Source: Varibaculum massiliense (GTDB taxonomy: Bacteria; Actinomycetota; Actinomycetes; Actinomycetales; Actinomycetaceae). From it: 64,000 nt of DNA. The DNA lies in NCBI RefSeq assembly GCF_900106855.1, contig NZ_FNWI01000004.1, forward strand, positions 2,046,001 to 2,110,000. The letters are read 5' to 3'. Numbering within the stretch: the first letter of the stretch is position 1; the number at the start of each line of letters is the position of its first letter. A program made the position numbers and the translations under genes. The notes beneath the pieces were generated by a model that had not been told where the DNA came from, ran no database searches, and saw only the letters and a list, made by a program, of their open reading frames with translations. This document shows, one piece after another, positions 1 through 64,000 of the stretch.

Positions 1-264
1 TCCGATAGCGCTACTGAGGGCAAGCCCGCGCCGCCTCAGAAAGAAACCAAACCCCTTGACGTGCATGTAAACGTGTTTGTGGAACGCGATTCCCAAAAGG
101 GAATTTTGATCGGTAAGGGCGGTAGTCATATTCGCCGGGTACGGATTAAATCCAAACGGCAGATTCAAAAACTTTTGGGGCAACCGGTGCACTTGCACCT
201 GCATGTGCGGGTGGCGAAGAACTGGCAGTCCGACACGAAAATGCTAGGGCGCCTAGGGTTTTAG
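1..264 (+). CDS. era: GTPase Era, C-terminal part (KH domain), cut by window edge
   Basis: The frame is open from base 1, so only about 87 C-terminal residues are visible. Era is an essential GTPase that binds the 3' end of 16S rRNA and acts in 30S subunit assembly. The visible part matches its type II KH domain: a strand with VNVFVERDSQKGILIGKGG followed by SHIRRV, where the IGKGG loop is the typical KH GXXG site. It ends in a basic tail like that of Era. The G domain lies outside the window. In many actinobacteria era sits close to leuA, recO and uppS, and those genes are all found further along here. Confidence 0.9.
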   Translation, partial: SDSATEGKPAPPQKETKPLDVHVNVFVERDSQKGILIGKGGSHIRRVRIKSKRQIQKLLGQPVHLHLHVRVAKNWQSDTKMLGRLGF

Positions 265-293
265 CGCGCTGCCGGGGTGCCGTCCTCTTGGAT

Positions 294-330
294 GGGTGCT
301 GGGTAAAAAGCTAGGGTTTTAGAAGCACCC
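294..330 (+). terminator. possible hairpin terminator after era
   Basis: GGGTGCT (294-300) pairs perfectly with AGCACCC (324-330) around a 23-nt loop, just after the era stop. There is no long T-run behind it, so termination is uncertain. A 12-bp direct repeat, CTAGGGTTTTAG, lies at 253-264 and again at 311-322. Confidence 0.35.
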
Positions 331-345
331 TTACCACCGCGGTCT

Positions 346-397
346 TGTAAACGTTTCCCCGCAGATGAGTTTTCTTGCTAAGATTTTAACGTTAAAA
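346..397 (+). promoter_or_regulatory. two CG-centred palindromes, likely LacI-family operators
   Basis: TTTTAACGTTAAAA at 384-397 is a perfect 14-bp palindrome. A shorter one, AAACGTTT, lies at 349-356 within TTGTAAACGTTTCC. The central CG flanked by A/T arms is the usual form of LacI/GalR operators. Both lie just upstream of the LacI-type gene if that gene starts at 422, so autoregulation is the simplest reading. Confidence 0.5.
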
Positions 398-421
398 CAC
401 TTACGCGAGGAGGCGTTTTTC

Positions 422-1480
422 GTGGCAACCATCCGTGACGTGGCTAAAGCTGCCGGAGTTTCTATCGCCACCGTTTCGCGCGCTCTCAATGGAAATACCC
501 ATTTAGCTCCGGAAACTTTGCGTAAAGTATTGGATGCCGCGGAAGAATTAGGTTATCAAAAAGATCGTCTAGCAGCGGCTATGCGCACGGGGCGTACCGG
601 AGCTATCGGGTTAGTGATAGGAGACGTGATGAACCCGTTTTATGCGATGCTGGCGCATTGCGTGGAGCGGGCGGTACGTTCCCATCAAACTTCCCTCGTG
701 CTCTCTAACGCTCATGAGGACGGGCAAAGCTACGAAAACGGGATTCGGGCACTGGCAAAACAAGGGGTAGATGGGCTATTGGTGGTGCCTCCCTCGCGGA
801 TTAAGCCCGGATGGAAGCATCCTGATCCTCCCGAGGGAATGGCGATGGTGGCCTTAGATCGGGAAGCACCGAGAGCTAAGATTCCCTCGGTGGTGATTGA
901 TTCTTCTCGAGCGATGCGGGACATGGCTGAGCATTTACGGGAAGTCGGTTATCGCCGTCCCGCCTATTTGGCAGGTCCGGAGTTTTCTTTTTCCGGGCAA
1001 AGGCGCAGTGAAAAATTACAAGAGGCCTTAACCAGTTGTGGTTTTGGGAAGCTAGAAGTGGAATATTGCCACCACGAGGCAGTTTCTGCGGCTAGCGCGA
1101 CTCGTGCCCTGCTGGCGCTTTACCATCCCGATATTATTATCTGCGCTTCTAACCAGATCGCCCTGGGAGTGTTGATGATTGCCAAAAGCATGGGAATGCA
1201 GCTAGGCACTGACCTGGGATTAGCGGCAATCGATGATATTCCCTGGTTTTCAGTAATGTCCCCGGCAATTACCGTGATTGACCAACCCGTAGACAAGCTG
1301 GCTAATCTGGGGGTAACCGTACTGATGAAACAGATTTTTGGTGCTGCCTTTGTCCCCAAAGCCGGGGATCGTTTAGTGGCCGGTGAGGGCGCCTTTATTC
1401 CCCGAGAATCCACTCAGGGACCGCGGCTGTCTGCTCAATATGCGGGACGTTGGTTACCAGAAAGCGGAAAAACTGTTTAG
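422..1480 (+). CDS. LacI/GalR-family transcriptional regulator
   Basis: This is a 352-residue sugar-type repressor. The N-terminal helix-turn-helix is clear (TIRDVAKAAGVSIATVSRAL), followed by the hinge helix and a periplasmic-binding-protein-like effector domain (GAIGLVIGDVMNPFYAMLAH onward). I chose GTG 422 because GAGGAGG at 407-413 lies 8 nt upstream and the protein then begins directly at the HTH. An in-frame ATG at 365 would add 19 residues and would run through the operator-like palindromes. The gene stands alone before leuA, so its target is unclear. The CG-centred palindromes upstream and the similar one at 3618-3631 before the sugar ABC operon are candidate sites. Confidence 0.85.
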   Translation: MATIRDVAKAAGVSIATVSRALNGNTHLAPETLRKVLDAAEELGYQKDRLAAAMRTGRTGAIGLVIGDVMNPFYAMLAHCVERAVRSHQTSLVLSNAHEDGQSYENGIRALAKQGVDGLLVVPPSRIKPGWKHPDPPEGMAMVALDREAPRAKIPSVVIDSSRAMRDMAEHLREVGYRRPAYLAGPEFSFSGQRRSEKLQEALTSCGFGKLEVEYCHHEAVSAASATRALLALYHPDIIICASNQIALGVLMIAKSMGMQLGTDLGLAAIDDIPWFSVMSPAITVIDQPVDKLANLGVTVLMKQIFGAAFVPKAGDRLVAGEGAFIPRESTQGPRLSAQYAGRWLPESGKTV

Positions 1481-1489
1481 AGTAGGCGT

Positions 1490-1537
1490 ATGCGCTTGAT
1501 TGTTCTGCTGCTAGGCTGCCGCGACGAAGTCCAGTAA
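1490..1537 (+). CDS. leuA leader peptide (15 aa, Leu-rich)
   Basis: A short ORF reads MRLIVLLLGCRDEVQ. It carries four Leu codons plus Ile and Val within seven positions, directly upstream of leuA. Such leader peptides sense charged branched-chain tRNA levels in transcription or translation attenuation. The stop codon lies inside the loop of a small hairpin (CCAGT/ACTGG) nested in a 9-bp stem, so ribosome position would decide the fold. The Shine-Dalgarno sequence is weak. Leader-peptide control of leuA is known in actinobacteria; the exact mechanism here is inferred. Confidence 0.7.
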   Translation: MRLIVLLLGCRDEVQ

Positions 1538-1559
1538 AACTGGTCGAGACTCGTCGCGG
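1519..1559 (+). promoter_or_regulatory. leuA attenuator RNA stem
   Basis: CCGCGACGA (1519-1527) pairs perfectly with TCGTCGCGG (1551-1559). Inside it CCAGT (1531-1535) pairs with ACTGG (1539-1543) over an AAA loop. The stem starts within the leader peptide codons and encloses its stop codon. A further GCC-TTC-GGC hairpin follows at about 1573-1582. No U-run terminator is visible, so control could be translational. Confidence 0.6.
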
Positions 1560-1611
1560 GATTCTTCGGTGCCTTCGGCCAGCCACTTAAAAAGCAGAAA
1601 GAAATCTTGTA

Positions 1612-3363
1612 ATGCGAACTACTGGTAAAGCTCCCCGACAACAATCTTCCGGAATGCCTTTTCAAAAGTATGCCCATTTTTGGGATACTTCCCTGAAACT
1701 GTCGGATCGTACCTGGCCAGATAAAAATGTTACCCAGGCTCCCCGCTGGCTATCTACGGATTTGCGGGATGGTAATCAGGCTTTGATTGACCCCATGGAT
1801 CCGCTGCGGAAACGGAAAATGTTTGATCTGTTGGTACAGATAGGCATGAAAGAAATCGAGATCGGGTTTCCGGCTGCCTCGCAGGTAGATTACGATTTCG
1901 TGCGCTCTCTGGTGGAAGAGGACGCGATTCCCGAGGACGTGTGCGTTTCAGTCCTTACCCAGGCGCGCGAAGATCTAATCGGACGCACCGTGGAATCCCT
2001 AGTGGGGGTGCCGCGCGCCAATGTGCATATCTATAATGCCACCTCACCCACTTTTCGGGAAGTAGTATTCCATAACGATAAAGCGGCCACCGTGGAACTG
2101 GCAGTAAGCGGGGTGCGCGAGGTAATCGCGCAGGCAGAAAAGCAACTGGATGATTCCACGGTTTTCGGGCTGCAGTATTCGCCCGAAATTTTCGTAGATA
2201 CCGAAGCGGACTTTGCCCTGGAAATCTGCGAAGCAGTCATGGATATCTGGCAGCCCGATGAGGAACGAGAAATTATTTTGAACCTGCCCGCAACCGTAGA
2301 GCGTTACACCCCGGACTCCTATGCGGATCAGATTGAATGGATGAGCCGGAACCTGAGCCGCCGCGAACACGTATGTTTATCAGTACATAACCATAATGAC
2401 CGGGGGACGGGGATTGCGGCGGCAGAACTGTCGATGAAGGCCGGAGCTGACCGGGTAGAAGGCTGCCTGTTGGGACAGGGAGAACGCACTGGCAACGTAG
2501 ATTTGATTACTTTGGCGATGAATCTTTATTCCCAAGGAATCGATCCCATGCTGAATCTATCTGACCTGGATCAGGTGCGGGAAACCGTGGAGTATTGCAC
2601 TCGTATGGAAACTAATCCTCGCCAGCCCTATACTGGCGATTTGGTTTACACCTCCTTCTCTGGCTCCCACCAGGATGCCATTAAGAAGGGGTTCGATAAG
2701 CGCGCCCAGGCAGTGGCAGCTGCCAGCGGCGACCAAAACCAAGTTATCTGGACGGTACCTTACTTACCGATTGACCCGGGTGATATCGGACGCGACTACC
2801 AGGCAGTGGTGCGGGTTAACTCCCAGTCTGGTAAGGGTGGCATCGCCTTCATGATGAAACGGGATTATTCCTTGGATTTGCCGCGCCGCCTGCAGGTGGA
2901 GTTCTATCGCCACGTCCAGGACTACACCGAAAAGTTCGGGGGCGAGGTCGACTCGCAGCATTTGTGGAAGATTTTTGCTGACGAATATCTGCCCGGTGAA
3001 GAACATAGCCTTTCGCCTTGGGGTCGCTTCAAGCTGCGGGATTCTCTCGCCGACACCAACCATGAAACCGGGGAAGTATCCCTGCGGGCGCAGGTCACTG
3101 ATAACGGTACTTTGCGCACTTTAGAGGCGGTGGCGCCGGGGCCTATTGAGGCGTTTATTACTGCTTTCCAAGGGCTGGGATTGGATATCAAAGTGCTGGA
3201 CTATGTTGAGCACGCCATGGAAACCGGGGAAAGTTCGCGGGCAGCCGCCTATGTGGAGGCCGAGATCGCCGGGCAGGTGCTGTGGGGGGTAGGTATTGAT
3301 CCCTCGATTACCCGTGCTACCTATAAGGCAGTTATTAGCGCCCTCAACCGCGCGGAACGCTAG
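1612..3363 (+). CDS. leuA: 2-isopropylmalate synthase
   Basis: This enzyme condenses acetyl-CoA with 2-ketoisovalerate, the committed step of leucine synthesis. The 583-residue length fits the actinobacterial LeuA2 type. The HMGL-like TIM barrel opens with TDLRDGNQALIDPMDP, which supplies the metal-binding Asp. The SVHNHNDRGTGIAA motif gives the metal-binding histidines, and GCLLGQGERTGN is the glycine-rich signature. The C-terminal LeuA regulatory domain (about residues 430-580) binds leucine for feedback inhibition. I kept ATG 1612 although its Shine-Dalgarno is weak (AGAAAGAA about 11 nt upstream); ATG 1654 has none. Expression is likely set by the leader peptide and stem upstream. Confidence 0.97.
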   Translation: MRTTGKAPRQQSSGMPFQKYAHFWDTSLKLSDRTWPDKNVTQAPRWLSTDLRDGNQALIDPMDPLRKRKMFDLLVQIGMKEIEIGFPAASQVDYDFVRSLVEEDAIPEDVCVSVLTQAREDLIGRTVESLVGVPRANVHIYNATSPTFREVVFHNDKAATVELAVSGVREVIAQAEKQLDDSTVFGLQYSPEIFVDTEADFALEICEAVMDIWQPDEEREIILNLPATVERYTPDSYADQIEWMSRNLSRREHVCLSVHNHNDRGTGIAAAELSMKAGADRVEGCLLGQGERTGNVDLITLAMNLYSQGIDPMLNLSDLDQVRETVEYCTRMETNPRQPYTGDLVYTSFSGSHQDAIKKGFDKRAQAVAAASGDQNQVIWTVPYLPIDPGDIGRDYQAVVRVNSQSGKGGIAFMMKRDYSLDLPRRLQVEFYRHVQDYTEKFGGEVDSQHLWKIFADEYLPGEEHSLSPWGRFKLRDSLADTNHETGEVSLRAQVTDNGTLRTLEAVAPGPIEAFITAFQGLGLDIKVLDYVEHAMETGESSRAAAYVEAEIAGQVLWGVGIDPSITRATYKAVISALNRAER

Positions 3364-3605
3364 CCGCACTAGTTAGCAAATGAGAGTTGTTTGGCTTTGT
3401 CTGAAAGTCGGATCGATCACCGTCACAGGCAGCTAGAAAACTCGAATTTTCGCGGCCAGTATCTACCTATTGTCTTCTTTACGTGCACCGGTAACCCTTA
3501 TATGTTGCCTTCCTATCGCGCCAGGAAGATTTCAAAATAGAGACTCCAGGCGTATAGCTGCAGTGATGCAGATGTGAGTCGAGGGGAAAAATTTTTCCAA
3601 AACTG

Positions 3606-3634
3606 TTGACACGTATAGTAAAACGTTTTACCAT
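3606..3634 (+). promoter_or_regulatory. promoter of sugar ABC operon with embedded LacI-type operator
   Basis: A perfect -35 TTGACA (3606-3611) is followed at 17 bp by a -10-like TACCAT (3629-3634). Between them GTAAAACGTTTTAC (3618-3631) is a perfect 14-bp palindrome with a CG centre, the form bound by LacI-family repressors. Bound repressor would block RNA polymerase. The likely regulator is the LacI protein at 8398; the one at 422 is the alternative. The preceding stretch 3364-3605 shows nothing else I can name. Confidence 0.8.
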
Positions 3635-3668
3635 AAACTGTAAGTCAGACTTCGAGGAGGAAGTAAAA

Positions 3669-3722
3669 ATGAAAAAATTGAGACTTAATTCGTACTTGGT
3701 GACTAACTCAATGTTTTTTTAA
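3669..3722 (+). CDS. 17-aa small ORF in leader of sugar ABC operon
   Basis: ATG 3669 has an excellent Shine-Dalgarno (GAGGAGG, 3654-3660, 8 nt away). It opens a short ORF reading MKKLRLNSYLVTNSMFF before TAA. It lies right behind the operator-containing promoter and 161 nt before the binding-protein gene. It may be a leader peptide, or the relic of an older first gene. I see no clear amino acid bias that would name an effector. The stretch 3723-3883 holds no ORF; a weak TTTCAC...GTGAAA pairing is the only structure I see there. Confidence 0.4.
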   Translation: MKKLRLNSYLVTNSMFF

Positions 3723-3883
3723 GCTGCTGAACCGTTTGAAAAAGACTGTGACTTTAAATCGCTTTCACCGATAAGTCATGAGTGATAGGTGGAGATTTTC
3801 AGTGAAAAAGAGGTGGCGTTATAGATAAAGATCTGCAATTTAGATAATTTGCTTAGTTTTATTACAAAGAGAATCGAGGAAAA

Positions 3884-5161
3884 ATGAGAAAAAGAATAGC
3901 AGCCATTGGTGTTGCTGCAGCAACAGCTCTTACTCTGTGTTCGTGTGCGGGTGGGGGAGCGAAATCAGCCACAGCTGATGGTGCCACGACTGAGATTGAG
4001 ATTTGGCATTATTGGGATGGCAAAAACGCGGATACCTTTGATGAAATGGTAAAAACATTCAACAAGGAAAATCCAGACATCAAGGTAAAAACTACTGCCG
4101 TTCCTAATGGAGACTACCTGACAAAATTACGTGCTTCGGCTTCTTCTAATAGCTTGCCAGATATTTCTGTTGGGGATCTTATTTGGGTTCCACAAATTGC
4201 CAAGCTGGGTAAGTCAGCTGATATATCCCAGGTGTTGGATAAGAAGCTAATAAATGATATTAATCCTGCCCTAACCAGCTTTGGTTCCATTGATGGTAAA
4301 CAAGTTTCGGTTCCGCTCTCGGCAAATAACTTGGCCTATATGTATAACAAGACTCTCTTTAAGGAGGCTGGATTGGATCCGGCGGCTCCCCCTAAGACTT
4401 GGGAGGAACTTAAAACCATGGGGAAACAAATTCTCGATAAGACCGGAAAGCCTGGCTATGATTTGTTAACTGAGGCGGGAGATAACGGAGAGGGTCTGAC
4501 CTGGAATTTCCAAGTTAATCTGTGGCAAGCAGGTGGCGAATTCCTTAATAAGGACAATAGCAAAGCGGCGTTCAATACTCCCGAGGGGAAGAAAGCTGCT
4601 CAATTCTGGGTAGATTTAATTAAATCTGGCGTCAGCCCCTACGCAAAGTGGGGAGAATTTGAAAAAGGCAAGGGTGGATCCGCACAGGAAGGCTCCTGGA
4701 TGGTAGGCATCTGGGCTGCTGACCCCCCATTTGATTTTGAAGTGGCGCAACTGCCTGTTCCAGAGGGTGGTAAGCAAGCTACAAACCTTGGGGGAGAACA
4801 AGCCATGATTTTCAATAATGATCCTAAGAAAGTTAAGGCAGCCGGCAAATTCTTATCCTGGTTCTTGTCGGATAAGCAAGTTCTTAAGTGGAATCAAGAA
4901 ACTGGGTTTATCCCTGTGCGCAATTCAATAGCAGAAGGTTCAGAATACCGCGATTGGGTTCAGCAAAACCAGAAGCAGCTAATGCCATTCGTTGAGCAAA
5001 TGAAATTTGCAAAGGCACGTCCTAACACCGCAGCTTACCCCCAGATTTCTATGGCTTTCGCTAAAGAAATGGAAAAAGCGTTTGCAGGAGAGGTCAGCGT
5101 TGATAAAGCTTTGGCGAACGCTGAGAGTGCCGTAAACGAAGTAATCGCTAAAGGCAAGTAA
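3884..5161 (+). CDS. sugar ABC transporter substrate-binding lipoprotein (MalE-type)
   Basis: This is a cluster 1 solute-binding protein of 425 residues that delivers sugar to the two permeases encoded next. The signal peptide MRKRIAAIGVAAATALTL ends in lipobox LCSC, so Cys21 would be lipidated. The mature part begins with EIEIWHYWDGKNADTFDEMV, typical of maltose/oligosaccharide binders. No ATPase gene is in the cassette, so it probably uses a shared MsiK/MalK-type ATPase encoded elsewhere; that is inferred. The GH13 enzyme downstream points to maltodextrins or related alpha-glucans as substrate. Base composition is clearly more AT-rich than in the flanking housekeeping genes. Confidence 0.92.
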   Translation: MRKRIAAIGVAAATALTLCSCAGGGAKSATADGATTEIEIWHYWDGKNADTFDEMVKTFNKENPDIKVKTTAVPNGDYLTKLRASASSNSLPDISVGDLIWVPQIAKLGKSADISQVLDKKLINDINPALTSFGSIDGKQVSVPLSANNLAYMYNKTLFKEAGLDPAAPPKTWEELKTMGKQILDKTGKPGYDLLTEAGDNGEGLTWNFQVNLWQAGGEFLNKDNSKAAFNTPEGKKAAQFWVDLIKSGVSPYAKWGEFEKGKGGSAQEGSWMVGIWAADPPFDFEVAQLPVPEGGKQATNLGGEQAMIFNNDPKKVKAAGKFLSWFLSDKQVLKWNQETGFIPVRNSIAEGSEYRDWVQQNQKQLMPFVEQMKFAKARPNTAAYPQISMAFAKEMEKAFAGEVSVDKALANAESAVNEVIAKGK

Positions 5162-5163
5162 AG

Positions 5164-6072
5164 ATGGAAAAACAGAATGTACTGGCACGTCGGGTGCAGC
5201 GTAACGCCTCGACTAAAGAGCAAGCCAGAACCGCCTATCTCATGCTGATTCCAGCCTTGATTATTTTGGGAATCTTCGTGTTTTACCCAATTGTATCTGC
5301 TGGTTATCTTAGCTTGACGAGTTGGGATGGATTTAATCCTGAAAAACCATTTGTTGGGCTTAGTAACTATATCCGACTAGCAAAAGATAATGAGTTTTGG
5401 AATTCCTTGCTAGTGACAGTCATTTACGCATTCGGCGTGTCAGTACTTTCTGTGATTAGCGGACTATTTTTTGCACTGCTGCTAGACGGTCCATTACGGG
5501 GACGGGGTATATATAGAACCATTTATTTTCTCCCAGTGGTAACTTCTTCTGTAGCTATCGCAATCGTATGGAAGTATATGCTCGACTATTCAGGCTTAAT
5601 TAACACCTGGCTAGGTAAAATAGGTATTTCCGGCCCTGACTGGTTGCAAAATCGATGGCTAGCATTGTTAGCTTTAACCCTGCTGACGGTATGGAAAAAC
5701 CTTGGTTTTAATATCGTCTTATACCTAACTGCTTTGCAATCTCTGCCCAAAGCGGTTTTTGAAGCCTCAGAAATTGATGGTGCGAACAAGCTCAAACAAG
5801 TTCGCTTCATTGTTGTTCCACTATTGCGACCTATGACATTTTTTGTCGTTGTCCAAGCCTTGATAAACAGTTTCCAAGCGTTTGATCTTGTTTATGTATT
5901 CACCGAAGGCGGGCCGCGCGGAGGTACTGATGTCTTGGGCATGATGATGTATCGCCAAGCGTTTAGATTGGGAGATTTTGGGTATGGAACAGCGATATCG
6001 CTGGTAACTCTAGTTTTAGTGTTGCTAGTTACTCTTGTTCAATGGAAACTAAAGGGATCGGACGAGAAATGA
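5164..6072 (+). CDS. sugar ABC transporter permease (MalF-type)
   Basis: This is an inner-membrane subunit of a carbohydrate importer, 302 residues with about six membrane segments. The first is at about residues 24-46 (LMLIPALIILGIFVFYPIV). The EAA loop that contacts the ATPase appears as EASEIDGANKLKQVRFIVVP. It starts 2 nt after the binding-protein stop, so the two are co-translated or coupled. It resembles the UgpA/MalF side of the pair, with no large periplasmic insert. Substrate is inferred from the operon. Confidence 0.92.
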   Translation: MEKQNVLARRVQRNASTKEQARTAYLMLIPALIILGIFVFYPIVSAGYLSLTSWDGFNPEKPFVGLSNYIRLAKDNEFWNSLLVTVIYAFGVSVLSVISGLFFALLLDGPLRGRGIYRTIYFLPVVTSSVAIAIVWKYMLDYSGLINTWLGKIGISGPDWLQNRWLALLALTLLTVWKNLGFNIVLYLTALQSLPKAVFEASEIDGANKLKQVRFIVVPLLRPMTFFVVVQALINSFQAFDLVYVFTEGGPRGGTDVLGMMMYRQAFRLGDFGYGTAISLVTLVLVLLVTLVQWKLKGSDEK

Positions 6073-6929
6073 GTCGGAAAAATGATTTAGAGCGTAAAGG
6101 CTCAATACCTATGAATAAAACCTCTAGCAATCTGGGTAGACACCTAATTCTGATTATTGGAGCGTTGACGATTCTGATTCCGTTCCTGTGGATGATCACT
6201 ACATCTCTGCAAACCAAAGCGGAAACCTATACTGCCCAATCTATTTTTCCCACCTCCTGGCATTGGGAAAACTATTTACAAGCTTGGCAAAATGCTCCCT
6301 TTGGTCGATTCTACATAAACTCTCTCATTATGTCGGCAGGAATAGTTATTGGCCATTTAATCTTTGACTCTTTAGCGGCCTTTGCTTTTGCCAGATTAAA
6401 ATTCCCGGGTAAAAATATTCTGTTTATTATTTTACTTGCAGGATTAATGGTTCCAATCTTTGTTACCGTCATTCCCGCCTACGCAATAGTTTCTTCTTTG
6501 GGATGGATAGATACTTTCGCTGCCCTGATAGTTCCTAGGTTGGCGGATGTGTTTGGAATTATTTTGCTTCGCCAGTATTTTTCTACCATTCCCATGGAAT
6601 TAGATGAAGCAGCCAGAATGGATGGTTGCTCAAGCTGGCAAATATATTGGAGAATCATTATTCCCCTTGCAAAGCCGGCTTTGGCGACGTTGGCAATATT
6701 CTCTTTCCTATTCGCCTGGAATGATTTTCTTTGGCCGCTGTTGGTGACAAACGCGGAAGAAATGCGCACTATACAGATAGGTCTAAACGGATTTGTTGGT
6801 CGGTATGGAACCTCATGGAACTATCTTATGGCAGGAACTATTACAGCCACTCTACCGAGTGTTGTCGTTTTCCTCTTCTTCCAAAAAGCTTTGGAAAGAG
6901 GGATTGCTGCAACCGGATTAAAAGACTAA
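6069..6929 (+). CDS. sugar ABC transporter permease (MalG-type)
   Basis: This is the second permease of the importer. It shows the usual MalG/UgpE features: a first membrane segment LILIIGALTILIPFLWMITT, and the EAA loop ELDEAARMDGCSSWQIYWRIIIP. I chose ATG 6069, which overlaps the previous stop as ATGA (286 residues). An upstream in-frame ATG at 6042 lies deep in the preceding gene. ATG 6111 is possible if the N-terminus is shorter. It forms a heterodimer with the product of the previous gene. Confidence 0.9.
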   Translation: MSRKNDLERKGSIPMNKTSSNLGRHLILIIGALTILIPFLWMITTSLQTKAETYTAQSIFPTSWHWENYLQAWQNAPFGRFYINSLIMSAGIVIGHLIFDSLAAFAFARLKFPGKNILFIILLAGLMVPIFVTVIPAYAIVSSLGWIDTFAALIVPRLADVFGIILLRQYFSTIPMELDEAARMDGCSSWQIYWRIIIPLAKPALATLAIFSFLFAWNDFLWPLLVTNAEEMRTIQIGLNGFVGRYGTSWNYLMAGTITATLPSVVVFLFFQKALERGIAATGLKD

Positions 6930-6950
6930 AAATAATAGAAAGATAAAATA

Positions 6951-8333
6951 ATGACTATTCCTAAATGGGTAAATAAAGCAAACTTCTATCAAATTTTTCC
7001 AGACAGATTTTATAACGGAAACCCCAGTTTAAATCCTCCGCAAGTAGTTCCCTGGGGCAGTGATCCAACCCCTGATAACTTTATGGGTGGAGACCTTCCT
7101 GGAATTACTGAGAAGCTGAACTATCTAGCAGATTTAAAGATAAATGCAATTTATTTAAACCCTATTTTTTCTGCTGTAACTAATCATAGGTACGATGCAG
7201 TTGATTATTTTAAAATAGATCAGTATCTTGGGAGTATTGAAGATTTTGACAAGCTTATTAGAAGAGCTCACAGCTTAGGCATAAGGGTTATTTTGGACGG
7301 AGTATTCAACCATTGTGGAAACGCTCATTATGCTTTTAAAGATGTCATAAATAATCAAGCAAAGTCCAAATATGTAAATTGGTATATGATTGAGGGATTT
7401 CCAGTTATTTCTGGTCCTGAAAAATATAATTACCGAACCTGCACCGGTTGTTACTATCTACCAAAATGGAATATCTATAACCCCGAGGTCAGAGAGCATC
7501 ATTTAGAGGTGGCTAGGTTCTGGTTAAACCGCGGGATTGATGGTTGGAGACTAGATGTTCCCTACTTGGTAAATATGAACTTCTGGTATCAGTTCCACGA
7601 GGTAGTTAAACATTTTGGCGAAGATAAGTATCTGGTTGCGGAAGATTGGCGCGATCCTACTATTTGGCTGAAATCCGGATTAATGGATGGGGCTATGAAT
7701 TATTCGCTTCGTAACCTTGTCTTGGCCTATGCAGCTGAAAAGTTTATTGATGCATTTAAGTTTGTGGAACGGATGAATGAACTATATAAGCGCATACCTC
7801 AGGAGTTTCGTGCCGCCATGTTTAATCTGCTGGGGAGTCACGATACTGAAAGGTTGGCAACCCGTTGCAAAAATGAGACTCCGCGAGTAATAAATGCCTT
7901 TGCTCTTTTATATTCTATGCACGGTTCTCCCGTTCTGTACTACGGTGATGAAATCGGTATGACGGGTGAAAATGATCCCGGCTGCCGGGGAGGGATGAAC
8001 TGGAATCAGGCAGCATGGAATCAGCAAATTCACCGGAGCGTAACTGGCTTGTTATCAGCTAGGACAAACTCCAAGGTTCTACAAGAGGGAGAGCAAGGGC
8101 TAGTAGCTTTAGACGCTGAAACAGTGCTGGTTAAGCGGCGCCTTGGAGATAGAGGGGTCGTCAGCATTGTGCACAGAGGAGCGGGCAGAGATGTGTCTTA
8201 TAACCTCATCCCTTTGCGGAAAGAAAAAGCAATTTTCGGAATCCCGAGTCTAATCGGTAATTCGTATCGGGTAGATAGTGCCAATCCGTTGATTCTGGAA
8301 GGAGAGATTGACGAACGAAAGTGGTCGCTGTGA
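6951..8333 (+). CDS. GH13 alpha-glucosidase / neopullulanase-type glycoside hydrolase
   Basis: This is a 460-residue cytoplasmic alpha-amylase family enzyme with no signal peptide. The four conserved GH13 regions are visible: I as ILDGVFNHCG, II as GWRLDVPY with the nucleophile Asp, III as LVAEDW with the acid/base Glu, and IV as LLGSHDTERL with the transition-state Asp. The start VNKANFYQIFPDRFYNG and the lack of a long N-terminal module fit the neopullulanase, cyclomaltodextrinase and maltodextrin glucosidase subgroup. It would cleave imported linear or branched maltodextrins. The gene follows the second permease by 21 nt and belongs to the same operon. The exact linkage specificity cannot be read from sequence. 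Confidence 0.9.
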   Translation: MTIPKWVNKANFYQIFPDRFYNGNPSLNPPQVVPWGSDPTPDNFMGGDLPGITEKLNYLADLKINAIYLNPIFSAVTNHRYDAVDYFKIDQYLGSIEDFDKLIRRAHSLGIRVILDGVFNHCGNAHYAFKDVINNQAKSKYVNWYMIEGFPVISGPEKYNYRTCTGCYYLPKWNIYNPEVREHHLEVARFWLNRGIDGWRLDVPYLVNMNFWYQFHEVVKHFGEDKYLVAEDWRDPTIWLKSGLMDGAMNYSLRNLVLAYAAEKFIDAFKFVERMNELYKRIPQEFRAAMFNLLGSHDTERLATRCKNETPRVINAFALLYSMHGSPVLYYGDEIGMTGENDPGCRGGMNWNQAAWNQQIHRSVTGLLSARTNSKVLQEGEQGLVALDAETVLVKRRLGDRGVVSIVHRGAGRDVSYNLIPLRKEKAIFGIPSLIGNSYRVDSANPLILEGEIDERKWSL

Positions 8334-8397
8334 AGGGAAAATGAATGTTGCAGTGCGTTTACTACTAAATAACTGTTCAACCAGGTAGTCTGCAAAT

Positions 8398-9444
8398 ATG
8401 TCGAAAAAAATCACCATTAGAGACGTCGCTATGAAAGCGGGAGTTTCTAATTCGGCAGTTTCTTGTGCGTACCATAATCCCAAGAAACTTTCAGTGGAAA
8501 CGCGAGAACGCATATTACGAGCTGCGGCAGATATCGGTTACGTAAGTAACGCTGCAGCTCGTACCATGCGAACCAATACAACTGGGGCTCTTGGTCTTTT
8601 ACTACCTCAAGAGATTGATTTGGCTTTGCAAAATCCTTACTACACATTTCTCATGGAAGGAATAGGAAAAGCATGCCGTGAGGACGGATACTCCTTATTG
8701 CTGGTTCCTCCGTTCGAGGATGATTCTTCGGTTAATCTTATTCCCACTGCCGCAGTAGATGGTTTCATTGTTTCTGGGCTTGAAAAAGAGCGTGAAGAAG
8801 TTGTGGAAATCTTTAGTAAGAATATGCCCTTGGCGGTAATCGACCCGCAAACTGAACTGGAAGTCTCAACAATAGAGATCGACGACGCGAAAGCTATAGA
8901 CTCACTTGTTAAAACAATTATTAAATGTGGTCATAGGCGTGTGGGGATTGCCGCAATCGAAACTAAAACGGAGCCTAGCTATCAGGCTTGGCATGGGGTA
9001 ATGGGGCAGCGCATAAAAACAATTCTAGACGCTTTCGATAAATTCGGAAAAGCTTTATCAGAGGATGACCTAACCGTTTATGAAACTTCCAGTACCTATG
9101 ATGGGGGAAAAGAAGCCTTCATGCAGCTATATACGGGGAATAATCCTCCTACAGTCATTATTTCTTTTAGTGACATAATAGCCGCAGGTGTAATAAGCGC
9201 GGCAACTGCTGCAGGTTTGAAAGTACCAACAGATTTGTCAGTTACTGGTTATGATGGAATGCCACAATATTTCTCTGCTTTACCGCTGACTACCGTCAGT
9301 CAGCCAATCGTGAAAAAAGGCTATTTAGCTGGACAAATAGTTCTCGACTCTATAAAAAATAAGGCAAATTCAAGTTACGATGTGCGTCATGAAATCCTGG
9401 CTGCAAAATTTATTGAGGGGAAAACACTTGGATTAGTCCAATAA
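8398..9444 (+). CDS. LacI-family regulator of the maltodextrin cassette
   Basis: This is a 348-residue repressor. Its N-terminus, KITIRDVAMKAGVSNSAVSC, is a typical LacI helix-turn-helix, and a sugar-binding domain follows from about residue 60 (GALGLLLPQEIDLALQNPYY). It lies 64 nt downstream of the GH13 gene on the same strand. It is therefore the best candidate to bind the palindrome at 3618-3631 and release it on binding a maltodextrin. The Shine-Dalgarno (AGGTAG) is moderate. Like the rest of the cassette it is AT-rich. Confidence 0.88.
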   Translation: MSKKITIRDVAMKAGVSNSAVSCAYHNPKKLSVETRERILRAAADIGYVSNAAARTMRTNTTGALGLLLPQEIDLALQNPYYTFLMEGIGKACREDGYSLLLVPPFEDDSSVNLIPTAAVDGFIVSGLEKEREEVVEIFSKNMPLAVIDPQTELEVSTIEIDDAKAIDSLVKTIIKCGHRRVGIAAIETKTEPSYQAWHGVMGQRIKTILDAFDKFGKALSEDDLTVYETSSTYDGGKEAFMQLYTGNNPPTVIISFSDIIAAGVISAATAAGLKVPTDLSVTGYDGMPQYFSALPLTTVSQPIVKKGYLAGQIVLDSIKNKANSSYDVRHEILAAKFIEGKTLGLVQ

Positions 9445-9609
9445 CTTTGGGGTGGGAGTGCCTTGAGGTTTATAAATTTGAGCTGCTTAAAATACTTGGG
9501 GGCTAATGCCCATTCTTGGCGATGCCGATTGCTCAGGCATTTAGATTTTCCAGCGGTAGCGAGTAAAAGCGAATTGAGGCTCAAGAGAATATGTTTTGGC
9601 TATATCATT

Positions 9610-9697
9610 GTGCGCTAGAGGCTCTACAAAAAGTGCGCTAAAGACTCTGCAAAACCTGCGCTAGAACGTCTGCAAAAAGTGCGCTAGCATCTTCTGA
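9610..9697 (+). repeat. 23-bp tandem repeats downstream of ATPase gene
   Basis: Three full 23-bp units (9610-9632, 9633-9655, 9656-9678) and a partial fourth (from 9679) form a degenerate tandem array. Read on the plus strand the shared core is CTGCAAAA then three variable bases then TGCGCTAGA or close to it. The same core occurs in the array at 11008-11155, but on the opposite strand, so the two arrays face each other across the ATPase gene. The rest of 9445-9703 shows no gene. Confidence 0.85.
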
Positions 9698-9703
9698 GCT
9701 GCA

Positions 9704-10978
9704 TTAACCTAGGAGCGCCAGAGGAATCACTGCCACCCCGTCCTTGCGGCGGTAGGCGTAAGGACCGGTATATACCAGGATTTTATCTAGTAGCCGATTT
9801 CCGAGGCGGGTTTCTAGCCAGTTGAGGTGGCGGACGTCCTCTGCATCTATGACTGCGGAGGACTTCGCCTCGAATGCAATAGTTTTCCCATCGTAGCGCT
9901 CGATAATCGCATCCACCTCACGTTCTCCCGAAGGAGTGCGGAAATGAAAGACCTGAGATTCGCATTCTTGAGCAGCTCCCCGCAAGGTGAGCAACATCAG
10001 TGATTCAAATAGCTGCCCATAAGTTTCTAGGGTTCCTTCGGCTCCGCTGGTCAAAACATCTTCACTGATCCCCATAAGATAAGCAGCCAACCCCGGATCT
10101 GCCAGGTGATGTTTAGCAGCTTTCGATAATCGCGCGAAGGAAGTATAAGTGGGCGACCAAGAAGGAAGCGGGTCTAGAATCCAAAGTTTCTCTAGGAGAT
10201 TCCGGTAGCTGCTAGTAGCTGATTTTGAAGGTAAGTCGCCCTCTGTCGGTAGTGCAGCCTTTAATATCTTGGTGTACGAAGCGGTGGTGGCGGTGGCAGC
10301 AGAATAGGCACGCAGCCATGCGCGTAACGCTGCAGGTCTACGCAAGCTAAGTCCCTGTTCGGGAAAATCTCGGTCAACTATTCTCGAAATGTAGCCATCA
10401 ATACTGGCTCTGCGTGCCCGGGGAGAAAGAGTTTCAATCTGGGGGAAGCCGGTGGAACAGATGGCGCCGGCGTAATCGGAATAAGAAAAATTACTTTCCC
10501 CAGATATCGGAGTTGAAAAGGGTTTCGAAGAAAAAATATCGCGGATAAAAATCTTTGGGGTAGTGCCGGGGCGCTCCGATAAGGCTAGAGGACGCATCCG
10601 CAGCGAGATAATTCTCCCGGCGCCAGAGTGGGTGTCCACATTTTCAATCGGGGTAGCGCTGCCGGTAAAAAGAAAACGGGTATCGCTTTTTTCATCGATA
10701 AGCCGGCGGGCACCATCCCAAACCGGAGGATAGTTTTGCCATTCGTCAAGCAGCACAGTCTTGTGGGAGGTAAGCACTGTTCGCAGCTGCGAGGCGACTA
10801 GATTACGTACATCTGGAGAATCCAGTTCGAGGACGCGCTCGACTCTACGTGAAGCGGTAACGGTTTTTCCCACGCCCTTAGGTCCGTCAAGGGCGATTCC
10901 ATGTAGCTCTGGAAGCAGCGCATCAAGCTCATTGTCTACGTAACGCCTTAAATAGTTTCCGGAAGAACCTGGAAGCAT
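9704..10978 (-). CDS. AAA_14 / DUF4143 family ATPase (COG1373)
   Basis: This 424-residue protein has an N-terminal AAA_14 ATPase with Walker A GPKGVGKT and Walker B VLLDEWQ, then a sensor-like LFTGSATP. A C-terminal DUF4143 region follows. Near the end, GEREVDAIIE followed by IAFEAKSS has the E-VD...E-x-K spacing of a PD-(D/E)XK nuclease-like fold. The family is widespread, often mobile, and its biological role is not settled. Here the gene is isolated on the minus strand. Tandem repeats begin 30 bp upstream of its start, and related inverted repeats lie just behind its stop. Promoter, replication or mobility roles for these repeats are possible but unproven. Confidence 0.85.
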   Translation of the reverse strand: MLPGSSGNYLRRYVDNELDALLPELHGIALDGPKGVGKTVTASRRVERVLELDSPDVRNLVASQLRTVLTSHKTVLLDEWQNYPPVWDGARRLIDEKSDTRFLFTGSATPIENVDTHSGAGRIISLRMRPLALSERPGTTPKIFIRDIFSSKPFSTPISGESNFSYSDYAGAICSTGFPQIETLSPRARRASIDGYISRIVDRDFPEQGLSLRRPAALRAWLRAYSAATATTASYTKILKAALPTEGDLPSKSATSSYRNLLEKLWILDPLPSWSPTYTSFARLSKAAKHHLADPGLAAYLMGISEDVLTSGAEGTLETYGQLFESLMLLTLRGAAQECESQVFHFRTPSGEREVDAIIERYDGKTIAFEAKSSAVIDAEDVRHLNWLETRLGNRLLDKILVYTGPYAYRRKDGVAVIPLALLG

Positions 10979-11007
10979 TATTACCTCGATTAATAGATGC
11001 TAAAAGT

Positions 11008-11155
11008 CGTTTTACAGGAAGTCTAGCAATCGTTTTACAGGAAGTCTAGCAATCGTTTTGCAGGAAGTCTAGCAGTCGTTTTGCAGGAAGTCTAGCAGTC
11101 GTTTTGCAGGAAGTCTAGCAGTCGTTTTGCAGGAAGTCTAGCAATCGTTTTGCAG
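11008..11155 (-). repeat. 23-bp tandem repeat array upstream of ATPase gene
   Basis: Six full 23-bp units run from 11008, 11031, 11054, 11077, 11100 and 11123, followed by 10 bp of a seventh to 11155. Units differ only at two positions (A/G). Read on the minus strand, each unit is CTGCAAAACGACTGCTAGA plus CTTC. There are no unique spacers. The array sits 30 bp upstream of the ATPase start codon and ends about 80 bp before the recO promoter. The rest of 10979-11268 holds no gene. Confidence 0.92.
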
Positions 11156-11234
11156 ATTTTAGGGTGGCTGCGGTATTTGCATTTACGGAGAGGCCGCTAG
11201 CTTTCGCCCGCAAGTGCCCTTTGGCCTTTATGAG

Positions 11235-11262
11235 CTGACCTGGCGCCTAGATATGAGATAAT
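11235..11262 (+). promoter_or_regulatory. recO promoter, probably leaderless
   Basis: A -35-like CTGACC (11235-11240) and a -10 GATAAT (11257-11262) are 16 bp apart. The -10 ends 6 nt before GTG 11269, so transcription should begin at or next to the start codon. No Shine-Dalgarno is present. Confidence 0.5.
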
Positions 11263-11268
11263 AGCCGG

Positions 11269-12000
11269 GTGCTGCGAACCTATACCGACCAGGCGATTGT
11301 CCTGCGAACTACCAAATTAGGGGAAGCGGACATGATTTTGACCCTGCTGACTCTAGAGCATGGGCAGGTTCGGGCAGTAGCCAAAGGTCTGCGCCGCACT
11401 TCCTCTAAATTCGGGGCGCGTCTTAGCCCCTTTAACCGGGTAAAACTGCAGCTGCACTCCGGGCGAAACCTGGATACCGTCACTCAAGCCGAATCGCTTA
11501 GCCTCAATGCCCCGGCGATCGCCTCCGACTACGAACGTTACCTCTCGGGACAGGTAATGCTGGAAACTGCCGAGAAACTTTCCGAAGGCGAGGCTTCACG
11601 CAGTCAATACCGTCTGCTCGCCGGGGCCATAGCGGCATTAGCAAACCGGGCGCACCGCCCGGGTATGGTGCTCTCCTCCTATCTATTGCGTACCTTAGCG
11701 ATTGCCGGATGGGCGCCCGCTTTAAGCGCGTGCGCCCTCTGTGGAGCTGATGACCCCTTTAAGGTTTTCTCGGCACCTGCCGGTGGGGTGGTGTGCGAAA
11801 ACTGTCAGTTAAGCGGAGGTCTTCACATCTCTATGCCAGTAATCGACCTGCTCACCGCGCTCTTGGCGGGGCAGTGGCCGCAGGTTTACCAGGCAGATGC
11901 TCTAACCCAGGGGATAGCAGAAGAAGTGGTCACCGCCTATACCGAGTGGGTATTAGAGCGAAAATTAAAATCCCTGTCAGTGATGGCACGAAAGGCATAA
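11269..12000 (+). CDS. recO: DNA repair protein RecO
   Basis: RecO loads RecA at gaps together with RecF and RecR. The 243-residue protein starts with the OB-fold domain (YTDQAIVLRTTKLGEADMIL). It carries the zinc-binding four-Cys site as CALCGADD and VVCENC in the C-terminal part. GTG 11269 is the start; a -10 box ends 6 nt upstream and no Shine-Dalgarno exists, so the mRNA is likely leaderless. uppS follows on the same strand, an arrangement common in actinobacteria. Confidence 0.95.
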   Translation: MLRTYTDQAIVLRTTKLGEADMILTLLTLEHGQVRAVAKGLRRTSSKFGARLSPFNRVKLQLHSGRNLDTVTQAESLSLNAPAIASDYERYLSGQVMLETAEKLSEGEASRSQYRLLAGAIAALANRAHRPGMVLSSYLLRTLAIAGWAPALSACALCGADDPFKVFSAPAGGVVCENCQLSGGLHISMPVIDLLTALLAGQWPQVYQADALTQGIAEEVVTAYTEWVLERKLKSLSVMARKA

Positions 12001-12058
12001 TAAAGATATGAGAGAACAAGAGATTGTAGCAACTATTCCCCCGGGGAAAGGTGCTGCT

Positions 12059-12784
12059 ATGCCGCAGTTATCTTCAGTTCCCTCCCATGTGGCACTAATT
12101 ATGGACGGCAATGGACGCTGGGCTAACCAGCAGGGATTGCCGCGCACGGCAGGACACCAGGCCGGAGAACTATCGCTTATGGATACGCTGGCCGGGGCAG
12201 TAGAAGCCGGGGTAAAAATGGTGAGCGTCTACGCATTTTCCACCGAGAATTGGAAACGCTCCCCGGCGGAAGTGCGTTTTTTAATGGGGTATTCGCGGGA
12301 TGTGATTCGCCGGCGCTCCCGGGAACTCAACGACTGGAACGTGCGCATAGTTTGGTCGGGGCGACGCGGGCGCCTATGGAAGTCAGTTATCAAGGAGCTA
12401 GAAGCTGCCGCCGACTTGACCAGGAAAAACACCGGCCTGGTGTTCAATATGTGTATTAACTATGGAGGGCGCGCAGAAATGGTTGATGCAGCGCGTGCGG
12501 TTGCCCGCCGGGTTGCGGCCGGGGAAATCGGCGAAAACCATATCCGCGAGGACACTTTGGCTAGGGAAATGTATTTAGGGGGAATGCCGGATGTAGATTT
12601 GTTGATCCGCACCTCCGGGGAGCAACGCCTATCTAACTTTTTGCTCTGGCAATGTGCTTATGCGGAACTTAGTTTTGTCCCCGAGATGTGGCCCGACTTT
12701 AAACGGGAACAACTCTGGCGCGAACTAGCAGCATTTGGAGGACGCAATCGGCGTTTTGGGGGCGCGAAAGACCAGCCTTGCTAG
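12059..12784 (+). CDS. uppS: isoprenyl (undecaprenyl) diphosphate synthase
   Basis: This cis-prenyltransferase makes the polyprenyl carrier lipid for peptidoglycan and glycans. The signature VALIMDGNGRWANQQG carries the catalytic Asp. SVYAFSTENWKRSP and DLLIRTSGEQRLSNFLLWQ are the other family motifs, the latter binding isopentenyl diphosphate. I chose ATG 12059 because GGGGAAAGG lies 7 nt upstream. An in-frame ATG at 12008 would add 17 residues and sits 8 nt after the recO stop, with little Shine-Dalgarno support. The product would be about 241 residues. It is probably co-transcribed with recO. Confidence 0.94.
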   Translation: MPQLSSVPSHVALIMDGNGRWANQQGLPRTAGHQAGELSLMDTLAGAVEAGVKMVSVYAFSTENWKRSPAEVRFLMGYSRDVIRRRSRELNDWNVRIVWSGRRGRLWKSVIKELEAAADLTRKNTGLVFNMCINYGGRAEMVDAARAVARRVAAGEIGENHIREDTLAREMYLGGMPDVDLLIRTSGEQRLSNFLLWQCAYAELSFVPEMWPDFKREQLWRELAAFGGRNRRFGGAKDQPC

Positions 12785-12837
12785 GCTTAAGTTTGCCTGC
12801 GTCCTCGTAATAACAAAGGCGCTAAATCTCGGTAATA

Positions 12838-14058
12838 CTAATCCCAGAGAGGATGGGCAAACAGTCCACTCCCCAGTTTCGGCTCGAACCAAGTGGACTT
12901 AGGAGGCATGACTTCACCGGCATCAGCGACTTTCATAACCTGAGCAATCTGGGTGGGATACATATAGAAGGCACAGGCCGCGCCGTTATCTACCGACTCC
13001 TTAAGCTCGCCATCCCCGCGAATCCCGCCCACGAACTCGATGCGCTCGCTGGTGCGGGGATCTGTAATTCCCAGTAGGGGAGAAAGCACTTTTTCTTGCA
13101 GCAAAGATACGTCTAAGGAATCGGGTAGCTCTTTACCCGCGATCACCGCGGGATGGAAACTGCATGCATACCATTTGCCACCCAGATACATACTGAAGGC
13201 GCCGGGTTTTTCCGGGGGTGCGAACTCGCCGAGTTCGGTGATTACCGCAACCTGCGCTAAATCAGCCAAGAACTGCTTGGGGTTGGTGTCGCCCCAATCA
13301 AGTACTAACCGGTTATAAGGCAGGCAGCGTAAATCATGATCGGGAACTGCAACTACCAGGAACTCATTCCAAGGAGCATCGAGGCGCTGGGTGCGAGAAA
13401 GTCCCACTTTTGCCGCAGATGCCGAGCGGTGATGTCCATCGGCAATATAAAAGTAGTCTAGCGCCTCTAGGGCGCGGGCAGCCAAGGCAGTATCTGCAGC
13501 AGATAGTGGCCAAAGCTCATGGCAGGTTCCATCGAGAGTTTCGCCGGTGAGCAGCGGCTTTTCTTTAATTACCCGCGCGGTAATCTCATCGATTTTTTTA
13601 TTGGCACGATAGGTAAGAAAAACCGGCTCGGTATGGGCATTCACCCGGTCAAAATGTTTAATCCGGTCGGCTTCTTTAATTGCCAAAGTTTTCTCGTGTC
13701 GCTCAATAATGCCGTTTTGATAATCGGCCACCTGGGCGCACCCTACAATCCCTACCTGGGCGGCGCCTTGCCAAGTCTCCCGGTACAAATACAGACAAGG
13801 GTGATCTTCACGGATCAGAATCCCGCGGTCAATAAAATCCGCTAGATTGGCGGCAGCCTGCTCATGCACCTGGTCGGCGTGTTGATCCACACTAAGGGGC
13901 AAATCAATTTCCGCGCGGGTGATATGCAGATAGGAGTCGGGGTCTTTGCCCTGCGCGGCGGCCTCCTGACGGTTCATAACGTCATAGGGCAGCGCCACTA
14001 CCCGCGGGGCAGCCTCGCTAGTGGGACGCAGCGCACGGAAAGGACGCAACTTCGGCAT
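12838..14058 (-). CDS. DUF1015 family protein
   Basis: The protein is about 406 residues and matches the DUF1015 (COG4198) family: an N-terminal LRPFRALRP, then VVALPYDVMNRQEA, then a conserved core YIADGHHRSASAAKV around residue 200. The family is conserved in bacteria and archaea and often lies near serA or amino acid genes; no reaction is firmly assigned. I chose ATG 14058, which has AGGAG 6 nt upstream; the TTG at 14061 directly before it is less likely. The gene converges on uppS and has no obvious operon partner. Confidence 0.88.
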   Translation of the reverse strand: MPKLRPFRALRPTSEAAPRVVALPYDVMNRQEAAAQGKDPDSYLHITRAEIDLPLSVDQHADQVHEQAAANLADFIDRGILIREDHPCLYLYRETWQGAAQVGIVGCAQVADYQNGIIERHEKTLAIKEADRIKHFDRVNAHTEPVFLTYRANKKIDEITARVIKEKPLLTGETLDGTCHELWPLSAADTALAARALEALDYFYIADGHHRSASAAKVGLSRTQRLDAPWNEFLVVAVPDHDLRCLPYNRLVLDWGDTNPKQFLADLAQVAVITELGEFAPPEKPGAFSMYLGGKWYACSFHPAVIAGKELPDSLDVSLLQEKVLSPLLGITDPRTSERIEFVGGIRGDGELKESVDNGAACAFYMYPTQIAQVMKVADAGEVMPPKSTWFEPKLGSGLFAHPLWD

Positions 14059-14228
14059 CAAAATCTCCTTCAGATAAATTACCTTTAGGTCCAGCTTATC
14101 GGCTTGAATCTAGTTTTGTAGTTGCGCACTAATTACTACCGAGGGGGAAAGCTGGAAGTTGGTGCTGGTTTACGGATATTCGCGCCTAGCTAGCTGTTTG
14201 CTTAGGGAAAATATGCGACATACTCCAG

Positions 14229-15257
14229 CTATTTGCTGAACTTGCTGTAGGCGTCAGAGTTATAAACCCAGTCGAACTGTCCAATCATTTCCATCAGACC
14301 GTTTTCACCACAGAAAGTTTTTTTGAACCGATATAGACCAGCTGCAGGATTGAGGTCGAATATTCCTCCCATATCATATTCGCTATATCCCTGGTCGATA
14401 GCATCTTTAATTGCCTCATTGTTCATCTGATAGTTGGGGTAAAGCTCTCGATGCTCATTAGAACTAGCGGCATAGATATAGAAAGCTTTTTTGTTATAAC
14501 CAAGCACAATTGCGCTGGATAGAACCTGATCATTCAGTTTGGTTTCATAGAGAGTTACCGCTGGGGGGGGGTAGGCATTAAATAGCCGCACGAAGTAATC
14601 TTTGGGGCGATAGGTGATTCCTTGGCGCTGAGCCATTACTTTGGTGAGGTCATAAAAAGTGTCGAGAGATTTTTCAAAACCTTCTTGGTTGCGATGCAAG
14701 CGAATGGTTTCCAATCCATGCTTATACGGAAGTCTAATCATGGTGCGCTTTTTGCGTTTAACTGTTTGAAAATATTCTTCGTGCGACCCCATGGATATAT
14801 CTGCAATCACATGCATCCGGGGATTGGAAAAGCTATGTTCATCAGTTCCCCTAGTGGTAATCACCAGATTACCCATCCCGGCATTCCGGTAATTTGCAAG
14901 TACTTCCTCGTCGTAGGCAAACTCGGGATCCATCCTTAAAACAAAACCGTTAAGTTTTTCAATCACTGGGGAGGCCTCTTTTACCAGCGCTTTCACGGTG
15001 TCAATATCTCTAAAATCGCAGACGGGACCACGCGGGGCATACATAAAAGCATGCTCGCCATCGTTCTTGATAGAGAGTATCGACAAAGCGGCGGTTATGT
15101 TTCCGGAATCATCTTGTAGGTATACGTAGTCGCTATCCCAGTTTTCCTTTACTTTTGCCCAGTTTAGGGATTGCATAACATGACCGTGGGGACTGGAAGC
15201 AACAAATTCTTCATAGCGAGCCACCTCTTCGCTATTTGATAAATCCAAAATGGGCAC
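14229..15257 (-). CDS. FemAB/FemX-type peptidoglycan aminoacyltransferase
   Basis: FemX-type enzymes add the first bridge amino acid to lipid II using aminoacyl-tRNA. The 342-residue protein has the two GNAT-like halves: an N-terminal SSPHGHVMQSLNWAKVKENW and GPVCDF, and a C-terminal stretch with KAFYIYAASSNEHRELYPNY and YSEYDMGGIF. These are characteristic of the lipid II:glycine glycyltransferase family. I chose GTG 15257 because AGAGGAG lies 7 nt upstream; an upstream TTG would start before it. A run of nine C residues on the coding strand (plus-strand G at 14563-14571) encodes Pro-Pro and could slip. Gene order is divergent with the aminotransferase-like gene. Confidence 0.85.
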   Translation of the reverse strand: MPILDLSNSEEVARYEEFVASSPHGHVMQSLNWAKVKENWDSDYVYLQDDSGNITAALSILSIKNDGEHAFMYAPRGPVCDFRDIDTVKALVKEASPVIEKLNGFVLRMDPEFAYDEEVLANYRNAGMGNLVITTRGTDEHSFSNPRMHVIADISMGSHEEYFQTVKRKKRTMIRLPYKHGLETIRLHRNQEGFEKSLDTFYDLTKVMAQRQGITYRPKDYFVRLFNAYPPPAVTLYETKLNDQVLSSAIVLGYNKKAFYIYAASSNEHRELYPNYQMNNEAIKDAIDQGYSEYDMGGIFDLNPAAGLYRFKKTFCGENGLMEMIGQFDWVYNSDAYSKFSK

Positions 15258-15482
15258 GATAACGCTCCTCTTTTTTGAGATAACCAAATATGTTTCAGGA
15301 TGAAATCCTCATTTAGGATACTTCACTGCCCCGGCGCGGTGCTAATACCATTAATCAGCTATTTTGAACCCGCTTAATCGGGTAGCAGATTCCGGGTAGT
15401 TTCTTTCCTCAAAAGTAATAGGTATCACGTGATTAATCGCATTTCCTCCGAGGCGTTCATTTTCAGGCTTTAGAATATCTAC

Positions 15483-16682
15483 ATGCCCCCAAGCAACTTC
15501 CGACCCTTACAGAATCTTCTCGCGGAGCTCACTAATACTCGCGCCGAAGATTGGTTCTTGTTTATGCGCGCCCGCCACGGGATGGCAACCGTCTACCAAA
15601 CCTTGCACCAATGCTTCGGACAAGGAACGGTAACCACCCAGGCCTACACCTGTGTAACTGCGGTTAACCCCATCCTGGTAGCCGGGCTAAAACCCGAATA
15701 CGGCGATATTGACCCGGATTCCATCGCCTTACTCCCTGATACAGCGCCTCTCCATGCCCGGACGCGGGCACTGGTGTGGCAAAATACTTTCGGAATCCTC
15801 GCCGATGCTAAGGCCGCGGTGCTGCGTTCGCGGGCTCATAATACCCCCGCGATTTTTCTGGAAGACTCCGCGCACTGCGTCGGATCTATGGTGCGTGATA
15901 AGCAGGGGGAGCCGCTTGCGGATATCTCGGTCCACTCTTTCGGGGTGGAAAAGTTACTGCCCACCAAGTTCGGGGGTGCCATCTGGATTAATCCGTGTCT
16001 GAGGGAGCGCAGCCCGCAGCATCAACGCTTCGTTGAAAAGCTAATAACCACTTGCGCCGGGGTGCGTACTCCCCAGGGGCGCGAAGAAAAAGCTATGCGC
16101 CGCTACTTTAACCAAGTGCGGGTACTCAACCATTTACCGAGGGCGCTCTCGGCTCCCTTGCGGAAAACTCTCCTAAAGACCGATAGATTTTTAGCCCCGA
16201 TTATGCCGGTTGAGCAGCAAGGAAAGTTGGATCGCATTCCCGCATTACCCTCAAAATGGGTGGCAGCGCAGGCGTTAGCGCAGTTGAAAAATATCGAAGA
16301 TACCCGGCGGCGACGCCAACAAGTGCAACACCTCTATCAAGAAAAGCTTACGCGGCAGCTGCACATACCTGCAGATATCAGTGATTCCCAGGCTTTAGTG
16401 CGTTTCCCGTTATTTGTTAACGGCACGCCCTCGGATAATCAGGCGGAACGGCTATTTTCTTTCTTGAGGGAGAAGGGATATTACCCGGGGCGCTGGTATC
16501 GGCCGGCACTGTTCCCCGGGGTAACAGATTACGATCTGTACAATTTCGATCCTGAGTTTTCTAACTTGCCCAACACTAAGTACCTGATTGAGAGTGCCAT
16601 TAACCTTCCTACCCAGGAAAGCGTTACACGAGCCCAAGAAATCGTCTCTTTGGTAAATCATTGGGTAGAGGAGCACTGCTAA
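15483..16682 (+). CDS. DegT/DnrJ/EryC1-like PLP-dependent aminotransferase
   Basis: The 399-residue protein shows features of the DegT/DnrJ/EryC1/StrS sugar aminotransferases: FLEDSAHCVGS supplies the Asp that contacts the PLP ring, and HSFGVEKLLPTKFGG places a Lys where the Schiff base forms. It ends with a typical C-terminal small domain (PLFVNGTPSDN, ESAINLPTQ). Such enzymes usually aminate nucleotide-keto-sugars for cell surface glycans. No sugar nucleotide genes are nearby, so the substrate is unknown. A -10-like TAGAAT (15471-15476) ends 6 nt before ATG 15483, so the message may be leaderless. Confidence 0.78.
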   Translation: MPPSNFRPLQNLLAELTNTRAEDWFLFMRARHGMATVYQTLHQCFGQGTVTTQAYTCVTAVNPILVAGLKPEYGDIDPDSIALLPDTAPLHARTRALVWQNTFGILADAKAAVLRSRAHNTPAIFLEDSAHCVGSMVRDKQGEPLADISVHSFGVEKLLPTKFGGAIWINPCLRERSPQHQRFVEKLITTCAGVRTPQGREEKAMRRYFNQVRVLNHLPRALSAPLRKTLLKTDRFLAPIMPVEQQGKLDRIPALPSKWVAAQALAQLKNIEDTRRRRQQVQHLYQEKLTRQLHIPADISDSQALVRFPLFVNGTPSDNQAERLFSFLREKGYYPGRWYRPALFPGVTDYDLYNFDPEFSNLPNTKYLIESAINLPTQESVTRAQEIVSLVNHWVEEHC

Positions 16683-16789
16683 TCGGCGATTTTGTATGAG
16701 GAAAGCACGCAATAACTAGTCCAACCTCCAACGAGCCCTCGGTCACAGCAGTTTTCGCCCCTGGCAGCTAGCCTATTAGACTGGGCGCG

Positions 16790-18304
16790 ATGACAAGCAA
16801 CGATAAAATGCCCCGCACCTACCATGTGCGCACCCTGGGGTGCCAGATGAACGAGCATGACTCCGAACGCATGGCGGGTCTGCTAGAAGCTGACGGATTA
16901 GTGCCGGTAGAGCTAGTGCCGGATGCTGCTGCCCGCGCCACCAACGCTGGGGACGGGGGAGCAGACGTAGTAGTAATCAACACCTGTTCCGTGCGGGAAG
17001 CCGCAGCTAACCGCTTGTTTGGGAACCTGGGGCAACTGGCCAGTGTGAAGCGGGAGCGCCCCGGAATGCAGATTGCGGTCGGGGGTTGCTTAGCGCAGCA
17101 GATGCGCGAAAAAATTATTGAAAAAGCCCCTTACGTGGACGCGGTTTTCGGTACCCACAATATTGATGTTCTCCCCGCCTTGCTGCGCAGGTCCGCCCAT
17201 AACCGGCAGGCAGCGGTAGAAATCGCAGAATCTTTAAAGGTGTTTCCCTCTACTTTGCCGACCCGCCGTGAATCTGCCTATTCCGCCTGGGTATCTATCT
17301 CGGTGGGCTGCAATAATACCTGTACCTTCTGTATTGTTCCTTCTTTGCGAGGTCGCGAGCGGGATCGGCGTCCGGGGGAGGTACTCGCGGAAGTAGAGGC
17401 GGTAGTGGCGCAGGGAGCTTTGGAAGTTACGTTGCTGGGGCAAAACGTGAACTCTTACGGTGCCGGATTTGGTGATCGCGGAGCCTTTGCGAAGCTGCTG
17501 CGTGCTTGTGGAAATATCGAGGATTTAGAGCGGGTGCGCTTCACTTCCCCGCATCCGGCAGCCTTTAGTGATGACGTGATTTGGGCGATGGCAGAAACCG
17601 AAAACGTAATGCCTACCCTGCATATGCCGCTGCAGTCGGGTTCCGATACGATTTTGCGGGCTATGCGCCGCTCCTATCGGCAAAAACGCTTCCTAGGGAT
17701 ATTAGATAAGGTACGTCAGGCGATGCCCGAGGCCGCGATTTCTACTGACATTATTGTGGGCTTTCCAGGAGAAACTGAGGAAGATTTCCAGCAAACCCTA
17801 GAGGTAGTGGAGCAGGCGCGTTTCGCTTCCGCCTTCACCTTCCTGTATTCTCCGCGTCCCGGCACCCCGGCAGCCGATCGGGAGGATCAGATTCCTCATC
17901 AGGTCAAGCTAGAGCGTTACAACCGTTTGATTGCCTTGCAAGAAAAAATTTGCCTGGCAGAAAACCAGAAGTTGGAAGGCAGCACCGTTGAAGTTTTAGT
18001 GGCTGAGGGCGAGGGGCGAAAAGACCAAGAAACTCACCGGGTATCTGGTCGGGCACGCGATGGACGCCTAGTCCACGTGGCGCTACCTGCCGGACAGAAA
18101 GCTCCACGACCGGGAGATATCGTAACCGCGAAGGTTACTTATGGCGCTCCCCATAATCTGATTGCGGATTCCGCCCTGAACGGGGGAATGTTCTCGGTGC
18201 GTGCTACTAGAGCCGGAGATGCCTGGGAAGCGCGCCAAAGTAAAGAAGAAGCATATTCCCAGCAGGTGTCTTTGGGGATTCCCGCTATTCGTTCTCGTAG
18301 TTAG
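16790..18304 (+). CDS. miaB: tRNA-2-methylthio-N6-dimethylallyladenosine synthase
   Basis: MiaB is a radical-SAM methylthiotransferase that modifies A37 of tRNAs reading UNN codons. Order of domains: N-terminal UPF0004 with the first cluster cysteines ([30 protein letters not shown]); the radical SAM CxxxCxxC as CNNTCTFC; and a C-terminal TRAM domain (about residues 390-450). The length of 504 is normal for actinobacteria. A second in-frame ATG at 16808 would remove six residues. miaA follows 5 nt later, so the two steps of one modification pathway are co-expressed. Confidence 0.96.
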
Positions 18305-18309
18305 GTAGC

Positions 18310-19251
18310 ATGGTGGATTCCTCAAAACTTCCTATCGTTGCGGTAGTAGGGCTGACTGCCAGCGGAAAATCTGGTTTTTCCCTGCAGCTAGCCGAAGCTT
18401 TGGGGGAGCGCGGAATCACCTGCGAGATTATTTCTGCTGATGCCTTCCAGCTTTACCGGGGAATGGATATTGGAACTGCGAAAGTTTCCTTAGAGGAACG
18501 CGGAGGAATTCCGCACCACATGCTAGATGTTTTGGAGCTTGAGGAAAAAGCCTCAGTAGCCGCCTATCAGCGCAGTTGCCGCCAAGTGATTGAGCAGATC
18601 CGCGCGCGCAAAGCCCTCCCGATACTGGTGGGAGGGAGCGGACTCTATGTGCGCGCCGCCCTGGATGAAATCGAGTTCCCCGGAACTGATAGCGCCGTCA
18701 GGGAGCGGATTACCGCCCAGGCGGCGCAGCTGGGGGAAGAAAAAATGCATCAGCGTCTTGCCGAAGTTGATCCAGAGTCTGCAGCAAGAATTTTGCCCAG
18801 CAACGTACGCCGAGTTATCCGCGCTCTGGAAGTCTATGAGCTAACCGGCAAGAAATTTTCCGCCACCATGCCGCGGCGGGAATACTTTCAGCCGACTTTG
18901 CAATTGGGAATCAAGTGGCCGCTAACAGTTCTCGATGAACGCATTAGCGAGCGCACCGCCCAAATGTTGGCACACGGATTTATCGAAGAAGTTGCGGAGC
19001 TAAAAAAACAGGGACTCGCGAATACCCCCACGGCATGCCGCGCCACCGGCTACCAGGCAGTCATGGATTATCTCGCCGGAAAGATAACCCACGAAGAAAC
19101 CGCCGAACAAATCTCCCTGCAAACCCGGCAGCTTGCCCGCAAACAGCGCAAATGGTTCCGTAAAGACCCCAGAATCCATTGGCTAGACGGCGAAGCTGGC
19201 AGATTCGCCAACCTGGATCGAGCCCTAACCCTCCTTGGAATCGAACAGTAG
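18310..19251 (+). CDS. miaA: tRNA dimethylallyltransferase
   Basis: MiaA transfers dimethylallyl to A37 of tRNAs, giving the substrate for MiaB. The 313-residue protein has the P-loop GLTASGKSGFSLQLA, then ISADAFQLYRGMDIGTAK. IPHHMLDVL and VGGSGLYVRAALD follow, then the RATGYQAVMDY region. RKQRKWFRKDP near the end is the conserved basic stretch. It is translationally close to miaB. Confidence 0.96.
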   Translation: MVDSSKLPIVAVVGLTASGKSGFSLQLAEALGERGITCEIISADAFQLYRGMDIGTAKVSLEERGGIPHHMLDVLELEEKASVAAYQRSCRQVIEQIRARKALPILVGGSGLYVRAALDEIEFPGTDSAVRERITAQAAQLGEEKMHQRLAEVDPESAARILPSNVRRVIRALEVYELTGKKFSATMPRREYFQPTLQLGIKWPLTVLDERISERTAQMLAHGFIEEVAELKKQGLANTPTACRATGYQAVMDYLAGKITHEETAEQISLQTRQLARKQRKWFRKDPRIHWLDGEAGRFANLDRALTLLGIEQ

Positions 19252-19260
19252 CACCGCGTT

Positions 19261-19368
19261 ACGAGGGGGCAAGATTTTTCCTCCCGCCCAAGAATTCGGA
19301 AAACGTAGCAACGTTTCCCGAATTCTTATGCCCACCGCGCCTGCTCGGATAAAACCTCGCCCCCTCGT
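19261..19368. repeat. nested palindromic element, copy 1 (108 nt)
   Basis: Outer arms ACGAGGGGGC (19261-19270) and GCCCCCTCGT (19359-19368) pair perfectly, and pairing continues into A/T bases with two mismatches. Inner arms AAGAATTCGGAAAACGT (19290-19306) and its near complement (19311-19327) pair 16 of 17 around a 4-nt loop. Between them lie unpaired C-rich stretches CCTCCCGCCC and ATGCCCACCGCGCC. The element sits between the convergent genes miaA and hypD. A second copy lies at 33761-33866, with identical core but different outer arms. Confidence 0.9.
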
Positions 19369-19421
19369 TTAAGTTGCCTTGGCTTACCGAGCTGTCTTCA
19401 TGCGGGGGCAAGGGTCGCGGC

Positions 19422-19494
19422 CGGTAAAAGATGCGAGAGGGGCTCGTTCCGCTTGCTCCAAGCGGAACGTGGGGTCCCCGGAGCGCTTTTACCG
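19422..19494. other. second structured hairpin between miaA and hypD
   Basis: CGGTAAAAG (19422-19430) pairs with CTTTTACCG (19486-19494). Inside, CGTTCCGCTTG (19445-19455) pairs perfectly with CAAGCGGAACG (19459-19469) over a CTC loop. It may act as a bidirectional terminator between the convergent genes. Together with the palindromic element it accounts for most of 19252-19536, which has no gene. Confidence 0.55.
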
Positions 19495-19536
19495 AGCCAG
19501 ACCCGTGAACAGACCCGCGTGCTTAGCCAGACCCTA

Positions 19537-20685
19537 CTAGTCCTCAATGACGATAGCGTGGGCGGTTTCGCGGTCAATGCGGCCGAAGTTATAGAACGCG
19601 GCGCATGCACCTTCGGGGGAAACCATGCAGGTACCAATGGGCTTCTCCGGGGAACAGGCGGTACCGAAGACCTTGCATTCCCAAGGTTTGATACGCCCAG
19701 TGAGTACCGATCCACATTCACAAGCCGGGGGATCAGGAACCCGTACGCCTGGCACGTGGTACAGCCGCTCGGCATCCCAGGCGGCGAATTCCTCGGAAAT
19801 TCCCATACCGGAGTAGGGCATCCACCCGAGACCGCGCCACTCGAAAGTGTCGCGGGTAGAAAATACCCGGTCAAGTAGCCTGAGGGCTGCGAGGTTTCCT
19901 TCGGGACGCACTACCCGCGAATATTGGTTTTCGACTCGTGCTTCACCCCGTTCAACCGCTCCCGACAGGTATTGGTCGATTAACATCGCTACTGACTGCA
20001 AAATATCGAGCGGCTCAAAACCGGTTACCACCACCGGTTTGTTGTATTCTTTAGGCAGAAATTTGAAGGCATCGGAGCCGACTACCGTCGCCACGTGACC
20101 CGGTCCAATAAAACCATCAATGCGGGTTTCATCAGCCCCCACAATCGCGCGCAGGGGCGGCTCAATCTTCACGTGATTAGAAAACACGGAAAAGTTTTTT
20201 ACCTGCTGTTTCTTGGCAGCTACCAGAGTAACCGCGGTGGAAGGGGCTGTAGTTTCAAACCCAATCGCAAAGAAAATTACCTTCTTATCCGGATTTTCTT
20301 TCGCAATTTTTAAAGCATCCAGGGGAGAGTAAACGAAACGAACGTCGCGCCCGCGCGCCCTCGCCTGCAGTAGGGATTCTTTAGAACCCGGTACCCGCAT
20401 CATGTCCCCGAAAGTCGTCAAAATAACGTCGGGTTGGTTAGCTAACCAGAGGGCGTCATCTACCCGTCCCATGGGGATTACACACACCGGGCAGCCCGGT
20501 CCGTGAATGAACTGCACGTTTTCTGGTAAAAGATGTTCTAGACCATGCCGGTAAATGGTGTGGGTGTGTCCTCCGCAAATTTCCATAAACGCTAGCGGGC
20601 GGTCAAAGTGTTTGGCCTCCGCATTGATGCGTTCTACCAGTTTGCGCGCAAACTCGGGGTCACGGAATTCGTCAACGTACTTCAT
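19537..20685 (-). CDS. hypD: hydrogenase maturation protein HypD
   Basis: HypD is the iron-sulfur scaffold on which Fe(CN)2CO is assembled with HypC. The 382-residue protein carries the conserved cysteine motifs MEICGGHTHTIYRHG and HGPGCPVCVIP, plus the C-terminal [4Fe-4S] cysteines in PPACECGSVLTG and KVFGTACSPEKPIGTCM. It lies downstream of hypC on the minus strand (48 nt apart), so hypCD form one unit. This unit is divergent from hypE. Confidence 0.97.
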   Translation of the reverse strand: MKYVDEFRDPEFARKLVERINAEAKHFDRPLAFMEICGGHTHTIYRHGLEHLLPENVQFIHGPGCPVCVIPMGRVDDALWLANQPDVILTTFGDMMRVPGSKESLLQARARGRDVRFVYSPLDALKIAKENPDKKVIFFAIGFETTAPSTAVTLVAAKKQQVKNFSVFSNHVKIEPPLRAIVGADETRIDGFIGPGHVATVVGSDAFKFLPKEYNKPVVVTGFEPLDILQSVAMLIDQYLSGAVERGEARVENQYSRVVRPEGNLAALRLLDRVFSTRDTFEWRGLGWMPYSGMGISEEFAAWDAERLYHVPGVRVPDPPACECGSVLTGRIKPWECKVFGTACSPEKPIGTCMVSPEGACAAFYNFGRIDRETAHAIVIED

Positions 20686-20733
20686 CTATTTGGTCTCTTT
20701 TCGCGGTTAAAAGATTCGGATAGGACGAGCTGG

Positions 20734-21000
20734 TTAAACCGAGGTGGTTTTAAATTGCTCTAGTTCGTCTTCAAACTGCCCCAGTTTCCTAATTTGATCC
20801 AAAGTGGTGGCGGCCTCTTGGGCGTCGATTTGCGACATCGCAAATCCCACATGCACCAGCACCCAATCGCCGACTTTCAAACCCTCGTCTGCCAGCAAAT
20901 CCGTGGAAATCATCCGTTCCACCCCGGATAGCGAAACCTTGGCACGACCACTCTCATTTTCATCGAATGCCACGATTTCGGCAGGAACTCCCAAGCACAT
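20734..21000 (-). CDS. hypC: hydrogenase maturation chaperone HypC (copy 1)
   Basis: The 88-residue protein begins MCLGVPAEIV. The N-terminal Cys after Met removal binds the iron of the Fe(CN)2CO unit and carries it to the large subunit. VGDWVLVHVGFAMSQIDAQEA is the family's conserved core. GGAGGG lies 5-6 nt upstream of the ATG. It is transcribed with hypD. A second hypC-like gene lies at 32541. Confidence 0.96.
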   Translation of the reverse strand: MCLGVPAEIVAFDENESGRAKVSLSGVERMISTDLLADEGLKVGDWVLVHVGFAMSQIDAQEAATTLDQIRKLGQFEDELEQFKTTSV

Positions 21001-21170
21001 AGAACCCTCCTTGAGCTAACTAGATTCCAGGTTACTTGCAATTGTCAGCGCTATCAAAGATGAAAATCGGTGTCGGTTTGTGCGATTATCAAAGAGTGGA
21101 TCCTAAAAACCGCCTTAATAAAGATGAACTCAAAGTAAACTCCAATATCGCGCGGGTGCGCAGTCGCGGA

Positions 21171-22232
21171 ATGAAACTCAAAGACGACTACGTGACGCTC
21201 TCGCATGGTGCCGGCGGGAAAGCCTCCGCCGCCCTAGTTGATCAAGTTTTCGTTTCCGGTTATGGCAACGAGGTGCTTGCGGAACTAACCGATGCCGGGG
21301 TGCTGCCTTTGACCGACCTGTTAGACCAGGCAATCGGCGGTAAGGACACTGATTTTGGTGGCGGCAAGCTAGCGATGTCCACCGATTCCTATGTAGTTAA
21401 CCCCATCGTTTTTCCCGGTGGCTCTATCGGGGAACTGGCGGTTAATGGTACCGTCAATGACCTGGCAGTTTCGGGCGCCATCCCCAAAGTGATTAGCGCC
21501 GGTTTCATTTTGGAGGAAGGCTTGCCAATCGCGGATCTACGCCGAGAAGTACAGGCAATGCGCGAGGCCGCCGAGAACGCGGGGGTACGAATCGTTACTG
21601 GCGATACCAAAGTGGTTCCCAAAGGCAGCGGAGACAAACTTTTTATCAACACCGCTGGCATCGGGATTGTGCCAGGTGAACGTAACCTGGGTGCTAGCCA
21701 GGTGCAACGTGGTGACCGAATCATTGTTTCCGGAGCGATCGCCGATCACGGCATGTCAGTAATGATGGCGCGTGGTGATCTGGCGATAGAAGCCCCGATT
21801 AAATCAGATACTCGCGCGGTTAATCACCTGGTTGAGGCGCTAATAGCGGCGGTTCCGCAGACTCGTTGGATGCGGGATGCTACTCGCGGCGGCCTGGGAA
21901 CAGTACTAAACGAACTAGCGGTGGCTACCGGATGGGGGATTGCTATCGAGGACGAATCGATTCCGGTACACGATATGACCCGTGGTGCCTGCGATATGTT
22001 GGGTATCGATCCCATTTATGTGGCAAACGAAGGTATGTTCTGTGCGGTTGTACCTGCCGACCAGGTAGATGCGGCGTTAACAGCCCTGCGGGCGCTGCCC
22101 GGTGGGGAAGAAGCCGCTAATATCGGGCGGGTAGTTTCTAAACCGGAGTCATCGGTAGTGATGGTGACCGCTTTCGGGGGCACTCGCATGATTGACATGC
22201 TGGTCGGCGATCCGCTGCCGCGCATCTGCTAA
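21171..22232 (+). CDS. hypE: hydrogenase maturation protein HypE
   Basis: HypE dehydrates the thiocarbamate on its C-terminal Cys to thiocyanate, the source of the CN ligands. The C-terminus is PRIC, as required. The core has LSHGAGGKASAALVDQVF, then VMARGD and MRDATRGGLGTVLNELA of the PurM/AIRS fold. I prefer ATG 21171, giving 353 residues, the usual size. The in-frame ATG at 21036 would add 45 residues with no family match and would take up the whole divergent promoter region shared with hypC. The 3' end overlaps hypF by 4 nt tail to tail. Confidence 0.93.
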   Translation: MKLKDDYVTLSHGAGGKASAALVDQVFVSGYGNEVLAELTDAGVLPLTDLLDQAIGGKDTDFGGGKLAMSTDSYVVNPIVFPGGSIGELAVNGTVNDLAVSGAIPKVISAGFILEEGLPIADLRREVQAMREAAENAGVRIVTGDTKVVPKGSGDKLFINTAGIGIVPGERNLGASQVQRGDRIIVSGAIADHGMSVMMARGDLAIEAPIKSDTRAVNHLVEALIAAVPQTRWMRDATRGGLGTVLNELAVATGWGIAIEDESIPVHDMTRGACDMLGIDPIYVANEGMFCAVVPADQVDAALTALRALPGGEEAANIGRVVSKPESSVVMVTAFGGTRMIDMLVGDPLPRIC

Positions 22233-24523
22233 CAAGCCCCCAAAACTGCTGCCCACGCCTGCCCTAGGCTCAGCCCCCCATCATTTGGGGGTACGGTTTT
22301 GTGAGTCAAGACTTTGTAGCCACCTTCGCGCATAATCTGAGCGAAATGGCTAGAAAATAGGCGATTTAGGGCAACGCCACCGGTCAACCCCACGGTTTTG
22401 ATCCTCGCTTTTTCGGCAGTTTCCCCAGCCTGGGCAGCCAATAGCTGCGCCAGTCCCAGATGGAACTGCCAGGCACGCTCGCCCACTTCCCTCTCGTCCT
22501 CAGTGAGCATCTCGAAAAGTTCCCGGTAGCTACCAAAGCGCTGAGTTTGCATCTCCGCGTTCCTATTTGCCCAAGTGGTGGCAGCATACTCTAGTTCCAT
22601 TGCTGCTTGTGCCTCGTAGGTGACTGACGTGCAGATACCTAATATGGCAGCCGCGGCATCAAATAATCTGCCACAACTGGTGGTGGCGACTACTCCAAAA
22701 CCACTATTTAACTGGCTTTTGACTAGTTCTAATTCGGCACTTTTTCCTTGTCGATTCCCAATCTCGCTGCTGATTTTTTGGGTAATCCCCTCCAGCTTCC
22801 AATCATGGGCAATCCCCAAGGCGACCCGCCAGGGGTAGCGCACGGCGCGATCTCCTCCCACCAGACTAAATGAGGGCAGGTGCGCGCGGCGTTGCCAAGC
22901 AGCTCCCGCAATCTCCAGGATTTCTCCGCCCCAGATAGTGCCATCTAGACCATACCCGGTGCCATCTACTGCCACAACTACCGCCGAATCCAGGTGAGAG
23001 CGCTCTGCCAACAGGCTATAGGCGTGTGCCACATGGTGCTGCACCTGTAACAACTCGATGCCGCGCTGGTCAGCGAAACGGGAAGCCCAACTGACAGTGG
23101 AATAGGCAGGGTGCAGGTCGCAGACAACTTTTTCAGGCTGCTGATGTTGGAAATTCAACATTTGGGTTACCGCTCTGTCCAAGGATTCCTGACTGGCGAG
23201 AGTACCCATATCCCCAATATGACCCGATATATGCGCCCAATCTCCACTGGACAGGCAGAAACTATTTTTTAGTTCCCCGCCTACCGCCAAAGTCGGTACT
23301 GCGGCTGCCTGCGGCAGCGGCACCGGCAGTGGTGCGTACCCCCGCGAACGGCGGGAAGGGATTGTTACCTGCGAGTTGGCCAAAAATACCGAGTCCTCCA
23401 TCGGCAGGTGAATATCGCGGTCATGGAAAACGAAACCATCAGCTATTTTCGCCAAACGCGCGAGCGCGTCCTCGTTGGTAAAACACAGCGGTTCTCCCGC
23501 CAGATTCCCGGAAGTTGCCACCAGAGACATTTCGGCACATTCTGCGCTTAACAGTTCTAAGTGCAAAGGGGCGTAGGGCAATAAAATCCCCACATCCCCT
23601 AACCCGGGAGCAACCGCTGGTGCTAAATCGTATCCGGGACCAAAAGGCGCGATTACAATGGGGCGCGCCGGGGAAGAAAGTTCCGTTAACTGCTGGGGAT
23701 TTAAGTGTGCAAGTCTTTGAGCAGTATCAACATTGGGCGCCATCACTGCAAACGGCTTATCCCCCCGGTTTTTCCGTTTACGCAGCCGCGCCACCGCCTC
23801 TTGATTGCGGGCATCGCACAGCAGATGAAAACCACCAATACCTTTCACCGCCAGGATTTCTCCGCGCCGCAAACGCGCACGAGCCTCAGATAGGGCGGCG
23901 GCGATTAAGGGGCGGCGATTTCCCGCTGGAGGGCGCAACTCTGGGTTTTTAGTATCGCTTACCCACAATACCGGGCCGCAATCAAAACAACTCACCGGTT
24001 GCGCGTGGTAACGCCGATTTTTCGGATCAGTATATTCTGCTCGACAGACCGGACACATCGGGAACTTAACCATAGTGGTGGTGTCCCGGTCGTAGGGCAA
24101 ATCCACCATAATCGTTGCCCGCGGACCACAATTGGTGCAGGTAATGAAGGGATAGTGATAGCGCCGATTATTTGGGTCAGTCATTTCCCGGCAGCAATCC
24201 GGGCAGGTGGCGGTATCGGGGGGAATCAAAGTGCGCGCGCCAGAACGCCGCCGCGAAGACACAATCCTAAATCCATTTTCGCCCTCCTGCTCTGGAATCT
24301 CTCGAGCAATGCACTGGAGGACGCTCGCCAGGGGAGGTAGGGTCGCCAGCATTTTCGTCATGAAGTTTTCAATATCGCTGGCGGCGCCTTGGGCTTCAAT
24401 AAACACCGATTCGTCATCATTGCCCACGAAACCACTGATGGGGAAGTCAGCGGCGACTTTCGCTACGTGCGGGCGAAACCCCACCCCTTGCACGACTCCG
24501 CGCAGCCGATAGGCTCGCCGCAT
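22229..24523 (-). CDS. hypF: carbamoyltransferase HypF
   Basis: HypF uses carbamoyl phosphate and ATP to carbamoylate the C-terminal Cys of HypE. Domains in order along 764 residues: acylphosphatase (RGVVQGVGFRPHVAKVA, with the GVGFRP loop), two zinc fingers (CPDCCREM...CTNCGPR and CPVCRAEY...CFDCGP), a YrdC-like domain (about residues 200-385), and a Kae1-like carbamoyltransferase with VQHHVAHAYS and a C-terminal GLTGGVALNRL. The minus-strand orientation between plus-strand hypE and hypA is unusual, but all parts are intact. Confidence 0.97.
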   Translation of the reverse strand: MRRAYRLRGVVQGVGFRPHVAKVAADFPISGFVGNDDESVFIEAQGAASDIENFMTKMLATLPPLASVLQCIAREIPEQEGENGFRIVSSRRRSGARTLIPPDTATCPDCCREMTDPNNRRYHYPFITCTNCGPRATIMVDLPYDRDTTTMVKFPMCPVCRAEYTDPKNRRYHAQPVSCFDCGPVLWVSDTKNPELRPPAGNRRPLIAAALSEARARLRRGEILAVKGIGGFHLLCDARNQEAVARLRKRKNRGDKPFAVMAPNVDTAQRLAHLNPQQLTELSSPARPIVIAPFGPGYDLAPAVAPGLGDVGILLPYAPLHLELLSAECAEMSLVATSGNLAGEPLCFTNEDALARLAKIADGFVFHDRDIHLPMEDSVFLANSQVTIPSRRSRGYAPLPVPLPQAAAVPTLAVGGELKNSFCLSSGDWAHISGHIGDMGTLASQESLDRAVTQMLNFQHQQPEKVVCDLHPAYSTVSWASRFADQRGIELLQVQHHVAHAYSLLAERSHLDSAVVVAVDGTGYGLDGTIWGGEILEIAGAAWQRRAHLPSFSLVGGDRAVRYPWRVALGIAHDWKLEGITQKISSEIGNRQGKSAELELVKSQLNSGFGVVATTSCGRLFDAAAAILGICTSVTYEAQAAMELEYAATTWANRNAEMQTQRFGSYRELFEMLTEDEREVGERAWQFHLGLAQLLAAQAGETAEKARIKTVGLTGGVALNRLFSSHFAQIMREGGYKVLTHKTVPPNDGGLSLGQAWAAVLGAC

Positions 24524-24646
24524 CCCATCCTCCTCGTTTAGTGAAACCTCAACATTCTAAGCCTAGCGGTAAGCGGAAGGCAGGGAACAAGGTAAGGTTA
24601 GTAACGCCCTCACGGCGCCCCCCGCCAGACTAATAAAGGAGAAACA

Positions 24647-24997
24647 ATGCATGAAGTTGCGCTTTCCCGCCAACTAGCTCGCATCGTTTCCCGGCATGCG
24701 GCGGGACGTGAGGTTCTAGAGGTAGAGCTAGAGGTGGGGCATTTACGACAAGTAGTACCAGAAGCATTGCAATTTGCTTGGGGTGCCGTTCGTAAAAACA
24801 CTTTGTCGGGTCCTGCCCAGCTTAATATCACCGAGATTCCAGCGGTGATTGTTTGCCAAAACTGTGGATCAAAAACCCAGTTGGAGGAAGTTTTAGATTT
24901 TCGCTGCGCAAACTGTTCCTCCCGTGAGGTAGCGGTCATTAGCGGGGAAGAGTTTAGAGTAGTGTCCATAGAAGTCACGCCAGAGAGGAAACAATAA
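24647..24997 (+). CDS. hypA: nickel insertion protein HypA (copy 1)
   Basis: HypA delivers nickel to the large subunit with HypB. The 116-residue protein starts MHEVALSRQL; His2 and Glu3 form the nickel site. The zinc site is CQNC...CANC at about residues 69-93. A Shine-Dalgarno AAAGGAG precedes the ATG. hypB follows 1 nt after the stop, so the two are co-translated. Only modest identity is seen to the second HypA at 30843. Confidence 0.95.
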   Translation: MHEVALSRQLARIVSRHAAGREVLEVELEVGHLRQVVPEALQFAWGAVRKNTLSGPAQLNITEIPAVIVCQNCGSKTQLEEVLDFRCANCSSREVAVISGEEFRVVSIEVTPERKQ

Positions 24998-24998
24998 T

Positions 24999-25787
24999 AT
25001 GGGACGTTTTCATCGTCATGATGATGGCACGGTACACTCACACGATCACGGAGATCATGCCCACCACCACGATCACGGTGACTATGTGGCTGACCCGGAA
25101 GTAATCGGGGATCACTCCGGATACGACACCGAGAAAGAACGCATTGAAATCCTAGAAGATATCTATGCAGAAAACGACCACTTGGCAGAGCATAACCGTC
25201 AGGCATTCGCAGATAATAACGTGAAAGTGGTTAACCTGATGAGTTCGCCCGGATCGGGAAAAACTACTTTGCTGGAACACACTCTGGCGAAACTGCAAGG
25301 TCAGTTGCGGGTAGGGATTATCGAAGGCGATATTGAAACTCCTTTAGATGCCGAACGCCTGGACGGTTACGGCGCCCAAATATCCCTACTGAACACCGGA
25401 CAAGGTTTTGGCGGCGAATGCCACTTGGATGCCCCTATGGTGCACCACACGCTGGATGGTTTGGATCTCGATCAACTTGACCTGGTAATCATCGAAAATG
25501 TGGGCAACCTAGTGTGTCCGGCAGAGTTCGACGTGGGTGAGAACGCCAAGGCAATGGTGTTTTCTATTACCGAGGGCGAAGATAAGCCTCTAAAGTATCC
25601 GGTGATGTTCCGCTCGGTAGAAATCGTGGTGGTAAATAAGATGGATCTGGCGCCCTATCTAAAGTTCGATATGGATCGGTTCCGCGGATATCTAGAACAG
25701 GTTAATCCGGGAGTAAAGGTGATTGAACTGTCTGCGCTCAATGGGGAAGGAATTGACCCCTGGATCGAGTGGCTAAAGCAACTATAA
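24999..25787 (+). CDS. hypB: hydrogenase nickel incorporation GTPase HypB
   Basis: HypB is a SIMIBI-class GTPase that drives nickel transfer. The N-terminus is rich in His and Asp (HRHD, HSHDHGDHAHHHDHGD), a nickel storage tail. The G domain has the P-loop MSSPGSGKTTLLE, then GDIETPLDAERL, and NKMDLAPY as the base-specificity motif. The length of 262 is normal. It ends the hypAB unit, about 125 nt before the structural genes. Confidence 0.97.
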   Translation: MGRFHRHDDGTVHSHDHGDHAHHHDHGDYVADPEVIGDHSGYDTEKERIEILEDIYAENDHLAEHNRQAFADNNVKVVNLMSSPGSGKTTLLEHTLAKLQGQLRVGIIEGDIETPLDAERLDGYGAQISLLNTGQGFGGECHLDAPMVHHTLDGLDLDQLDLVIIENVGNLVCPAEFDVGENAKAMVFSITEGEDKPLKYPVMFRSVEIVVVNKMDLAPYLKFDMDRFRGYLEQVNPGVKVIELSALNGEGIDPWIEWLKQL

Positions 25788-25856
25788 ATACGTAATTTTT
25801 TTTTGCGAAATAAAATAGGTGTTTTAACAGGTTAATCAGATAAATACATGACTGAA

Positions 25857-25862
25857 TATAAT
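25857..25862 (+). promoter_or_regulatory. -10 box before hydrogenase structural genes
   Basis: A perfect TATAAT at 25857-25862 lies about 50 nt upstream of the small-subunit start. No good -35 is present, which would fit activator-dependent control. A T9 run (25796-25804) follows the hypB stop without a clear hairpin. Confidence 0.45.
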
Positions 25863-25912
25863 GATTTCGAGAGACGTTGTGGTCTAACTTCAATATCAGT
25901 GAGGAACCGGAA

Positions 25913-27151
25913 ATGAGCTATGAGATAAAACCGTGGCGGGAGGGAACCCTCGCCGATAACCTTGCCAGTGCCGGGGTGAGTCGACGGGATTTCGTTAAAT
26001 ACTGTGCTGGACTAGCAGCCATTTTCGCGGTAGGCACGCCGGAGTTAGCACACGCCGCTCCGGCGCAAAAAGCCGCCGAAGAACTGGCCGACAAACTAGG
26101 GGCGATTACTAAACCCAATGTGGTCTGGTTGCAGCTGCAAGAATGTACTGGCTGCATGGAATCTACTTTGCGTAGCGGGGGAACCACAGTAGAAGAGGTG
26201 GTACTGAACCTGCTGTCGGTGAACTACAACGAGCTAGTAATGGCGGCAGCCGGCGAGGCCGCCGAAAAGGCGCTGGCTGATACTAACGCGAAGGAACATA
26301 TCCTGGTAGTAAACGGCTCTATTCCTACCAAAGATGGCGGTATTTACTGCACGATTGGGGGGAAGACCGCCGAACAAGTCTTGCGGGAATCTGCCGAAAA
26401 TGCTTCCATAATCTTGGCAGTGGGTGCCTGCGCAGTCTATGGTTCCGTGCAAGCTGCAAAACCCAACCCCACCGGTGCGGTCGGCGTAGATGAAATCATC
26501 AGAGACAAGCCGGTTATCAACGTATCGGGTTGTCCTCCAATCGGGGAGGTAATCACTGCCTCGTTAACCTATATCTTGACTCACGGGAAGACTCCCGAAG
26601 TTGATTCCGAGGGACGTCCCCTGTTTGCCTACGGTCAGCGGATTCATGACTCCTGTCCGCGCCGCCCGCACTTCGATGCGGGTCAGTTCGTACGTACTTT
26701 TGATGATGCTGGTGCTCGGGAAGGTTGGTGTCTATACGATGTGGGCTGTAAAGGGCCCTCGACTTTTAGCCCCTGCCCTATAGTCCAATGGAATATGAAA
26801 GCCGGTTGGCCGATTGGTGCTGGTCACCCCTGTATAGGTTGTACTGAGCGTGACTTCTTCGATCGGTTCAGCCCCTTCTACCAAGTGTTGCCTAGCGTTC
26901 CAGGATTCGGGGTGGAGGCTACCGCCGAGAAGGTAGGTCTTGGCTTTACCGGGGCAGTTGCCGCCGGCGTTGCCGTACACGCAGGGGTCACCGCCGCAAG
27001 AGCTGCTGCTGACCGGAAAGCGACCAAGAATTCTCCCATGGCTGCCTTCGGTGATGCCACCGATGTCGATACCGAACCACCCACCCCGGGGGAAACCACT
27101 ACTGCAGAAGTACCTGAGGCAAGCAACGACAAAGACAGTGAGGCTAAGTAA
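25913..27151 (+). CDS. hyaA: [NiFe]-hydrogenase small subunit, Tat-exported
   Basis: The small subunit carries the electron-relay iron-sulfur clusters. A twin-arginine signal (SRRDFVKYCAGLAAIFAVG, about residues 23-41) sends the folded heterodimer across the membrane. The proximal cluster motif is ECTGCMES, and further ligands appear in HDSCPRRPHF, VGCKGPSTFSPC and HPCIGC. The plain CTGC, instead of the CTCC of oxygen-tolerant Hyd-1 enzymes, suggests a standard oxygen-sensitive proximal cluster. A hydrophobic C-terminal segment could anchor it; an acidic tail follows. I chose ATG 25913 (GAGGAA upstream); 25877 would add 12 residues. The symbol marks the role, not proven orthology. Confidence 0.95.
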   Translation: MSYEIKPWREGTLADNLASAGVSRRDFVKYCAGLAAIFAVGTPELAHAAPAQKAAEELADKLGAITKPNVVWLQLQECTGCMESTLRSGGTTVEEVVLNLLSVNYNELVMAAAGEAAEKALADTNAKEHILVVNGSIPTKDGGIYCTIGGKTAEQVLRESAENASIILAVGACAVYGSVQAAKPNPTGAVGVDEIIRDKPVINVSGCPPIGEVITASLTYILTHGKTPEVDSEGRPLFAYGQRIHDSCPRRPHFDAGQFVRTFDDAGAREGWCLYDVGCKGPSTFSPCPIVQWNMKAGWPIGAGHPCIGCTERDFFDRFSPFYQVLPSVPGFGVEATAEKVGLGFTGAVAAGVAVHAGVTAARAAADRKATKNSPMAAFGDATDVDTEPPTPGETTTAEVPEASNDKDSEAK

Positions 27152-28893
27152 TGGCTGAAAAAGTAGTTATCGACCCGTTGACCCGGATTGAGGGTCACCT
27201 GCGCATTGAGATGGAAACTGCTGGCAACCAGATTAAGAAAGCCTGGAGCGTCAGTACCCAGTTCCGAGGAATCGAAACCATCGTGCAGAATCGCGATCCG
27301 CGAGATGTATGGGCCTTCGTGCAACGTATTTGTGGGGTTTGTACCTCGGTACATGCTATTGCCTCTATTACCGCAGTCGAGGACGCGATTGGTTCCAATC
27401 CCCCCGAAAACGCCCGTTTAATCCGTGGTCTAGTATTGGGGTCACAAGAAATCCAAGACCATGTGATCCACTTCTATCACCTACATGCTCTGGACTTCGT
27501 GAATGTTCCTAACGCAGCGAAAGCTGACCCTGCTAAGGCGGTAGAGTTTGCAAACTCCATCGGATCGAAGTGGCGGGGTAATAACCTGAAGCGCTTTACC
27601 GAGGTACGAGATACGGTTAAAAATATCTTGGATTCTGGGCAGCTCTCGGTGTTTACCGGCGGGTATTGGGATCACCCCGATTACCGTCTTCCTCCGGAAG
27701 CAGATTTGATGTGCGTGGCGCACTATTTGGATGCGCTGGAATTCCAACGTTCCATGATTCGGATTAACACGGTTTTCGGTGGCAAGAACCCGCACCCGAA
27801 CTTCCTGGTAGGCGGGATGGCCTGTTCTATAGATCCGACGTCTTCAGAATCCATCAACCAGGTGCAAATGGATCAAGTCAAGACCTGGGTTGAAGAGATC
27901 AACGAATTCGTCAACGATTGCTATTATCCGGATGTTTTGGCTTTGGCCGGGGTGTATAAAGACTACTTCGATATTGGCGCTACTCATCCCAATTATTTGG
28001 CGGTAGGACTGGCGGGGTCGATTTTTGCAGGCGACCCCAATAAGTCGCGGCTAAAATCTCCGCATACGGCTATTAAGCCGGGGGTAATACTCAACGGGGA
28101 TTTGAGTAAAGTACACCCCTTCGATCCGCACAAGATTGAAGAGTTTATCTCTTCTGCCTGGTATGAATACTCGGTAGGGGACAAGAAAGGTCTAACTCCT
28201 GACAAGGGGGAGACCACCGTAAAGTACACCGGGCCGCAGCCACCTTTCGAATGGCTGGGGGATAACGATAAATACACCTGGTCGAAGGCTCCCCGCTATG
28301 ACGGGAAACCAATGCAGGTGGGGCCGGTAGCCCGGATGATACTGGCTTATGCCCAGGGGTACGAGCCGGTTAAGAAACTAGTCGACGGGGCGATTGAAAC
28401 CTTGGGAATCACCCCCGATCAGATTAACTCTACGATGGGACGGACTTTTGCCCGGGCTGCAGAAGCCACGGTCTCTGCCGCCTTGCTGCGAGAGGACTAT
28501 AACGCGCTGGTGGATAACATTAAGCGGGGAGACATTGAGGTTTTCGATGCCAGCAAGTGGGATCCTGGTCATTGGCCGCAAGAATCGCAAGGATACGCGT
28601 TTGTAGAGGTCGCCCGGGGGGATCTTTCCCACTGGGTATCAATCAAGAACAAGAAAGTGGAGCGTTATCAAGCAGTAGTACCCACTACCTGGTTGGCAGG
28701 AGGACGTGACGCCAAAGGTGTTCCCGGTCCCTATGAGCAATCCCTGATGGGAACGGGGACCCATCCCTTGGTAGATCCCAAGGCTCCTCTAGAACCGATG
28801 CGTACTATCCACTCTTATGACCCCTGTATGTCCTGTGGGGTACACATTCTTGATCCCGATGGGAATCTCGTTGGTGAGGCGGTGACCTCATGA
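27151..28893 (+). CDS. hyaB: [NiFe]-hydrogenase large (catalytic) subunit
   Basis: This subunit holds the NiFe site that splits H2. The 580 residues begin VVIDPLTRIEGHLRIE. The four Ni ligands are intact: RICGVCTSVHA near the N-terminus and DPCMSCGVH near the end. Beyond the last His a 15-residue tail (ILDPDGNLVGEAVTS) is the peptide removed by the maturation protease after nickel insertion. Its ATG overlaps the small-subunit stop (TAATG), and the next gene overlaps its stop (ATGA), so the three are tightly coupled. It is a group 1 membrane-bound uptake type. Confidence 0.97.
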   Translation: MAEKVVIDPLTRIEGHLRIEMETAGNQIKKAWSVSTQFRGIETIVQNRDPRDVWAFVQRICGVCTSVHAIASITAVEDAIGSNPPENARLIRGLVLGSQEIQDHVIHFYHLHALDFVNVPNAAKADPAKAVEFANSIGSKWRGNNLKRFTEVRDTVKNILDSGQLSVFTGGYWDHPDYRLPPEADLMCVAHYLDALEFQRSMIRINTVFGGKNPHPNFLVGGMACSIDPTSSESINQVQMDQVKTWVEEINEFVNDCYYPDVLALAGVYKDYFDIGATHPNYLAVGLAGSIFAGDPNKSRLKSPHTAIKPGVILNGDLSKVHPFDPHKIEEFISSAWYEYSVGDKKGLTPDKGETTVKYTGPQPPFEWLGDNDKYTWSKAPRYDGKPMQVGPVARMILAYAQGYEPVKKLVDGAIETLGITPDQINSTMGRTFARAAEATVSAALLREDYNALVDNIKRGDIEVFDASKWDPGHWPQESQGYAFVEVARGDLSHWVSIKNKKVERYQAVVPTTWLAGGRDAKGVPGPYEQSLMGTGTHPLVDPKAPLEPMRTIHSYDPCMSCGVHILDPDGNLVGEAVTS

Positions 28894-30203
28894 GCGATAA
28901 ACCGGGAACCACGACTGTAGAAAAGCCGAAAAAATTATCTAAGAAAGATTTGGCGAAGGCGAATGCAGATCGGCAAATAGAGTTTTTTCCTAAAGACGCT
29001 TCAAAGACCAAAGGAATTGAGGTCGGTGGCGGTTTTAGCTGTTCTGATATCTCCCTGCGCCGTCTGCTAGTAATGGCGGCAGTTTCCCCAAAGGGAAGCA
29101 CCGATCCGGTAGATGTAGCGCTCAAAGAGTCGCTGCGCTACCGCTTCCGTCATGGTGCCCCTAACGTGGATATTCCCGCCGAGAACTTTGATCCGCCTGT
29201 GGATCGGCGCTATTCGTTGGCACGTATCAATGATATGAAGCGCACCAAGTCTGGCAAGTCGCGTAACACTATCATTGCTCGCGGCGATCTTGAGTCGGTG
29301 ATGAATGTCGCCAAACCCGAGCGGGCGCTGCGTACCCTATTAAGGAAGAACGCCCAGATGGCAGGTTCGCGCGGTTACCGCTGCTTAGGGGTCGCCACCG
29401 CCACTGTAGACGAAAACGGCGAAATTAGCCCCTTCTCTATGGAGGGTTTTGTTAATGTGCGCCCAGTGGGTACCGGTCTACAAGGCGGAGAGCTCACTCC
29501 CACCAGCGAAGACTGGGTTAGGCTCAGCGTATGGTCAGGCAGCTTGCGTTTCCTGCATTGGTTTAATGTTCTCCTGATTGTTACCCTCTCAGTAACTGGG
29601 TACTACATTATGGATCCGTTCTTTGGAGATACTTTCTTCCGGGGCATTGATCCGGGATTCCTCATGGGAATTATGCGTTTCATTCACTTCACAGCCGCAT
29701 TCGCTTGGCTGGCGGTGGGGGCTGCCCGCGTGATTATTGCGTTCATCTCTAAGGATCGCTATATGCGTTGGGAAACCTTCTGGCCGTTTAAGAAAAAGCA
29801 GGATTGGATAAATTTCAAGGAAACAGTAGGATTCTATCTTTTCTTAAGGAAAGAAAGCCCGCTTTATGTAGCGCATAATCCTTTGCAACAGATGGCTTAC
29901 ACCTCCATCTATGTTTTAGGGGGTTTCCAGATGTTGATAGGGCTGGCTCTATACGCGCTGCCCTACAAGAACACCAGTCTCTTCTGGCAGATTTTGGCGG
30001 CTCCCAACGATTGGTTGGGGATTCCCATGATGCGCTTCATTCACGCCATGATTATGTTCATGTTCTGGGGTTTCGTTATCGGGCATATCTATTTGGCCTT
30101 CCGAGCGGATTCCTTGGAACGGCATGGTGGGATTTCTTCCATGATTTCTGGAGGGGTTTGGATGCGCCGTACTTCCAAACCCTACGATGCCCCAGAACTT
30201 TAA
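28890..30203 (+). CDS. P-type ATPase N-domain-like / hydrogenase cytochrome b fusion
   Basis: Residues 210-415 are a HyaC-like di-heme cytochrome b: four membrane helices with His223, His266, His385 and His399 as likely haem ligands. It would pass electrons from the hydrogenase to quinone. Residues 55-190 do not belong to that family. They follow the nucleotide-binding domain of P-type ATPases in order: LLVMAA, DPVDVAL (like the TETAL or DAIDAAI region), NFDPPVDRR (like the F-[SN]-x-x-x-KR ATP-site strand), IIARGDLESVM (KGAPE region, with Lys replaced by Arg131), and GYRCLGVAT (like LRCLALAT, whose Arg contacts ATP). The phosphorylated DKTGT and the A domain are absent. ATP sensing is an inference. 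Confidence 0.82.
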   Translation: MSDKPGTTTVEKPKKLSKKDLAKANADRQIEFFPKDASKTKGIEVGGGFSCSDISLRRLLVMAAVSPKGSTDPVDVALKESLRYRFRHGAPNVDIPAENFDPPVDRRYSLARINDMKRTKSGKSRNTIIARGDLESVMNVAKPERALRTLLRKNAQMAGSRGYRCLGVATATVDENGEISPFSMEGFVNVRPVGTGLQGGELTPTSEDWVRLSVWSGSLRFLHWFNVLLIVTLSVTGYYIMDPFFGDTFFRGIDPGFLMGIMRFIHFTAAFAWLAVGAARVIIAFISKDRYMRWETFWPFKKKQDWINFKETVGFYLFLRKESPLYVAHNPLQQMAYTSIYVLGGFQMLIGLALYALPYKNTSLFWQILAAPNDWLGIPMMRFIHAMIMFMFWGFVIGHIYLAFRADSLERHGGISSMISGGVWMRRTSKPYDAPEL

Positions 30204-30217
30204 ACTGAAAGGATGCG

Positions 30218-30895
30218 ATGAGTTCAGGCAAAAGTTTGCCCGCAGCTGAAGGTGCTCCAGAGAATACTGCGGATGGCGCCACTGCTTCAATCGCTCCAGA
30301 TAGACATCGGGCATTACCTGACCTTTCTGCCGTAGATGGCACCGGCTGGGCAGGCAGCCGTTTCACGGTTCTGGCAGTCGGTAATCCGATTATGGGTGAC
30401 GATGCTATTGGTCTAGAGATTCTGGCTCGCTTACAAGCCATGCTTCCCCTGCGTCCCGCCTGGCAAACCGCCGTAGCTAGGGGGGAACTAGCACTGCTGG
30501 AAGGCGGCACCAACGGTATGGAATTGGTGCCGGTAGTCCAAGAGGCCGAGCGACTGTTAATCCTGGATTCGGTAGCTCCCGGCAATGGGCGGGAACCCGG
30601 TCAAGCCTTGCGCATGAGCGGGGATCATGTGCCGCGGCTGCTTTCGATGAAGATGTCCCCCCACCAAGTGGGGTTGCTGGATGTTTTAAGCTCTGCTCGC
30701 CTAACCGGAAAAGAACCTGCTCTTTTGGAAGTTGTGGGGGTGGTCAGCGAAAAAGTAGATTTAAATTTGGGGCTGACCCCCACAGCCGCCGCGGGAATAG
30801 AACCGGCTGCCGCGTTGGCAGCGGAAGTTCTAGATTCGTGGGTTAATCCTTATCCCACTCCACCCAGGAGATCTCGACCTCCCGCCCGTGAGTGA
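30218..30895 (+). CDS. hyaD: hydrogenase maturation protease (HyaD/HybD type)
   Basis: This endopeptidase removes the C-terminal tail of the large subunit once nickel is in place. The core begins FTVLAVGNPIMGDDAIGLEIL (about residues 48-68). The nickel-probing residues are present: Asp in GDDAIG, Asp in LILDSVAPG and His in SPHQVGL. An N-terminal extension of about 45 residues is low-complexity and unusual for the family. AAAGGA precedes the ATG. The last 53 nt overlap the opposite-strand hypA-like gene. Confidence 0.93.
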   Translation: MSSGKSLPAAEGAPENTADGATASIAPDRHRALPDLSAVDGTGWAGSRFTVLAVGNPIMGDDAIGLEILARLQAMLPLRPAWQTAVARGELALLEGGTNGMELVPVVQEAERLLILDSVAPGNGREPGQALRMSGDHVPRLLSMKMSPHQVGLLDVLSSARLTGKEPALLEVVGVVSEKVDLNLGLTPTAAAGIEPAAALAAEVLDSWVNPYPTPPRRSRPPARE

Positions 30896-31199
30896 GATTC
30901 CCGGTGGGCATCCCGCATATTGGGCACAGCAGCGCAAAGAACTCATCGATTTCTACGTCTTGAGCGCAACCGGGGCAATAGACGCTCGCGGGAACGGTAT
31001 TGACTTCGAGTTCGGCAGAGGCACATATGGTACCTTCCCGGGCGATCGGCCAAGAACCGTAGAGAGCCTCCGGGACAGCTCCCGACATCGTCCCCACATT
31101 TAGCGCCACTTTTTCAACTCGGGTAACCTGATAGTTAGCGTCAGCGGCTGCTTTTTCCACCGCTTCCACTACCGAAGTTAATAACCCGAGTTCATGCAT
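30843..31199 (-). CDS. hypA: HypA/HybF-like nickel chaperone (copy 2)
   Basis: This is a second 118-residue HypA. It starts MHELGLLTSVVEAVEKA with the His2/Glu3 nickel site, and has the zinc site YCPGC...CPICG at about residues 74-95. It is divergent from the HupK-like gene at 31223 (23 nt apart) and overlaps the protease gene tail to tail by 53 nt. A second HypA may serve the HupK-like protein, or another nickel enzyme such as urease; no urease genes are in the window. Confidence 0.92.
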   Translation of the reverse strand: MHELGLLTSVVEAVEKAAADANYQVTRVEKVALNVGTMSGAVPEALYGSWPIAREGTICASAELEVNTVPASVYCPGCAQDVEIDEFFALLCPICGMPTGNLTHGREVEISWVEWDKD

Positions 31200-31222
31200 A
31201 CATTCATTTTCCCAGGAGAGCC

Positions 31223-32482
31223 ATGAAAATCAACCTAGATGAAATCATCGATCCTATGGAAGGGCGGGTAGTGGTAACCCGTGACTCTGCTGGACAGCAA
31301 CAAGCTCGCTTTGACCTGCAAGGACTTCCACGAGTTGACGGGATGCTAGTAGGGAAAACGGCTCTAGAAGCCTTAAAGATGACCGAACATCTATGCGGGA
31401 TTTGCCCTGTAGCGCATCACCTGGCGGGAAACCGCGCCCTAGACGTCCTGAGTAGGAGCGCTCCGCTATCCCCAGCGGCTGAGCTAACCCGCCGGTTATT
31501 ACATTACGGATCCTTGGTAGAAACCCATTCCCTACGATTCTTGCTGCAAGAACGCGACAGCGGGGTGGTTTTAAAGAAAATCTCCAAGAAAATGCTGGTG
31601 GCAGCAGGATCTCCCGGACATTTTCCTACAACTGCTGTTCCGGGTGGAGTGAGTAGCTGGCCGGAAGTAGAGAACTTAAAAATCTTGCAGGAAGAGCTGC
31701 CCGCAGTCCTGCAGGTGGCGCAAAAACTTTGTGAACTAGGGTTTAACGCCCAACCGCACGCTAGCGGGTTCGGGGAATTTACCGGGGCAGAGTTAGCGCT
31801 AATTGATGAGGACGGGAATCCAGATGTTTTCGGTACGCGGGTAAGAGTGGCGCGCCAGGGAAAAACGGTAAACGAGTTTGAATTCTCCCGCTGGGACCAG
31901 CAGGTTGCGGAAGAAAATTCGGGTGCGGCGGCTCCCCACCCTTACCTACGCGGAGGTAATCCTCGCGATGGTCGTTATCGGGTGGGACCGGTGGCGCAAC
32001 TTTCGGTGGGAACTTTGCCCAGTGAATTGGCGGCAGCAGCGCAAGCACGCTGGTTAGCGGGTAGTCGGGATGCGGCTAATGCCCGCGCGATTATTACTTT
32101 GCACGTCCTGGAAAAAACGGTTGCGGTGGTAGAGCAGTTATTAGCTCTGCTTGAAGCCGGCAGGCTTGAGCCTTGTCCGCAAGAAGAGCAGATAGGTTTT
32201 CAACCCGGAACTGCCACCGGGCTGGTAGATGGTCCGCGAGGGATTCTCGCTCACACTTATGCTACTGATGCTCAGGGAGTAATCAGCGCTGCCACAATTC
32301 TTACCCCCACTGCCCAAAATGAGCCTTGGCTGGCGGATCTGCTAACTCAGGCAATCAGCCTTCAGGATGCGGGTAGGGCAGATGCCCTGGAACAATCGAT
32401 TCGGGAGGCTGACCCCTGTCTGCCAATCAGTTCTGCCCCGGCGGGTCAAATGGGGCTAAAAGTTGATAACCTCGAAAAGTAG
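31223..32482 (+). CDS. hydrogenase large-subunit-like assembly scaffold (HupK-like)
   Basis: This 419-residue protein resembles [NiFe] large subunits. It starts IIDPMEGRVVV and has LCGICPVAHH at residues 57-66, matching the first Ni ligand pair (Cys58, Cys61). At the C-terminus ADPCLPISSAPAG (from residue 396) stands where DPCxxCxxH is expected: Cys399 is kept, but the second Cys is Ile402 and the His is Ala405. A catalytic NiFe site is therefore not possible in the usual form. HupK of rhizobia shows the same loss and is thought to act as a scaffold for ligand assembly. Location between hypA2 and hypC2 supports such a role. Confidence 0.75.
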   Translation: MKINLDEIIDPMEGRVVVTRDSAGQQQARFDLQGLPRVDGMLVGKTALEALKMTEHLCGICPVAHHLAGNRALDVLSRSAPLSPAAELTRRLLHYGSLVETHSLRFLLQERDSGVVLKKISKKMLVAAGSPGHFPTTAVPGGVSSWPEVENLKILQEELPAVLQVAQKLCELGFNAQPHASGFGEFTGAELALIDEDGNPDVFGTRVRVARQGKTVNEFEFSRWDQQVAEENSGAAAPHPYLRGGNPRDGRYRVGPVAQLSVGTLPSELAAAAQARWLAGSRDAANARAIITLHVLEKTVAVVEQLLALLEAGRLEPCPQEEQIGFQPGTATGLVDGPRGILAHTYATDAQGVISAATILTPTAQNEPWLADLLTQAISLQDAGRADALEQSIREADPCLPISSAPAGQMGLKVDNLEK

Positions 32483-32540
32483 CGGGGGATATCCTGGGAT
32501 TAGCGGATTCCAGCGTTTGCCGCAAGAAAGGACGTAAACC

Positions 32541-32768
32541 ATGTGCGTGGGAGTACCTTGTAAGATTCTGTCGATTGAGTCGGGGGTAATGCCCATGGGG
32601 CGTATTGATGTGGCTGGGCAGGTACAAGATGCCTGCATGGCATATCTTCCCGAGGCACGCGTGGGTGACTACGTTCTGATTCAAAATGGTTTCGCCATGA
32701 ACCTTTTAACCGCTGAAGAAGCTAAGGAATCATTAGATACTTGGCGGGATTTAGGGATGATTTCCTAA
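32541..32768 (+). CDS. hypC: HypC/HupF-family chaperone (copy 2)
   Basis: The 75-residue protein begins MCVGVPCKILSIE, with the iron-binding Cys2. It keeps the conserved VGDYVLIQNGFAMNLLTAEEA. It follows the HupK-like gene by 58 nt, and AAGAAAGGA lies upstream of the ATG. In bacteria with HupK, a second HypC-type protein (HupF) stabilises the large subunit during maturation. A similar pairing is likely here. Confidence 0.92.
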   Translation: MCVGVPCKILSIESGVMPMGRIDVAGQVQDACMAYLPEARVGDYVLIQNGFAMNLLTAEEAKESLDTWRDLGMIS

Positions 32769-32831
32769 CTGCAGCCAGAGAAATAATCCAAAGTGGTGGC
32801 ATTGCTTTCAAAATGATATTAAATTGAATGA

Positions 32832-32852
32832 TTGAATACGCAAAATATTCAA
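32832..32852 (+). promoter_or_regulatory. inverted repeat upstream of small membrane gene pair
   Basis: TTGAATA (32832-32838) and TATTCAA (32846-32852) form a 7-bp inverted repeat with 7-bp spacing, just before AAAGGAG and ATG 32863. It could be an operator. The surrounding 32769-32862 is AT-rich and likely contains a promoter. Confidence 0.35.
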
Positions 32853-32862
32853 AGGAGTTATT

Positions 32863-33252
32863 ATGGCGTGTTTTATTGTTCCTACTGTGGAAGCAGTTGC
32901 CGTAACGGCAGCCAAGAAGCAAATTGCGAGGAAAGCCAAGAGCGGAGCCTCGCCCGAGAGTACCCAGCGTTCACTGAATCTGGTTCGCAAGCTGACTTGG
33001 CTAACCAACCTGCTATGGGGTGGAGCTTTGTTGCTGGCTTTTGAGCACCTGTGGCACGGAGAAGTGGTTCCTTATTTCCCGTTCCTAACTGCTTTGACTG
33101 AGCGTTCCACCACCCAGCAAATGCTATTTGAGATGGGGACTGTGGGTGTCGGAATGGCAGTGTTAGTGACTGTGGTTTGGGGTGTAGGAGTAGCCCTGAT
33201 TCGCGCTAACGAACGGCGCACCAACCCAGCCCCAGAAAAGATCGAGGCCTAA
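32863..33252 (+). CDS. small membrane protein of unknown function
   Basis: The 129-residue protein starts MACFIVPTVEAVAVTAA, a conspicuous amphipathic or hydrophobic N-terminus. It then has a basic stretch and two clear membrane segments (LTWLTNLLWGGALLLAFEHL and VGVGMAVLVTVVWGVGVALI). I have seen similar MACFIVP-type starts in small membrane proteins of other anaerobes but cannot assign a role. AAAGGAG precedes the ATG. It is followed 10 nt later by a second small membrane gene; the pair closes the hydrogenase region, so a link to redox or nickel metabolism is possible. Confidence 0.7.
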   Translation: MACFIVPTVEAVAVTAAKKQIARKAKSGASPESTQRSLNLVRKLTWLTNLLWGGALLLAFEHLWHGEVVPYFPFLTALTERSTTQQMLFEMGTVGVGMAVLVTVVWGVGVALIRANERRTNPAPEKIEA

Positions 33253-33262
33253 AGGATTAGCG

Positions 33263-33619
33263 ATGACCCTAGTAATTACGCTTTTTGCAGCAATTTGTTC
33301 CACCGCCTGGTGGTATTCCCATGCTCCCCAGTCAAAGATGCGGGTAGACCTGCTTTGCTGGATGTATTGGGGTGCCGCCCTGATGTGGACAGTTGATCTA
33401 GCCGCTGAATATATCGAAGAGGGCGCGGATGTTTTCGTGCCTCCAGTACAAGATATGCTCAACGACACCTATCTTGGTCTGTTCGTGGTGGCACTGGCCG
33501 GCGTCGTCTGGATTGGTTACCTAATCGTCAAGGATCCCCGGGGAGTACGCAACGCCCAGCTTGCCCAACGTGGCAGTGAGGCCAGCCTCGATGCGAAAGA
33601 GTTAGTGGCTTCTCGCTAA
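33263..33619 (+). CDS. small membrane protein, partner of the preceding gene
   Basis: The 118-residue protein has an N-terminal membrane segment (LVITLFAAICSTAWWY), then LCWMYWGAALMWTVDLAAEYIEEG, and a third segment (LGLFVVALAGVVWIGYLIV). Acidic residues lie between the helices. No domain is recognised. It is almost certainly co-transcribed with the 129-residue gene upstream, since only 10 nt separate them, and a strong hairpin terminator follows at 33678-33713. Confidence 0.7.
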   Translation: MTLVITLFAAICSTAWWYSHAPQSKMRVDLLCWMYWGAALMWTVDLAAEYIEEGADVFVPPVQDMLNDTYLGLFVVALAGVVWIGYLIVKDPRGVRNAQLAQRGSEASLDAKELVASR

Positions 33620-33677
33620 CTACCTAAGTAGTTTCTCCACCAGGGGAAACTTGCTGAATAGATAAAACTAAATACTT

Positions 33678-33713
33678 GCGCGGGCAGATACTGATAAAGG
33701 TATCTGCCCGCGC
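33678..33713 (+). terminator. perfect 14-bp hairpin terminator
   Basis: GCGCGGGCAGATAC (33678-33691) pairs perfectly with GTATCTGCCCGCGC (33700-33713) over an 8-nt loop, followed by TTT. It lies 59 nt after the membrane gene pair. The T-run is short, so it may rely partly on Rho or act in both directions. Confidence 0.75.
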
Positions 33714-33911
33714 TTTGCTATATCTGCAGTAGCTAATGAACAGGCATTAGCACCAATAAACGCGGGGAATAACTTTTTCCTCCCGCCCAAGAATTCGGAA
33801 AACGCCAAGGCATTTTCCGAATTCTTATGCCCACCGCGCCCACTCGGATAAAAGTTATCCCCCGCGTCTGTAACTGCAGCTCGCTTTGGTATATCTGCGG
33901 TAGACATTGAA
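33711..33911. repeat. 30-bp imperfect direct repeats flanking palindromic element copy 2
   Basis: The 30-bp segments at 33711-33740 and 33882-33911 match at 25 of 30 positions; both start CGCTTTG and contain TATATCTGC. They bracket the nested palindrome at 33761-33866. They could be remnants of a local duplication or of an insertion event, but they are too long for an ordinary target-site duplication. Together with the terminator they fill the gene-free stretch 33620-33956. Confidence 0.7.
33761..33866. repeat. nested palindromic element, copy 2 (106 nt)
   Basis: Outer arms at 33761-33777 (starting CGCGGGGAATAAC) and 33850-33866 pair 16 of 17. Inner arms AAGAATTCGGAAAACG (33789-33804) and CATTTTCCGAATTCTT (33811-33826) pair with one mismatch. 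The C-rich internal stretches are the same as in copy 1 at 19261-19368. The outer arms differ from copy 1 in sequence but keep complementarity. The element lies between convergent genes here too. Confidence 0.9.
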
Positions 33912-33956
33912 GACGAGGAACAGTTATTTCCTGCGTTTTCCGGGAGTAATCGCAGG

Positions 33957-34565
33957 CTAGGCAGGGGACACCGCTAACAGGCGGAAACCTTTCTTCGAGG
34001 CAAGGCGGCGAGTGGGGAAACCTTGCGTACACAGCCACTTTTGCAGCGAATCTGCTCCCAGATTCTTCCCCATTACCAAAATCGCCTCTCCACCGGGTTT
34101 CAATAGTGGCAACCAGGTCAGCAGTAAGTCTTGGAGGGGTTTTTTCCCGATCCTCACCGGAGGGTTAGACCAGATAAGATCGAGCCCGCCACTGGCTTTC
34201 GTAGTCGCCAGAATCTCTTCCGGGCATCCTACCTGTAGGGAGACCCCGGCACGCTGGGCGTTAGTGCGGGTGAGGTCGCGCGCGCGTTCGCTCACGTCCA
34301 CCGCCAAGACCTGTGCAGACGGGCTTAAAAGCCCCAAGGTGATGGCTAGCGGCCCCCAGCCGCATCCTAGATCTAAAAAAGTCCCGACCGCAGGGGGAGT
34401 GGGGGCGCCTGCCAATAAAATCGCAGTTGCCTTATCTAGGTGACGAGCAGAAAAAACTCCTTCGGCGCCCTCTAAACTTAGTTCTTTTCCTGCCAGCGAT
34501 ACTGCAATCCTGGTGCGTTCGGTGGCGTTAGCCGCCGGTTGATTCGTAAAATACTGTTCCATCAC
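33957..34565 (-). CDS. RsmC-like class I SAM methyltransferase
   Basis: The 202-residue protein has the SAM-binding motif FLDLGCGWGPLAITLG and the substrate motif IWSNPPVRIG, a form of the NPPY/F site of N-methyltransferases. It resembles the catalytic half of RsmC, which makes m2G1207 in 16S rRNA; short single-domain versions are common in Gram-positive bacteria. The start could be GTG 34565 or ATG 34562, since they are adjacent. It converges on the membrane gene pair and is divergent from the DUF885 gene. Confidence 0.85.
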   Translation of the reverse strand: MMEQYFTNQPAANATERTRIAVSLAGKELSLEGAEGVFSARHLDKATAILLAGAPTPPAVGTFLDLGCGWGPLAITLGLLSPSAQVLAVDVSERARDLTRTNAQRAGVSLQVGCPEEILATTKASGGLDLIWSNPPVRIGKKPLQDLLLTWLPLLKPGGEAILVMGKNLGADSLQKWLCTQGFPTRRLASKKGFRLLAVSPA

Positions 34566-34581
34566 CTCTAGACTATTGTTT

Positions 34582-34610
34582 TTGCCCTCTTAATGCGCGG
34601 AGGTCATAAT
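34582..34610 (+). promoter_or_regulatory. promoter of DUF885 gene
   Basis: TTGCCC (34582-34587) and CATAAT (34605-34610) are 17 bp apart. A start at about 34617 excludes the upstream ATG 34593 as the translation start of the next gene. Confidence 0.45.
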
Positions 34611-34691
34611 ATAGGGCTAGCTATGCCTGCCAGGCGCCGAACTAACCCGGCAGATACAGGTAGGTGTAAATCGAAAGGAAGGCGGTGCGGG

Positions 34692-36374
34692 GTGGAAACG
34701 GAAGTCACCCAAATCGACAACGTGCTCAACCAGTACGTTACCGCCTACGCCCGGATAGATTCGTTTAAGGCAACCGAATGGGGAATCTCGGGGTATGATG
34801 CTTTCTTGCCAGATTATTCCCCTCCCGGAATTTCAGAACGCTACAACCTGCGTAAAGATACTTTGGCGCGAGTAGCAAAAACCCCTAAGAGTAGTGCTCG
34901 GGAGCTAAGAGAATCCGAAGGATTCACTCTGCTTGCCCGCGCCGAACAAGAAAAATTCGAATCCGGGTTCTTAGCCTCCGAAATCAGTGGCACTAACTCT
35001 CCTATTCAGGTCTTTGCGGAAACCTTCAAACTGATGGACGTAACCTCCGAGGCGGGAGTGGGCAACTTGACCCGCAGATTCTTGGCGCTACCGCAAGCTT
35101 TCGAGGGGTTGCGCACCACTATGCGGGAATCTAGGGATCGCGGTTACGTATTCCCGCAAGAAGCCTTGGAGATGGTGCTGGGACAAGCGCAGATACTGTC
35201 TGACCCAGGGCATGGTATTTATCAGGGGAAACGCGCAGAAATGAGCGATACCCGACTTTCCCAAATGGGGGAGCGCGCCTTCGAGAGAGGAATAACCACT
35301 GCCCAAGCTGCATTTTCTGAAATGGCGAGCTTTTTGCAGCAGGAAATCCTGCCCACCTGTTCGCCAATCGGATTGATAGACCCCCACTCCTATTTCATCT
35401 CCCTGCTCTGCGTGGGGGACAGTGAACCAGACCCGGCTGATCTTTTCGAAACAGCTAGCGAAGATTTAGTTCGCCTGAGAGCCCGATGCGATCAGTTGCG
35501 CAGTGAACTGGGGGATAAACGCGCCTATCGGCTCTCTGACCTAGAGATTGCTGACGGATTTAATGTGCTGACTTGGGCGATGGAGGACGCGTGGGACGCT
35601 TTTCGCACCAACGTAGATCCGGAGTTAGCTGAGTTGGTTAGCCCCCAGGAATCTCCCCTTAAATGGGAAAACGATCCGTACGGATGTCTAGTCCACCCCT
35701 ACTATCCAGCGGGAGTTAGCCTGTCTAACAGTTCGCGGGTTCTTCCCCGTAAATGTGCAGCCAGCCGGGCGCCGCACGCATACCAAAGCAGTGAAAATCC
35801 GGCAGCTATTAGCGGCAGCGCTTTTGATTCTTTCCTAGAAATTGATGATACCTATTACGCGCTAGCCGCTCTGGAGAAAGGAATACCCGGCAGTCATCTC
35901 TACTCGCGAGCGCGAGAGGCTTACGGGGCTAATCTATTTACGCGGATTGCCGCCCATTTGCCGGCCTCCAACCTGGGATGGGATCTTTTTGCCCTAGAAA
36001 TGGCTCCAGAACTTTGGGATATTCCCACAGAAATTAGTTTGTTGATTCAGGAACGCATTATGCGCTATGTGGCGCTAGCCTTAGCTGATCTGCAATTATA
36101 TGGCGGTCAGGGGGAAGGTAAGTCTGCTTGGGGGCTTTCGGAAGCAATCGCCTACCTTGACGATACGGTTTCTGATCCCTGGAACCAGGTGCTACTGCGT
36201 CAGCGTTACCTGGGGATTCCCGCTCTGAGTCTGGCTCCCTGGTACGGTTGGCGTCACTGGCAGCAAGCCTATCGCCAATTCCAAGCCTCCGGGGGCAAGG
36301 GGTTTGGCGATTTCGTGCGGAAGGTAGCTCCGGCAGGAGCGGTACATTTTAAAGTTATTCAGCAGATGCTCTAA
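34692..36374 (+). CDS. DUF885 family protein, possibly inactive
   Basis: DUF885 proteins are helical, peptidase-like proteins of poorly known role. The 560-residue product has the family order and length. In active-looking members the C-terminal half carries PGHH and EGWALYAE motifs. Here the matching places read GIPGSHLYSR and LGWDLFALEM, so one His and one Glu of the presumed zinc site are missing. It may be non-catalytic or divergent. I chose GTG 34692 because AAGGAAGG (34676-34683) lies about 8 nt upstream; ATG 34623 is an alternative if the message is leaderless. The gene stands alone. Confidence 0.75.
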   Translation: METEVTQIDNVLNQYVTAYARIDSFKATEWGISGYDAFLPDYSPPGISERYNLRKDTLARVAKTPKSSARELRESEGFTLLARAEQEKFESGFLASEISGTNSPIQVFAETFKLMDVTSEAGVGNLTRRFLALPQAFEGLRTTMRESRDRGYVFPQEALEMVLGQAQILSDPGHGIYQGKRAEMSDTRLSQMGERAFERGITTAQAAFSEMASFLQQEILPTCSPIGLIDPHSYFISLLCVGDSEPDPADLFETASEDLVRLRARCDQLRSELGDKRAYRLSDLEIADGFNVLTWAMEDAWDAFRTNVDPELAELVSPQESPLKWENDPYGCLVHPYYPAGVSLSNSSRVLPRKCAASRAPHAYQSSENPAAISGSAFDSFLEIDDTYYALAALEKGIPGSHLYSRAREAYGANLFTRIAAHLPASNLGWDLFALEMAPELWDIPTEISLLIQERIMRYVALALADLQLYGGQGEGKSAWGLSEAIAYLDDTVSDPWNQVLLRQRYLGIPALSLAPWYGWRHWQQAYRQFQASGGKGFGDFVRKVAPAGAVHFKVIQQML

Positions 36375-36492
36375 CTGAGAAAACCTAGCTCAGACCGTGT
36401 TTTTATAGATGCGAGCCAGGTAAAATGGTAGTGCATCCTCCTGCTAATAAACCTTTCGAGAAAGATGACGCTGCTAGAGAAAAGCGGAGATT

Positions 36493-36532
36493 ATTTCAGC
36501 TTATTTTACCAGAGATCATTTCAGCTTATTTT
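36493..36532 (+). repeat. 15-bp direct repeat upstream of first oligopeptide-binding gene
   Basis: ATTTCAGCTTATTTT occurs at 36493-36507 and exactly again at 36518-36532, 25 bp apart. It lies about 100 bp before the binding-protein gene in an AT-rich upstream region (36375-36631). It could be a tandem regulator site or the trace of a small duplication. Confidence 0.6.
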
Positions 36533-36631
36533 GGAAAAATAAAAGCTAAACGCGCACAATATCAACTAATAGTAATAAGTCGGTATTATTAAAGTTAATA
36601 TTTTCAGTTTTCAGAAAGGCTAAGGATAACT

Positions 36632-38233
36632 ATGCGCAGTCGTTGGCTTCCCCTAGCAGTCCTGGCAGCGGCCCTGCTTGCCGGCGGGTCTTTGAGTGCT
36701 TGTAGCAGTAATAACTCGCAAGAAAACGCCGTAGACCGGGTGTTAATTAACGGAGAGGAACCCGCGCGGGGGCTAATTCCTGCCGCTGCCGATGACGATG
36801 CCGGAATTAAGATTATTGATCTTCTTTTTGCGGGGTTAGTTACCTACGATCAGCAGGGGAAAGTAGTAAATGACGTGGCGCGGGAAATCACTGATTCTCC
36901 CGATCATAAAACCTGGACCATCCAGATGAACACTGACCGGAAGTTTTCTGATGGCACCCCGGTGTTGGCCAAGAACTATGTGCGTGCCTGGAAAGCCTCG
37001 GCGGCGCAAAAATTGGGAGCCACCACCGCTTTTGAAGCAATTGATGGCGCGGAAGATGATGGCACCGGAAACCTTAGCGGAGTAATGGCGAACGGTGACT
37101 ACAAAATAACTATTAAGCTGAAACGACCGGTGGCTGACTTTTCTAATCGCCTGGGAATCAATGGTTTTTACCCGCTACCGGACAGCGCTTTTGACGGACA
37201 GGGGAAAATCAAAAAAGAGTTCGGGCAAAAACCGGTGGGGAATGGTCCTTATACCCTGGTCAGTTGGGAGCCCTCCAGTCGGATTCTACTAGATAAATCC
37301 ACCACCTATCGGGGGGTACGCCAGGCGGACAACGCCGGTATTGAAGTGAAAATTTATGCCGATCTTTCTGCTGCCTACCAGGATTTATTAGCTGGAAATC
37401 TGGATGTTTTAGATCAAATCCCAGATGGGGAACTTCCTAATGCTCCCAAAGATTTGGGAAAGAACCGCAAGAGCGCAGTACAAGCCAGTATGCAAACCTT
37501 GGATATTGACTACCAGACCAAACATTTTTCTGGGGAAGAAGGAAAGCTACGTCGTCAAGCCATCTCTCAGGCGATAAATCGGGAAGAAATCATCAAAACC
37601 ATCTTTTATAACACCCGGAAAGCTGCTACTGATTTCTTACCTCCCCAAATCTTGGGACATACGGATACCGGTGCTAAGAACCAGGTAGTTAAATTTGATG
37701 CCGAGGCTGCCAAACAGGCGTGGAAGGCTGCCGATGAGATTAGCCCTTGGCAGGGAGAACTGAAAGTTACTTACAACTCCAATGAATCCAATCAGCCCTG
37801 GGTAGATGCGATTTGTAACCAGTTGTCGAACACCCTGGGGGTAAAGGCAGTCGGTGACCCGAAACCTGACTTTAAGACCCTGCTTGAAATGATGGACGAA
37901 CATTCCTTTACCGGACCGTTCCGAATGGGCTGGTCAATGGGGTATCCCTCCCCGAATAATCTGCTGGCGGGACGCTACGTTAAAGGTGGCAACGGCAATA
38001 AAATGAGCTACGAAAACCCCGCATACACGGAGCTTTTGACGAGGGCGCAGGCTGCTGATACTCCCGAAGCGGCAGGTAAGCTCTATCAGCAGGCGCAAAC
38101 ACTGCTACTAGATGATTTGCCTTCGATTCCGCTCTGGTCGCCCAGTTCTAATATCGGTTTTAGCCAGTATGTGGGCAATGTGACCACCGATTGGAAAGGT
38201 GAGGTAGCTTTTCATAAAGTTACGAAGAAATAA
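36632..38233 (+). CDS. oppA: oligopeptide ABC transporter binding lipoprotein (OppA-type, 1)
   Basis: This is a cluster C solute-binding protein of 533 residues. The signal peptide ends in lipobox LSAC (Cys24). The SBP_bac_5 region contains RKFSDGTPVLAKNYVRAWKA and GNGPYTLVSWE, typical of OppA/DppA. It is a paralogue of the protein at 39999: both share LRRQA(I/L)S-AI-R and the DWV/PWVDA...NQL region. An amino acid permease gene follows after 17 nt. It probably feeds the oppBCDF transporter downstream. Confidence 0.92.
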   Translation: MRSRWLPLAVLAAALLAGGSLSACSSNNSQENAVDRVLINGEEPARGLIPAAADDDAGIKIIDLLFAGLVTYDQQGKVVNDVAREITDSPDHKTWTIQMNTDRKFSDGTPVLAKNYVRAWKASAAQKLGATTAFEAIDGAEDDGTGNLSGVMANGDYKITIKLKRPVADFSNRLGINGFYPLPDSAFDGQGKIKKEFGQKPVGNGPYTLVSWEPSSRILLDKSTTYRGVRQADNAGIEVKIYADLSAAYQDLLAGNLDVLDQIPDGELPNAPKDLGKNRKSAVQASMQTLDIDYQTKHFSGEEGKLRRQAISQAINREEIIKTIFYNTRKAATDFLPPQILGHTDTGAKNQVVKFDAEAAKQAWKAADEISPWQGELKVTYNSNESNQPWVDAICNQLSNTLGVKAVGDPKPDFKTLLEMMDEHSFTGPFRMGWSMGYPSPNNLLAGRYVKGGNGNKMSYENPAYTELLTRAQAADTPEAAGKLYQQAQTLLLDDLPSIPLWSPSSNIGFSQYVGNVTTDWKGEVAFHKVTKK

Positions 38234-38250
38234 CTAACTCGGAGGTAACA

Positions 38251-39765
38251 GTGGCCAATAACCAGGTTTCTTCAAATAACAATCCACAATCGGAAGAAGC
38301 CCCTCGTCTTCACCGCAAGCTAAAGGCGCGTCACCTCAACATGATCGCCATCGGGGGAGCGATCGGTACCGGACTCTTTGTAGCCTCCGGGGGTACCATC
38401 ACCGGAGCAGGTCCGGGGGGCGCCCTGGTCGCTTATGGAGCCATTGGCGTCATGGTGTTCTTCTTGATGCAGTCGCTGGGGGAGATGGCCACCTATTGTC
38501 CAACCTCGGGCGCATTTGAAGTCTTCGCCACCCGCTACGTTTCCAAATCCTTCGGGTTCGCGCAAGGCTGGAACTATTGGTATAACTGGGCGATTACGGT
38601 GGCAGCAGAGCTAGTGGCCGCTACTATCGTGATGCAATACTGGTTCCCAGAATCGGTAGTTCCGGCTTGGGTTTGGTCACTGTTGTTCCTGGTAATCCTA
38701 TTTGTTCTTAACGCCTTCACTGTCCGCGGTTTCGGGGAATCAGAATTCTGGTTTGCCTCCATCAAGGTAGTAACCGTGATTGTCTTCCTGGTGCTGGGGC
38801 TGCTGATGGTAATCGGGATTCTAGGAGGAGAATCCCCGGGATTTACCAACTTCACCCGGGGAGACGCCCCCTTTGTCAATGGCTTTTGGGGCATTATGGG
38901 GGTCTTCATGATTGCGGGTTTCTCTTTCCAAGGAACGGAGATGATTGGGATTGCCGCTGGGGAAACCCAGGATCCAGAAACTAACGTTCCCCGCGCTACT
39001 CGGGCAGTGTTTGTACGCATCTTGCTGTTCTATATCGGCGCGATTGCGGTTATCGCTTTCCTGATTCCCTACACTGACCCCGCCCTTTTGCAGGGAGCCA
39101 GCGCGGACTCGGATACTACCCAGGGCTTTACCGAGGCGGTCACCAAGTCTCCGTTTACCTTACTCTTTGAACGAGCTGGGATTGCGATTGCGGCAGGGGT
39201 TATGAACGCGGTTATCTTAACTTCGATTCTTTCTGCCGGTAACTCCGGTATGTATGTAGCTACCCGGATGCTCTATTCGCTAGCCAAAGAAAAGAAAGCA
39301 CCCCAGATTTTTGCCCGCCTAACCAGGCATGGAGTTCCCATTGTGGCGCTGATTTTCACTTCTTTGATGGGGGCGCTTTGCTTTGCTACCTCGCGGGTAG
39401 GTACCGGTCAGGTTTATGTGTGGCTAGTTAATGCCTCCGGGCTTGCCGGTTTTATTACCTGGATGGGAATTGCCTGGTCACACTATTGTTTCCGTCGGGC
39501 ATACAAGGCACAGGGGAAACCGGTGGAGGAGCTACCCTATAAGGCACTTTTCTATCCTGCCGGACCGATTATCGCCCTGATAATGTGTGCCATCGTGGTA
39601 GTAGGTCAGTCCTTGGACGTGATTACCGGGGAGTTCTCTATATTGAGTTTCTTAGGGATTTACATAGGTTTGATTTTCTTCCTGGCGCTGTGGATTGGAC
39701 ACAAACTGGTTACCCGCTGTCCCGCAGTTAAACCGGAAGAAGCTGATTTATCGCGCCACGTATAG
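38251..39765 (+). CDS. amino acid permease, APC superfamily (LysP/AroP/GabP-like)
   Basis: This secondary transporter of 504 residues has about 12 membrane segments. The first conserved stretch, LNMIAIGGAIGTGLFVASG, is the amino acid:cation symporter signature. GFSFQGTEMIGIAAGE is the conserved helix 6 region. The start GTG 38251 has GGAGG 7-8 nt upstream. Substrate, probably lysine or another basic or neutral amino acid, cannot be fixed. Its place between two peptide-binding protein genes suggests coordinated uptake or export of peptide-derived amino acids. Confidence 0.9.
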   Translation: MANNQVSSNNNPQSEEAPRLHRKLKARHLNMIAIGGAIGTGLFVASGGTITGAGPGGALVAYGAIGVMVFFLMQSLGEMATYCPTSGAFEVFATRYVSKSFGFAQGWNYWYNWAITVAAELVAATIVMQYWFPESVVPAWVWSLLFLVILFVLNAFTVRGFGESEFWFASIKVVTVIVFLVLGLLMVIGILGGESPGFTNFTRGDAPFVNGFWGIMGVFMIAGFSFQGTEMIGIAAGETQDPETNVPRATRAVFVRILLFYIGAIAVIAFLIPYTDPALLQGASADSDTTQGFTEAVTKSPFTLLFERAGIAIAAGVMNAVILTSILSAGNSGMYVATRMLYSLAKEKKAPQIFARLTRHGVPIVALIFTSLMGALCFATSRVGTGQVYVWLVNASGLAGFITWMGIAWSHYCFRRAYKAQGKPVEELPYKALFYPAGPIIALIMCAIVVVGQSLDVITGEFSILSFLGIYIGLIFFLALWIGHKLVTRCPAVKPEEADLSRHV

Positions 39766-39933
39766 GCGATAACAAGTAGAAATACCACACTGCTTTGGCT
39801 GGGGATTTCCCGGGAAATAATTCCTTAAAGCCTGAGTGAAAGCTATCCTAGCAGTTATTGCTTAGCCAAGTGCAAGTCGAAAAAATCTTGGGATTTTGTA
39901 AAAAATCCAAGCTGCAATGCTATATTTGGCTGT

Positions 39934-39970
39934 AATCGTGTAAACGATTTTGCTGATACATCAGCTTTTT
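39934..39970 (+). promoter_or_regulatory. two adjacent palindromes in oppA2 leader
   Basis: AATCGT-GTAA-ACGATT (39934-39949) and GCTGAT-AC-ATCAGC (39952-39965) are perfect inverted repeats; the second is followed by TTTTT (39966-39970). They lie 29 nt before the gene start. They could be operators or a weak attenuator. A -10-like TATATT lies near 39921. The rest of 39766-39998 holds no gene. Confidence 0.45.
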
Positions 39971-39998
39971 AATGTAAGCAACAAGCTTGGAGGCAATA

Positions 39999-41657
39999 GT
40001 GAAACGACGGGGCGCATTGGCCCTTGCATCTGCACTTGCTTTTTCCCTGGGACTAGCCGGCTGCTCCAATGGCGACGGTGGCTCTTCCGCAGCTAAAGCA
40101 GATGACAAAGGGATTATTACTGTAAACACCGTAGAACCTCAAAATCCCCTGATTCCTACTTCTACTAATGAAACCGGTGGCGGGCGCGTTCTAGACGCGC
40201 TCTTCTCTGGCCTGGTCTATTACGAACCTAAGACTGGCGAAGCCAAGAACGAACTGGCCGAGTCGATTGAATCTAAAGATCAGGTAGTTTGGACCATTAA
40301 GCTAAAGAAGGACGCCAAGTTCTCCGATGGCTCGCCGATTAAGGCCGACAATTACATCAATGCCTGGAACTACGGGGCAAACCCGAAGAACGCGCAAATG
40401 TCTTCCTCTTTCTTCGAGGTTATTAAGGGCTTTACTCCTGGTCCGGAAGAAGAAGGAGCCGAAGCTCCCGATGTTCCGGAACTGTCGGGACTAAAGAAGA
40501 TTGATGATTACACTTTCGAGGTAACTCTTAACCAGCCGACTTCTGACTTCGCGCTGCGTCTAGGCTACTCCGCCTATGCACCGCTGCCGGATGTGGCTTT
40601 CAAAGATATGAAAGCCTTCGGCCAGAACCCCACGGTTACCTCCGGTCCCTACACCCTCAAGGACAAGGGCTGGCACCACAATGAGTCTATTGAACTGGTA
40701 AAGAACGACAAATACGTCGGTCCCCGCGAAGCTAAGAATGGTGGGTTAACCTTCAAGATTTACACCAAGTCTGAAGCCGCCTATGCCGATGTGCAGTCTG
40801 GTCAGCTAGACGTACTAGATGATGTTCCAGCTGCCTCTATGAGCAACTTCCAGACTGATTTCCCTGACTCTAACGTTAATAAGCCGGTGGCTATTTTCCA
40901 GTCCTTCACGATTCCGGATCGGCTAAAGCACTTCGGAATGGATGAAGAAGGCCGCCTGCGTCGTCAAGCGCTCTCTTACGCTATTGATCGCGCCAGTATC
41001 TGTGAAAAGATCTTCCAGAAGACGCGGGTACCGGCGAAAGATTTCACCTCTCCAGCCATGCCTAACTATGACAAGGTTATGAAGCAGGTAAAGGGTGCGG
41101 AAGTGCTGAAGTTTGATAAAGCCAAGGCTAAGGAACTGTGGGCGAAAGCTGACGCTATTTCCAAGTTTGATGGCAAGTTCACCATTGGATATAACTCTGA
41201 CTCCTCCCACAAAGACTGGGTAGATGCGGTTACTAACCAGCTCAAGACCAACCTAGGTATTGATGCGGTCGGCGATCCTTACCCGGACTTCAAGGGCTTG
41301 CGCGATGCCATTACCCAGGAAACCATCAAGGGTGCATTCCGCTCTGGTTGGCAGGCTGACTACCCGGGTATGAGCAACTTCTTGGAGCCCCTATACTCTA
41401 AGAACGGTAACTCCAACGACGGTAAGTACGACAACGCGCAATTCAACCAGTTGATGCTAGACATTGCGAAGCTGCCGGTAGGTGCGGAGCAGGATAAGAA
41501 GTTTGCGGAAGCACAGTCGATTCTGTTCACCGATCTGCCCGCCATCCCGCTGTGGTACTCCAATGTTCTAGGTGTTTGGAATAAAGATAATGTTTCCAAC
41601 GTTGACTTCAACTGGAAGAGTGAGCCGGTTTACTACCAGATCACTAAGAACGCCTAA
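39999..41657 (+). CDS. oppA: oligopeptide ABC transporter binding lipoprotein (OppA-type, 2)
   Basis: This second SBP_bac_5 protein has about 552 residues. The signal peptide ends in lipobox LAGC, followed by SNGDGGSS. The mature part has AKFSDGSPIKADNYINAWNY and VTSGPYTLKDKGWHHNE. GTG 39999 has GGAGG 6 nt upstream; an in-frame TTG at 39987 overlaps that Shine-Dalgarno and is rejected. A strong terminator hairpin follows, so the binding protein is probably made in excess over the permeases. Confidence 0.93.
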   Translation: MKRRGALALASALAFSLGLAGCSNGDGGSSAAKADDKGIITVNTVEPQNPLIPTSTNETGGGRVLDALFSGLVYYEPKTGEAKNELAESIESKDQVVWTIKLKKDAKFSDGSPIKADNYINAWNYGANPKNAQMSSSFFEVIKGFTPGPEEEGAEAPDVPELSGLKKIDDYTFEVTLNQPTSDFALRLGYSAYAPLPDVAFKDMKAFGQNPTVTSGPYTLKDKGWHHNESIELVKNDKYVGPREAKNGGLTFKIYTKSEAAYADVQSGQLDVLDDVPAASMSNFQTDFPDSNVNKPVAIFQSFTIPDRLKHFGMDEEGRLRRQALSYAIDRASICEKIFQKTRVPAKDFTSPAMPNYDKVMKQVKGAEVLKFDKAKAKELWAKADAISKFDGKFTIGYNSDSSHKDWVDAVTNQLKTNLGIDAVGDPYPDFKGLRDAITQETIKGAFRSGWQADYPGMSNFLEPLYSKNGNSNDGKYDNAQFNQLMLDIAKLPVGAEQDKKFAEAQSILFTDLPAIPLWYSNVLGVWNKDNVSNVDFNWKSEPVYYQITKNA

Positions 41658-41697
41658 AGACAACGAAAAAAGTTAATACTGCAAGTAAATGCAGGCT

Positions 41698-41750
41698 CGG
41701 AGGCGGGTTGGAAGGCAGAAAAATGCCTTTCGACCCGCCTCCGGTTTTTT
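41698..41750 (+). terminator. strong intrinsic terminator between oppA2 and oppB
   Basis: A 20-bp stem (41698-41717 with 41724-41743; two G-U type mismatches) with a 6-nt loop is followed by T6 (41745-41750). It divides the binding-protein gene from the permease genes and would lower read-through. Confidence 0.9.
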
Positions 41751-41805
41751 CCTGGACGCTTTAACGCGATAAGGTTTAACACAGCTTATAGTCAAGGAGA
41801 GACCT

Positions 41806-42732
41806 ATGCTCAGATACATAGGGCATCGTCTACTACAGATGGTCCCGGTATTCTTCGGGGCAACGTTGCTGATTTTCGCGATGGTGTATGCCATGCCGGG
41901 AGATCCGGTGCAGGCACTAGGCGGAGATAAGGGACTGCCCCCCTCGGTAGCCGCCCAGATTCGCGCGGAATACAACCTCGATAAACCACTTTGGATGCAG
42001 TACCTGCTGTATCTAAAAGGAATCGTCACCCTAGATTTCGGGAAAACCTTCTCGGGTAGGGAAGTTACCGAAGTGATGGCTAATGCCTTCCCGGTAACTA
42101 TCAAACTGGCTTTTATGGCGATTATCTTCGAGGCCGTTATCGGAATATTCTTCGGATTTTTCGCCGGACTCAAAAAAGGCAAACTTTTTGACTCGACTGT
42201 GCTAGTGATTTCCCTAGTAGTAATCGCGGTGCCGACTTTCGTTATCGGTTTCGTATGGCAGTTCCTATTCGGAGTAAAACTGGGGTGGCTGCCTACGACT
42301 GTAGGGGCAAACGTTAATTTCCAGTCCTTACTGATGCCGGCGCTAGTGCTGGGCGCAGTTTCCTGTGCCTATGTCATTCGCCTTACTCGGCAAGAGGTTT
42401 CAGAAAACCTGACCGCCGACTTCGTGCGCACTGCCCGCGCCAAAGGGATACCCGAAAGCCGGGTAATGACCCACCACGTGCTGCGAAACTCGCTAATTCC
42501 AGTGGCTACTTTCCTAGGTGGCGACCTGGGGGGTCTTATGACCGGCGCGATTGTGACCGAAGGTATCTTCGCGATCAACGGTGTGGGCGGTACCCTCTAC
42601 CAGGCTATTTTGCGCGGGGAAGCCGCCACCGTGGTTTCCATTACTACCGTGCTGGTGCTGGTCTATATCGTCGCAAACCTGCTAGTAGACCTGTTATACG
42701 CTGTACTAGACCCGAGGATTCGCTATGAGTAA
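41806..42732 (+). CDS. oppB: oligopeptide ABC transporter permease OppB
   Basis: The 308-residue membrane protein begins MLRYIGHRLLQMVPVFFGATLLIFAMVYAMPGDP, typical of OppB/DppB. The ATPase-contact loop is TARAKGIPESRVMTHHVLRNSLIP. It overlaps the next gene by 8 nt. A Shine-Dalgarno AAGGAGA precedes the ATG. Confidence 0.95.
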   Translation: MLRYIGHRLLQMVPVFFGATLLIFAMVYAMPGDPVQALGGDKGLPPSVAAQIRAEYNLDKPLWMQYLLYLKGIVTLDFGKTFSGREVTEVMANAFPVTIKLAFMAIIFEAVIGIFFGFFAGLKKGKLFDSTVLVISLVVIAVPTFVIGFVWQFLFGVKLGWLPTTVGANVNFQSLLMPALVLGAVSCAYVIRLTRQEVSENLTADFVRTARAKGIPESRVMTHHVLRNSLIPVATFLGGDLGGLMTGAIVTEGIFAINGVGGTLYQAILRGEAATVVSITTVLVLVYIVANLLVDLLYAVLDPRIRYE

Positions 42733-43672
42733 CCAACTACTTCCCGGACAAAAACATTTCGTTAACAAGGTCGATGAAACCGGCCTGGGGGCAGTCGATG
42801 CCGTAGCCGATGAATCGGCACCCTCCTCGGTGTGGGGCGAAGCCTGGAAACAGTTGCGCCGCCGCCCCCTCTTTTGGGTGGCTTTGGTGATTATTGTCTT
42901 GGCAGTGCTGATGGCCGTTGTGCCGCAGTTATTTACTTCTCAAGACCCCACCTACTGCACCCTAGAAAACTCTATTGAGGGACCAAGTAAAGGTCATATT
43001 TTTGGATTCGATAAACAGGGTTGCGACCTGTATTCCCGGATCATTTATGGGGCGCGTGCCTCGATAGCAGTGGGGATTTTCTCTACCTTAACTGCCACCA
43101 TTATCGGGGTAGTTTTCGGTGCTTTAGCAGGGTATTTTGGAGGAATCCTAGACGCTATCCTTTCCCGAATTGTGGATATCTTCTTCGCCATCCCCATGGT
43201 GCTGGCCGCCATCGTGATTATGCAAATGTTCAAAGAACATCGCTCTATCTGGATGGTGGTAATCGTACTGGGGGTCTTTGGTTGGACCCAAATCGCCAGG
43301 ATTACCCGGGGCGCGGTGCTTTCGATTAAGAACGAGGAATACGTAACTGCGGCGCGTACCCTGGGGGTATCAAATATCCGGATTCTGCTGCGCCATATAT
43401 TGCCGAATGCGGCTGCGCCGGTGATTGTCTATGCCACCGTGGCGCTGGGAACTTTCATCGTGGCGGAGGCGACCTTGTCCTTCATGGGTATTGGATTACC
43501 GTCCTCTATCGTTTCTTGGGGTGGAGACATCTCTACTGCCCAGCAACAGCTACGTACTGCGCCTATGATTTTGTTCTTGCCGTCAATCGCCTTGGCGCTC
43601 ACGGTGCTGAGCTTCATCATGATGGGAGACGTAATTCGTGACGCCCTCGACCCGAACCAGAGGAAACATTAA
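42725..43672 (+). CDS. oppC: oligopeptide ABC transporter permease OppC
   Basis: The 315-residue partner of OppB has an N-terminal cytoplasmic stretch, a first membrane segment (PLFWVALVIIVLAVLMAVV), then HIFGFDKQGCDLYSRIIYGARAS, the OppC signature. The ATPase-contact loop is TAARTLGVSNIRILLRHILP. It overlaps oppB by 8 nt, and the ATPase gene follows within 2 nt. Confidence 0.95.
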   Translation: MSNQLLPGQKHFVNKVDETGLGAVDAVADESAPSSVWGEAWKQLRRRPLFWVALVIIVLAVLMAVVPQLFTSQDPTYCTLENSIEGPSKGHIFGFDKQGCDLYSRIIYGARASIAVGIFSTLTATIIGVVFGALAGYFGGILDAILSRIVDIFFAIPMVLAAIVIMQMFKEHRSIWMVVIVLGVFGWTQIARITRGAVLSIKNEEYVTAARTLGVSNIRILLRHILPNAAAPVIVYATVALGTFIVAEATLSFMGIGLPSSIVSWGGDISTAQQQLRTAPMILFLPSIALALTVLSFIMMGDVIRDALDPNQRKH

Positions 43673-43674
43673 TC

Positions 43675-45540
43675 GTGAATCAAAATAACCAAAAGGATCA
43701 GATTATGGCAGCTGACTCGGATCAGAATCTTGCCGACCTCAGCGCCGATAACGCTGAGAACACTGCTACGCCCGTGCCTTTGCTAGAAGTAACGGACTTA
43801 GAGGTGAATTTCCAATCCACTACCGGCGTAGTTCCGGCGGTGCGCAAAGCCAATCTCACTCTCTACCGGGGACAAACGGTGGCGATTGTGGGGGAGTCCG
43901 GGTCTGGTAAATCTACTTTGGCAATGGCAATCATTGGACTGTTGCCCGGTACCGGGAAAGTTGCTGGCGGCTCCATAAAGTTTGATGGTCGCGAGCTAAC
44001 CGGTCTGACTGAAAAAGAAATGCAGCAGGTACGGGGAGCCCAAATCGGGATGGTACCGCAAGACCCGATGTCAAACCTGAACCCAGTTTGGAAAATCGGC
44101 GCTCAGGTAGCAGAAGCGTTGAAATATAACGAAGCTACCAAGGGTGGCAATATCCACGAGCAAGCAATGAAAGCACTGGCGAATGCGGGTTTGCCGGATG
44201 CGGAAGCACGCTCGAAGCAGTATCCGCACGAGTTTTCCGGGGGTATGCGCCAGCGCGCGCTGATTGCCATCGGTTTGGCGGCTAGCCCGAAACTATTAAT
44301 CGCTGATGAGCCCACTAGCGCCCTAGATGTGACCGTTCAGCGGCGAATCCTAGATCACCTGGAAAAAGAAACCAAAGAGCTTGGTACCTCCACCCTGTTT
44401 ATTACCCACGATCTGGGACTAGCTGCCGAGCGTGCTTCGCACCTGGTGGTTATGCACCGCGGACGGGTAGTAGAATCTGGGCCGGCGCGGGAAATCTTGA
44501 ACGACCCGCGCCATCCCTATACCCGGCGCTTGGTTAATGCCGCGCCCTCGCTGGCATCGCGGCGGATTGAAATAAATTATTCTCCGAAAAATACCGAAGA
44601 AGTGCCAGATACTATTGACTCGCGCACCTCCGCGGATGTAAATCTGGCGGTGGCTGCCTCTAAAGACTCGGGACAAAAAGTCATGGGTACCAACGTTCTG
44701 GGAGAGCCTTTAGAAAAGCATCTTGGTGACGAAGTAATTCGGGTTGAGCATCTGGTTAAAGAGTTTGATATCCGGGGGCAAAAAGGCAAGAAGAAGACCT
44801 TCCGCGCCGTTGATGACGTGTCTTTCAAGGTGCGCCGAGGCTCTACTTTAGCGCTGGTAGGGGAGTCCGGTTCCGGCAAGTCTACGGTTGCCAATATGAT
44901 ATTGAACCTGCTTGATCCCACTTCCGGGAAGGTATATTACGAGGGAATTGACCTGTCTACTTTGCGGCGCAAACAGTTATTTGCGCTGTGCCGCAAGATG
45001 CAGGTGGTTTTCCAGAACCCCTACGGATCTTTGGATCCCATGTTCTCGGTTTATCGCTGCATTGAAGAACCGCTGCGCACTCACCACATTGGGGATCGTG
45101 CTAAGCGGGAAAAGCGGGTCGCAGATTTGCTGGATATGGTGGCATTGCCCCGCAGCGCTATGCGGCGTTTCCCGAATGAGCTGTCCGGTGGTCAGCGGCA
45201 AAGGGTGGCGATTGCCCGTGCCTTGGCGCTGCGCCCGGAACTGGTAGTGCTGGACGAAGCAGTTTCCGCTTTGGATGTGCTGGTGCAAGATCAGATTCTG
45301 CATTTGCTTAACGAACTACAAGGCCGGCTGGGACTGACCTATCTGTTCATTACCCATGACTTGGCGGTGGTGCGTGAAAACGCTGACGATATCGCGGTGA
45401 TGGAGCAGGGCAAACTGGTCGAATACGGGAAAGCTGACGATATCTTCGCTAATCCGCAAAAGGAATACACCCGCGAACTTATCGAAGCCGTTCCCGGTGG
45501 GGATTTGCTGAAAGCCCGCACCGGTTACCAGGTAGAGTAA
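43675..45540 (+). CDS. oppD: oligopeptide ABC transporter, fused two-domain ATPase OppDF
   Basis: This 621-residue protein joins OppD and OppF. Both halves have GESGSGKST (about residues 73-81 and 400-408), signature motifs SGGMRQRALIA and LSGGQRQRVAIA, and Walker B sequences LLIADEPTS and LVVLDEAVS. The linker carries the usual HPYTRRLVNAAP. The two ATPase domains in one chain are common in actinobacteria. The start could be GTG 43675 or ATG 43705 (AAGGA upstream). Two lipoproteins and oppBC complete the importer. Confidence 0.93.
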   Translation: MNQNNQKDQIMAADSDQNLADLSADNAENTATPVPLLEVTDLEVNFQSTTGVVPAVRKANLTLYRGQTVAIVGESGSGKSTLAMAIIGLLPGTGKVAGGSIKFDGRELTGLTEKEMQQVRGAQIGMVPQDPMSNLNPVWKIGAQVAEALKYNEATKGGNIHEQAMKALANAGLPDAEARSKQYPHEFSGGMRQRALIAIGLAASPKLLIADEPTSALDVTVQRRILDHLEKETKELGTSTLFITHDLGLAAERASHLVVMHRGRVVESGPAREILNDPRHPYTRRLVNAAPSLASRRIEINYSPKNTEEVPDTIDSRTSADVNLAVAASKDSGQKVMGTNVLGEPLEKHLGDEVIRVEHLVKEFDIRGQKGKKKTFRAVDDVSFKVRRGSTLALVGESGSGKSTVANMILNLLDPTSGKVYYEGIDLSTLRRKQLFALCRKMQVVFQNPYGSLDPMFSVYRCIEEPLRTHHIGDRAKREKRVADLLDMVALPRSAMRRFPNELSGGQRQRVAIARALALRPELVVLDEAVSALDVLVQDQILHLLNELQGRLGLTYLFITHDLAVVRENADDIAVMEQGKLVEYGKADDIFANPQKEYTRELIEAVPGGDLLKARTGYQVE

Positions 45541-45731
45541 TCAGCTTTTCCCGTCCCAGTTTCTGCCGAGACAACCGCGAAGGTTTTATAGCGCAGGATT
45601 TTTATACCCCAAGGCCAGCAATTCCAAAAACATTTTGCACTTTGAGATGAGAATGGACGTTTAAAAGCTTCTGCAAGACGCTCTGTTAAACTCGAGGTGT
45701 TTTGCAGGTTTGTCCGAGAGAAAGATTCCAA

Positions 45732-46538
45732 ATGAAGTTGAAGAAAACACTGTTAATGCTAACCAGTCTGGTGCTGGCACTTTCGCTTTCTGGATGCACA
45801 GGAGGCTCGGGCACCAGTGATGCGGGTAAAGCAAAAGGCGATGACTTCACAGTGGGCTTTGACGCCAACTTCCCGCCCTATGGATATAAAGATAAAAGCG
45901 GAGAGTATGTAGGTTTCGACTTGGATTTGGCAGCCGAAGTTGCTAAACGTAACGGCTGGAAACTGCAAAAACGGGCTATTGATTGGGATTCTAAAGATAT
46001 GGAACTCAAGTCGGGGACCATCGACTGCATCTGGAATGGATTCACCATGAACGGGCGGGAAAAACAATACACTTTCTCTAAGCCCTACGTAGATAACTCG
46101 ATTGTGTTCGTTACTAAAGCCGGATCCGGGATTAAGTCCCCGGCGGATTTGAAAGATAAAACCGTGTTGGTGCAGGTTGATTCCTCGGGTCTGGCAGCTC
46201 TGCAAGATAAGGAAAACGCGGATTTGGTTTCCAGCTTCAAAGAAATGACCCAGGTACCGGACTACAATAATGCGTTCATGACCCTAGAGGCGGGAGCCGC
46301 CGACGCGGTTGCGATTGATATTGGGGTAGCCGACTACCAGCTGGAGCAGCGCGGCAAAGACAAGTTCGAAATTATGGATCCGCCCTTCCACACCGAGCAG
46401 TACGGTATCGGGTTTAAGAAAGGTAACCAAGCCTTGCGCGACCAGGTGCAAAAGACCTTGGATGAGATGAAGAAAGACGGGACTTTCCTCAAAATCGCTA
46501 AGAAGTACCAGTTAGAAAAATCGATAGTTACTGATTAG
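45732..46538 (+). CDS. polar amino acid ABC transporter binding lipoprotein
   Basis: This is a cluster F (SBP_bac_3) binding protein of 268 residues. The signal peptide ends in lipobox LSGC. The core has FTVGFDANFPPYGYKDKSGEYVGFDLDLA and DCIWNGFTMNGREK, typical of glutamine, cystine or general amino acid binders. I chose ATG 45732; a TTG at 45702 would add 10 residues before the hydrophobic region. Permease and ATPase genes follow in an operon. The specific ligand is unknown. Confidence 0.92.
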   Translation: MKLKKTLLMLTSLVLALSLSGCTGGSGTSDAGKAKGDDFTVGFDANFPPYGYKDKSGEYVGFDLDLAAEVAKRNGWKLQKRAIDWDSKDMELKSGTIDCIWNGFTMNGREKQYTFSKPYVDNSIVFVTKAGSGIKSPADLKDKTVLVQVDSSGLAALQDKENADLVSSFKEMTQVPDYNNAFMTLEAGAADAVAIDIGVADYQLEQRGKDKFEIMDPPFHTEQYGIGFKKGNQALRDQVQKTLDEMKKDGTFLKIAKKYQLEKSIVTD

Positions 46539-46583
46539 TTCGCTGCACTGATGTTGAAACACTAACGCAGGGAGCTATGGGTA

Positions 46584-47237
46584 ATGGATTTATCGTTTTT
46601 GCCGGAACTAGCCGGCGGCATGCTACAAACCTTCATCATCTTTGCGCTCACCCTGATTTTATCCCTGCCTTTGGGGCTGGTGGTTTATGGAGGGCGGGTT
46701 AGCCGGTTTAAGCCGCTCGCCTGGTTTATCCAGTTCTATATTTCGGTGATGCGGGGTACCCCCTTAATGCTGCAACTGCTGGTGGTGTATTTCGGTCCCT
46801 TCTTCCTTTTTGGGATGCAAATAGGAGCCGCCTACCGTTTCAGTGCCGTGATTATTGCTTTCGCCATTAATTACGCCGCCTATTTTGCGGAAATCTACCG
46901 TGGTGGTTTCCAGGCGATTCCGGTGGGGCAATCGGAAGCCGCCTTCGTCCTGGGGTATTCTTCGGCGCGCACCTTCTTGACTATCAAGTTGCCGCAAATG
47001 TTCCGTACGGTGCTACCTTCGATCACTAACGAGGTAATCACCCTGGTAAAAGATACTTCCCTAGCTTTTGCGATTGCCTACGCGGAGATGTTCACGATTG
47101 CGAAGCAACAGGCCGCCGCTAGTGCTTCTATGCTTCCCTTTGTGGCAGCGGGGATCTTCTATTGGGTGTTTAACCTGGTAGTAGCGGTAGTGATGGAGCG
47201 GATTGAAAAACGCATGGGAAGCTACAAGATTAGGTGA
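46584..47237 (+). CDS. polar amino acid ABC transporter permease
   Basis: The 217-residue protein is a HisM/GlnP-type permease. It has an N-terminal membrane segment (MLQTFIIFALTLILSLPLGLV), the conserved VMRGTPLMLQLLVVYFGPFF, and the ATPase-contact loop EAAFVLGYSSARTFLTIKLPQ. It probably forms a homodimer since no second permease is present. The next gene overlaps or abuts its stop. Confidence 0.93.
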   Translation: MDLSFLPELAGGMLQTFIIFALTLILSLPLGLVVYGGRVSRFKPLAWFIQFYISVMRGTPLMLQLLVVYFGPFFLFGMQIGAAYRFSAVIIAFAINYAAYFAEIYRGGFQAIPVGQSEAAFVLGYSSARTFLTIKLPQMFRTVLPSITNEVITLVKDTSLAFAIAYAEMFTIAKQQAAASASMLPFVAAGIFYWVFNLVVAVVMERIEKRMGSYKIR

Positions 47238-47242
47238 GGAAA

Positions 47243-48013
47243 ATGGAAGCACTACGTATTACCGGTATGGAAAAAAGTTTCGGCACTAACCAGGTGCTGA
47301 AAGGAGTGTCCCTGACGGTCAATACCGGGGAAGTGCTAGCTATTCTGGGGCCTTCCGGTTCCGGAAAATCTACGCTGCTGCGTTGCTGTACTTTCTTGGA
47401 AGAAATGGACAGCGGAGAAATCTGTTATTTCGGTAAGCAGGCGTTAAAGAAAGAGGACGGAGTTAAGGTTTCCTTAGGCGATGAGCGCGAGTTTCGGCGC
47501 GACTTCGGGCTGGTTTTCCAAGACTTTAACCTCTTTCCTCATTGGACAGTGCTGCGAAATCTCACTGACGCCCCGATAAAGGTACAGGGGAGAGGGCGGG
47601 AAGAAGCCCAGGAAACAGCGTTGCAACTACTAAAAAGGATGAACCTAGCCGATAAAGGGCAAGCCTACCCGGCAGAGTTATCCGGCGGGCAACAACAGCG
47701 GGTGGCGATTGCTCGGGCACTGGCCTTAAAGCCCAAGATGCTGTATTTTGATGAGCCCACCTCGGCTTTGGACCCAGAACTAACCGGAGAAATCCTGCAG
47801 ATTATTCGCTCTTTGGCAGCGGAGCAAATGACAATGGTAATCGTGACTCACGAAATGGAGTTCGCTGCCGAAGTCGCGGATCGCGCCCTCTTTATCGATA
47901 ACGGAGTGGTATTGGAATCTGGGGATGCCAAGCAGTTAATCCGCAATCCTTCCCAGGAGCGTACCCGCCAGTTCCTCAATAAACTACGCGGGCAAAACGC
48001 TTCTGCAGATTAA
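47243..48013 (+). CDS. polar amino acid ABC transporter ATPase
   Basis: This is a GlnQ/HisP-type ATPase of about 256 residues: Walker A GPSGSGKSTLLR, Q-loop FQDFNLFPHWTVLRN, signature LSGGQQQRVAIARAL, Walker B MLYFDEPTSALD and switch VTHEMEFAAEV. I chose ATG 47243, for which AGGTGAGG is close upstream; the GTG at 47234 lies inside that site. It ends the amino acid importer operon. Confidence 0.94.
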   Translation: MEALRITGMEKSFGTNQVLKGVSLTVNTGEVLAILGPSGSGKSTLLRCCTFLEEMDSGEICYFGKQALKKEDGVKVSLGDEREFRRDFGLVFQDFNLFPHWTVLRNLTDAPIKVQGRGREEAQETALQLLKRMNLADKGQAYPAELSGGQQQRVAIARALALKPKMLYFDEPTSALDPELTGEILQIIRSLAAEQMTMVIVTHEMEFAAEVADRALFIDNGVVLESGDAKQLIRNPSQERTRQFLNKLRGQNASAD

Positions 48014-48024
48014 TAATCCTTGGT

Positions 48025-49599
48025 CTATGAGGCGGGATATTCATTAAGGCGCGCCATCCAGGCTTCTACGTCCTCAATAGTGCGGGGGATATCTTCCGAC
48101 AGGCGGCGTACGCTGCCGTCCGCTTCCACTAGCACATCGTCCTCGATCCTCACCCCGATACCGCGTAGTTCTTCGGGTAAGAGTTGATCGTCCTGGTGGA
48201 AATAAAGACCTGGCTCAATGGTGAAACACATTCCCGGCTCTAGCTGGGCGTCCATATACATATCCCGAGCGGCTAAGGCACAGTCGTGGACGTCTAGCCC
48301 TAGGTGGTGGGAGACTCCATGCGGCATCCAGCGCCGGTATTCCCCGCCGTCCTTTGACAAGGTCTGTTCGGCGCTAACCGGCAGCACTCCCCAGGCATCC
48401 AGATGTTTAACTAAAGCTGCAACTGCTGCGTCATGCACATCTTTGAACTTACATCCCGGCTTATTGGCTTGCGCTAAGCCCGCTTCACAGGCATCGAGGA
48501 CTGCGTTATACACCTTGGTCTGCACCGGGGTGAATTTGCCATTTACCGGCAGGGTGCGGGTGATATCCGCAGTATAGAGCGAATCGGCTTCCACTCCGGC
48601 ATCAATCAAAATCAGATCGCCTTCACAGACAGGGCCGTCATTATCAATCCAATGCAAGGTATTTGCGTGATTTCCCGAGGCCGCGATGGTGTCGTATCCC
48701 AGACCATTGCCTTCTTCACGAGCCCGAGCCTGGAAAGCTCCCTCAATTACCCGTTCACCGCGGTGGTGCTGGGTTGCGCGTGGCAGCGCTCGAATCATGG
48801 CTTCAAAGCCTGACTTGGTAACGGCGATCGCGTGCTCTAGTTCCTTGACCTCGGCGGCATCCTTTTGCAGGCGCAGTACTGAGGCAGCCTCTTCCAGTTT
48901 TTCATCCCGACCGCGTGCGTCCTCTCCGGTTGGCAATCCGGCTTCCCTACGTACTTTCTCTACCGCCACCTGCAGGGAAGTATCGACCCCGCGAATAACC
49001 CGCAGCTGCACTATACCAGCGTCTTTAGCCAGTTGATCGGGCAGAGTATCTAAGGGGCGTGCCTGAAGCCCCGTAATCGCCTCCATTTGGGAAAGCGTCA
49101 TCCGCGGTCCTACCCAGAACTCGCCGTAGGTAGAATCGGCATAAAATTCTTCGCTGCTGCGCGGGGCTTGGGGACGGAAAAATACGATTCCCCGATGGGT
49201 AGCTGCCCCTGCATTTTCGGGGGCATTTTCTAAGGGCGTCCCCTCTTTATCGGTTAGCGGTTCCAGAACTAGCGCGGCATCCGGTTCGAGCTCCCCGCCT
49301 AGCCCGGTTAGGTGGGCAAACGCGGAGTGGGCGCGGAAGCGGTAGTCGCAGTCATTAGAACGTACCTTGTAATTGCCAGCTGGGATTACCAGGCGTTCCC
49401 CTCGGAACTGGGCGCCCAGTTTTTGGTAGCGAGCTGCCAAGAAGTCTCGCGCGTGACTGGGGGTAGGGTCGGGATCTTTGCGTTCGCCCCAACCGCTGCC
49501 AATAAATTCGCGAAACGCGGGACTGCCAATCCGGCGAGAACGGTTATTTACCCGGTCTTTTAAGGGCTGCTCTTCTGCTGCTGTTAAGTTTTCTTCCAT
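48025..49599 (-). CDS. pepP: Xaa-Pro aminopeptidase (M24B)
   Basis: This enzyme releases N-terminal residues next to proline from peptides. The 524-residue protein has an N-terminal AMP_N domain (about 45-190) and a pita-bread catalytic domain. The metal ligands are visible: Asp in LILIDAGVEADSLYTADITR (two), His in HGVSHHLGLDVHD, Glu in FTIEPGLYF and Glu in GVRIEDDVLV. It would process peptides brought in by the nearby importers. It converges on the amino acid ABC operon and is divergent from the PHP gene. Confidence 0.95.
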   Translation of the reverse strand: MEENLTAAEEQPLKDRVNNRSRRIGSPAFREFIGSGWGERKDPDPTPSHARDFLAARYQKLGAQFRGERLVIPAGNYKVRSNDCDYRFRAHSAFAHLTGLGGELEPDAALVLEPLTDKEGTPLENAPENAGAATHRGIVFFRPQAPRSSEEFYADSTYGEFWVGPRMTLSQMEAITGLQARPLDTLPDQLAKDAGIVQLRVIRGVDTSLQVAVEKVRREAGLPTGEDARGRDEKLEEAASVLRLQKDAAEVKELEHAIAVTKSGFEAMIRALPRATQHHRGERVIEGAFQARAREEGNGLGYDTIAASGNHANTLHWIDNDGPVCEGDLILIDAGVEADSLYTADITRTLPVNGKFTPVQTKVYNAVLDACEAGLAQANKPGCKFKDVHDAAVAALVKHLDAWGVLPVSAEQTLSKDGGEYRRWMPHGVSHHLGLDVHDCALAARDMYMDAQLEPGMCFTIEPGLYFHQDDQLLPEELRGIGVRIEDDVLVEADGSVRRLSEDIPRTIEDVEAWMARLNEYPAS

Positions 49600-49634
49600 G
49601 CTTCCATCATGCCACGATGACCTAAAATAGTCCT

Positions 49635-50486
49635 ATGGCGGCGACGCGAATCGATTTACATACCCATTCTTCCTGTTCAGATGGTACTGACACCCCAGAG
49701 CAGGTAATGTCCCTGGCCGCGCGAACAGGTTTGGATGTCGTCGCGCTCACTGATCACGACACCTTCGCGGGGATAGCTGCCGCCAGTAAAATGGTTCCGG
49801 AATGCGGGGTTACTTTGGTTCGGGGGGTAGAAATTTCTACTTCCCATCAGGGAATCACCGCTCATCTGCTGGCATATTTACCGAATCTTAAAAGCCGGGT
49901 GTTAGCGGATTTATTTGAAAAAACTATCCAGGCACGCCAGCAGCGGATGCGGGAAATGGTGCAGCGTTTATCCGCAGATTTTGATATTTCTTATCCGGCA
50001 GTTGCCGAGCAGGCGGGTTCGAGCCCCTTAGGGCGGCCGCACGTTGCTGATCTCTTGGTTAAGGTCGGGTATTTCCCGAATCGCTCTGCCGCATTTAAGC
50101 AGGTGTTAGCTACTTCCAGTAAATACTATGTGCACTATCAGGCGCCCGATACTATCGAGGCAGTGGAACAGGTAATAAAAGCTGGGGGAGTCCCGGTTCT
50201 GGCGCACCCGCGAGCCGGCGGTCGGCAGCGCCGTTTCTTGTCGGTAGACACTATTGCCCAGTTAAAAGAGGCGGGACTGTTTGCCCTGGAGGCTTTCCAC
50301 CCGGAACAAAATCCGATTGAACAGGCCGAGGTCAAGGAAATAGCGGAACTTCTGGGATTGGCTATTACCGGGTCTTCGGATTATCACGGCAGCGGCAAGC
50401 CCAATCAACTGGGACAATGCCTCACGAATCCGGAAGTATTCGCGGAAATATGTAACAGGGGAGCGGGAGAACTGGTGCGTCCCTGA
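49635..50486 (+). CDS. PHP-domain phosphoesterase
   Basis: The 283-residue protein has the PHP metal site: RIDLHTHSSCSDGTDTPEQV and VALTDHDTFAGI near the N-terminus, then VLAHPRAGG and GSSDYHGSGK. It resembles the RNase AM/YciV family that trims RNA 5' ends or hydrolyses 3',5'-nucleoside bisphosphates. The exact substrate is inferred from the family. A -10-like TAAAAT (49623-49628) ends 6 nt before the ATG, with no Shine-Dalgarno, so translation is likely leaderless. Confidence 0.88.
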   Translation: MAATRIDLHTHSSCSDGTDTPEQVMSLAARTGLDVVALTDHDTFAGIAAASKMVPECGVTLVRGVEISTSHQGITAHLLAYLPNLKSRVLADLFEKTIQARQQRMREMVQRLSADFDISYPAVAEQAGSSPLGRPHVADLLVKVGYFPNRSAAFKQVLATSSKYYVHYQAPDTIEAVEQVIKAGGVPVLAHPRAGGRQRRFLSVDTIAQLKEAGLFALEAFHPEQNPIEQAEVKEIAELLGLAITGSSDYHGSGKPNQLGQCLTNPEVFAEICNRGAGELVRP

Positions 50487-50553
50487 GAAGGGGGTAGAGG
50501 CTGCGGATGCTCACTTTATCGTTTGTAAGGAAGTTGCCACTAGAGTAGAGGTT

Positions 50554-52134
50554 ATGACCGTAACTTTTCGAGATTTTCGTCCCCAAAATATTGCTCCGGT
50601 TTCGCTGGCGCGTCTAGTCGAAGGCTTTACCACCGAAATTGATTCTGGCTGGGAAAATGTCCAGGTGCGCGGGGTTTCGATGGCGTCTGATGAGATTTTA
50701 GCCGGGGAGGCCTTTATCGCTGTAGGCGGGGCGAATGTGCATGCCGCCAAGTTTTCCAGTGAGGTGGAATCCCTGGGGGCTGCAGCTGTGATTACTGATG
50801 AAAAGGGCGCGGAGATTGCTCGTTCCCAAGGGGTGAAAATCCCGGTGGTAACAGTGACCGATCCGCGCGAAGCGGCCTCCTTACTGGCGATTAGAGCCTT
50901 CGATAATCCGGCGGGAAAAATGAAAACCGTGGCGGTAACTGGAACTAACGGCAAGACCACTACTTGTTTTGCTGCCAAAGCTGCTTTTGAGGCGGCAGGG
51001 CTGTCCACCATGATTCTTTCCACTGCGGAAACGCAGGTGGGGGATTTGCGGATTCAGTCTGCCCGTACCACGTTTGAAGGTCCGATGTTGCAGCGAATCT
51101 TGGCTTATGGAGTAGAGCAGGGGATGCAAGCCGCGGTAGTGGAAGTGTCCGCACATGCCCTGGCTTTGGCTCGTATCGCCGGAATGAAGTTTGATGCCAC
51201 TGCTTTTACTAACCTGCAGCATGATCACCTGGATTATTTCCACACGATGGAAAACTATCTGGCAGCTAAAGCCCGGCTGTGTTCTAAAGAGTTTACAGAT
51301 TATAGTGTGATCTGCGTCGATGATAAGTGGGGGCAGCAGTTAGCAGCCAGTTGCGACACCAAAAACGTGACGGTATCCGCCTACGATCCGGATGCCTCAG
51401 CCGATTGGGTGGTGACTCGAAAAGTTAACAACATTGCCCACGCAGCCTGTGATTTTACTTTAACTGGGAAGACAGAACCGAATGTGGGGCGCGAGGAAGA
51501 AATTACCGTTGCCCTGCCCGGAGAGGTCAATGTCCAAGATGCCGCGATTGCCTATTTGATGGTAACCGGAATTGGGATTCCTTACGAGGCCGCAAAAGCG
51601 GGCTTAGCGAGCCTAGCCGTTCCCGGGCGCCTAGAAATCGTGGGGCGGCGCAATGAAGGAACTCCGCTGGTCATCAATGATTACGCCCACACCCCCGAGG
51701 CCTTAGCTTCGATTCTGCGCACTATGCAAGAGTTTACGCCCGGAAAACTGCACCTGGTTTTTGGTACCGATGGGGATCGTGATGCCACCAAACGGGTGCC
51801 GTTAGCTAAAGTAGCTGCTAAAGAGGCAGATATTCTCTGGGTAACTGACGAAAATCCGCGCACCGAGAATGCGGAAAGTATTCGCGCCCAGCTGCTATCC
51901 GGGATTAAAGAGGAACGCCCCGAGATGGAGAACGTTTGTGAAGTAACTACCTGCCGTCGAGACGCCATCCGTAAAGCCATTTTGGCAGCCGGCTTGGACG
52001 ACACGGTAATAATCACCGGCAAGGGCGCGGAGCCCTATCAAGAAATTGAAGGAGTTTTCCACGCCTTTAACGACACCCCGGTGGCTCGCGATTGCCTAGC
52101 GGCCTATAAGAACCGCGCCCACATTAAGGGGTAA
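50554..52134 (+). CDS. murE: Mur ligase, UDP-MurNAc-tripeptide synthetase (MurE-type)
   Basis: The enzyme adds the third residue of the peptidoglycan stem peptide. The 526 residues show the N-terminal UDP-binding domain, Walker A VTGTNGKTTTCF, the central domain (AFTNLQHDHLDYFHTMENY) and the C-terminal domain with VINDYAHTPEALASIL. The specificity loop that reads DNPR in diaminopimelate enzymes reads ENPRTE here. The gene is outside the dcw cluster, which begins at mraZ in this window. An -10-like TAGAGT ends 7 nt before the ATG. Confidence 0.88.
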   Translation: MTVTFRDFRPQNIAPVSLARLVEGFTTEIDSGWENVQVRGVSMASDEILAGEAFIAVGGANVHAAKFSSEVESLGAAAVITDEKGAEIARSQGVKIPVVTVTDPREAASLLAIRAFDNPAGKMKTVAVTGTNGKTTTCFAAKAAFEAAGLSTMILSTAETQVGDLRIQSARTTFEGPMLQRILAYGVEQGMQAAVVEVSAHALALARIAGMKFDATAFTNLQHDHLDYFHTMENYLAAKARLCSKEFTDYSVICVDDKWGQQLAASCDTKNVTVSAYDPDASADWVVTRKVNNIAHAACDFTLTGKTEPNVGREEEITVALPGEVNVQDAAIAYLMVTGIGIPYEAAKAGLASLAVPGRLEIVGRRNEGTPLVINDYAHTPEALASILRTMQEFTPGKLHLVFGTDGDRDATKRVPLAKVAAKEADILWVTDENPRTENAESIRAQLLSGIKEERPEMENVCEVTTCRRDAIRKAILAAGLDDTVIITGKGAEPYQEIEGVFHAFNDTPVARDCLAAYKNRAHIKG

Positions 52135-52239
52135 TACCGTAGAAGCTAGTACCCTCACGCGTACCCCACCTGGAGGCTTTTCCGCGGGGGGGGGGTAGGA
52201 TGGCTGTACTTTTGGGCGAGCTAATCCCTAATGACGTGC

Positions 52240-52644
52240 CTATTCTGAAACCAGGTCAAAGTCGTAGCTGGCGCCATCGTCTAGGGTATGGCCGACGGTG
52301 CAATATTTATCGATTGCCTCCTGGGATTTTTCTCGCAGTTGCGTAACCTGTTCCCCGCTGAGATTGGATAGGTTAGCTACCATTTCTACCGTCAGGTGGG
52401 AGTAGGAATCGCGGCGCTCGTCTTTTTGCGCTGCTACCCCCACTGTTGCGTCAAAGTCCTTACCCAAAGCGGCAGCAAACACGTGATCGGCGGAAAAAGT
52501 ATGGCAGGTTGCCAGCGCTAGCTGCAGCAGTTCCCCGGGGGTGAATTGGTTTTCCCCCATTCCGATTTCTACTTTGGCGCCGCGACCATTTTGTCCTACG
52601 TAGTGTTTCTTGCCTTTTCGCTGTGCCCACAAAATATTACTCAT
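52240..52644 (-). CDS. OsmC-family peroxiredoxin-like protein
   Basis: OsmC/Ohr proteins reduce organic hydroperoxides with two reactive cysteines. In this 134-residue protein the first Cys is in LALATCHTFSADHVF and the second in KYCTVGHTL, in the usual places. It likely uses a dihydrolipoamide or thiol system. The gene is on the minus strand downstream of the initiator tRNA. Ahead of it on the plus strand, a G10 run (52186-52195) lies in the short gap after murE. Confidence 0.9.
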   Translation of the reverse strand: MSNILWAQRKGKKHYVGQNGRGAKVEIGMGENQFTPGELLQLALATCHTFSADHVFAAALGKDFDATVGVAAQKDERRDSYSHLTVEMVANLSNLSGEQVTQLREKSQEAIDKYCTVGHTLDDGASYDFDLVSE

Positions 52645-52686
52645 GCCTTTATTGTGGCAGGAAATGGCGGTAAGCGCAGGAACATA

Positions 52687-52719
52687 AAAAATCCTGCAAC
52701 CTAAGGCTGCAGGATTTTT
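52687..52719 (-). terminator. intrinsic terminator after the tRNA
   Basis: AAAAATCCTGCA (52687-52698) and TGCAGGATTTTT (52708-52719) pair perfectly over a 9-nt loop. On the minus strand the A/T ends form a U-run, so it ends transcription of the tRNA before the OsmC gene. Confidence 0.88.
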
Positions 52720-52724
52720 ACTAG

Positions 52725-52798
52725 TAGCGGGGGCTGGATTTGAACCAACGACCTCCGGGTTATGAGCCCGGCGAGCTACCGAACTGCTCCACCCCGCG
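52725..52798 (-). tRNA. initiator tRNA-fMet (CAT)
   Basis: Minus-strand sequence from CGCGGGGTGGAGCAG to the discriminator A folds as a full cloverleaf of 74 nt. The anticodon loop is CTCATAA and the stem ends in three G-C pairs (GGG/CCC), the mark of the initiator. The first base C faces U72, so the top pair is mismatched, as initiators need. CCA is not encoded. Confidence 0.95.
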
Positions 52799-53003
52799 TC
52801 GACTTGTCTATGTTAAGCAGGAGAGGTGGTTAAAGGCAAAAAAATTTGATGTCGAAGAGGTCACGTTGGGAACTATAGAACCTAAAAGGGCAGTTGAAAG
52901 GGGTTTTAGGGGAGGGGAAGGAACTGATTTAGAAAAGCAAGAACGGCGGAGCGGGCGCTAAATGGTCAAGTAAAAATCGTTAGAGAGCCAGGAAGTGGCC
53001 GTT

Positions 53004-53693
53004 TTATAGCGCCCGCAGGACGGTAACTACTTTTCCTAAAATAGTGGCATTATCACCGGGAATCGGTTCAAATGCCGGGTTGTGAGGGAGCAGCCAGATA
53101 TGCCCCTCGCGGCGCGCCAGGGTTTTCACGGTGGCTTCGCCGTCGATCATAGCGGCCACGATTTCACCCAGTTCGGCTACATTTTGACGCCGCACAATCA
53201 CCCAATCACCATCACAGATAGCGGCCTCTATCATAGAGTCTCCGTGCACCTTGAGCATGAACAGTTCGCCATCACCGGTAAAACGGGTAGGAATAGTGAA
53301 AACGTCCTCTATGTCTTGTTGGGCATCAATGGGGGTGCCGGCAGCAATTTGCCCCACCAAGGGAATCGCGTGATGGTTTAAGGGGGTTACTTCCCCAAGT
53401 TGGGCAGTTGCGGATTCGGGAGCCGGATCGCTGGCAGAAAGTGTCGTAAACTGCGGGTTTACCTCGAGCGCGCGGCTGCGTCCCGCGGCGCGTACCAAGA
53501 AACCCTGACTGACCAGATTATCTAGGTGATGTTTAACGGTGGAGGAGGAGGAAAGCCCTACCGCCGTCGCAATTTCCCGCACTGAAGGCGGGTAACCCTG
53601 AGTGCGAATCCCAGCTAACACCGCCTCGAAAATAGAGCGCGCGCGCGGACGTAAATCTTCTATATCTAAGGCGTGGTCTTGCTGTTTGCTCAT
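53004..53693 (-). CDS. lexA: SOS repressor LexA
   Basis: LexA represses SOS genes and cleaves itself with RecA. The 229-residue protein has a winged HTH (GYPPSVREIATAVGLSSSST), the Ala-Gly cleavage site in VGQIAAGTPI, the catalytic Ser in HGDSMIEAAI and the Lys in ATVKTLAR. I chose ATG 53693, preceded by GGGAGGG; an in-frame start at 53774 would add 27 residues and cross the operator. An SOS box lies about 50 bp upstream. Confidence 0.96.
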   Translation of the reverse strand: MSKQQDHALDIEDLRPRARSIFEAVLAGIRTQGYPPSVREIATAVGLSSSSTVKHHLDNLVSQGFLVRAAGRSRALEVNPQFTTLSASDPAPESATAQLGEVTPLNHHAIPLVGQIAAGTPIDAQQDIEDVFTIPTRFTGDGELFMLKVHGDSMIEAAICDGDWVIVRRQNVAELGEIVAAMIDGEATVKTLARREGHIWLLPHNPAFEPIPGDNATILGKVVTVLRAL

Positions 53694-53740
53694 CTTCCCT
53701 CCCGCTGTTAACTCGATCATAAGAAATTGTGACCCATTAT

Positions 53741-53756
53741 GCAAACATTTGTTCGA
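53741..53756. promoter_or_regulatory. SOS box of lexA
   Basis: GCAAACATTTGTTCGA matches the actinobacterial box TCGAAC-N4-GTTCGA with two mismatches, all in the left half; the right half is perfect. It lies about 50 bp before the lexA start, so LexA would limit its own expression. Confidence 0.75.
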
Positions 53757-53819
53757 TAGATTTGTATTTTTCACTTGATTTCCCAGTATCTACTCGTTAG
53801 TATATCAAACAGATGTTCG

Positions 53820-53835
53820 ACGAACGTTTGTTCGA
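53820..53835. promoter_or_regulatory. SOS box of the divergent gene
   Basis: ACGAACGTTTGTTCGA matches the consensus TCGAAC-N4-GTTCGA at 11 of 12 specified bases. It lies 13 bp before ATG 53849. Its position in front of the divergent gene makes that gene a clear SOS target. Confidence 0.88.
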
Positions 53836-53848
53836 GAAAGGTGTAGTC

Positions 53849-54436
53849 ATGTCCACACAGCTTTCCTTTGATTTGGAAGAACTGGCTCAAAAGCGAGTCG
53901 TGGGTTTGGGGGACTATCAGCTGCATAAACAGGCAGTTGTAAAAACTAAGCGTCCCCGTCTGCAATTGGTTGACGCCACCTATATAGAACGTGTACGGGC
54001 AAAGACCCGTCATCCTGCGGGTTCAAAATTGCCTTGCCCGCCCGCCGTCGGTAGGGAGAACCGCACGGACGGGGCGGCTGCAGCTTTTGACTCGCTTCCA
54101 CAGTGGGCGCGCCGGGCGCCCCGCACCAACAGTGATTGCTCCGTTCCTTTGACGGTGGTTCCTCCCACTGTCAAGCAGGAGCAACCATCGGTGACGCGGC
54201 GCCCGGTTCCCCAAAAGACCCGGGCGACTCGTGTTGAAGTTCCCGCCATTAGTCGCCGCCTAGCCAAAGTTTCTCTAACCCTAGTTTTTGTGGCGGGGGC
54301 GCTGATAGCCGGCGCAGGCATAGGTAGCTTATGGGATGCTAATACCATTGGGAACGGGGAAGTCACTCAGGTAGCAGGGAGTGGTGCGATAGCAGGCACC
54401 AGCGGATCTTCCGCTGATCTGCTCTTAGGGCAGTAA
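53849..54436 (+). CDS. SOS-induced single-pass membrane protein (candidate division inhibitor)
   Basis: The 195-residue protein is basic and low-complexity for about 130 residues, with one membrane segment (LTLVFVAGALIAGAGIGSLW) near residue 150 and a short outer tail. In mycobacteria, corynebacteria and Bacillus the gene divergent from lexA encodes an SOS-induced division inhibitor (ChiZ, DivS, YneA). Position and topology agree with that role. Unlike ChiZ and YneA there is no LysM domain after the helix. I chose ATG 53849 because a start at 53813 would run through the SOS box. Confidence 0.7.
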   Translation: MSTQLSFDLEELAQKRVVGLGDYQLHKQAVVKTKRPRLQLVDATYIERVRAKTRHPAGSKLPCPPAVGRENRTDGAAAAFDSLPQWARRAPRTNSDCSVPLTVVPPTVKQEQPSVTRRPVPQKTRATRVEVPAISRRLAKVSLTLVFVAGALIAGAGIGSLWDANTIGNGEVTQVAGSGAIAGTSGSSADLLLGQ

Positions 54437-54593
54437 CTTAACTTGCCGGTATTGCGGCTCTCGCAGTTAACCGTTTTCTCGGGATTTAAGGGGGTTTCCT
54501 GGGCGTGGTTTATAGCTCGTGATTGTCTTTCTGAGGGTATTGGTGCAAGAGTGTCGGATGTTGCGATAAGCTAGACCTCCAGGTTGTTTATTA

Positions 54594-55088
54594 ATGGGGG
54601 AAATCTTGCACTGTCCGTTCTGCCATAATGATGATTCGCGGGTGATTGATTCACGTACCGCCGATGACGGGAACGCTATCCGGCGGCGGCGGGAGTGTAC
54701 TTCTTGTAATAAACGATTCACCACCATAGAGTCTGCGGCTCTTGCAGTGCGTAAGCGTTCGGGAATCTTGGAGCCTTTTTCGCGCGAAAAAGTAGTAAGC
54801 GGGGTGAAGAAGGCCTGTCAAGGACGTCCAGTCAGCCACGATGACCTTGCAAAACTAGCGCAGCAGGTGGAAGAGGATCTACGTGCTACCGGGAAATCGC
54901 AAATAGATAGCCAATCGATTGGGCGCGCTATCCTCAGGCCGCTGAGAGAGCTAGACGTGGTCGCCTATTTACGTTTCGCCTCGGTGTATTCCTCATTCGA
55001 CAATCTGGATGACTTTCAGACTGTCATTGATGAAATCCGTGCTGAGCAGGATGAAGCTAGTTCAGAGATAAAACCCGCAGACCGATAG
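54594..55088 (+). CDS. nrdR: transcriptional repressor NrdR
   Basis: NrdR represses ribonucleotide reductase genes in response to dATP/ATP. The zinc ribbon is HCPFC...CTSCNKRF, followed by an ATP-cone domain ([24 protein letters not shown]). The 164 residues include a few before the usual first MHCPFC; a TTG at 54606 would give that start. The 3' end overlaps serA tail to tail by 32 nt. It is conserved next to lexA in many actinobacteria. Confidence 0.95.
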
Positions 55089-56265
55089 CCTCTGGCAGGG
55101 AACGAATCTGGGCTACCGCGGAAACCGGGAGCTCAGAGGCAATATCGGTAAGTGCGTAACCAACTTCGCCTTCCGTTCCCAGGAGCTGTCCGTTAATGTT
55201 TACGTTTTGATCCGCAAAAACCTGGTTTACCCGACCCAGCACTCCGGGAATGTTACGGTGCAGAAATGCTAGACGATAAAGAGAATTATCGTGGGTAGAA
55301 AGATTTAGATTCGGCATATTAACACTCATCTCGGTGCTACCTAAGCGCCAGTAATCAGCGATTTTGTGGGATACGAACTGCCCGATATCGAACTGGGCTT
55401 CCAAAGTTGAACCCCCAATATGCGGGGTCAAAATGGTGTTCGGCAGTCCCAAAAGCGGGGAATGGAACTCGTTGCCATTCTTCTTCGGTTCTTCCGGGTA
55501 CACGTCCACCGCAGCTCCCGAAATTTTCCCGGAACGGATATTTTCTGCGAGGGCATCCACGTCCACCACTAGACCGCGGGAAAGGTTAATGAAGATTGCA
55601 CCCTCTTTCATTAACTCAAACTGGCGTTTCCCGATCAGTCCCTCGTTGGATTTGCGACCATCTACGTGTACGGAAATAAAATCGGCAGTTTTGAGTACCT
55701 CATCCATGGTGGGCAGCGCCCGGGCATTACCCATGGCTAAGCGCTGGGCGCAGTCGTAAAAGACTACATTCATTCCCATAGCTTCGGCGAGTACCGACAG
55801 CTGAGTACCGATATTGCCGTAGCCAATGATTCCCAGGGTTTTTCCGCGTACCTCGTGAGAACCAGAGGCGCTTTTATTCCAGATTCCCCGCTGTAAATCT
55901 TGGTTACGGGTTTCAATATGGCGCGCCAAGTTAATAATGTGTCCGATTGCCAGTTCCACCACCGAACGGGTATTGGAATAGGGAGCGTTGAAAATAGTGA
56001 CCCCCCGCTTGGTGGCAGCCTCTAAATCAACTTGGTTAGTGCCAATGCAAAAACAGCCCACTACTTGCAGACGGGGGCAAGAAGAAATCACCCGCGAAGT
56101 GATGTGAGTTTTCGAACGAATCCCCACAATATCGGCATCTTGCAGCCGCTCAATCAGGGCGTCTTCGTCTAAAGAACCCTTAATTCGTTCTACTTCAATG
56201 TTGAAACCAGAAAAAACTTCATCCGCCACTTGGTGCGGATCTTCAAGTAGTACTGCCTTTGTCAT
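55057..56265 (-). CDS. serA: D-3-phosphoglycerate dehydrogenase
   Basis: SerA starts serine synthesis. The 402-residue form has the NAD-binding [34 protein letters not shown], the catalytic His in [13 protein letters not shown], and a C-terminal ACT domain (about residues 330-402, [21 protein letters not shown]) that binds serine. It is of the short type like that of E. coli, with no intervening domain. Confidence 0.95.
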
Positions 56266-56342
56266 ATTTCTATCTTTTCAGCGTCGCCAGCAGTTAGCAA
56301 AACCGTCCGGCAAACGGTATTTGTCGCCTTGCTCGCAAGGTG

Positions 56343-58625
56343 TTACTCCCAGCCGGGAGGAAGACCTTGGGAATGTAGTGTGACTAGGCGACGCGTGGGG
56401 CGGGTCATCGCCACAAACAGATTACCGACGCTTTGAGCGCAGATATGGGCTGGTTCTAGCAAAATCACGCTGTCAAACTCTAGTCCTTTAGAAGTAACCG
56501 CATCTAAAATACATACCCGATCGCTAACTGGGTCACCGCCTACCGTAAACGCAAGTTGGGAAGATAGTTGCTGGAAAGCAGGCAAGTCCTTTTGGCTACA
56601 GATTATTCCGATCCGACCTCTGCCTTTTCCTAAGCAACTATCGAGGTACTCTAGTTCTGTTTTAAGAGTTTTTTCTACAGTGGCCGCGTCAATCGCCGTG
56701 ACCCTTTCGGTTAGCAGCGAGTCCGGATCTTGCCTAACGGCCTGCACAGGATAGGGGGAGGGGCGCCCAGCTGCGCGGGTAACCGCCTCCGCTAAATCCA
56801 TTATTTCCTTCGGGGTGCGATAGCACACCGTTAAATAGGTTTCTTCCTCCAGAGCGTCAGCGGCCGGCCCTAGGAGCTGGAGCCAGGAAGACCCCCCAGC
56901 GGAAATGCGCTGTGCTAAGTCGCCTACCACAGTAAAAGAGCGCGAAGGGCAGCGCCGCAACAGGCAACGCCAATCCATCGGGGAAAGTTCTTGGGCTTCA
57001 TCGACCACCACGTGCCCGTAGGTCCAGGTGCGATCCTGATAGGCCATTTCCGCTAAAGACGACTGTTCGCGGGGGGCGCTTGCTCGGTTAGCCAACATTT
57101 CTGCGGACACAATGCCTGCTCCTAGACCTTGTCCTTCAATAGCAGCTTGTGCGCGAGATTGCTCCTGCTGACGGGCGAGCGCTCTATCCTTACGCGAGCT
57201 AGGGGAGGAAGCATTGGGCAGGTCTCCCAAAAGTTCCGCCAGTTCATCAAGCAAAGGCACATCGGCAGGAGTAAACTCCGCTTCCTTGGGGCGGTAAAGA
57301 ATCTCTTGTTCCGCATCGCTAAAATCGTTGGCAAAACGGGCAAGAAAAGCGGGGTAGGCATAAAGGCGTCGCAAAAGATTCTGCGCAGAGTAGGGCATCC
57401 AACAAAGATTGACTGCCCGGCGCACATTGAGATTAGAACGTAAATCCTCACGCACCAAGGCTCGTTCGGACAGAGAATCGCGATTGGTTTCGATTTTTCC
57501 CAGTCCAGCGGCACTAGCTGCTGCAGCTAGTTCGGCTTCTTCTCGGCGATTCTCAGTGTCTAAATATTGGTCAGTTAGGGAATCTAAAATCTGGGCAACA
57601 AAAATTTCGCGTGCCTGGTTATGGGGTTTTCCGCTCAAACGTGCCCGGCGAATCGCTTCTTTAACTGTTTTCGGACGCAGCACCAGTTTACTGGCACCCA
57701 CAGTCAGATTTTTATCAGCATCGGGAACCCTCTGTAGGGAACGTACTGCCTGCTTAATCAGCTTGACCCAGCGTAAATCTCCTTTTAGAGCCGAGATTGC
57801 GGGGTGTTCTTTTCCTTCGGCGCGGATTCCCGGCAACAAAGTTGCCATAGTGGTGGAAACCACCCCGGTTTCCCCTAGCGCCGGAAGCACTTGTTCGATG
57901 TAGCGCAAGAAAGCAGGGGAGGGACCGACTATTAACACCCCGGACTTCGCTAGACGTTCTGCCTGTTCATAGAGTAAAAAGGCGGCTCGATGTAGGGCTA
58001 CGGCAGTTTTACCGGTACCAGGGCCGCCTTGGATTACCAAAATCTGGGAGGTGGCAGCGCGGATTATGCGGTCTTGTTCACCTTGGATAGTGGCGACGAT
58101 ATCTCCCATGTGACCAGAACGTCCCGCCTGCAATGCTGCTAACAGTGCCCCCTCGCCCTGTAGCTCAATCCCTTCTTCACGAGCATGGGATAAATTAAAG
58201 GCTTCATCTTCCAGCGAAATCACCTGCCGGCGGTGCAGAGCGATATGTCTGCGGCTCGCCATTCCCAAAGGGTGACGGGCGGTGGCTTGGTAAAAGGGAG
58301 TCGCTGCCCGGGCGCGCCAATCCATTAACACCTGCGCATGGTTATCATCTTGCAGTCCCACGCGACCGATATAGTAACTTTCACCCTGGAGCGGAGTAAG
58401 CCGTCCAAATACTAGGTTTTCTTCTACTCGCTCTAGCCGCGCTGCTTGATCTCCCAGGTGAGCTGCCATCACGTCACGTTCAGAGCGGTTTTGGGGAGAA
58501 CCGGTGGCGCCATGCGCCTGGATTTGTCGTTGTCGCTGCCGGTAACGGCGACGAGCATCATCAAGAATCTGGTAGATACCGTCAACTGCCGCCTGCTCAC
58601 GCGCCAGTTCTGCTGGGTCATTCAA
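56343..58625 (-). CDS. helD: HelD-like UvrD/Rep helicase superfamily protein
   Basis: HelD is a SF1 motor that removes stalled or inactive RNA polymerase from DNA. The 760-residue protein has an N-terminal coiled coil (about 1-75, AREQAAVDGIYQILDDAR), Walker A GGPGTGKTAVALHRAAF, Walker B VVVDEAQELSPMDWR, and a C-terminal SF1 domain with VAMTRPTRRLV. It matches the actinobacterial class II-like organisation. The start is TTG 58625, supported by GGAAGGGG upstream. It stands alone on the minus strand. Confidence 0.88.
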   Translation of the reverse strand: MNDPAELAREQAAVDGIYQILDDARRRYRQRQRQIQAHGATGSPQNRSERDVMAAHLGDQAARLERVEENLVFGRLTPLQGESYYIGRVGLQDDNHAQVLMDWRARAATPFYQATARHPLGMASRRHIALHRRQVISLEDEAFNLSHAREEGIELQGEGALLAALQAGRSGHMGDIVATIQGEQDRIIRAATSQILVIQGGPGTGKTAVALHRAAFLLYEQAERLAKSGVLIVGPSPAFLRYIEQVLPALGETGVVSTTMATLLPGIRAEGKEHPAISALKGDLRWVKLIKQAVRSLQRVPDADKNLTVGASKLVLRPKTVKEAIRRARLSGKPHNQAREIFVAQILDSLTDQYLDTENRREEAELAAAASAAGLGKIETNRDSLSERALVREDLRSNLNVRRAVNLCWMPYSAQNLLRRLYAYPAFLARFANDFSDAEQEILYRPKEAEFTPADVPLLDELAELLGDLPNASSPSSRKDRALARQQEQSRAQAAIEGQGLGAGIVSAEMLANRASAPREQSSLAEMAYQDRTWTYGHVVVDEAQELSPMDWRCLLRRCPSRSFTVVGDLAQRISAGGSSWLQLLGPAADALEEETYLTVCYRTPKEIMDLAEAVTRAAGRPSPYPVQAVRQDPDSLLTERVTAIDAATVEKTLKTELEYLDSCLGKGRGRIGIICSQKDLPAFQQLSSQLAFTVGGDPVSDRVCILDAVTSKGLEFDSVILLEPAHICAQSVGNLFVAMTRPTRRLVTLHSQGLPPGWE

Positions 58626-58757
58626 GATGCGCCCCTTCCCTTAAGAAAAAGTAGGCAACTATTCTACCGGCTAAACATGAAAAGCCCATAGCTGGGGTGA
58701 GCGATAGGTGCGTACCTGACGCTATCCAGGTAGGCTGGAATACAGAATGGAGGGTAG

Positions 58758-60098
58758 ATGACAAAGCAAAGCCGTTTTATAATCCCCGGTCCCGCTTATG
58801 AGGATACCCAGGCGGAAGTCCTACTCTATGCCTTTTCGGGGGCCATAGATTCTGGCGACATCGGGGGAATGATTATTGAACAGCTCTTGCACGCCCTCCC
58901 GCATGAAGAAGTTGCCCGTTTCGCCCTAGAGACTGTGCTGGATTATCGGGCGCGGCGCCCCCGAATCACTATCGAAAACTGGACGATGACCGATATGCGT
59001 TATCCCAGCTGTACCCTAGAGCGGATTACCGATTATTCCGGACGCAATATCTTGCTGTTGCGCGGCCTGGAACCGGATATCAACTGGGAAGATTTTTCTT
59101 TGGCAATCTTTGAAGTTTGCCAAAAAATGGGGGTTAAACAGGCAGTTGATTTGATGGGGATAGCTGCCAACATTCCCCATACCCGGATTCCCTTTATTAA
59201 TCAGACTTCTCCCAATCCGGATATTTTGCCGCCGCAAACCGAGATGCCGGGAACCTTCATCATTACCGCCTCTTTTGGGCAGTATCTACAAATGCTTTTC
59301 AAGATGATCTCAGTGCAGGCGCGCGGAATTGTGGTGGGCGTGCCCTATTACCTGGCGGATGGACAGTTCCCGCCAGGCGCGGTCAGCGCTATCCAATACC
59401 TTTCCGAAACCCTGAACCTGGACTTGCCTATGGGTGATTTGGAAGCGGCCAGCGCCCAAATGACCCAGGAAATTAACCAGCAGTTGGATGATAATCCCGA
59501 GGCCAAAGAACTCGTGGAAAAAATGGAGCAGCACTACGATGAGGCTTTAACTCAACCGTGGGGAGAGTTGCACCCCAAATCTTTAGCCGAATCGGTCGAT
59601 TCGCGCTCTGGGGACGCCATTGCCGAACGTATTGAAAGATTCTTAGCGCAGGTAAAGCCACAAGATTCTCAAGAGGACGCCGCTGACGGGCTTTTAGCTG
59701 GTCGGGATGATCTGTTAGCACATCTGGCTCAAAAGGTGGCCTCGCAACAGTTACCCGATAACGACCCGAAAATCCTGGGAAAGCTAGCAAAGCCCATTAC
59801 GGAGCGAAAAGAAACTATTTCCGAGGGAGAAATGCGATCCTCAGATTCTGGGGAAACTAGGGTAACCGGAAAGCAGGGCGCGGCTAAATCTGAGGAAACA
59901 GCCCCAGGAAATACCGCTACACGTAGGCATTTTCCGCCCCGGCGCTCGCATCTAAAAGCTCGGCGTGCCAAGAATCCCTCTCAGCAATCGCGGGCAGATT
60001 TACCGGCTCCCCCTCCGCCCCCTGGTAGTGAAAATCCTGATTCCCCAGAAAATGAACCAGATAAAGCTGATGATTTTGGGGATAGCGGAAAGAACTGA
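58758..60098 (+). CDS. PAC2 family protein with disordered tail
   Basis: The first 280 residues match the PAC2 family of proteasome-assembly-chaperone-like proteins (EVLLYAFSGAIDSGDIGGMI and ILLLRGLEPDINWEDFS). The tail of about 150 residues is rich in Pro, Ser, Lys and acid residues and looks disordered. GGAGGG precedes the ATG. PAC2 proteins are found across actinobacteria; their role is not settled. dinB follows 3 nt after its stop, and the two are probably co-transcribed. Confidence 0.88.
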   Translation: MTKQSRFIIPGPAYEDTQAEVLLYAFSGAIDSGDIGGMIIEQLLHALPHEEVARFALETVLDYRARRPRITIENWTMTDMRYPSCTLERITDYSGRNILLLRGLEPDINWEDFSLAIFEVCQKMGVKQAVDLMGIAANIPHTRIPFINQTSPNPDILPPQTEMPGTFIITASFGQYLQMLFKMISVQARGIVVGVPYYLADGQFPPGAVSAIQYLSETLNLDLPMGDLEAASAQMTQEINQQLDDNPEAKELVEKMEQHYDEALTQPWGELHPKSLAESVDSRSGDAIAERIERFLAQVKPQDSQEDAADGLLAGRDDLLAHLAQKVASQQLPDNDPKILGKLAKPITERKETISEGEMRSSDSGETRVTGKQGAAKSEETAPGNTATRRHFPPRRSHLKARRAKNPSQQSRADLPAPPPPPGSENPDSPENEPDKADDFGDSGKN

Positions 60099-60101
60099 CC
60101 C

Positions 60102-61355
60102 ATGAGTAAAGCGCCCCAGGCTGCCGCCGCCAAACGCGATTGGGGCAGCGATGATAGCGGCACCAACATCCTCCACGTAGATATGGATGCCTTCTTTGTA
60201 GAGGCCGAGATTCTGCGTAACCCGGCGTTGCGAGGAAAGCCGGTGATCGTAGGGGGTAAAAGCAATCGGGGAGTAGTGTCCTCAGCATCTTATGAAGCGA
60301 GAGCACAAGGGGTACATGCCGCGATGCCAGTGTCCCAGGCGAAAAGGCTCTGTCCCCAGGCGATAGTGGTTGCCTCGGGGCACGGTTACTATTCGGCGCT
60401 GTCTCAGAAAGTAATGGCGATTTTAGGGCAGATTACTCCAGTTATGGAGCAGATCTCGATTGATGAGGCTTTCTTAGATGTTTCTGGTGCGCGGCGCAGA
60501 CTGGGGACTCCGCTGCAAATTGCGCAGCTGCTGCGTACTCGAGTCAGACGCGAGCTTTCCTTGCCAGCCTCGGTAGGTATAGGGCGTAATAAACTGGTAG
60601 CAAAAATCGCCTCTGCACACGCCAAACCCGATGGGATCTTGCTGGTTCCCGCAGATAGAACTTTGGATTTCTTGCGAATCCTTCCCGTGGGAGCCATCCC
60701 CGGGATTGGAGCTAGCGCGGGCGAGAAACTGCAGCGCAAAGGAATATCGACAGTCGGGCAGTTAGCCTCCCTAGATATTTCTCAAATGAACGCGTTATTT
60801 GGAAAAGCTATGGGGGTACGCCTGTACCAGATGGCGCGCGGACATGATTCGCGCAAAGTTGGCGAGGGGGCTAAAGAAAAATCTATCGGCACTGAAATAA
60901 CCTTCCTCCAAGACGTGCATTCCCGAGAAACGATTGCCACAACTTTGCTGGAACAATCCCATCAGTGTGCCGCCCGGTTGCGAGCCAATAATCTTTTAGC
61001 CGGCAATGTCACCATTAAGCTGCGTGCTGCAGATTTTCGTACCTGGACGCGCTCGCGCACCCTGCGGCAGTCCACTGATGTGGCTAGGGATATCGCCCAG
61101 GCCGCTTTGGGACTATTTGCGAAAGAGAATCTTCCCAAAGGTGGGATTCGTCTTGTGGGAGTAACTACTAAAGAACTGACTTCCGCCATATCGGGAGTGC
61201 AAATGGCTTGGGGGAGTGATGGCCGCGGGCGGGCAACCGAAGTGGCGATGGATAAAATTCACCAAAAATTTGGTGATATCTCCCTCCGTCCGGCTACGCT
61301 AGTTAAACCGGGAAAAATAGATGAGGCGTCCGGTTATGGAACCGAATCTCGCTAA
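60102..61355 (+). CDS. dinB: DNA polymerase IV
   Basis: This Y-family polymerase copies past damaged bases. The 417 residues show VDMDAFFVEAEILRN (metal-binding Asp), VVSSASYEARAQGVHAAMPV, and SIDEAFLDVSG with the catalytic Asp-Glu. The helix-hairpin-helix region (PGIGASAGEKLQRKGI) follows, then the little-finger domain. The C-terminus ends in ESR without an obvious beta-clamp motif. Confidence 0.94.
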   Translation: MSKAPQAAAAKRDWGSDDSGTNILHVDMDAFFVEAEILRNPALRGKPVIVGGKSNRGVVSSASYEARAQGVHAAMPVSQAKRLCPQAIVVASGHGYYSALSQKVMAILGQITPVMEQISIDEAFLDVSGARRRLGTPLQIAQLLRTRVRRELSLPASVGIGRNKLVAKIASAHAKPDGILLVPADRTLDFLRILPVGAIPGIGASAGEKLQRKGISTVGQLASLDISQMNALFGKAMGVRLYQMARGHDSRKVGEGAKEKSIGTEITFLQDVHSRETIATTLLEQSHQCAARLRANNLLAGNVTIKLRAADFRTWTRSRTLRQSTDVARDIAQAALGLFAKENLPKGGIRLVGVTTKELTSAISGVQMAWGSDGRGRATEVAMDKIHQKFGDISLRPATLVKPGKIDEASGYGTESR

Positions 61356-61408
61356 AACAGAGTTTTGCTTTATGCTGGAAGCACAGACGCGGAAAGGAGT
61401 GAACTACC

Positions 61409-61831
61409 ATGGGGCTGTCTGAGAAAGAAAAACAGATTTTGGCAGAGATGGAACGCCAATTCTCCGATGTCCGCGTAGCTGCACCTCCAGCTGAAAACAG
61501 CTCAAGAGAAGAAAAAACGCGAAAGCTCAATCTTTCGCCGCGGCTGCTCGCCACTATGACCCTACTGGTTCTAGTAGGAATAGCCCTGTTATTGGTAGGG
61601 ATTTCTATCTGGACAATTTCCAAGTTCTTAGCCGTTGCCGTGGCGGTAATTGGTTTCGTAGTCGTGCTATTTTCCGTGACCATGCCGATGAATCCGCGTT
61701 TCGCTAGCTTTGGGGTGAACTCCCATAAATCCGCAGGGAAGAGCAAGCCCTCTTCCAAGGGGGCTGATTCTAGGCGCAGCTTTAAACAGCGGCAAGCAGA
61801 TAAATGGGATCGCCGTAATCGCGAGCGCTAG
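61409..61831 (+). CDS. DUF3040 membrane protein
   Basis: The 140-residue protein starts MGLSEKEKQILAEMERQF, the family signature. It has two membrane segments (LLVLVGIALLLVGISIWTI and FLAVAVAVIGFVVVLFSV) and a basic tail. It often lies just ahead of mraZ in actinobacteria, as here. GGAAAGGAG precedes the ATG. Its role is unknown, though the link to the cell division cluster is strong. Confidence 0.9.
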   Translation: MGLSEKEKQILAEMERQFSDVRVAAPPAENSSREEKTRKLNLSPRLLATMTLLVLVGIALLLVGISIWTISKFLAVAVAVIGFVVVLFSVTMPMNPRFASFGVNSHKSAGKSKPSSKGADSRRSFKQRQADKWDRRNRER

Positions 61832-62133
61832 CCGATAGCCAGTTTTTCTTCCTTTTAATTTTCCGGTTACTTTTCTGGTTTGGGTTTCTCGTTTTATTAT
61901 CCGGTGGGTTTCCCTGAGTATTTTTCTTGTTAGTTCCCTTCCGTTTTCTCAAAGCCGTTTTTCCGGGTCTATTTTTCCCGCGCTCAAGGAAGATATTTTT
62001 GATGCTCCCTCATCAGTAAATTTTTAGCGGAAATCGTAAATTTTTACTCCACTTCTTAAAAATCTAGTCTGCGCAGGTTAGCTAGGTAATATTTCTCTGA
62101 TTTTTCTTAAAAACTCCGCGATTTGTTACTTAA
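61832..62133 (+). other. gene-free pyrimidine-rich stretch before mraZ
   Basis: No gene is seen here. The plus strand is markedly T and C rich with many TTTT-CC runs (for example around 61845-61980), then becomes AT-rich toward the mraZ operator. It should hold the mraZ promoter and possibly a terminator for the DUF3040 gene, but no clear hairpin stands out. Confidence 0.5.
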
Positions 62134-62163
62134 GTGGGGGAAAGTGGGGTAAAGTGGAGTTAT
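62134..62163 (+). promoter_or_regulatory. MraZ operator (three 10-bp direct repeats)
   Basis: GTGGGGGAAA (62134-62143), GTGGGGTAAA (62144-62153) and GTGGAGTTAT (62154-62163) form three head-to-tail repeats with exact 10-bp spacing. MraZ is known to bind such TGGGN repeats in front of its own gene. This implies self-control of the dcw cluster. Confidence 0.85.
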
Positions 62164-62187
62164 CTGGCTGGAAAGGAGGAAACCCCT

Positions 62188-62619
62188 ATGTTCTTAGGTA
62201 CCTATGAACCGAAAATGGACGACAAAGGGCGCTTAATCCTTCCTGCTAAATTTCGGGAGCAACTAGCCTCCGGTTTGGTAATTACCCGAGGTCAAGACCG
62301 TTGCCTCTACGTGTTTCCAGCGCGCGAGTTCGAGGAAATGTACCAAGAATTACGCCGGGCTCCACTTTCCTCCCGGCAGGGACGTGACTACGTGCGGGTG
62401 ATGCTCTCCGGTGCCTCCGATGAAATCCCCGATAAACAAGGACGGATAGTGATTCCACCTCAGCTGCGCGCCTACGCAGATTTAGGTAAGCAGTTGGCGG
62501 TTATCGGTGCTGGTGCGCGCGTGGAAATTTGGAATGCCGCTTCTTGGGATCAGTACCTGGCTGAACAAGAGGAAGCCTTCTCGCAAACCGGAGAGGAAGT
62601 GATTCCTGGAATGTTCTGA
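62188..62619 (+). CDS. mraZ: transcriptional regulator MraZ
   Basis: MraZ is the first gene of the division and cell wall cluster and regulates it. The 143-residue protein has two AbrB-like swapped-hairpin halves ([21 protein letters not shown] and [18 protein letters not shown]). I chose ATG 62188, with AAAGGAGG 7-8 nt upstream; the longer frame from 62134 begins in the operator. rsmH follows. Confidence 0.96.
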
Positions 62620-62743
62620 CTTGGAGAGCCTGGTCTTTTCCCGAATGCTCTGATGCCTCTTCCCCGGTAGCAGATCTTCGGGGAAAGCCCTGGTTTTCCA
62701 AAAAATCTTCACTTGCAAATCCCGAATCTCCCTAAGGAAAAAT

Positions 62744-63730
62744 ATGTCCCAAAGCGCTACTTTCGCCCACCAACCGGTGTTGGCTGAGCGCTGCATTGCG
62801 CTCTTAGGACAAGGGATTAAGCAGGTAGGACGCGAGGGGCGTGCCTTGCTTATTGACGCTACCTTGGGGTTGGGAGGACATAGCGAACTCGTATTGCAGA
62901 CCTATCCCCAGGTGCGCTTAGTGGGTATTGATCGAGATAAACAGGCTTTAGCTAGAGCTGCAAAGCGTCTACGGGAATACTCGGAGCGCTTTACGGCAGT
63001 ACACGCCACCTATGATGCTATTGATCAAGTTGCCGCAACCTACGGGAGCGAGGAATATCCGCTGGCCGGAGTGCTAATGGATTTAGGGGTTTCCTCAATG
63101 CAGCTCGATGACACTGCGCGCGGTTTTAGCTATGCCCGCGAAGCTGACCTAGATATGCGCATGGATCAAAGCAGCGGGAAAACAGCTGCTGATTTACTAG
63201 CTGAACTATCCACTGCTGAGTTGACCGAGATTTTACGTCAGTATGGTGAAGAAAAATTTGCTTCTAGGATAGCTCGGGAAATAGTGCGCGCGCGGGAGGA
63301 AAGCCCGATCACCTCCTCTTCCCAGTTAGTAGAGATTGTGCGGGAAACTATCCCGGCACCCGCCCGGCGCAAGGGTGGGAATCCGGCGAAGCGTACCTTC
63401 CAGGCACTACGAATAGCGGTTAACCAGGAACTCAAGATTCTTCGCAATGCCCTCCCCAAAGCGTTACAAGCTCTATCTCCGGGGGGAGTCCTGGTGGTAG
63501 AAGCTTACCAATCTCTAGAGGATCGGCTAGTTAAACGTGCCTTTCAGCAGGCAGTAGCGCCGGCGGCTCTAGAGGGGATTCCACTAACGGAAGTAAAAAC
63601 TTTCCAATTGTTGATTAACGGAGCAGAGAAAGCCGGAGAGGCAGAAATAGAAAACAATCCTCGCGCCGCATCGGTGCGGCTGCGAGCAATTCGCAAATTA
63701 AGTGCGCAAGCAGAAAGGAACGGGGAATAA
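62744..63730 (+). CDS. rsmH: 16S rRNA m4C1402 methyltransferase
   Basis: RsmH methylates N4 of C1402 in 16S rRNA. The 328-residue protein starts with FAHQPVLAERCIALL, then LIDATLGLGGHSELVLQ as SAM site, GVLMDLGVSSMQLDD, GFSYAREADLDMRMD, and RTFQALRIAVNQEL. AAGGAA precedes the ATG. It is in standard dcw order between mraZ and ftsL. Confidence 0.96.
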   Translation: MSQSATFAHQPVLAERCIALLGQGIKQVGREGRALLIDATLGLGGHSELVLQTYPQVRLVGIDRDKQALARAAKRLREYSERFTAVHATYDAIDQVAATYGSEEYPLAGVLMDLGVSSMQLDDTARGFSYAREADLDMRMDQSSGKTAADLLAELSTAELTEILRQYGEEKFASRIAREIVRAREESPITSSSQLVEIVRETIPAPARRKGGNPAKRTFQALRIAVNQELKILRNALPKALQALSPGGVLVVEAYQSLEDRLVKRAFQQAVAPAALEGIPLTEVKTFQLLINGAEKAGEAEIENNPRAASVRLRAIRKLSAQAERNGE

Positions 63731-63731
63731 A

Positions 63732-64000
63732 ATGGCTAATTCCGCCGCCCTACGACAGGTATCGCCAACTCGCAGAAGGCCGGTTCGCACCTCGGAGGTT
63801 CGCCATTTGCGAGTGGTGGGGGAAAGTCAAACCCCTAAGAAGCGTTCCCCGCTAGTAGTGAAAATCTTTGCTGCTGCCCTAACTCTGCTGGCTTTGATTA
63901 TTTCTCCGTTGTTAATTAATACCCAATTAGCGGTTATTTCTTACCAAATTCATGATGATCAGGTGCAACTGGCGCAATTGCAAGAAGATAACCAAAAGTT
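63732..64000 (+). CDS. ftsL: cell division protein FtsL-like, cut by window edge
   Basis: ATG 63732 follows the rsmH stop by 1 nt and the frame is open to the end (89 residues visible). The protein has a basic N-terminus, one membrane segment (IFAAALTLLALIISPLLI) and the start of a coiled coil (QVQLAQLQEDNQK). This is the size and topology of FtsL, a bitopic divisome protein that works with FtsB and FtsQ. The position after rsmH supports this. Confidence 0.85.
   Translation, partial: MANSAALRQVSPTRRRPVRTSEVRHLRVVGESQTPKKRSPLVVKIFAAALTLLALIISPLLINTQLAVISYQIHDDQVQLAQLQEDNQK

Follow-up and report, generated by a model that had tools for sequence, protein, structure and literature searches.

The window, a 64,000-nucleotide stretch of Varibaculum massiliense DNA, carries a gene in which the nucleotide-binding domain (N-domain) of a P-type ATPase is joined to a hydrogenase cytochrome b, and the join was confirmed to be real and conserved. 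The gene lies in an operon with the small and large subunits of a [NiFe] hydrogenase, its ATG overlapping the stop codon of the large-subunit gene (ATGA), and its ORF encodes one protein with zero internal stops (Table 1). The product belongs to a membrane-bound [NiFe] uptake hydrogenase, as its cytochrome b on the quinone side; what is new in this hydrogenase variant is a cytosolic domain, and the protein is not a pump. An assembly artefact was ruled out because the same fusion recurs in many genomes.

Table 1. The fused gene, its parts and the neighbouring hydrogenase genes (positions within the window)
Feature	Position	Strand	Evidence
HypA-like maturation protein	24647..24997	+	sequence; homologue in L016
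HypB-like GTPase	24999..25787	+	PF02492 E 2.1e-19; His-rich N-terminus
Hydrogenase small subunit, Tat-type signal	25877..27151	+	TIGR00391 410.7 bits vs cut-off 179.5
Hydrogenase large subunit	27151..28893	+	PF00374 E 9.1e-207; PDB 3myr_B E 1.4e-175
Fused gene: P-type ATPase N-domain and hydrogenase b-type cytochrome (HyaC/CybH type), 437 aa	28890..30203	+	ORF; TIGR02125
N-terminal tail, residues 1-41, variable, low model confidence	28890..29012	+	pLDDT <50 at 1-16 and 19-38; homologue sequences
P-type ATPase N-domain, residues 42-192	29013..29465	+	AF2 model, Foldseek, VIA, hhalign
Linker, residues 193-213, low model confidence	29466..29528	+	pLDDT <50 at 195-211
Cytochrome b, residues 214-437	29529..30200	+	PF01292, TIGR02125, 4gd3_A; invariant His223, His266, His385, His399
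Hydrogenase maturation protease (HycI family)	30218..30895	+	PF01750 E 1.8e-19
HypA-like maturation protein, divergent	30843..31199	-	sequence; L016-L021 and L023 have it at this position and in this orientation
Hydrogenase large-subunit-like protein, possible maturation accessory	31223..32482	+	PF00374 E 2.1e-08

The identity of the N-terminal domain was determined by structure prediction. The AF2 model of residues 42-213 (pLDDT 82.8, pTM 0.80) matched 5ksd_A in Foldseek (E 3.1e-06), and comparison of the predicted model with PDB structures by VIA gave Pma1 (Z 17.2) and AHA2 (Z 17.1) at the top; among the 50 matches listed all were P-type ATPases, with alignments to N-domains spanning 115-160 residues. 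This is the outcome expected by the sequence-only reading. The landmark motifs that it named are all in the protein, and Phe100, Arg131 and Arg164 carry the residue numbers claimed. The domain limits it had proposed (55-190) are better placed at about 42-192.

Sequence profiles were also compared. TIGR01647 (P-type H+ pump) matched residues 58-186 with E 0.0012 when residues 1-213 were searched alone and 0.0055 with the whole protein. The Pfam model PF13246 (Cation_ATPase), passed by all six pump N-domain regions tested as comparison, gave no match in the V. massiliense protein or in ten homologue rows (alignment A1), so that the profile search suggested earlier yielded a weak TIGR01647 match but none to the Pfam model. 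Alignment by hhalign of 19 homologue rows, ten from Actinomycetaceae and nine from a second family, against the pump N-domain region gave E 3.6e-11 (9.3e-11 with an earlier 15-row set), as against 0.077-0.82 for eleven controls. This set is without G794, missed by the extraction pattern, and G168, which is split over two contigs; the N-domain and cytochrome matches are contiguous in G794, and the second contig piece of G168 reads from N-domain into cytochrome. A ten-homologue profile searched over 396 genomes of the phylum matched the gene itself and three P-type ATPases, the latter between DKTGT and the next TGD, the stretch of the N-domain. We regard the N-domain fold and its homology to P-type pumps as practically certain; chance resemblance of motifs was ruled out by the fold match, the profile comparison and the controls.

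The other parts of a pump had been claimed to be missing, and indeed no DKTGT phosphorylation motif is present in the 437-residue ORF and no pump domain was found in the protein by Pfam, the membrane part being PF01292/TIGR02125. Only the cytochrome part was detected at the curated cut-offs of Pfam and NCBIfam. As the earlier reading proposed, a cytochrome b follows the N-domain: TIGR02125 (Ni/Fe-hydrogenase b-type cytochrome) was passed with 141.2 bits (cut-off 121.5), PF01292 matched with E 6e-30, and residues 208-421 matched PDB 4gd3_A (HyaC) with E 3.3e-19. The cytochrome b domain is complete. Its four invariant histidines (nine-row alignment, A4) are presumably the heme ligands in the membrane helices, and Trp209 of the linker is invariant in 19/19 rows. 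A DKPGT string occurs at residues 3-7 of the V. massiliense protein, with DKTGT in G761, DKAGT in G731 and DKRGA in G745, and no such string was seen in the remaining rows read; no P-domain lies behind it, and it is taken as chance.

The neighbours are ordinary hydrogenase and hyp genes, plus two genes for small proteins of membrane type that match no family significantly. The products of 24647..24997 and 30843..31199 are both taken to belong to the HypA-like family, and the large-subunit-like protein of V. massiliense does not keep the C-terminal DPCxxC. In the second-family loci the small subunit, large subunit, fused cytochrome and protease are found in unchanged order.

The homologue survey that had been proposed as a check found the same extension across genus, family and second family: in all six Varibaculum genomes examined, in 11 of the 11 genomes with this cytochrome among 152 Actinomycetaceae genomes searched, and in ten second-family genomes. 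In the samples searched the N-domain is restricted to one group of this cytochrome, in a tree where the unfused rows number just three, including a long one. Weak order-level matches (L012-L014) contained no pump motif and reached at most 3.4 bits on re-scan. Among plasmid records, 76 had a match, none spanning 80% of the fused protein, and the 10 of 76 listed were annotated cybH. The dN/dS of the N-domain, calculated position by position without gaps, was 0.029-0.096 in seven of nine pairs and the other two were saturated; synonymous differences were high throughout (0.57-0.79 per site in the N-domain). The N-domain is under purifying selection.

The residues of the ATP pocket were analyzed using the Na,K-ATPase contact numbers given in PMC5354106, their pairing with the motifs being our own assignment. 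D75 (Glu446), R131 (Lys501) and R164 (Arg544) are invariant in 19/19 rows, the Lys of the pump motif KGAPE always being Arg, and E135 (Glu505) and R106 (Lys480) are each kept in 17/19. F100 (Phe475, the adenine-stacking Phe) is found in 11/19 rows, comprising 10/10 from Actinomycetaceae and 1/9 from the second family, where the other eight have Val, Ile or Ala. Phe100, which the sequence-only reading matched to SERCA Phe487, is not conserved across the wider family. Of 27 invariant positions three fall among the six contacts scored, a weak enrichment (3/6, hypergeometric P 0.06).

Binding of a nucleotide by the domain is slightly favoured, and regulation of the hydrogenase by nucleotide has a little under an even chance. 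ATP sensing, the role that the sequence-only reading had proposed as a tuning of H2 oxidation to energy charge, is the leading mechanism, at a probability just short of even. Its specific form, which we put forward tentatively as somewhat less probable still, is that the N-domain left a pump to become a cytosolic adenylate sensor, ATP/ADP gating the passage of electrons from H2 to menaquinone with neither hydrolysis nor a P-domain. The domain would be cytosolic, at the entry of helix 1, and bind ATP or ADP weakly (in the millimolar range, like some isolated N-domains) without hydrolyzing it; the bound nucleotide would move the domain relative to the cytochrome's cytosolic face and thereby alter electron flow from H2 to menaquinone, so that the fused cytochrome would act as a valve responsive to energy charge. 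Millimolar affinities of N-domains for ATP are near the cellular ATP level.

The conserved contacts, together with the low dN/dS and the gene order kept in the second family, are consistent with ATP sensing, as is the cytosolic placement suggested by the Lys+Arg counts (9 in loop 2-3 and 4 in the C-tail, inside; 1 and 1 in the outside loops). Isolated pump N-domains bind ATP at millimolar level according to PMC5089723 (SERCA1a 0.7-2.4 mM, KdpB 1.4 mM, Na,K-ATPase 5-25 mM), but in the same paper ATP binding by the isolated HMA6 and HMA8 N-domains was undetected by ITC. The loss of the stacking Phe in the second family, the uniform Lys to Arg change and the weak enrichment at contacts also argue against an ATP sensor, and the P-domain that would close over the phosphates is missing. 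The full-length AF2 model was poor (pLDDT 65.9, pTM 0.41) and gives no support to a contact between domain and cytochrome; we therefore claim no arrangement of the two.

Several of these observations would also suit a domain whose fold has been retained for docking other proteins or for assembly at the cytosolic face, with a maturation factor, partner dehydrogenase or neighbouring complex as possible binding partners and nucleotide playing no part. This is a substantial possibility, though clearly below even, and it agrees with the losses of Phe and Lys, with the position of just three of the 27 invariant residues among the scored contacts, and with the isolated N-domains reported not to bind ATP in PMC5089723. 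On the other hand, the invariant charged contacts D75, R131 and R164 are not obviously needed for docking alone, and the neighbouring genes seen were only the ordinary hydrogenase and hyp genes and those of the two small membrane-type proteins. The pocket has changed without being erased, Arg standing in place of Lys throughout, one family retaining the Phe and the other having mostly aliphatic residues there, which would fit lineage-specific binding of a nucleotide other than ATP, such as a signalling nucleotide; we consider this improbable. A reading of the extension as a functionless leftover of gene fusion, which the missing P-domain and consequent lack of pump-like ATP hydrolysis might suggest, is very improbable because of the low dN/dS, and its presence in every family genome with this cytochrome and in a second family is also against it.

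An origin of residues ~122-170 from the P-domain end of P1B pumps, with the N-domain likeness being chance or secondary, is extremely improbable and was ruled out by hhalign, which gave E 0.12 against the region after the N-domain in 19 pumps as compared with 3.6e-11 against the N-domain region, and by the fold. Searched against PDB sequences, the ten-row profile gave seven matches to this P1B segment, the best being 8q75_A (E 0.012, profile positions 81-125); in the family survey nine matches were weak, and five of these fell on the same segment, after GDGxND of P1B-type pumps, and TIGR01525 (the P1B model) was matched by 5/10 rows (best E 0.00084) and TIGR01647 by 2/10. However, these P-domain-end matches have low scores and cover only some 30-50 residues, whereas the N-domain is matched over its full length, and three further survey matches lie at the start of the P1B N-domain, 13-14 residues after DKTGT; the remaining one is not a pump. 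The local likeness to the P1B P-domain end is real, and we offer no explanation for it.

In pumps the N-domain is normally inserted in the P-domain, and it is as one half of an active site that it has been studied. Here it is kept under strong selection without that partner, on an enzyme whose task is to move electrons rather than ions. If it binds nucleotide, the fused protein would be a natural test of a lone N-domain and would couple a respiratory hydrogenase directly to cellular energy charge, which is unusual; if not, the N-domain fold has found a second use in docking. In both cases this trait of a conserved hydrogenase group is simple and testable. No description of a fusion of an N-domain to a hydrogenase cytochrome was found among the papers listed in searches of open-access full text.

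The closest known systems each share one part. HyaC of Escherichia coli hydrogenase 1 (PDB 4gd3, 6g94) belongs to the same b-type cytochrome family and is encoded in an operon with small and large subunits, but its 235 residues in the PDB entry are matched from residue 7, leaving no room for an extra N-terminal domain. The P3A plasma-membrane H+-ATPases AHA2 (PDB 5ksd) and Pma1 (PDB 9ugb) have the same N-domain fold (Z 17.1-17.2 over 149-151 residues), and the curated profile that the fused protein matches is TIGR01647, the P-type H+ pump model. Identity to their N-domains is about 15-20%, and unlike them the fused protein does not have its domain inserted in a P-domain, has no actuator or transport domain and carries Arg for the KGAPE Lys. 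Guanylyl cyclase alpha of Plasmodium falciparum, a eukaryotic cyclase with a P4-ATPase domain to judge by the title of PMC7858053, likewise places part of a P-type ATPase on another enzyme; here, in contrast, the N-domain alone stands on a bacterial respiratory subunit.

The N-terminal domain of the fused cytochrome was modelled with AlphaFold2 (residues 42-213, with eight homologues; pLDDT 82.8, pTM 0.80). Foldseek against the PDB gave a plant H+ pump as the best match (5ksd_A, E 3.1e-06), with E at or below 0.001 for 22 matches. VIA-align placed Pma1 first (9ugb_B; Z 17.2, rmsd 3.0, 149 aligned) and also aligned AHA2 (5ksd_A; Z 17.1, rmsd 4.0, 151) and an isolated N-domain, that of HMA8 (5lbk_A; Z 14.1, rmsd 2.2, 116). 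The best 50 matches listed by each program were all P-type ATPases.

At the sequence level, Pfam gave no match to residues 1-213 at E 1. The NCBIfam model of P-type proton pumps, TIGR01647, matched weakly (E 0.0012 with residues 1-213 alone, 0.0055 with the whole protein), residues 58-186 being aligned with model positions 318-435 of 755; this stretch of the model is taken to be the N-domain, with which the other evidence agrees. A profile of ten homologues (A1), searched against 396 genomes of the phylum, had matches in four, namely the gene itself and three others (E 4.4e-5 to 1.2e-4). All three were P-type ATPases, matched within the stretch that runs from DKTGT to the following TGD (DKTGT at 375, 393 and 375; matches at 401-514, 436-549 and 501-564, respectively). 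When the 19 fused domains were compared, profile against profile, with the DKTGT-to-TGD regions of 19 pumps, the probability was 97.2 and E 3.6e-11, against 0.077 to 0.82 in eleven controls: eight profiles with shuffled columns, one reversed profile, and the pump regions before and after. PF13246 (Cation_ATPase) did not match the extra domain, though all six pump regions tested passed, indicating that the domain is, to judge by its sequence, far diverged from pump N-domains. The sequence-only reading had claimed a P-type ATPase N-domain joined to a hydrogenase cytochrome b; fold, profile comparison and TIGR02125 all agree with it, while the family profiles followed only in part, TIGR01647 matching weakly and PF13246 not at all.

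A local likeness to another part of P1B pumps, over about 30-50 residues, is real as well. In the A1 search of PDB sequences, copper pumps made up all seven of the distinct sequences matched (best E 0.012, at profile positions 81-125); the match lies at the P-domain end, a placement that fits the GDGxND positions. Among the ten A1 rows, TIGR01525 (P1B pumps) matched five (best E 0.00084), TIGR01647 two (best 0.00072) and TIGR01512 two (best 0.19). Of nine weak matches from the family survey, five fell in P1B-type pumps behind GDGxND, at the end of the P-domain, three at the P1B N-domain start, 13-14 residues after DKTGT, and one was not a pump. The P1B P-domain end as the source of the whole domain was rejected on the control with the pump region after (E 0.12) and on the fold; this profile control and the predicted fold show the whole-domain relation to be to the N-domain.

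Two short strings lie near the N-terminus. DKPGT resembles DKTGT of pumps, which a close relative (G761) has exactly; among the rows read, those of more distant relatives showed no such string at the protein start, and the likeness is therefore probably chance. The motif [QE][IV][EQ]FF stands ahead of the N-domain in several of the rows from the window's family and was absent from the second-family rows read.

ATP-docking residues of Na,K-ATPase are given as Phe548, Glu505, Lys501, Gln482, Lys480, Ser477, Phe475 and Glu446 in PMC5354106, and Arg544 is named in a title cited there. Residues were paired by motif and six positions scored. D75 (Glu446) was invariant (19/19), as was R164 (Arg544), and R131 (Lys501) was Arg in 19/19; R106 (Lys480) was Arg in 17/19, with neighbouring R107 invariant, E135 (Glu505) was Glu in 17/19 and F100 (Phe475) was Phe in 11/19. 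Phe548 corresponds to Val168, a further departure from the pump pocket. Three of the six positions were scored invariant (hypergeometric P 0.06). The putative ATP pocket is altered, yet not erased; of the matches named beforehand, R164 and R131 held in all rows and F100 in only part of them.

Selection on the N-domain is strongly purifying. When the window gene was compared with nine relatives, the dN of this domain was 0.031-0.278 and its dN/dS 0.029-0.096 in seven of nine pairs, the other two being saturated; synonymous differences were high in all comparisons, making these ratios rough. In the three closest pairs it was somewhat looser than the cytochrome (0.029, 0.031 and 0.058 vs 0.014, 0.014 and 0.028).

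The hydrogenase b-type cytochrome spans residues 214-421 (PF01292, E 6e-30), and the fused protein scored 141.2 bits against TIGR02125, above the cut-off of 121.5. Helix histidines 223, 266, 385 and 399, presumably the holders of two hemes, were invariant in a nine-row alignment (A4). Helices were placed at 217-241, 255-286, 331-355 and 378-408 from a full-length model of low confidence, which was poor and was left out of any claim on domain arrangement. Lys and Arg numbered nine in loop 2-3, four in the C-tail and one in each remaining loop; since this fits the positive-inside rule, we infer, on these low-confidence helices, a cytosolic location for the N-terminus and for the extra domain.

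Features of the hydrogenase region and the fused protein (positions within the window)
Feature	Position	Strand	Remarks
hypA-like gene	24647-24997	+	also in L016
Hydrogenase small subunit	25877-27151	+	same operon-like row as fused gene
Hydrogenase large subunit	27151-28893	+	directly before fused gene
Fused cytochrome gene	28890-30203	+	uninterrupted ORF; ATG overlaps large-subunit stop; 437 residues
DKPGT	28896-28910	+	residues 3-7
[QE][IV][EQ]FF motif	28974-28988	+	residues 29-33
Likeness to P1B metal-pump P-domain end	29253-29399	+	residues 122-170; 30-50 residues
Maturation protease	30218-30895	+	directly after fused gene
hypA-like gene	30843-31199	-	also in L016
[NiFe] large-subunit-like protein	31223-32482	+	second and shorter; N-terminal CGIC kept
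Small membrane-type protein	32863-33252	+	also near L016 hydrogenase genes
Small membrane-type protein	33263-33619	+	also near L016 hydrogenase genes

The operon-like order of small subunit, large subunit, fused cytochrome and protease is retained, within reach of each contig, in eight hydrogenase loci of the second family (L016-L023), with identities to the window of 72-75%, 64-73%, 44-48% and 43-52%, respectively. A divergent hypA is present in seven of these loci and a large-subunit-like gene in six. The window cluster has two hypA-like genes, one divergent. The proximal-cluster motif of its small subunit is CTGC; the additional Cys that oxygen-tolerant enzymes have is absent. A genome paper on Varibaculum cambriense (PMC4177395) reports both hydrogenase subunits, large and small, together with a menaquinone pathway that is nearly complete. 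In the large-subunit-like protein the C-terminal DPCxxC reads DPCLPI in the window, DPCLPF in L016 and DPCLPC in L018 and L019. This protein is possibly a HupK-like maturation accessory. The two small membrane-type proteins had no significant family match.

The homologue survey suggested by the sequence-only reading found the same extension in all six genomes searched of the genus, in eleven family genomes, these six included, and in ten of the second family (f20). Strong N-domain matches occurred in 11 of 151 family genomes (six of the own genus, four of genus g338, one of g7), and eight further genomes had weak matches only. The cytochrome part was found in the same eleven (of 152), with contiguous coordinates. 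Across the order, the N-terminal part matched 14 of 297 genomes: the own, ten of f20 and three weak, none of which exceeded 3.4 bits when scanned again. With the cytochrome part, 15 of 297 genomes matched: the own and the ten of f20 once more, all with E no higher than 8.1e-83, and four others with E between 8e-29 and 4e-7. Three of these four were sequences of genus g39 without the extra domain, and the fourth (L069) was left aside. A phylum sample of 296 genomes added one genome with an unfused cytochrome relative. A pattern-based scan of 84,980 species, not exhaustive in that it missed the window's own family, gave eight loci, all in MAGs titled Bifidobacteriaceae, presumably from termite guts by their isolate codes. 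When 19 fused cytochromes were placed in one tree with only three unfused rows, the fused rows formed one side of one branch (support 100/100), which fits a single fusion event, undated.

Sitting in the cytosol on the subunit at the quinone side, such a module would be well placed for action on electron transfer or assembly. We rank first, tentatively and at a little short of an even chance, that the extra domain acts as an adenylate-sensing valve on the hydrogenase cytochrome, much as the sequence-only reading had proposed. In PMC5089723, ATP affinities of isolated N-domains are 0.7-2.4 mM (SERCA1a), 1.4 mM (KdpB) and 5-25 mM (Na,K-ATPase), and the HMA6 and HMA8 N-domains bound no ATP by ITC; PMC3203118 gives 52-74 uM for the ATP7B N-domain. 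Ranked second, as a possible but less probable reading, the domain would be a docking or assembly module. It cannot pump, because the P-domain, actuator and transport helices are absent.

Among the papers listed from open-access full text, none has a title or abstract start that reports an N-domain-hydrogenase fusion. The cytochrome part matches E. coli HyaC (4gd3_A, E 3.3e-19); the hydrogenase cytochrome b is of a known kind, and what is new is the cytosolic domain that it carries.
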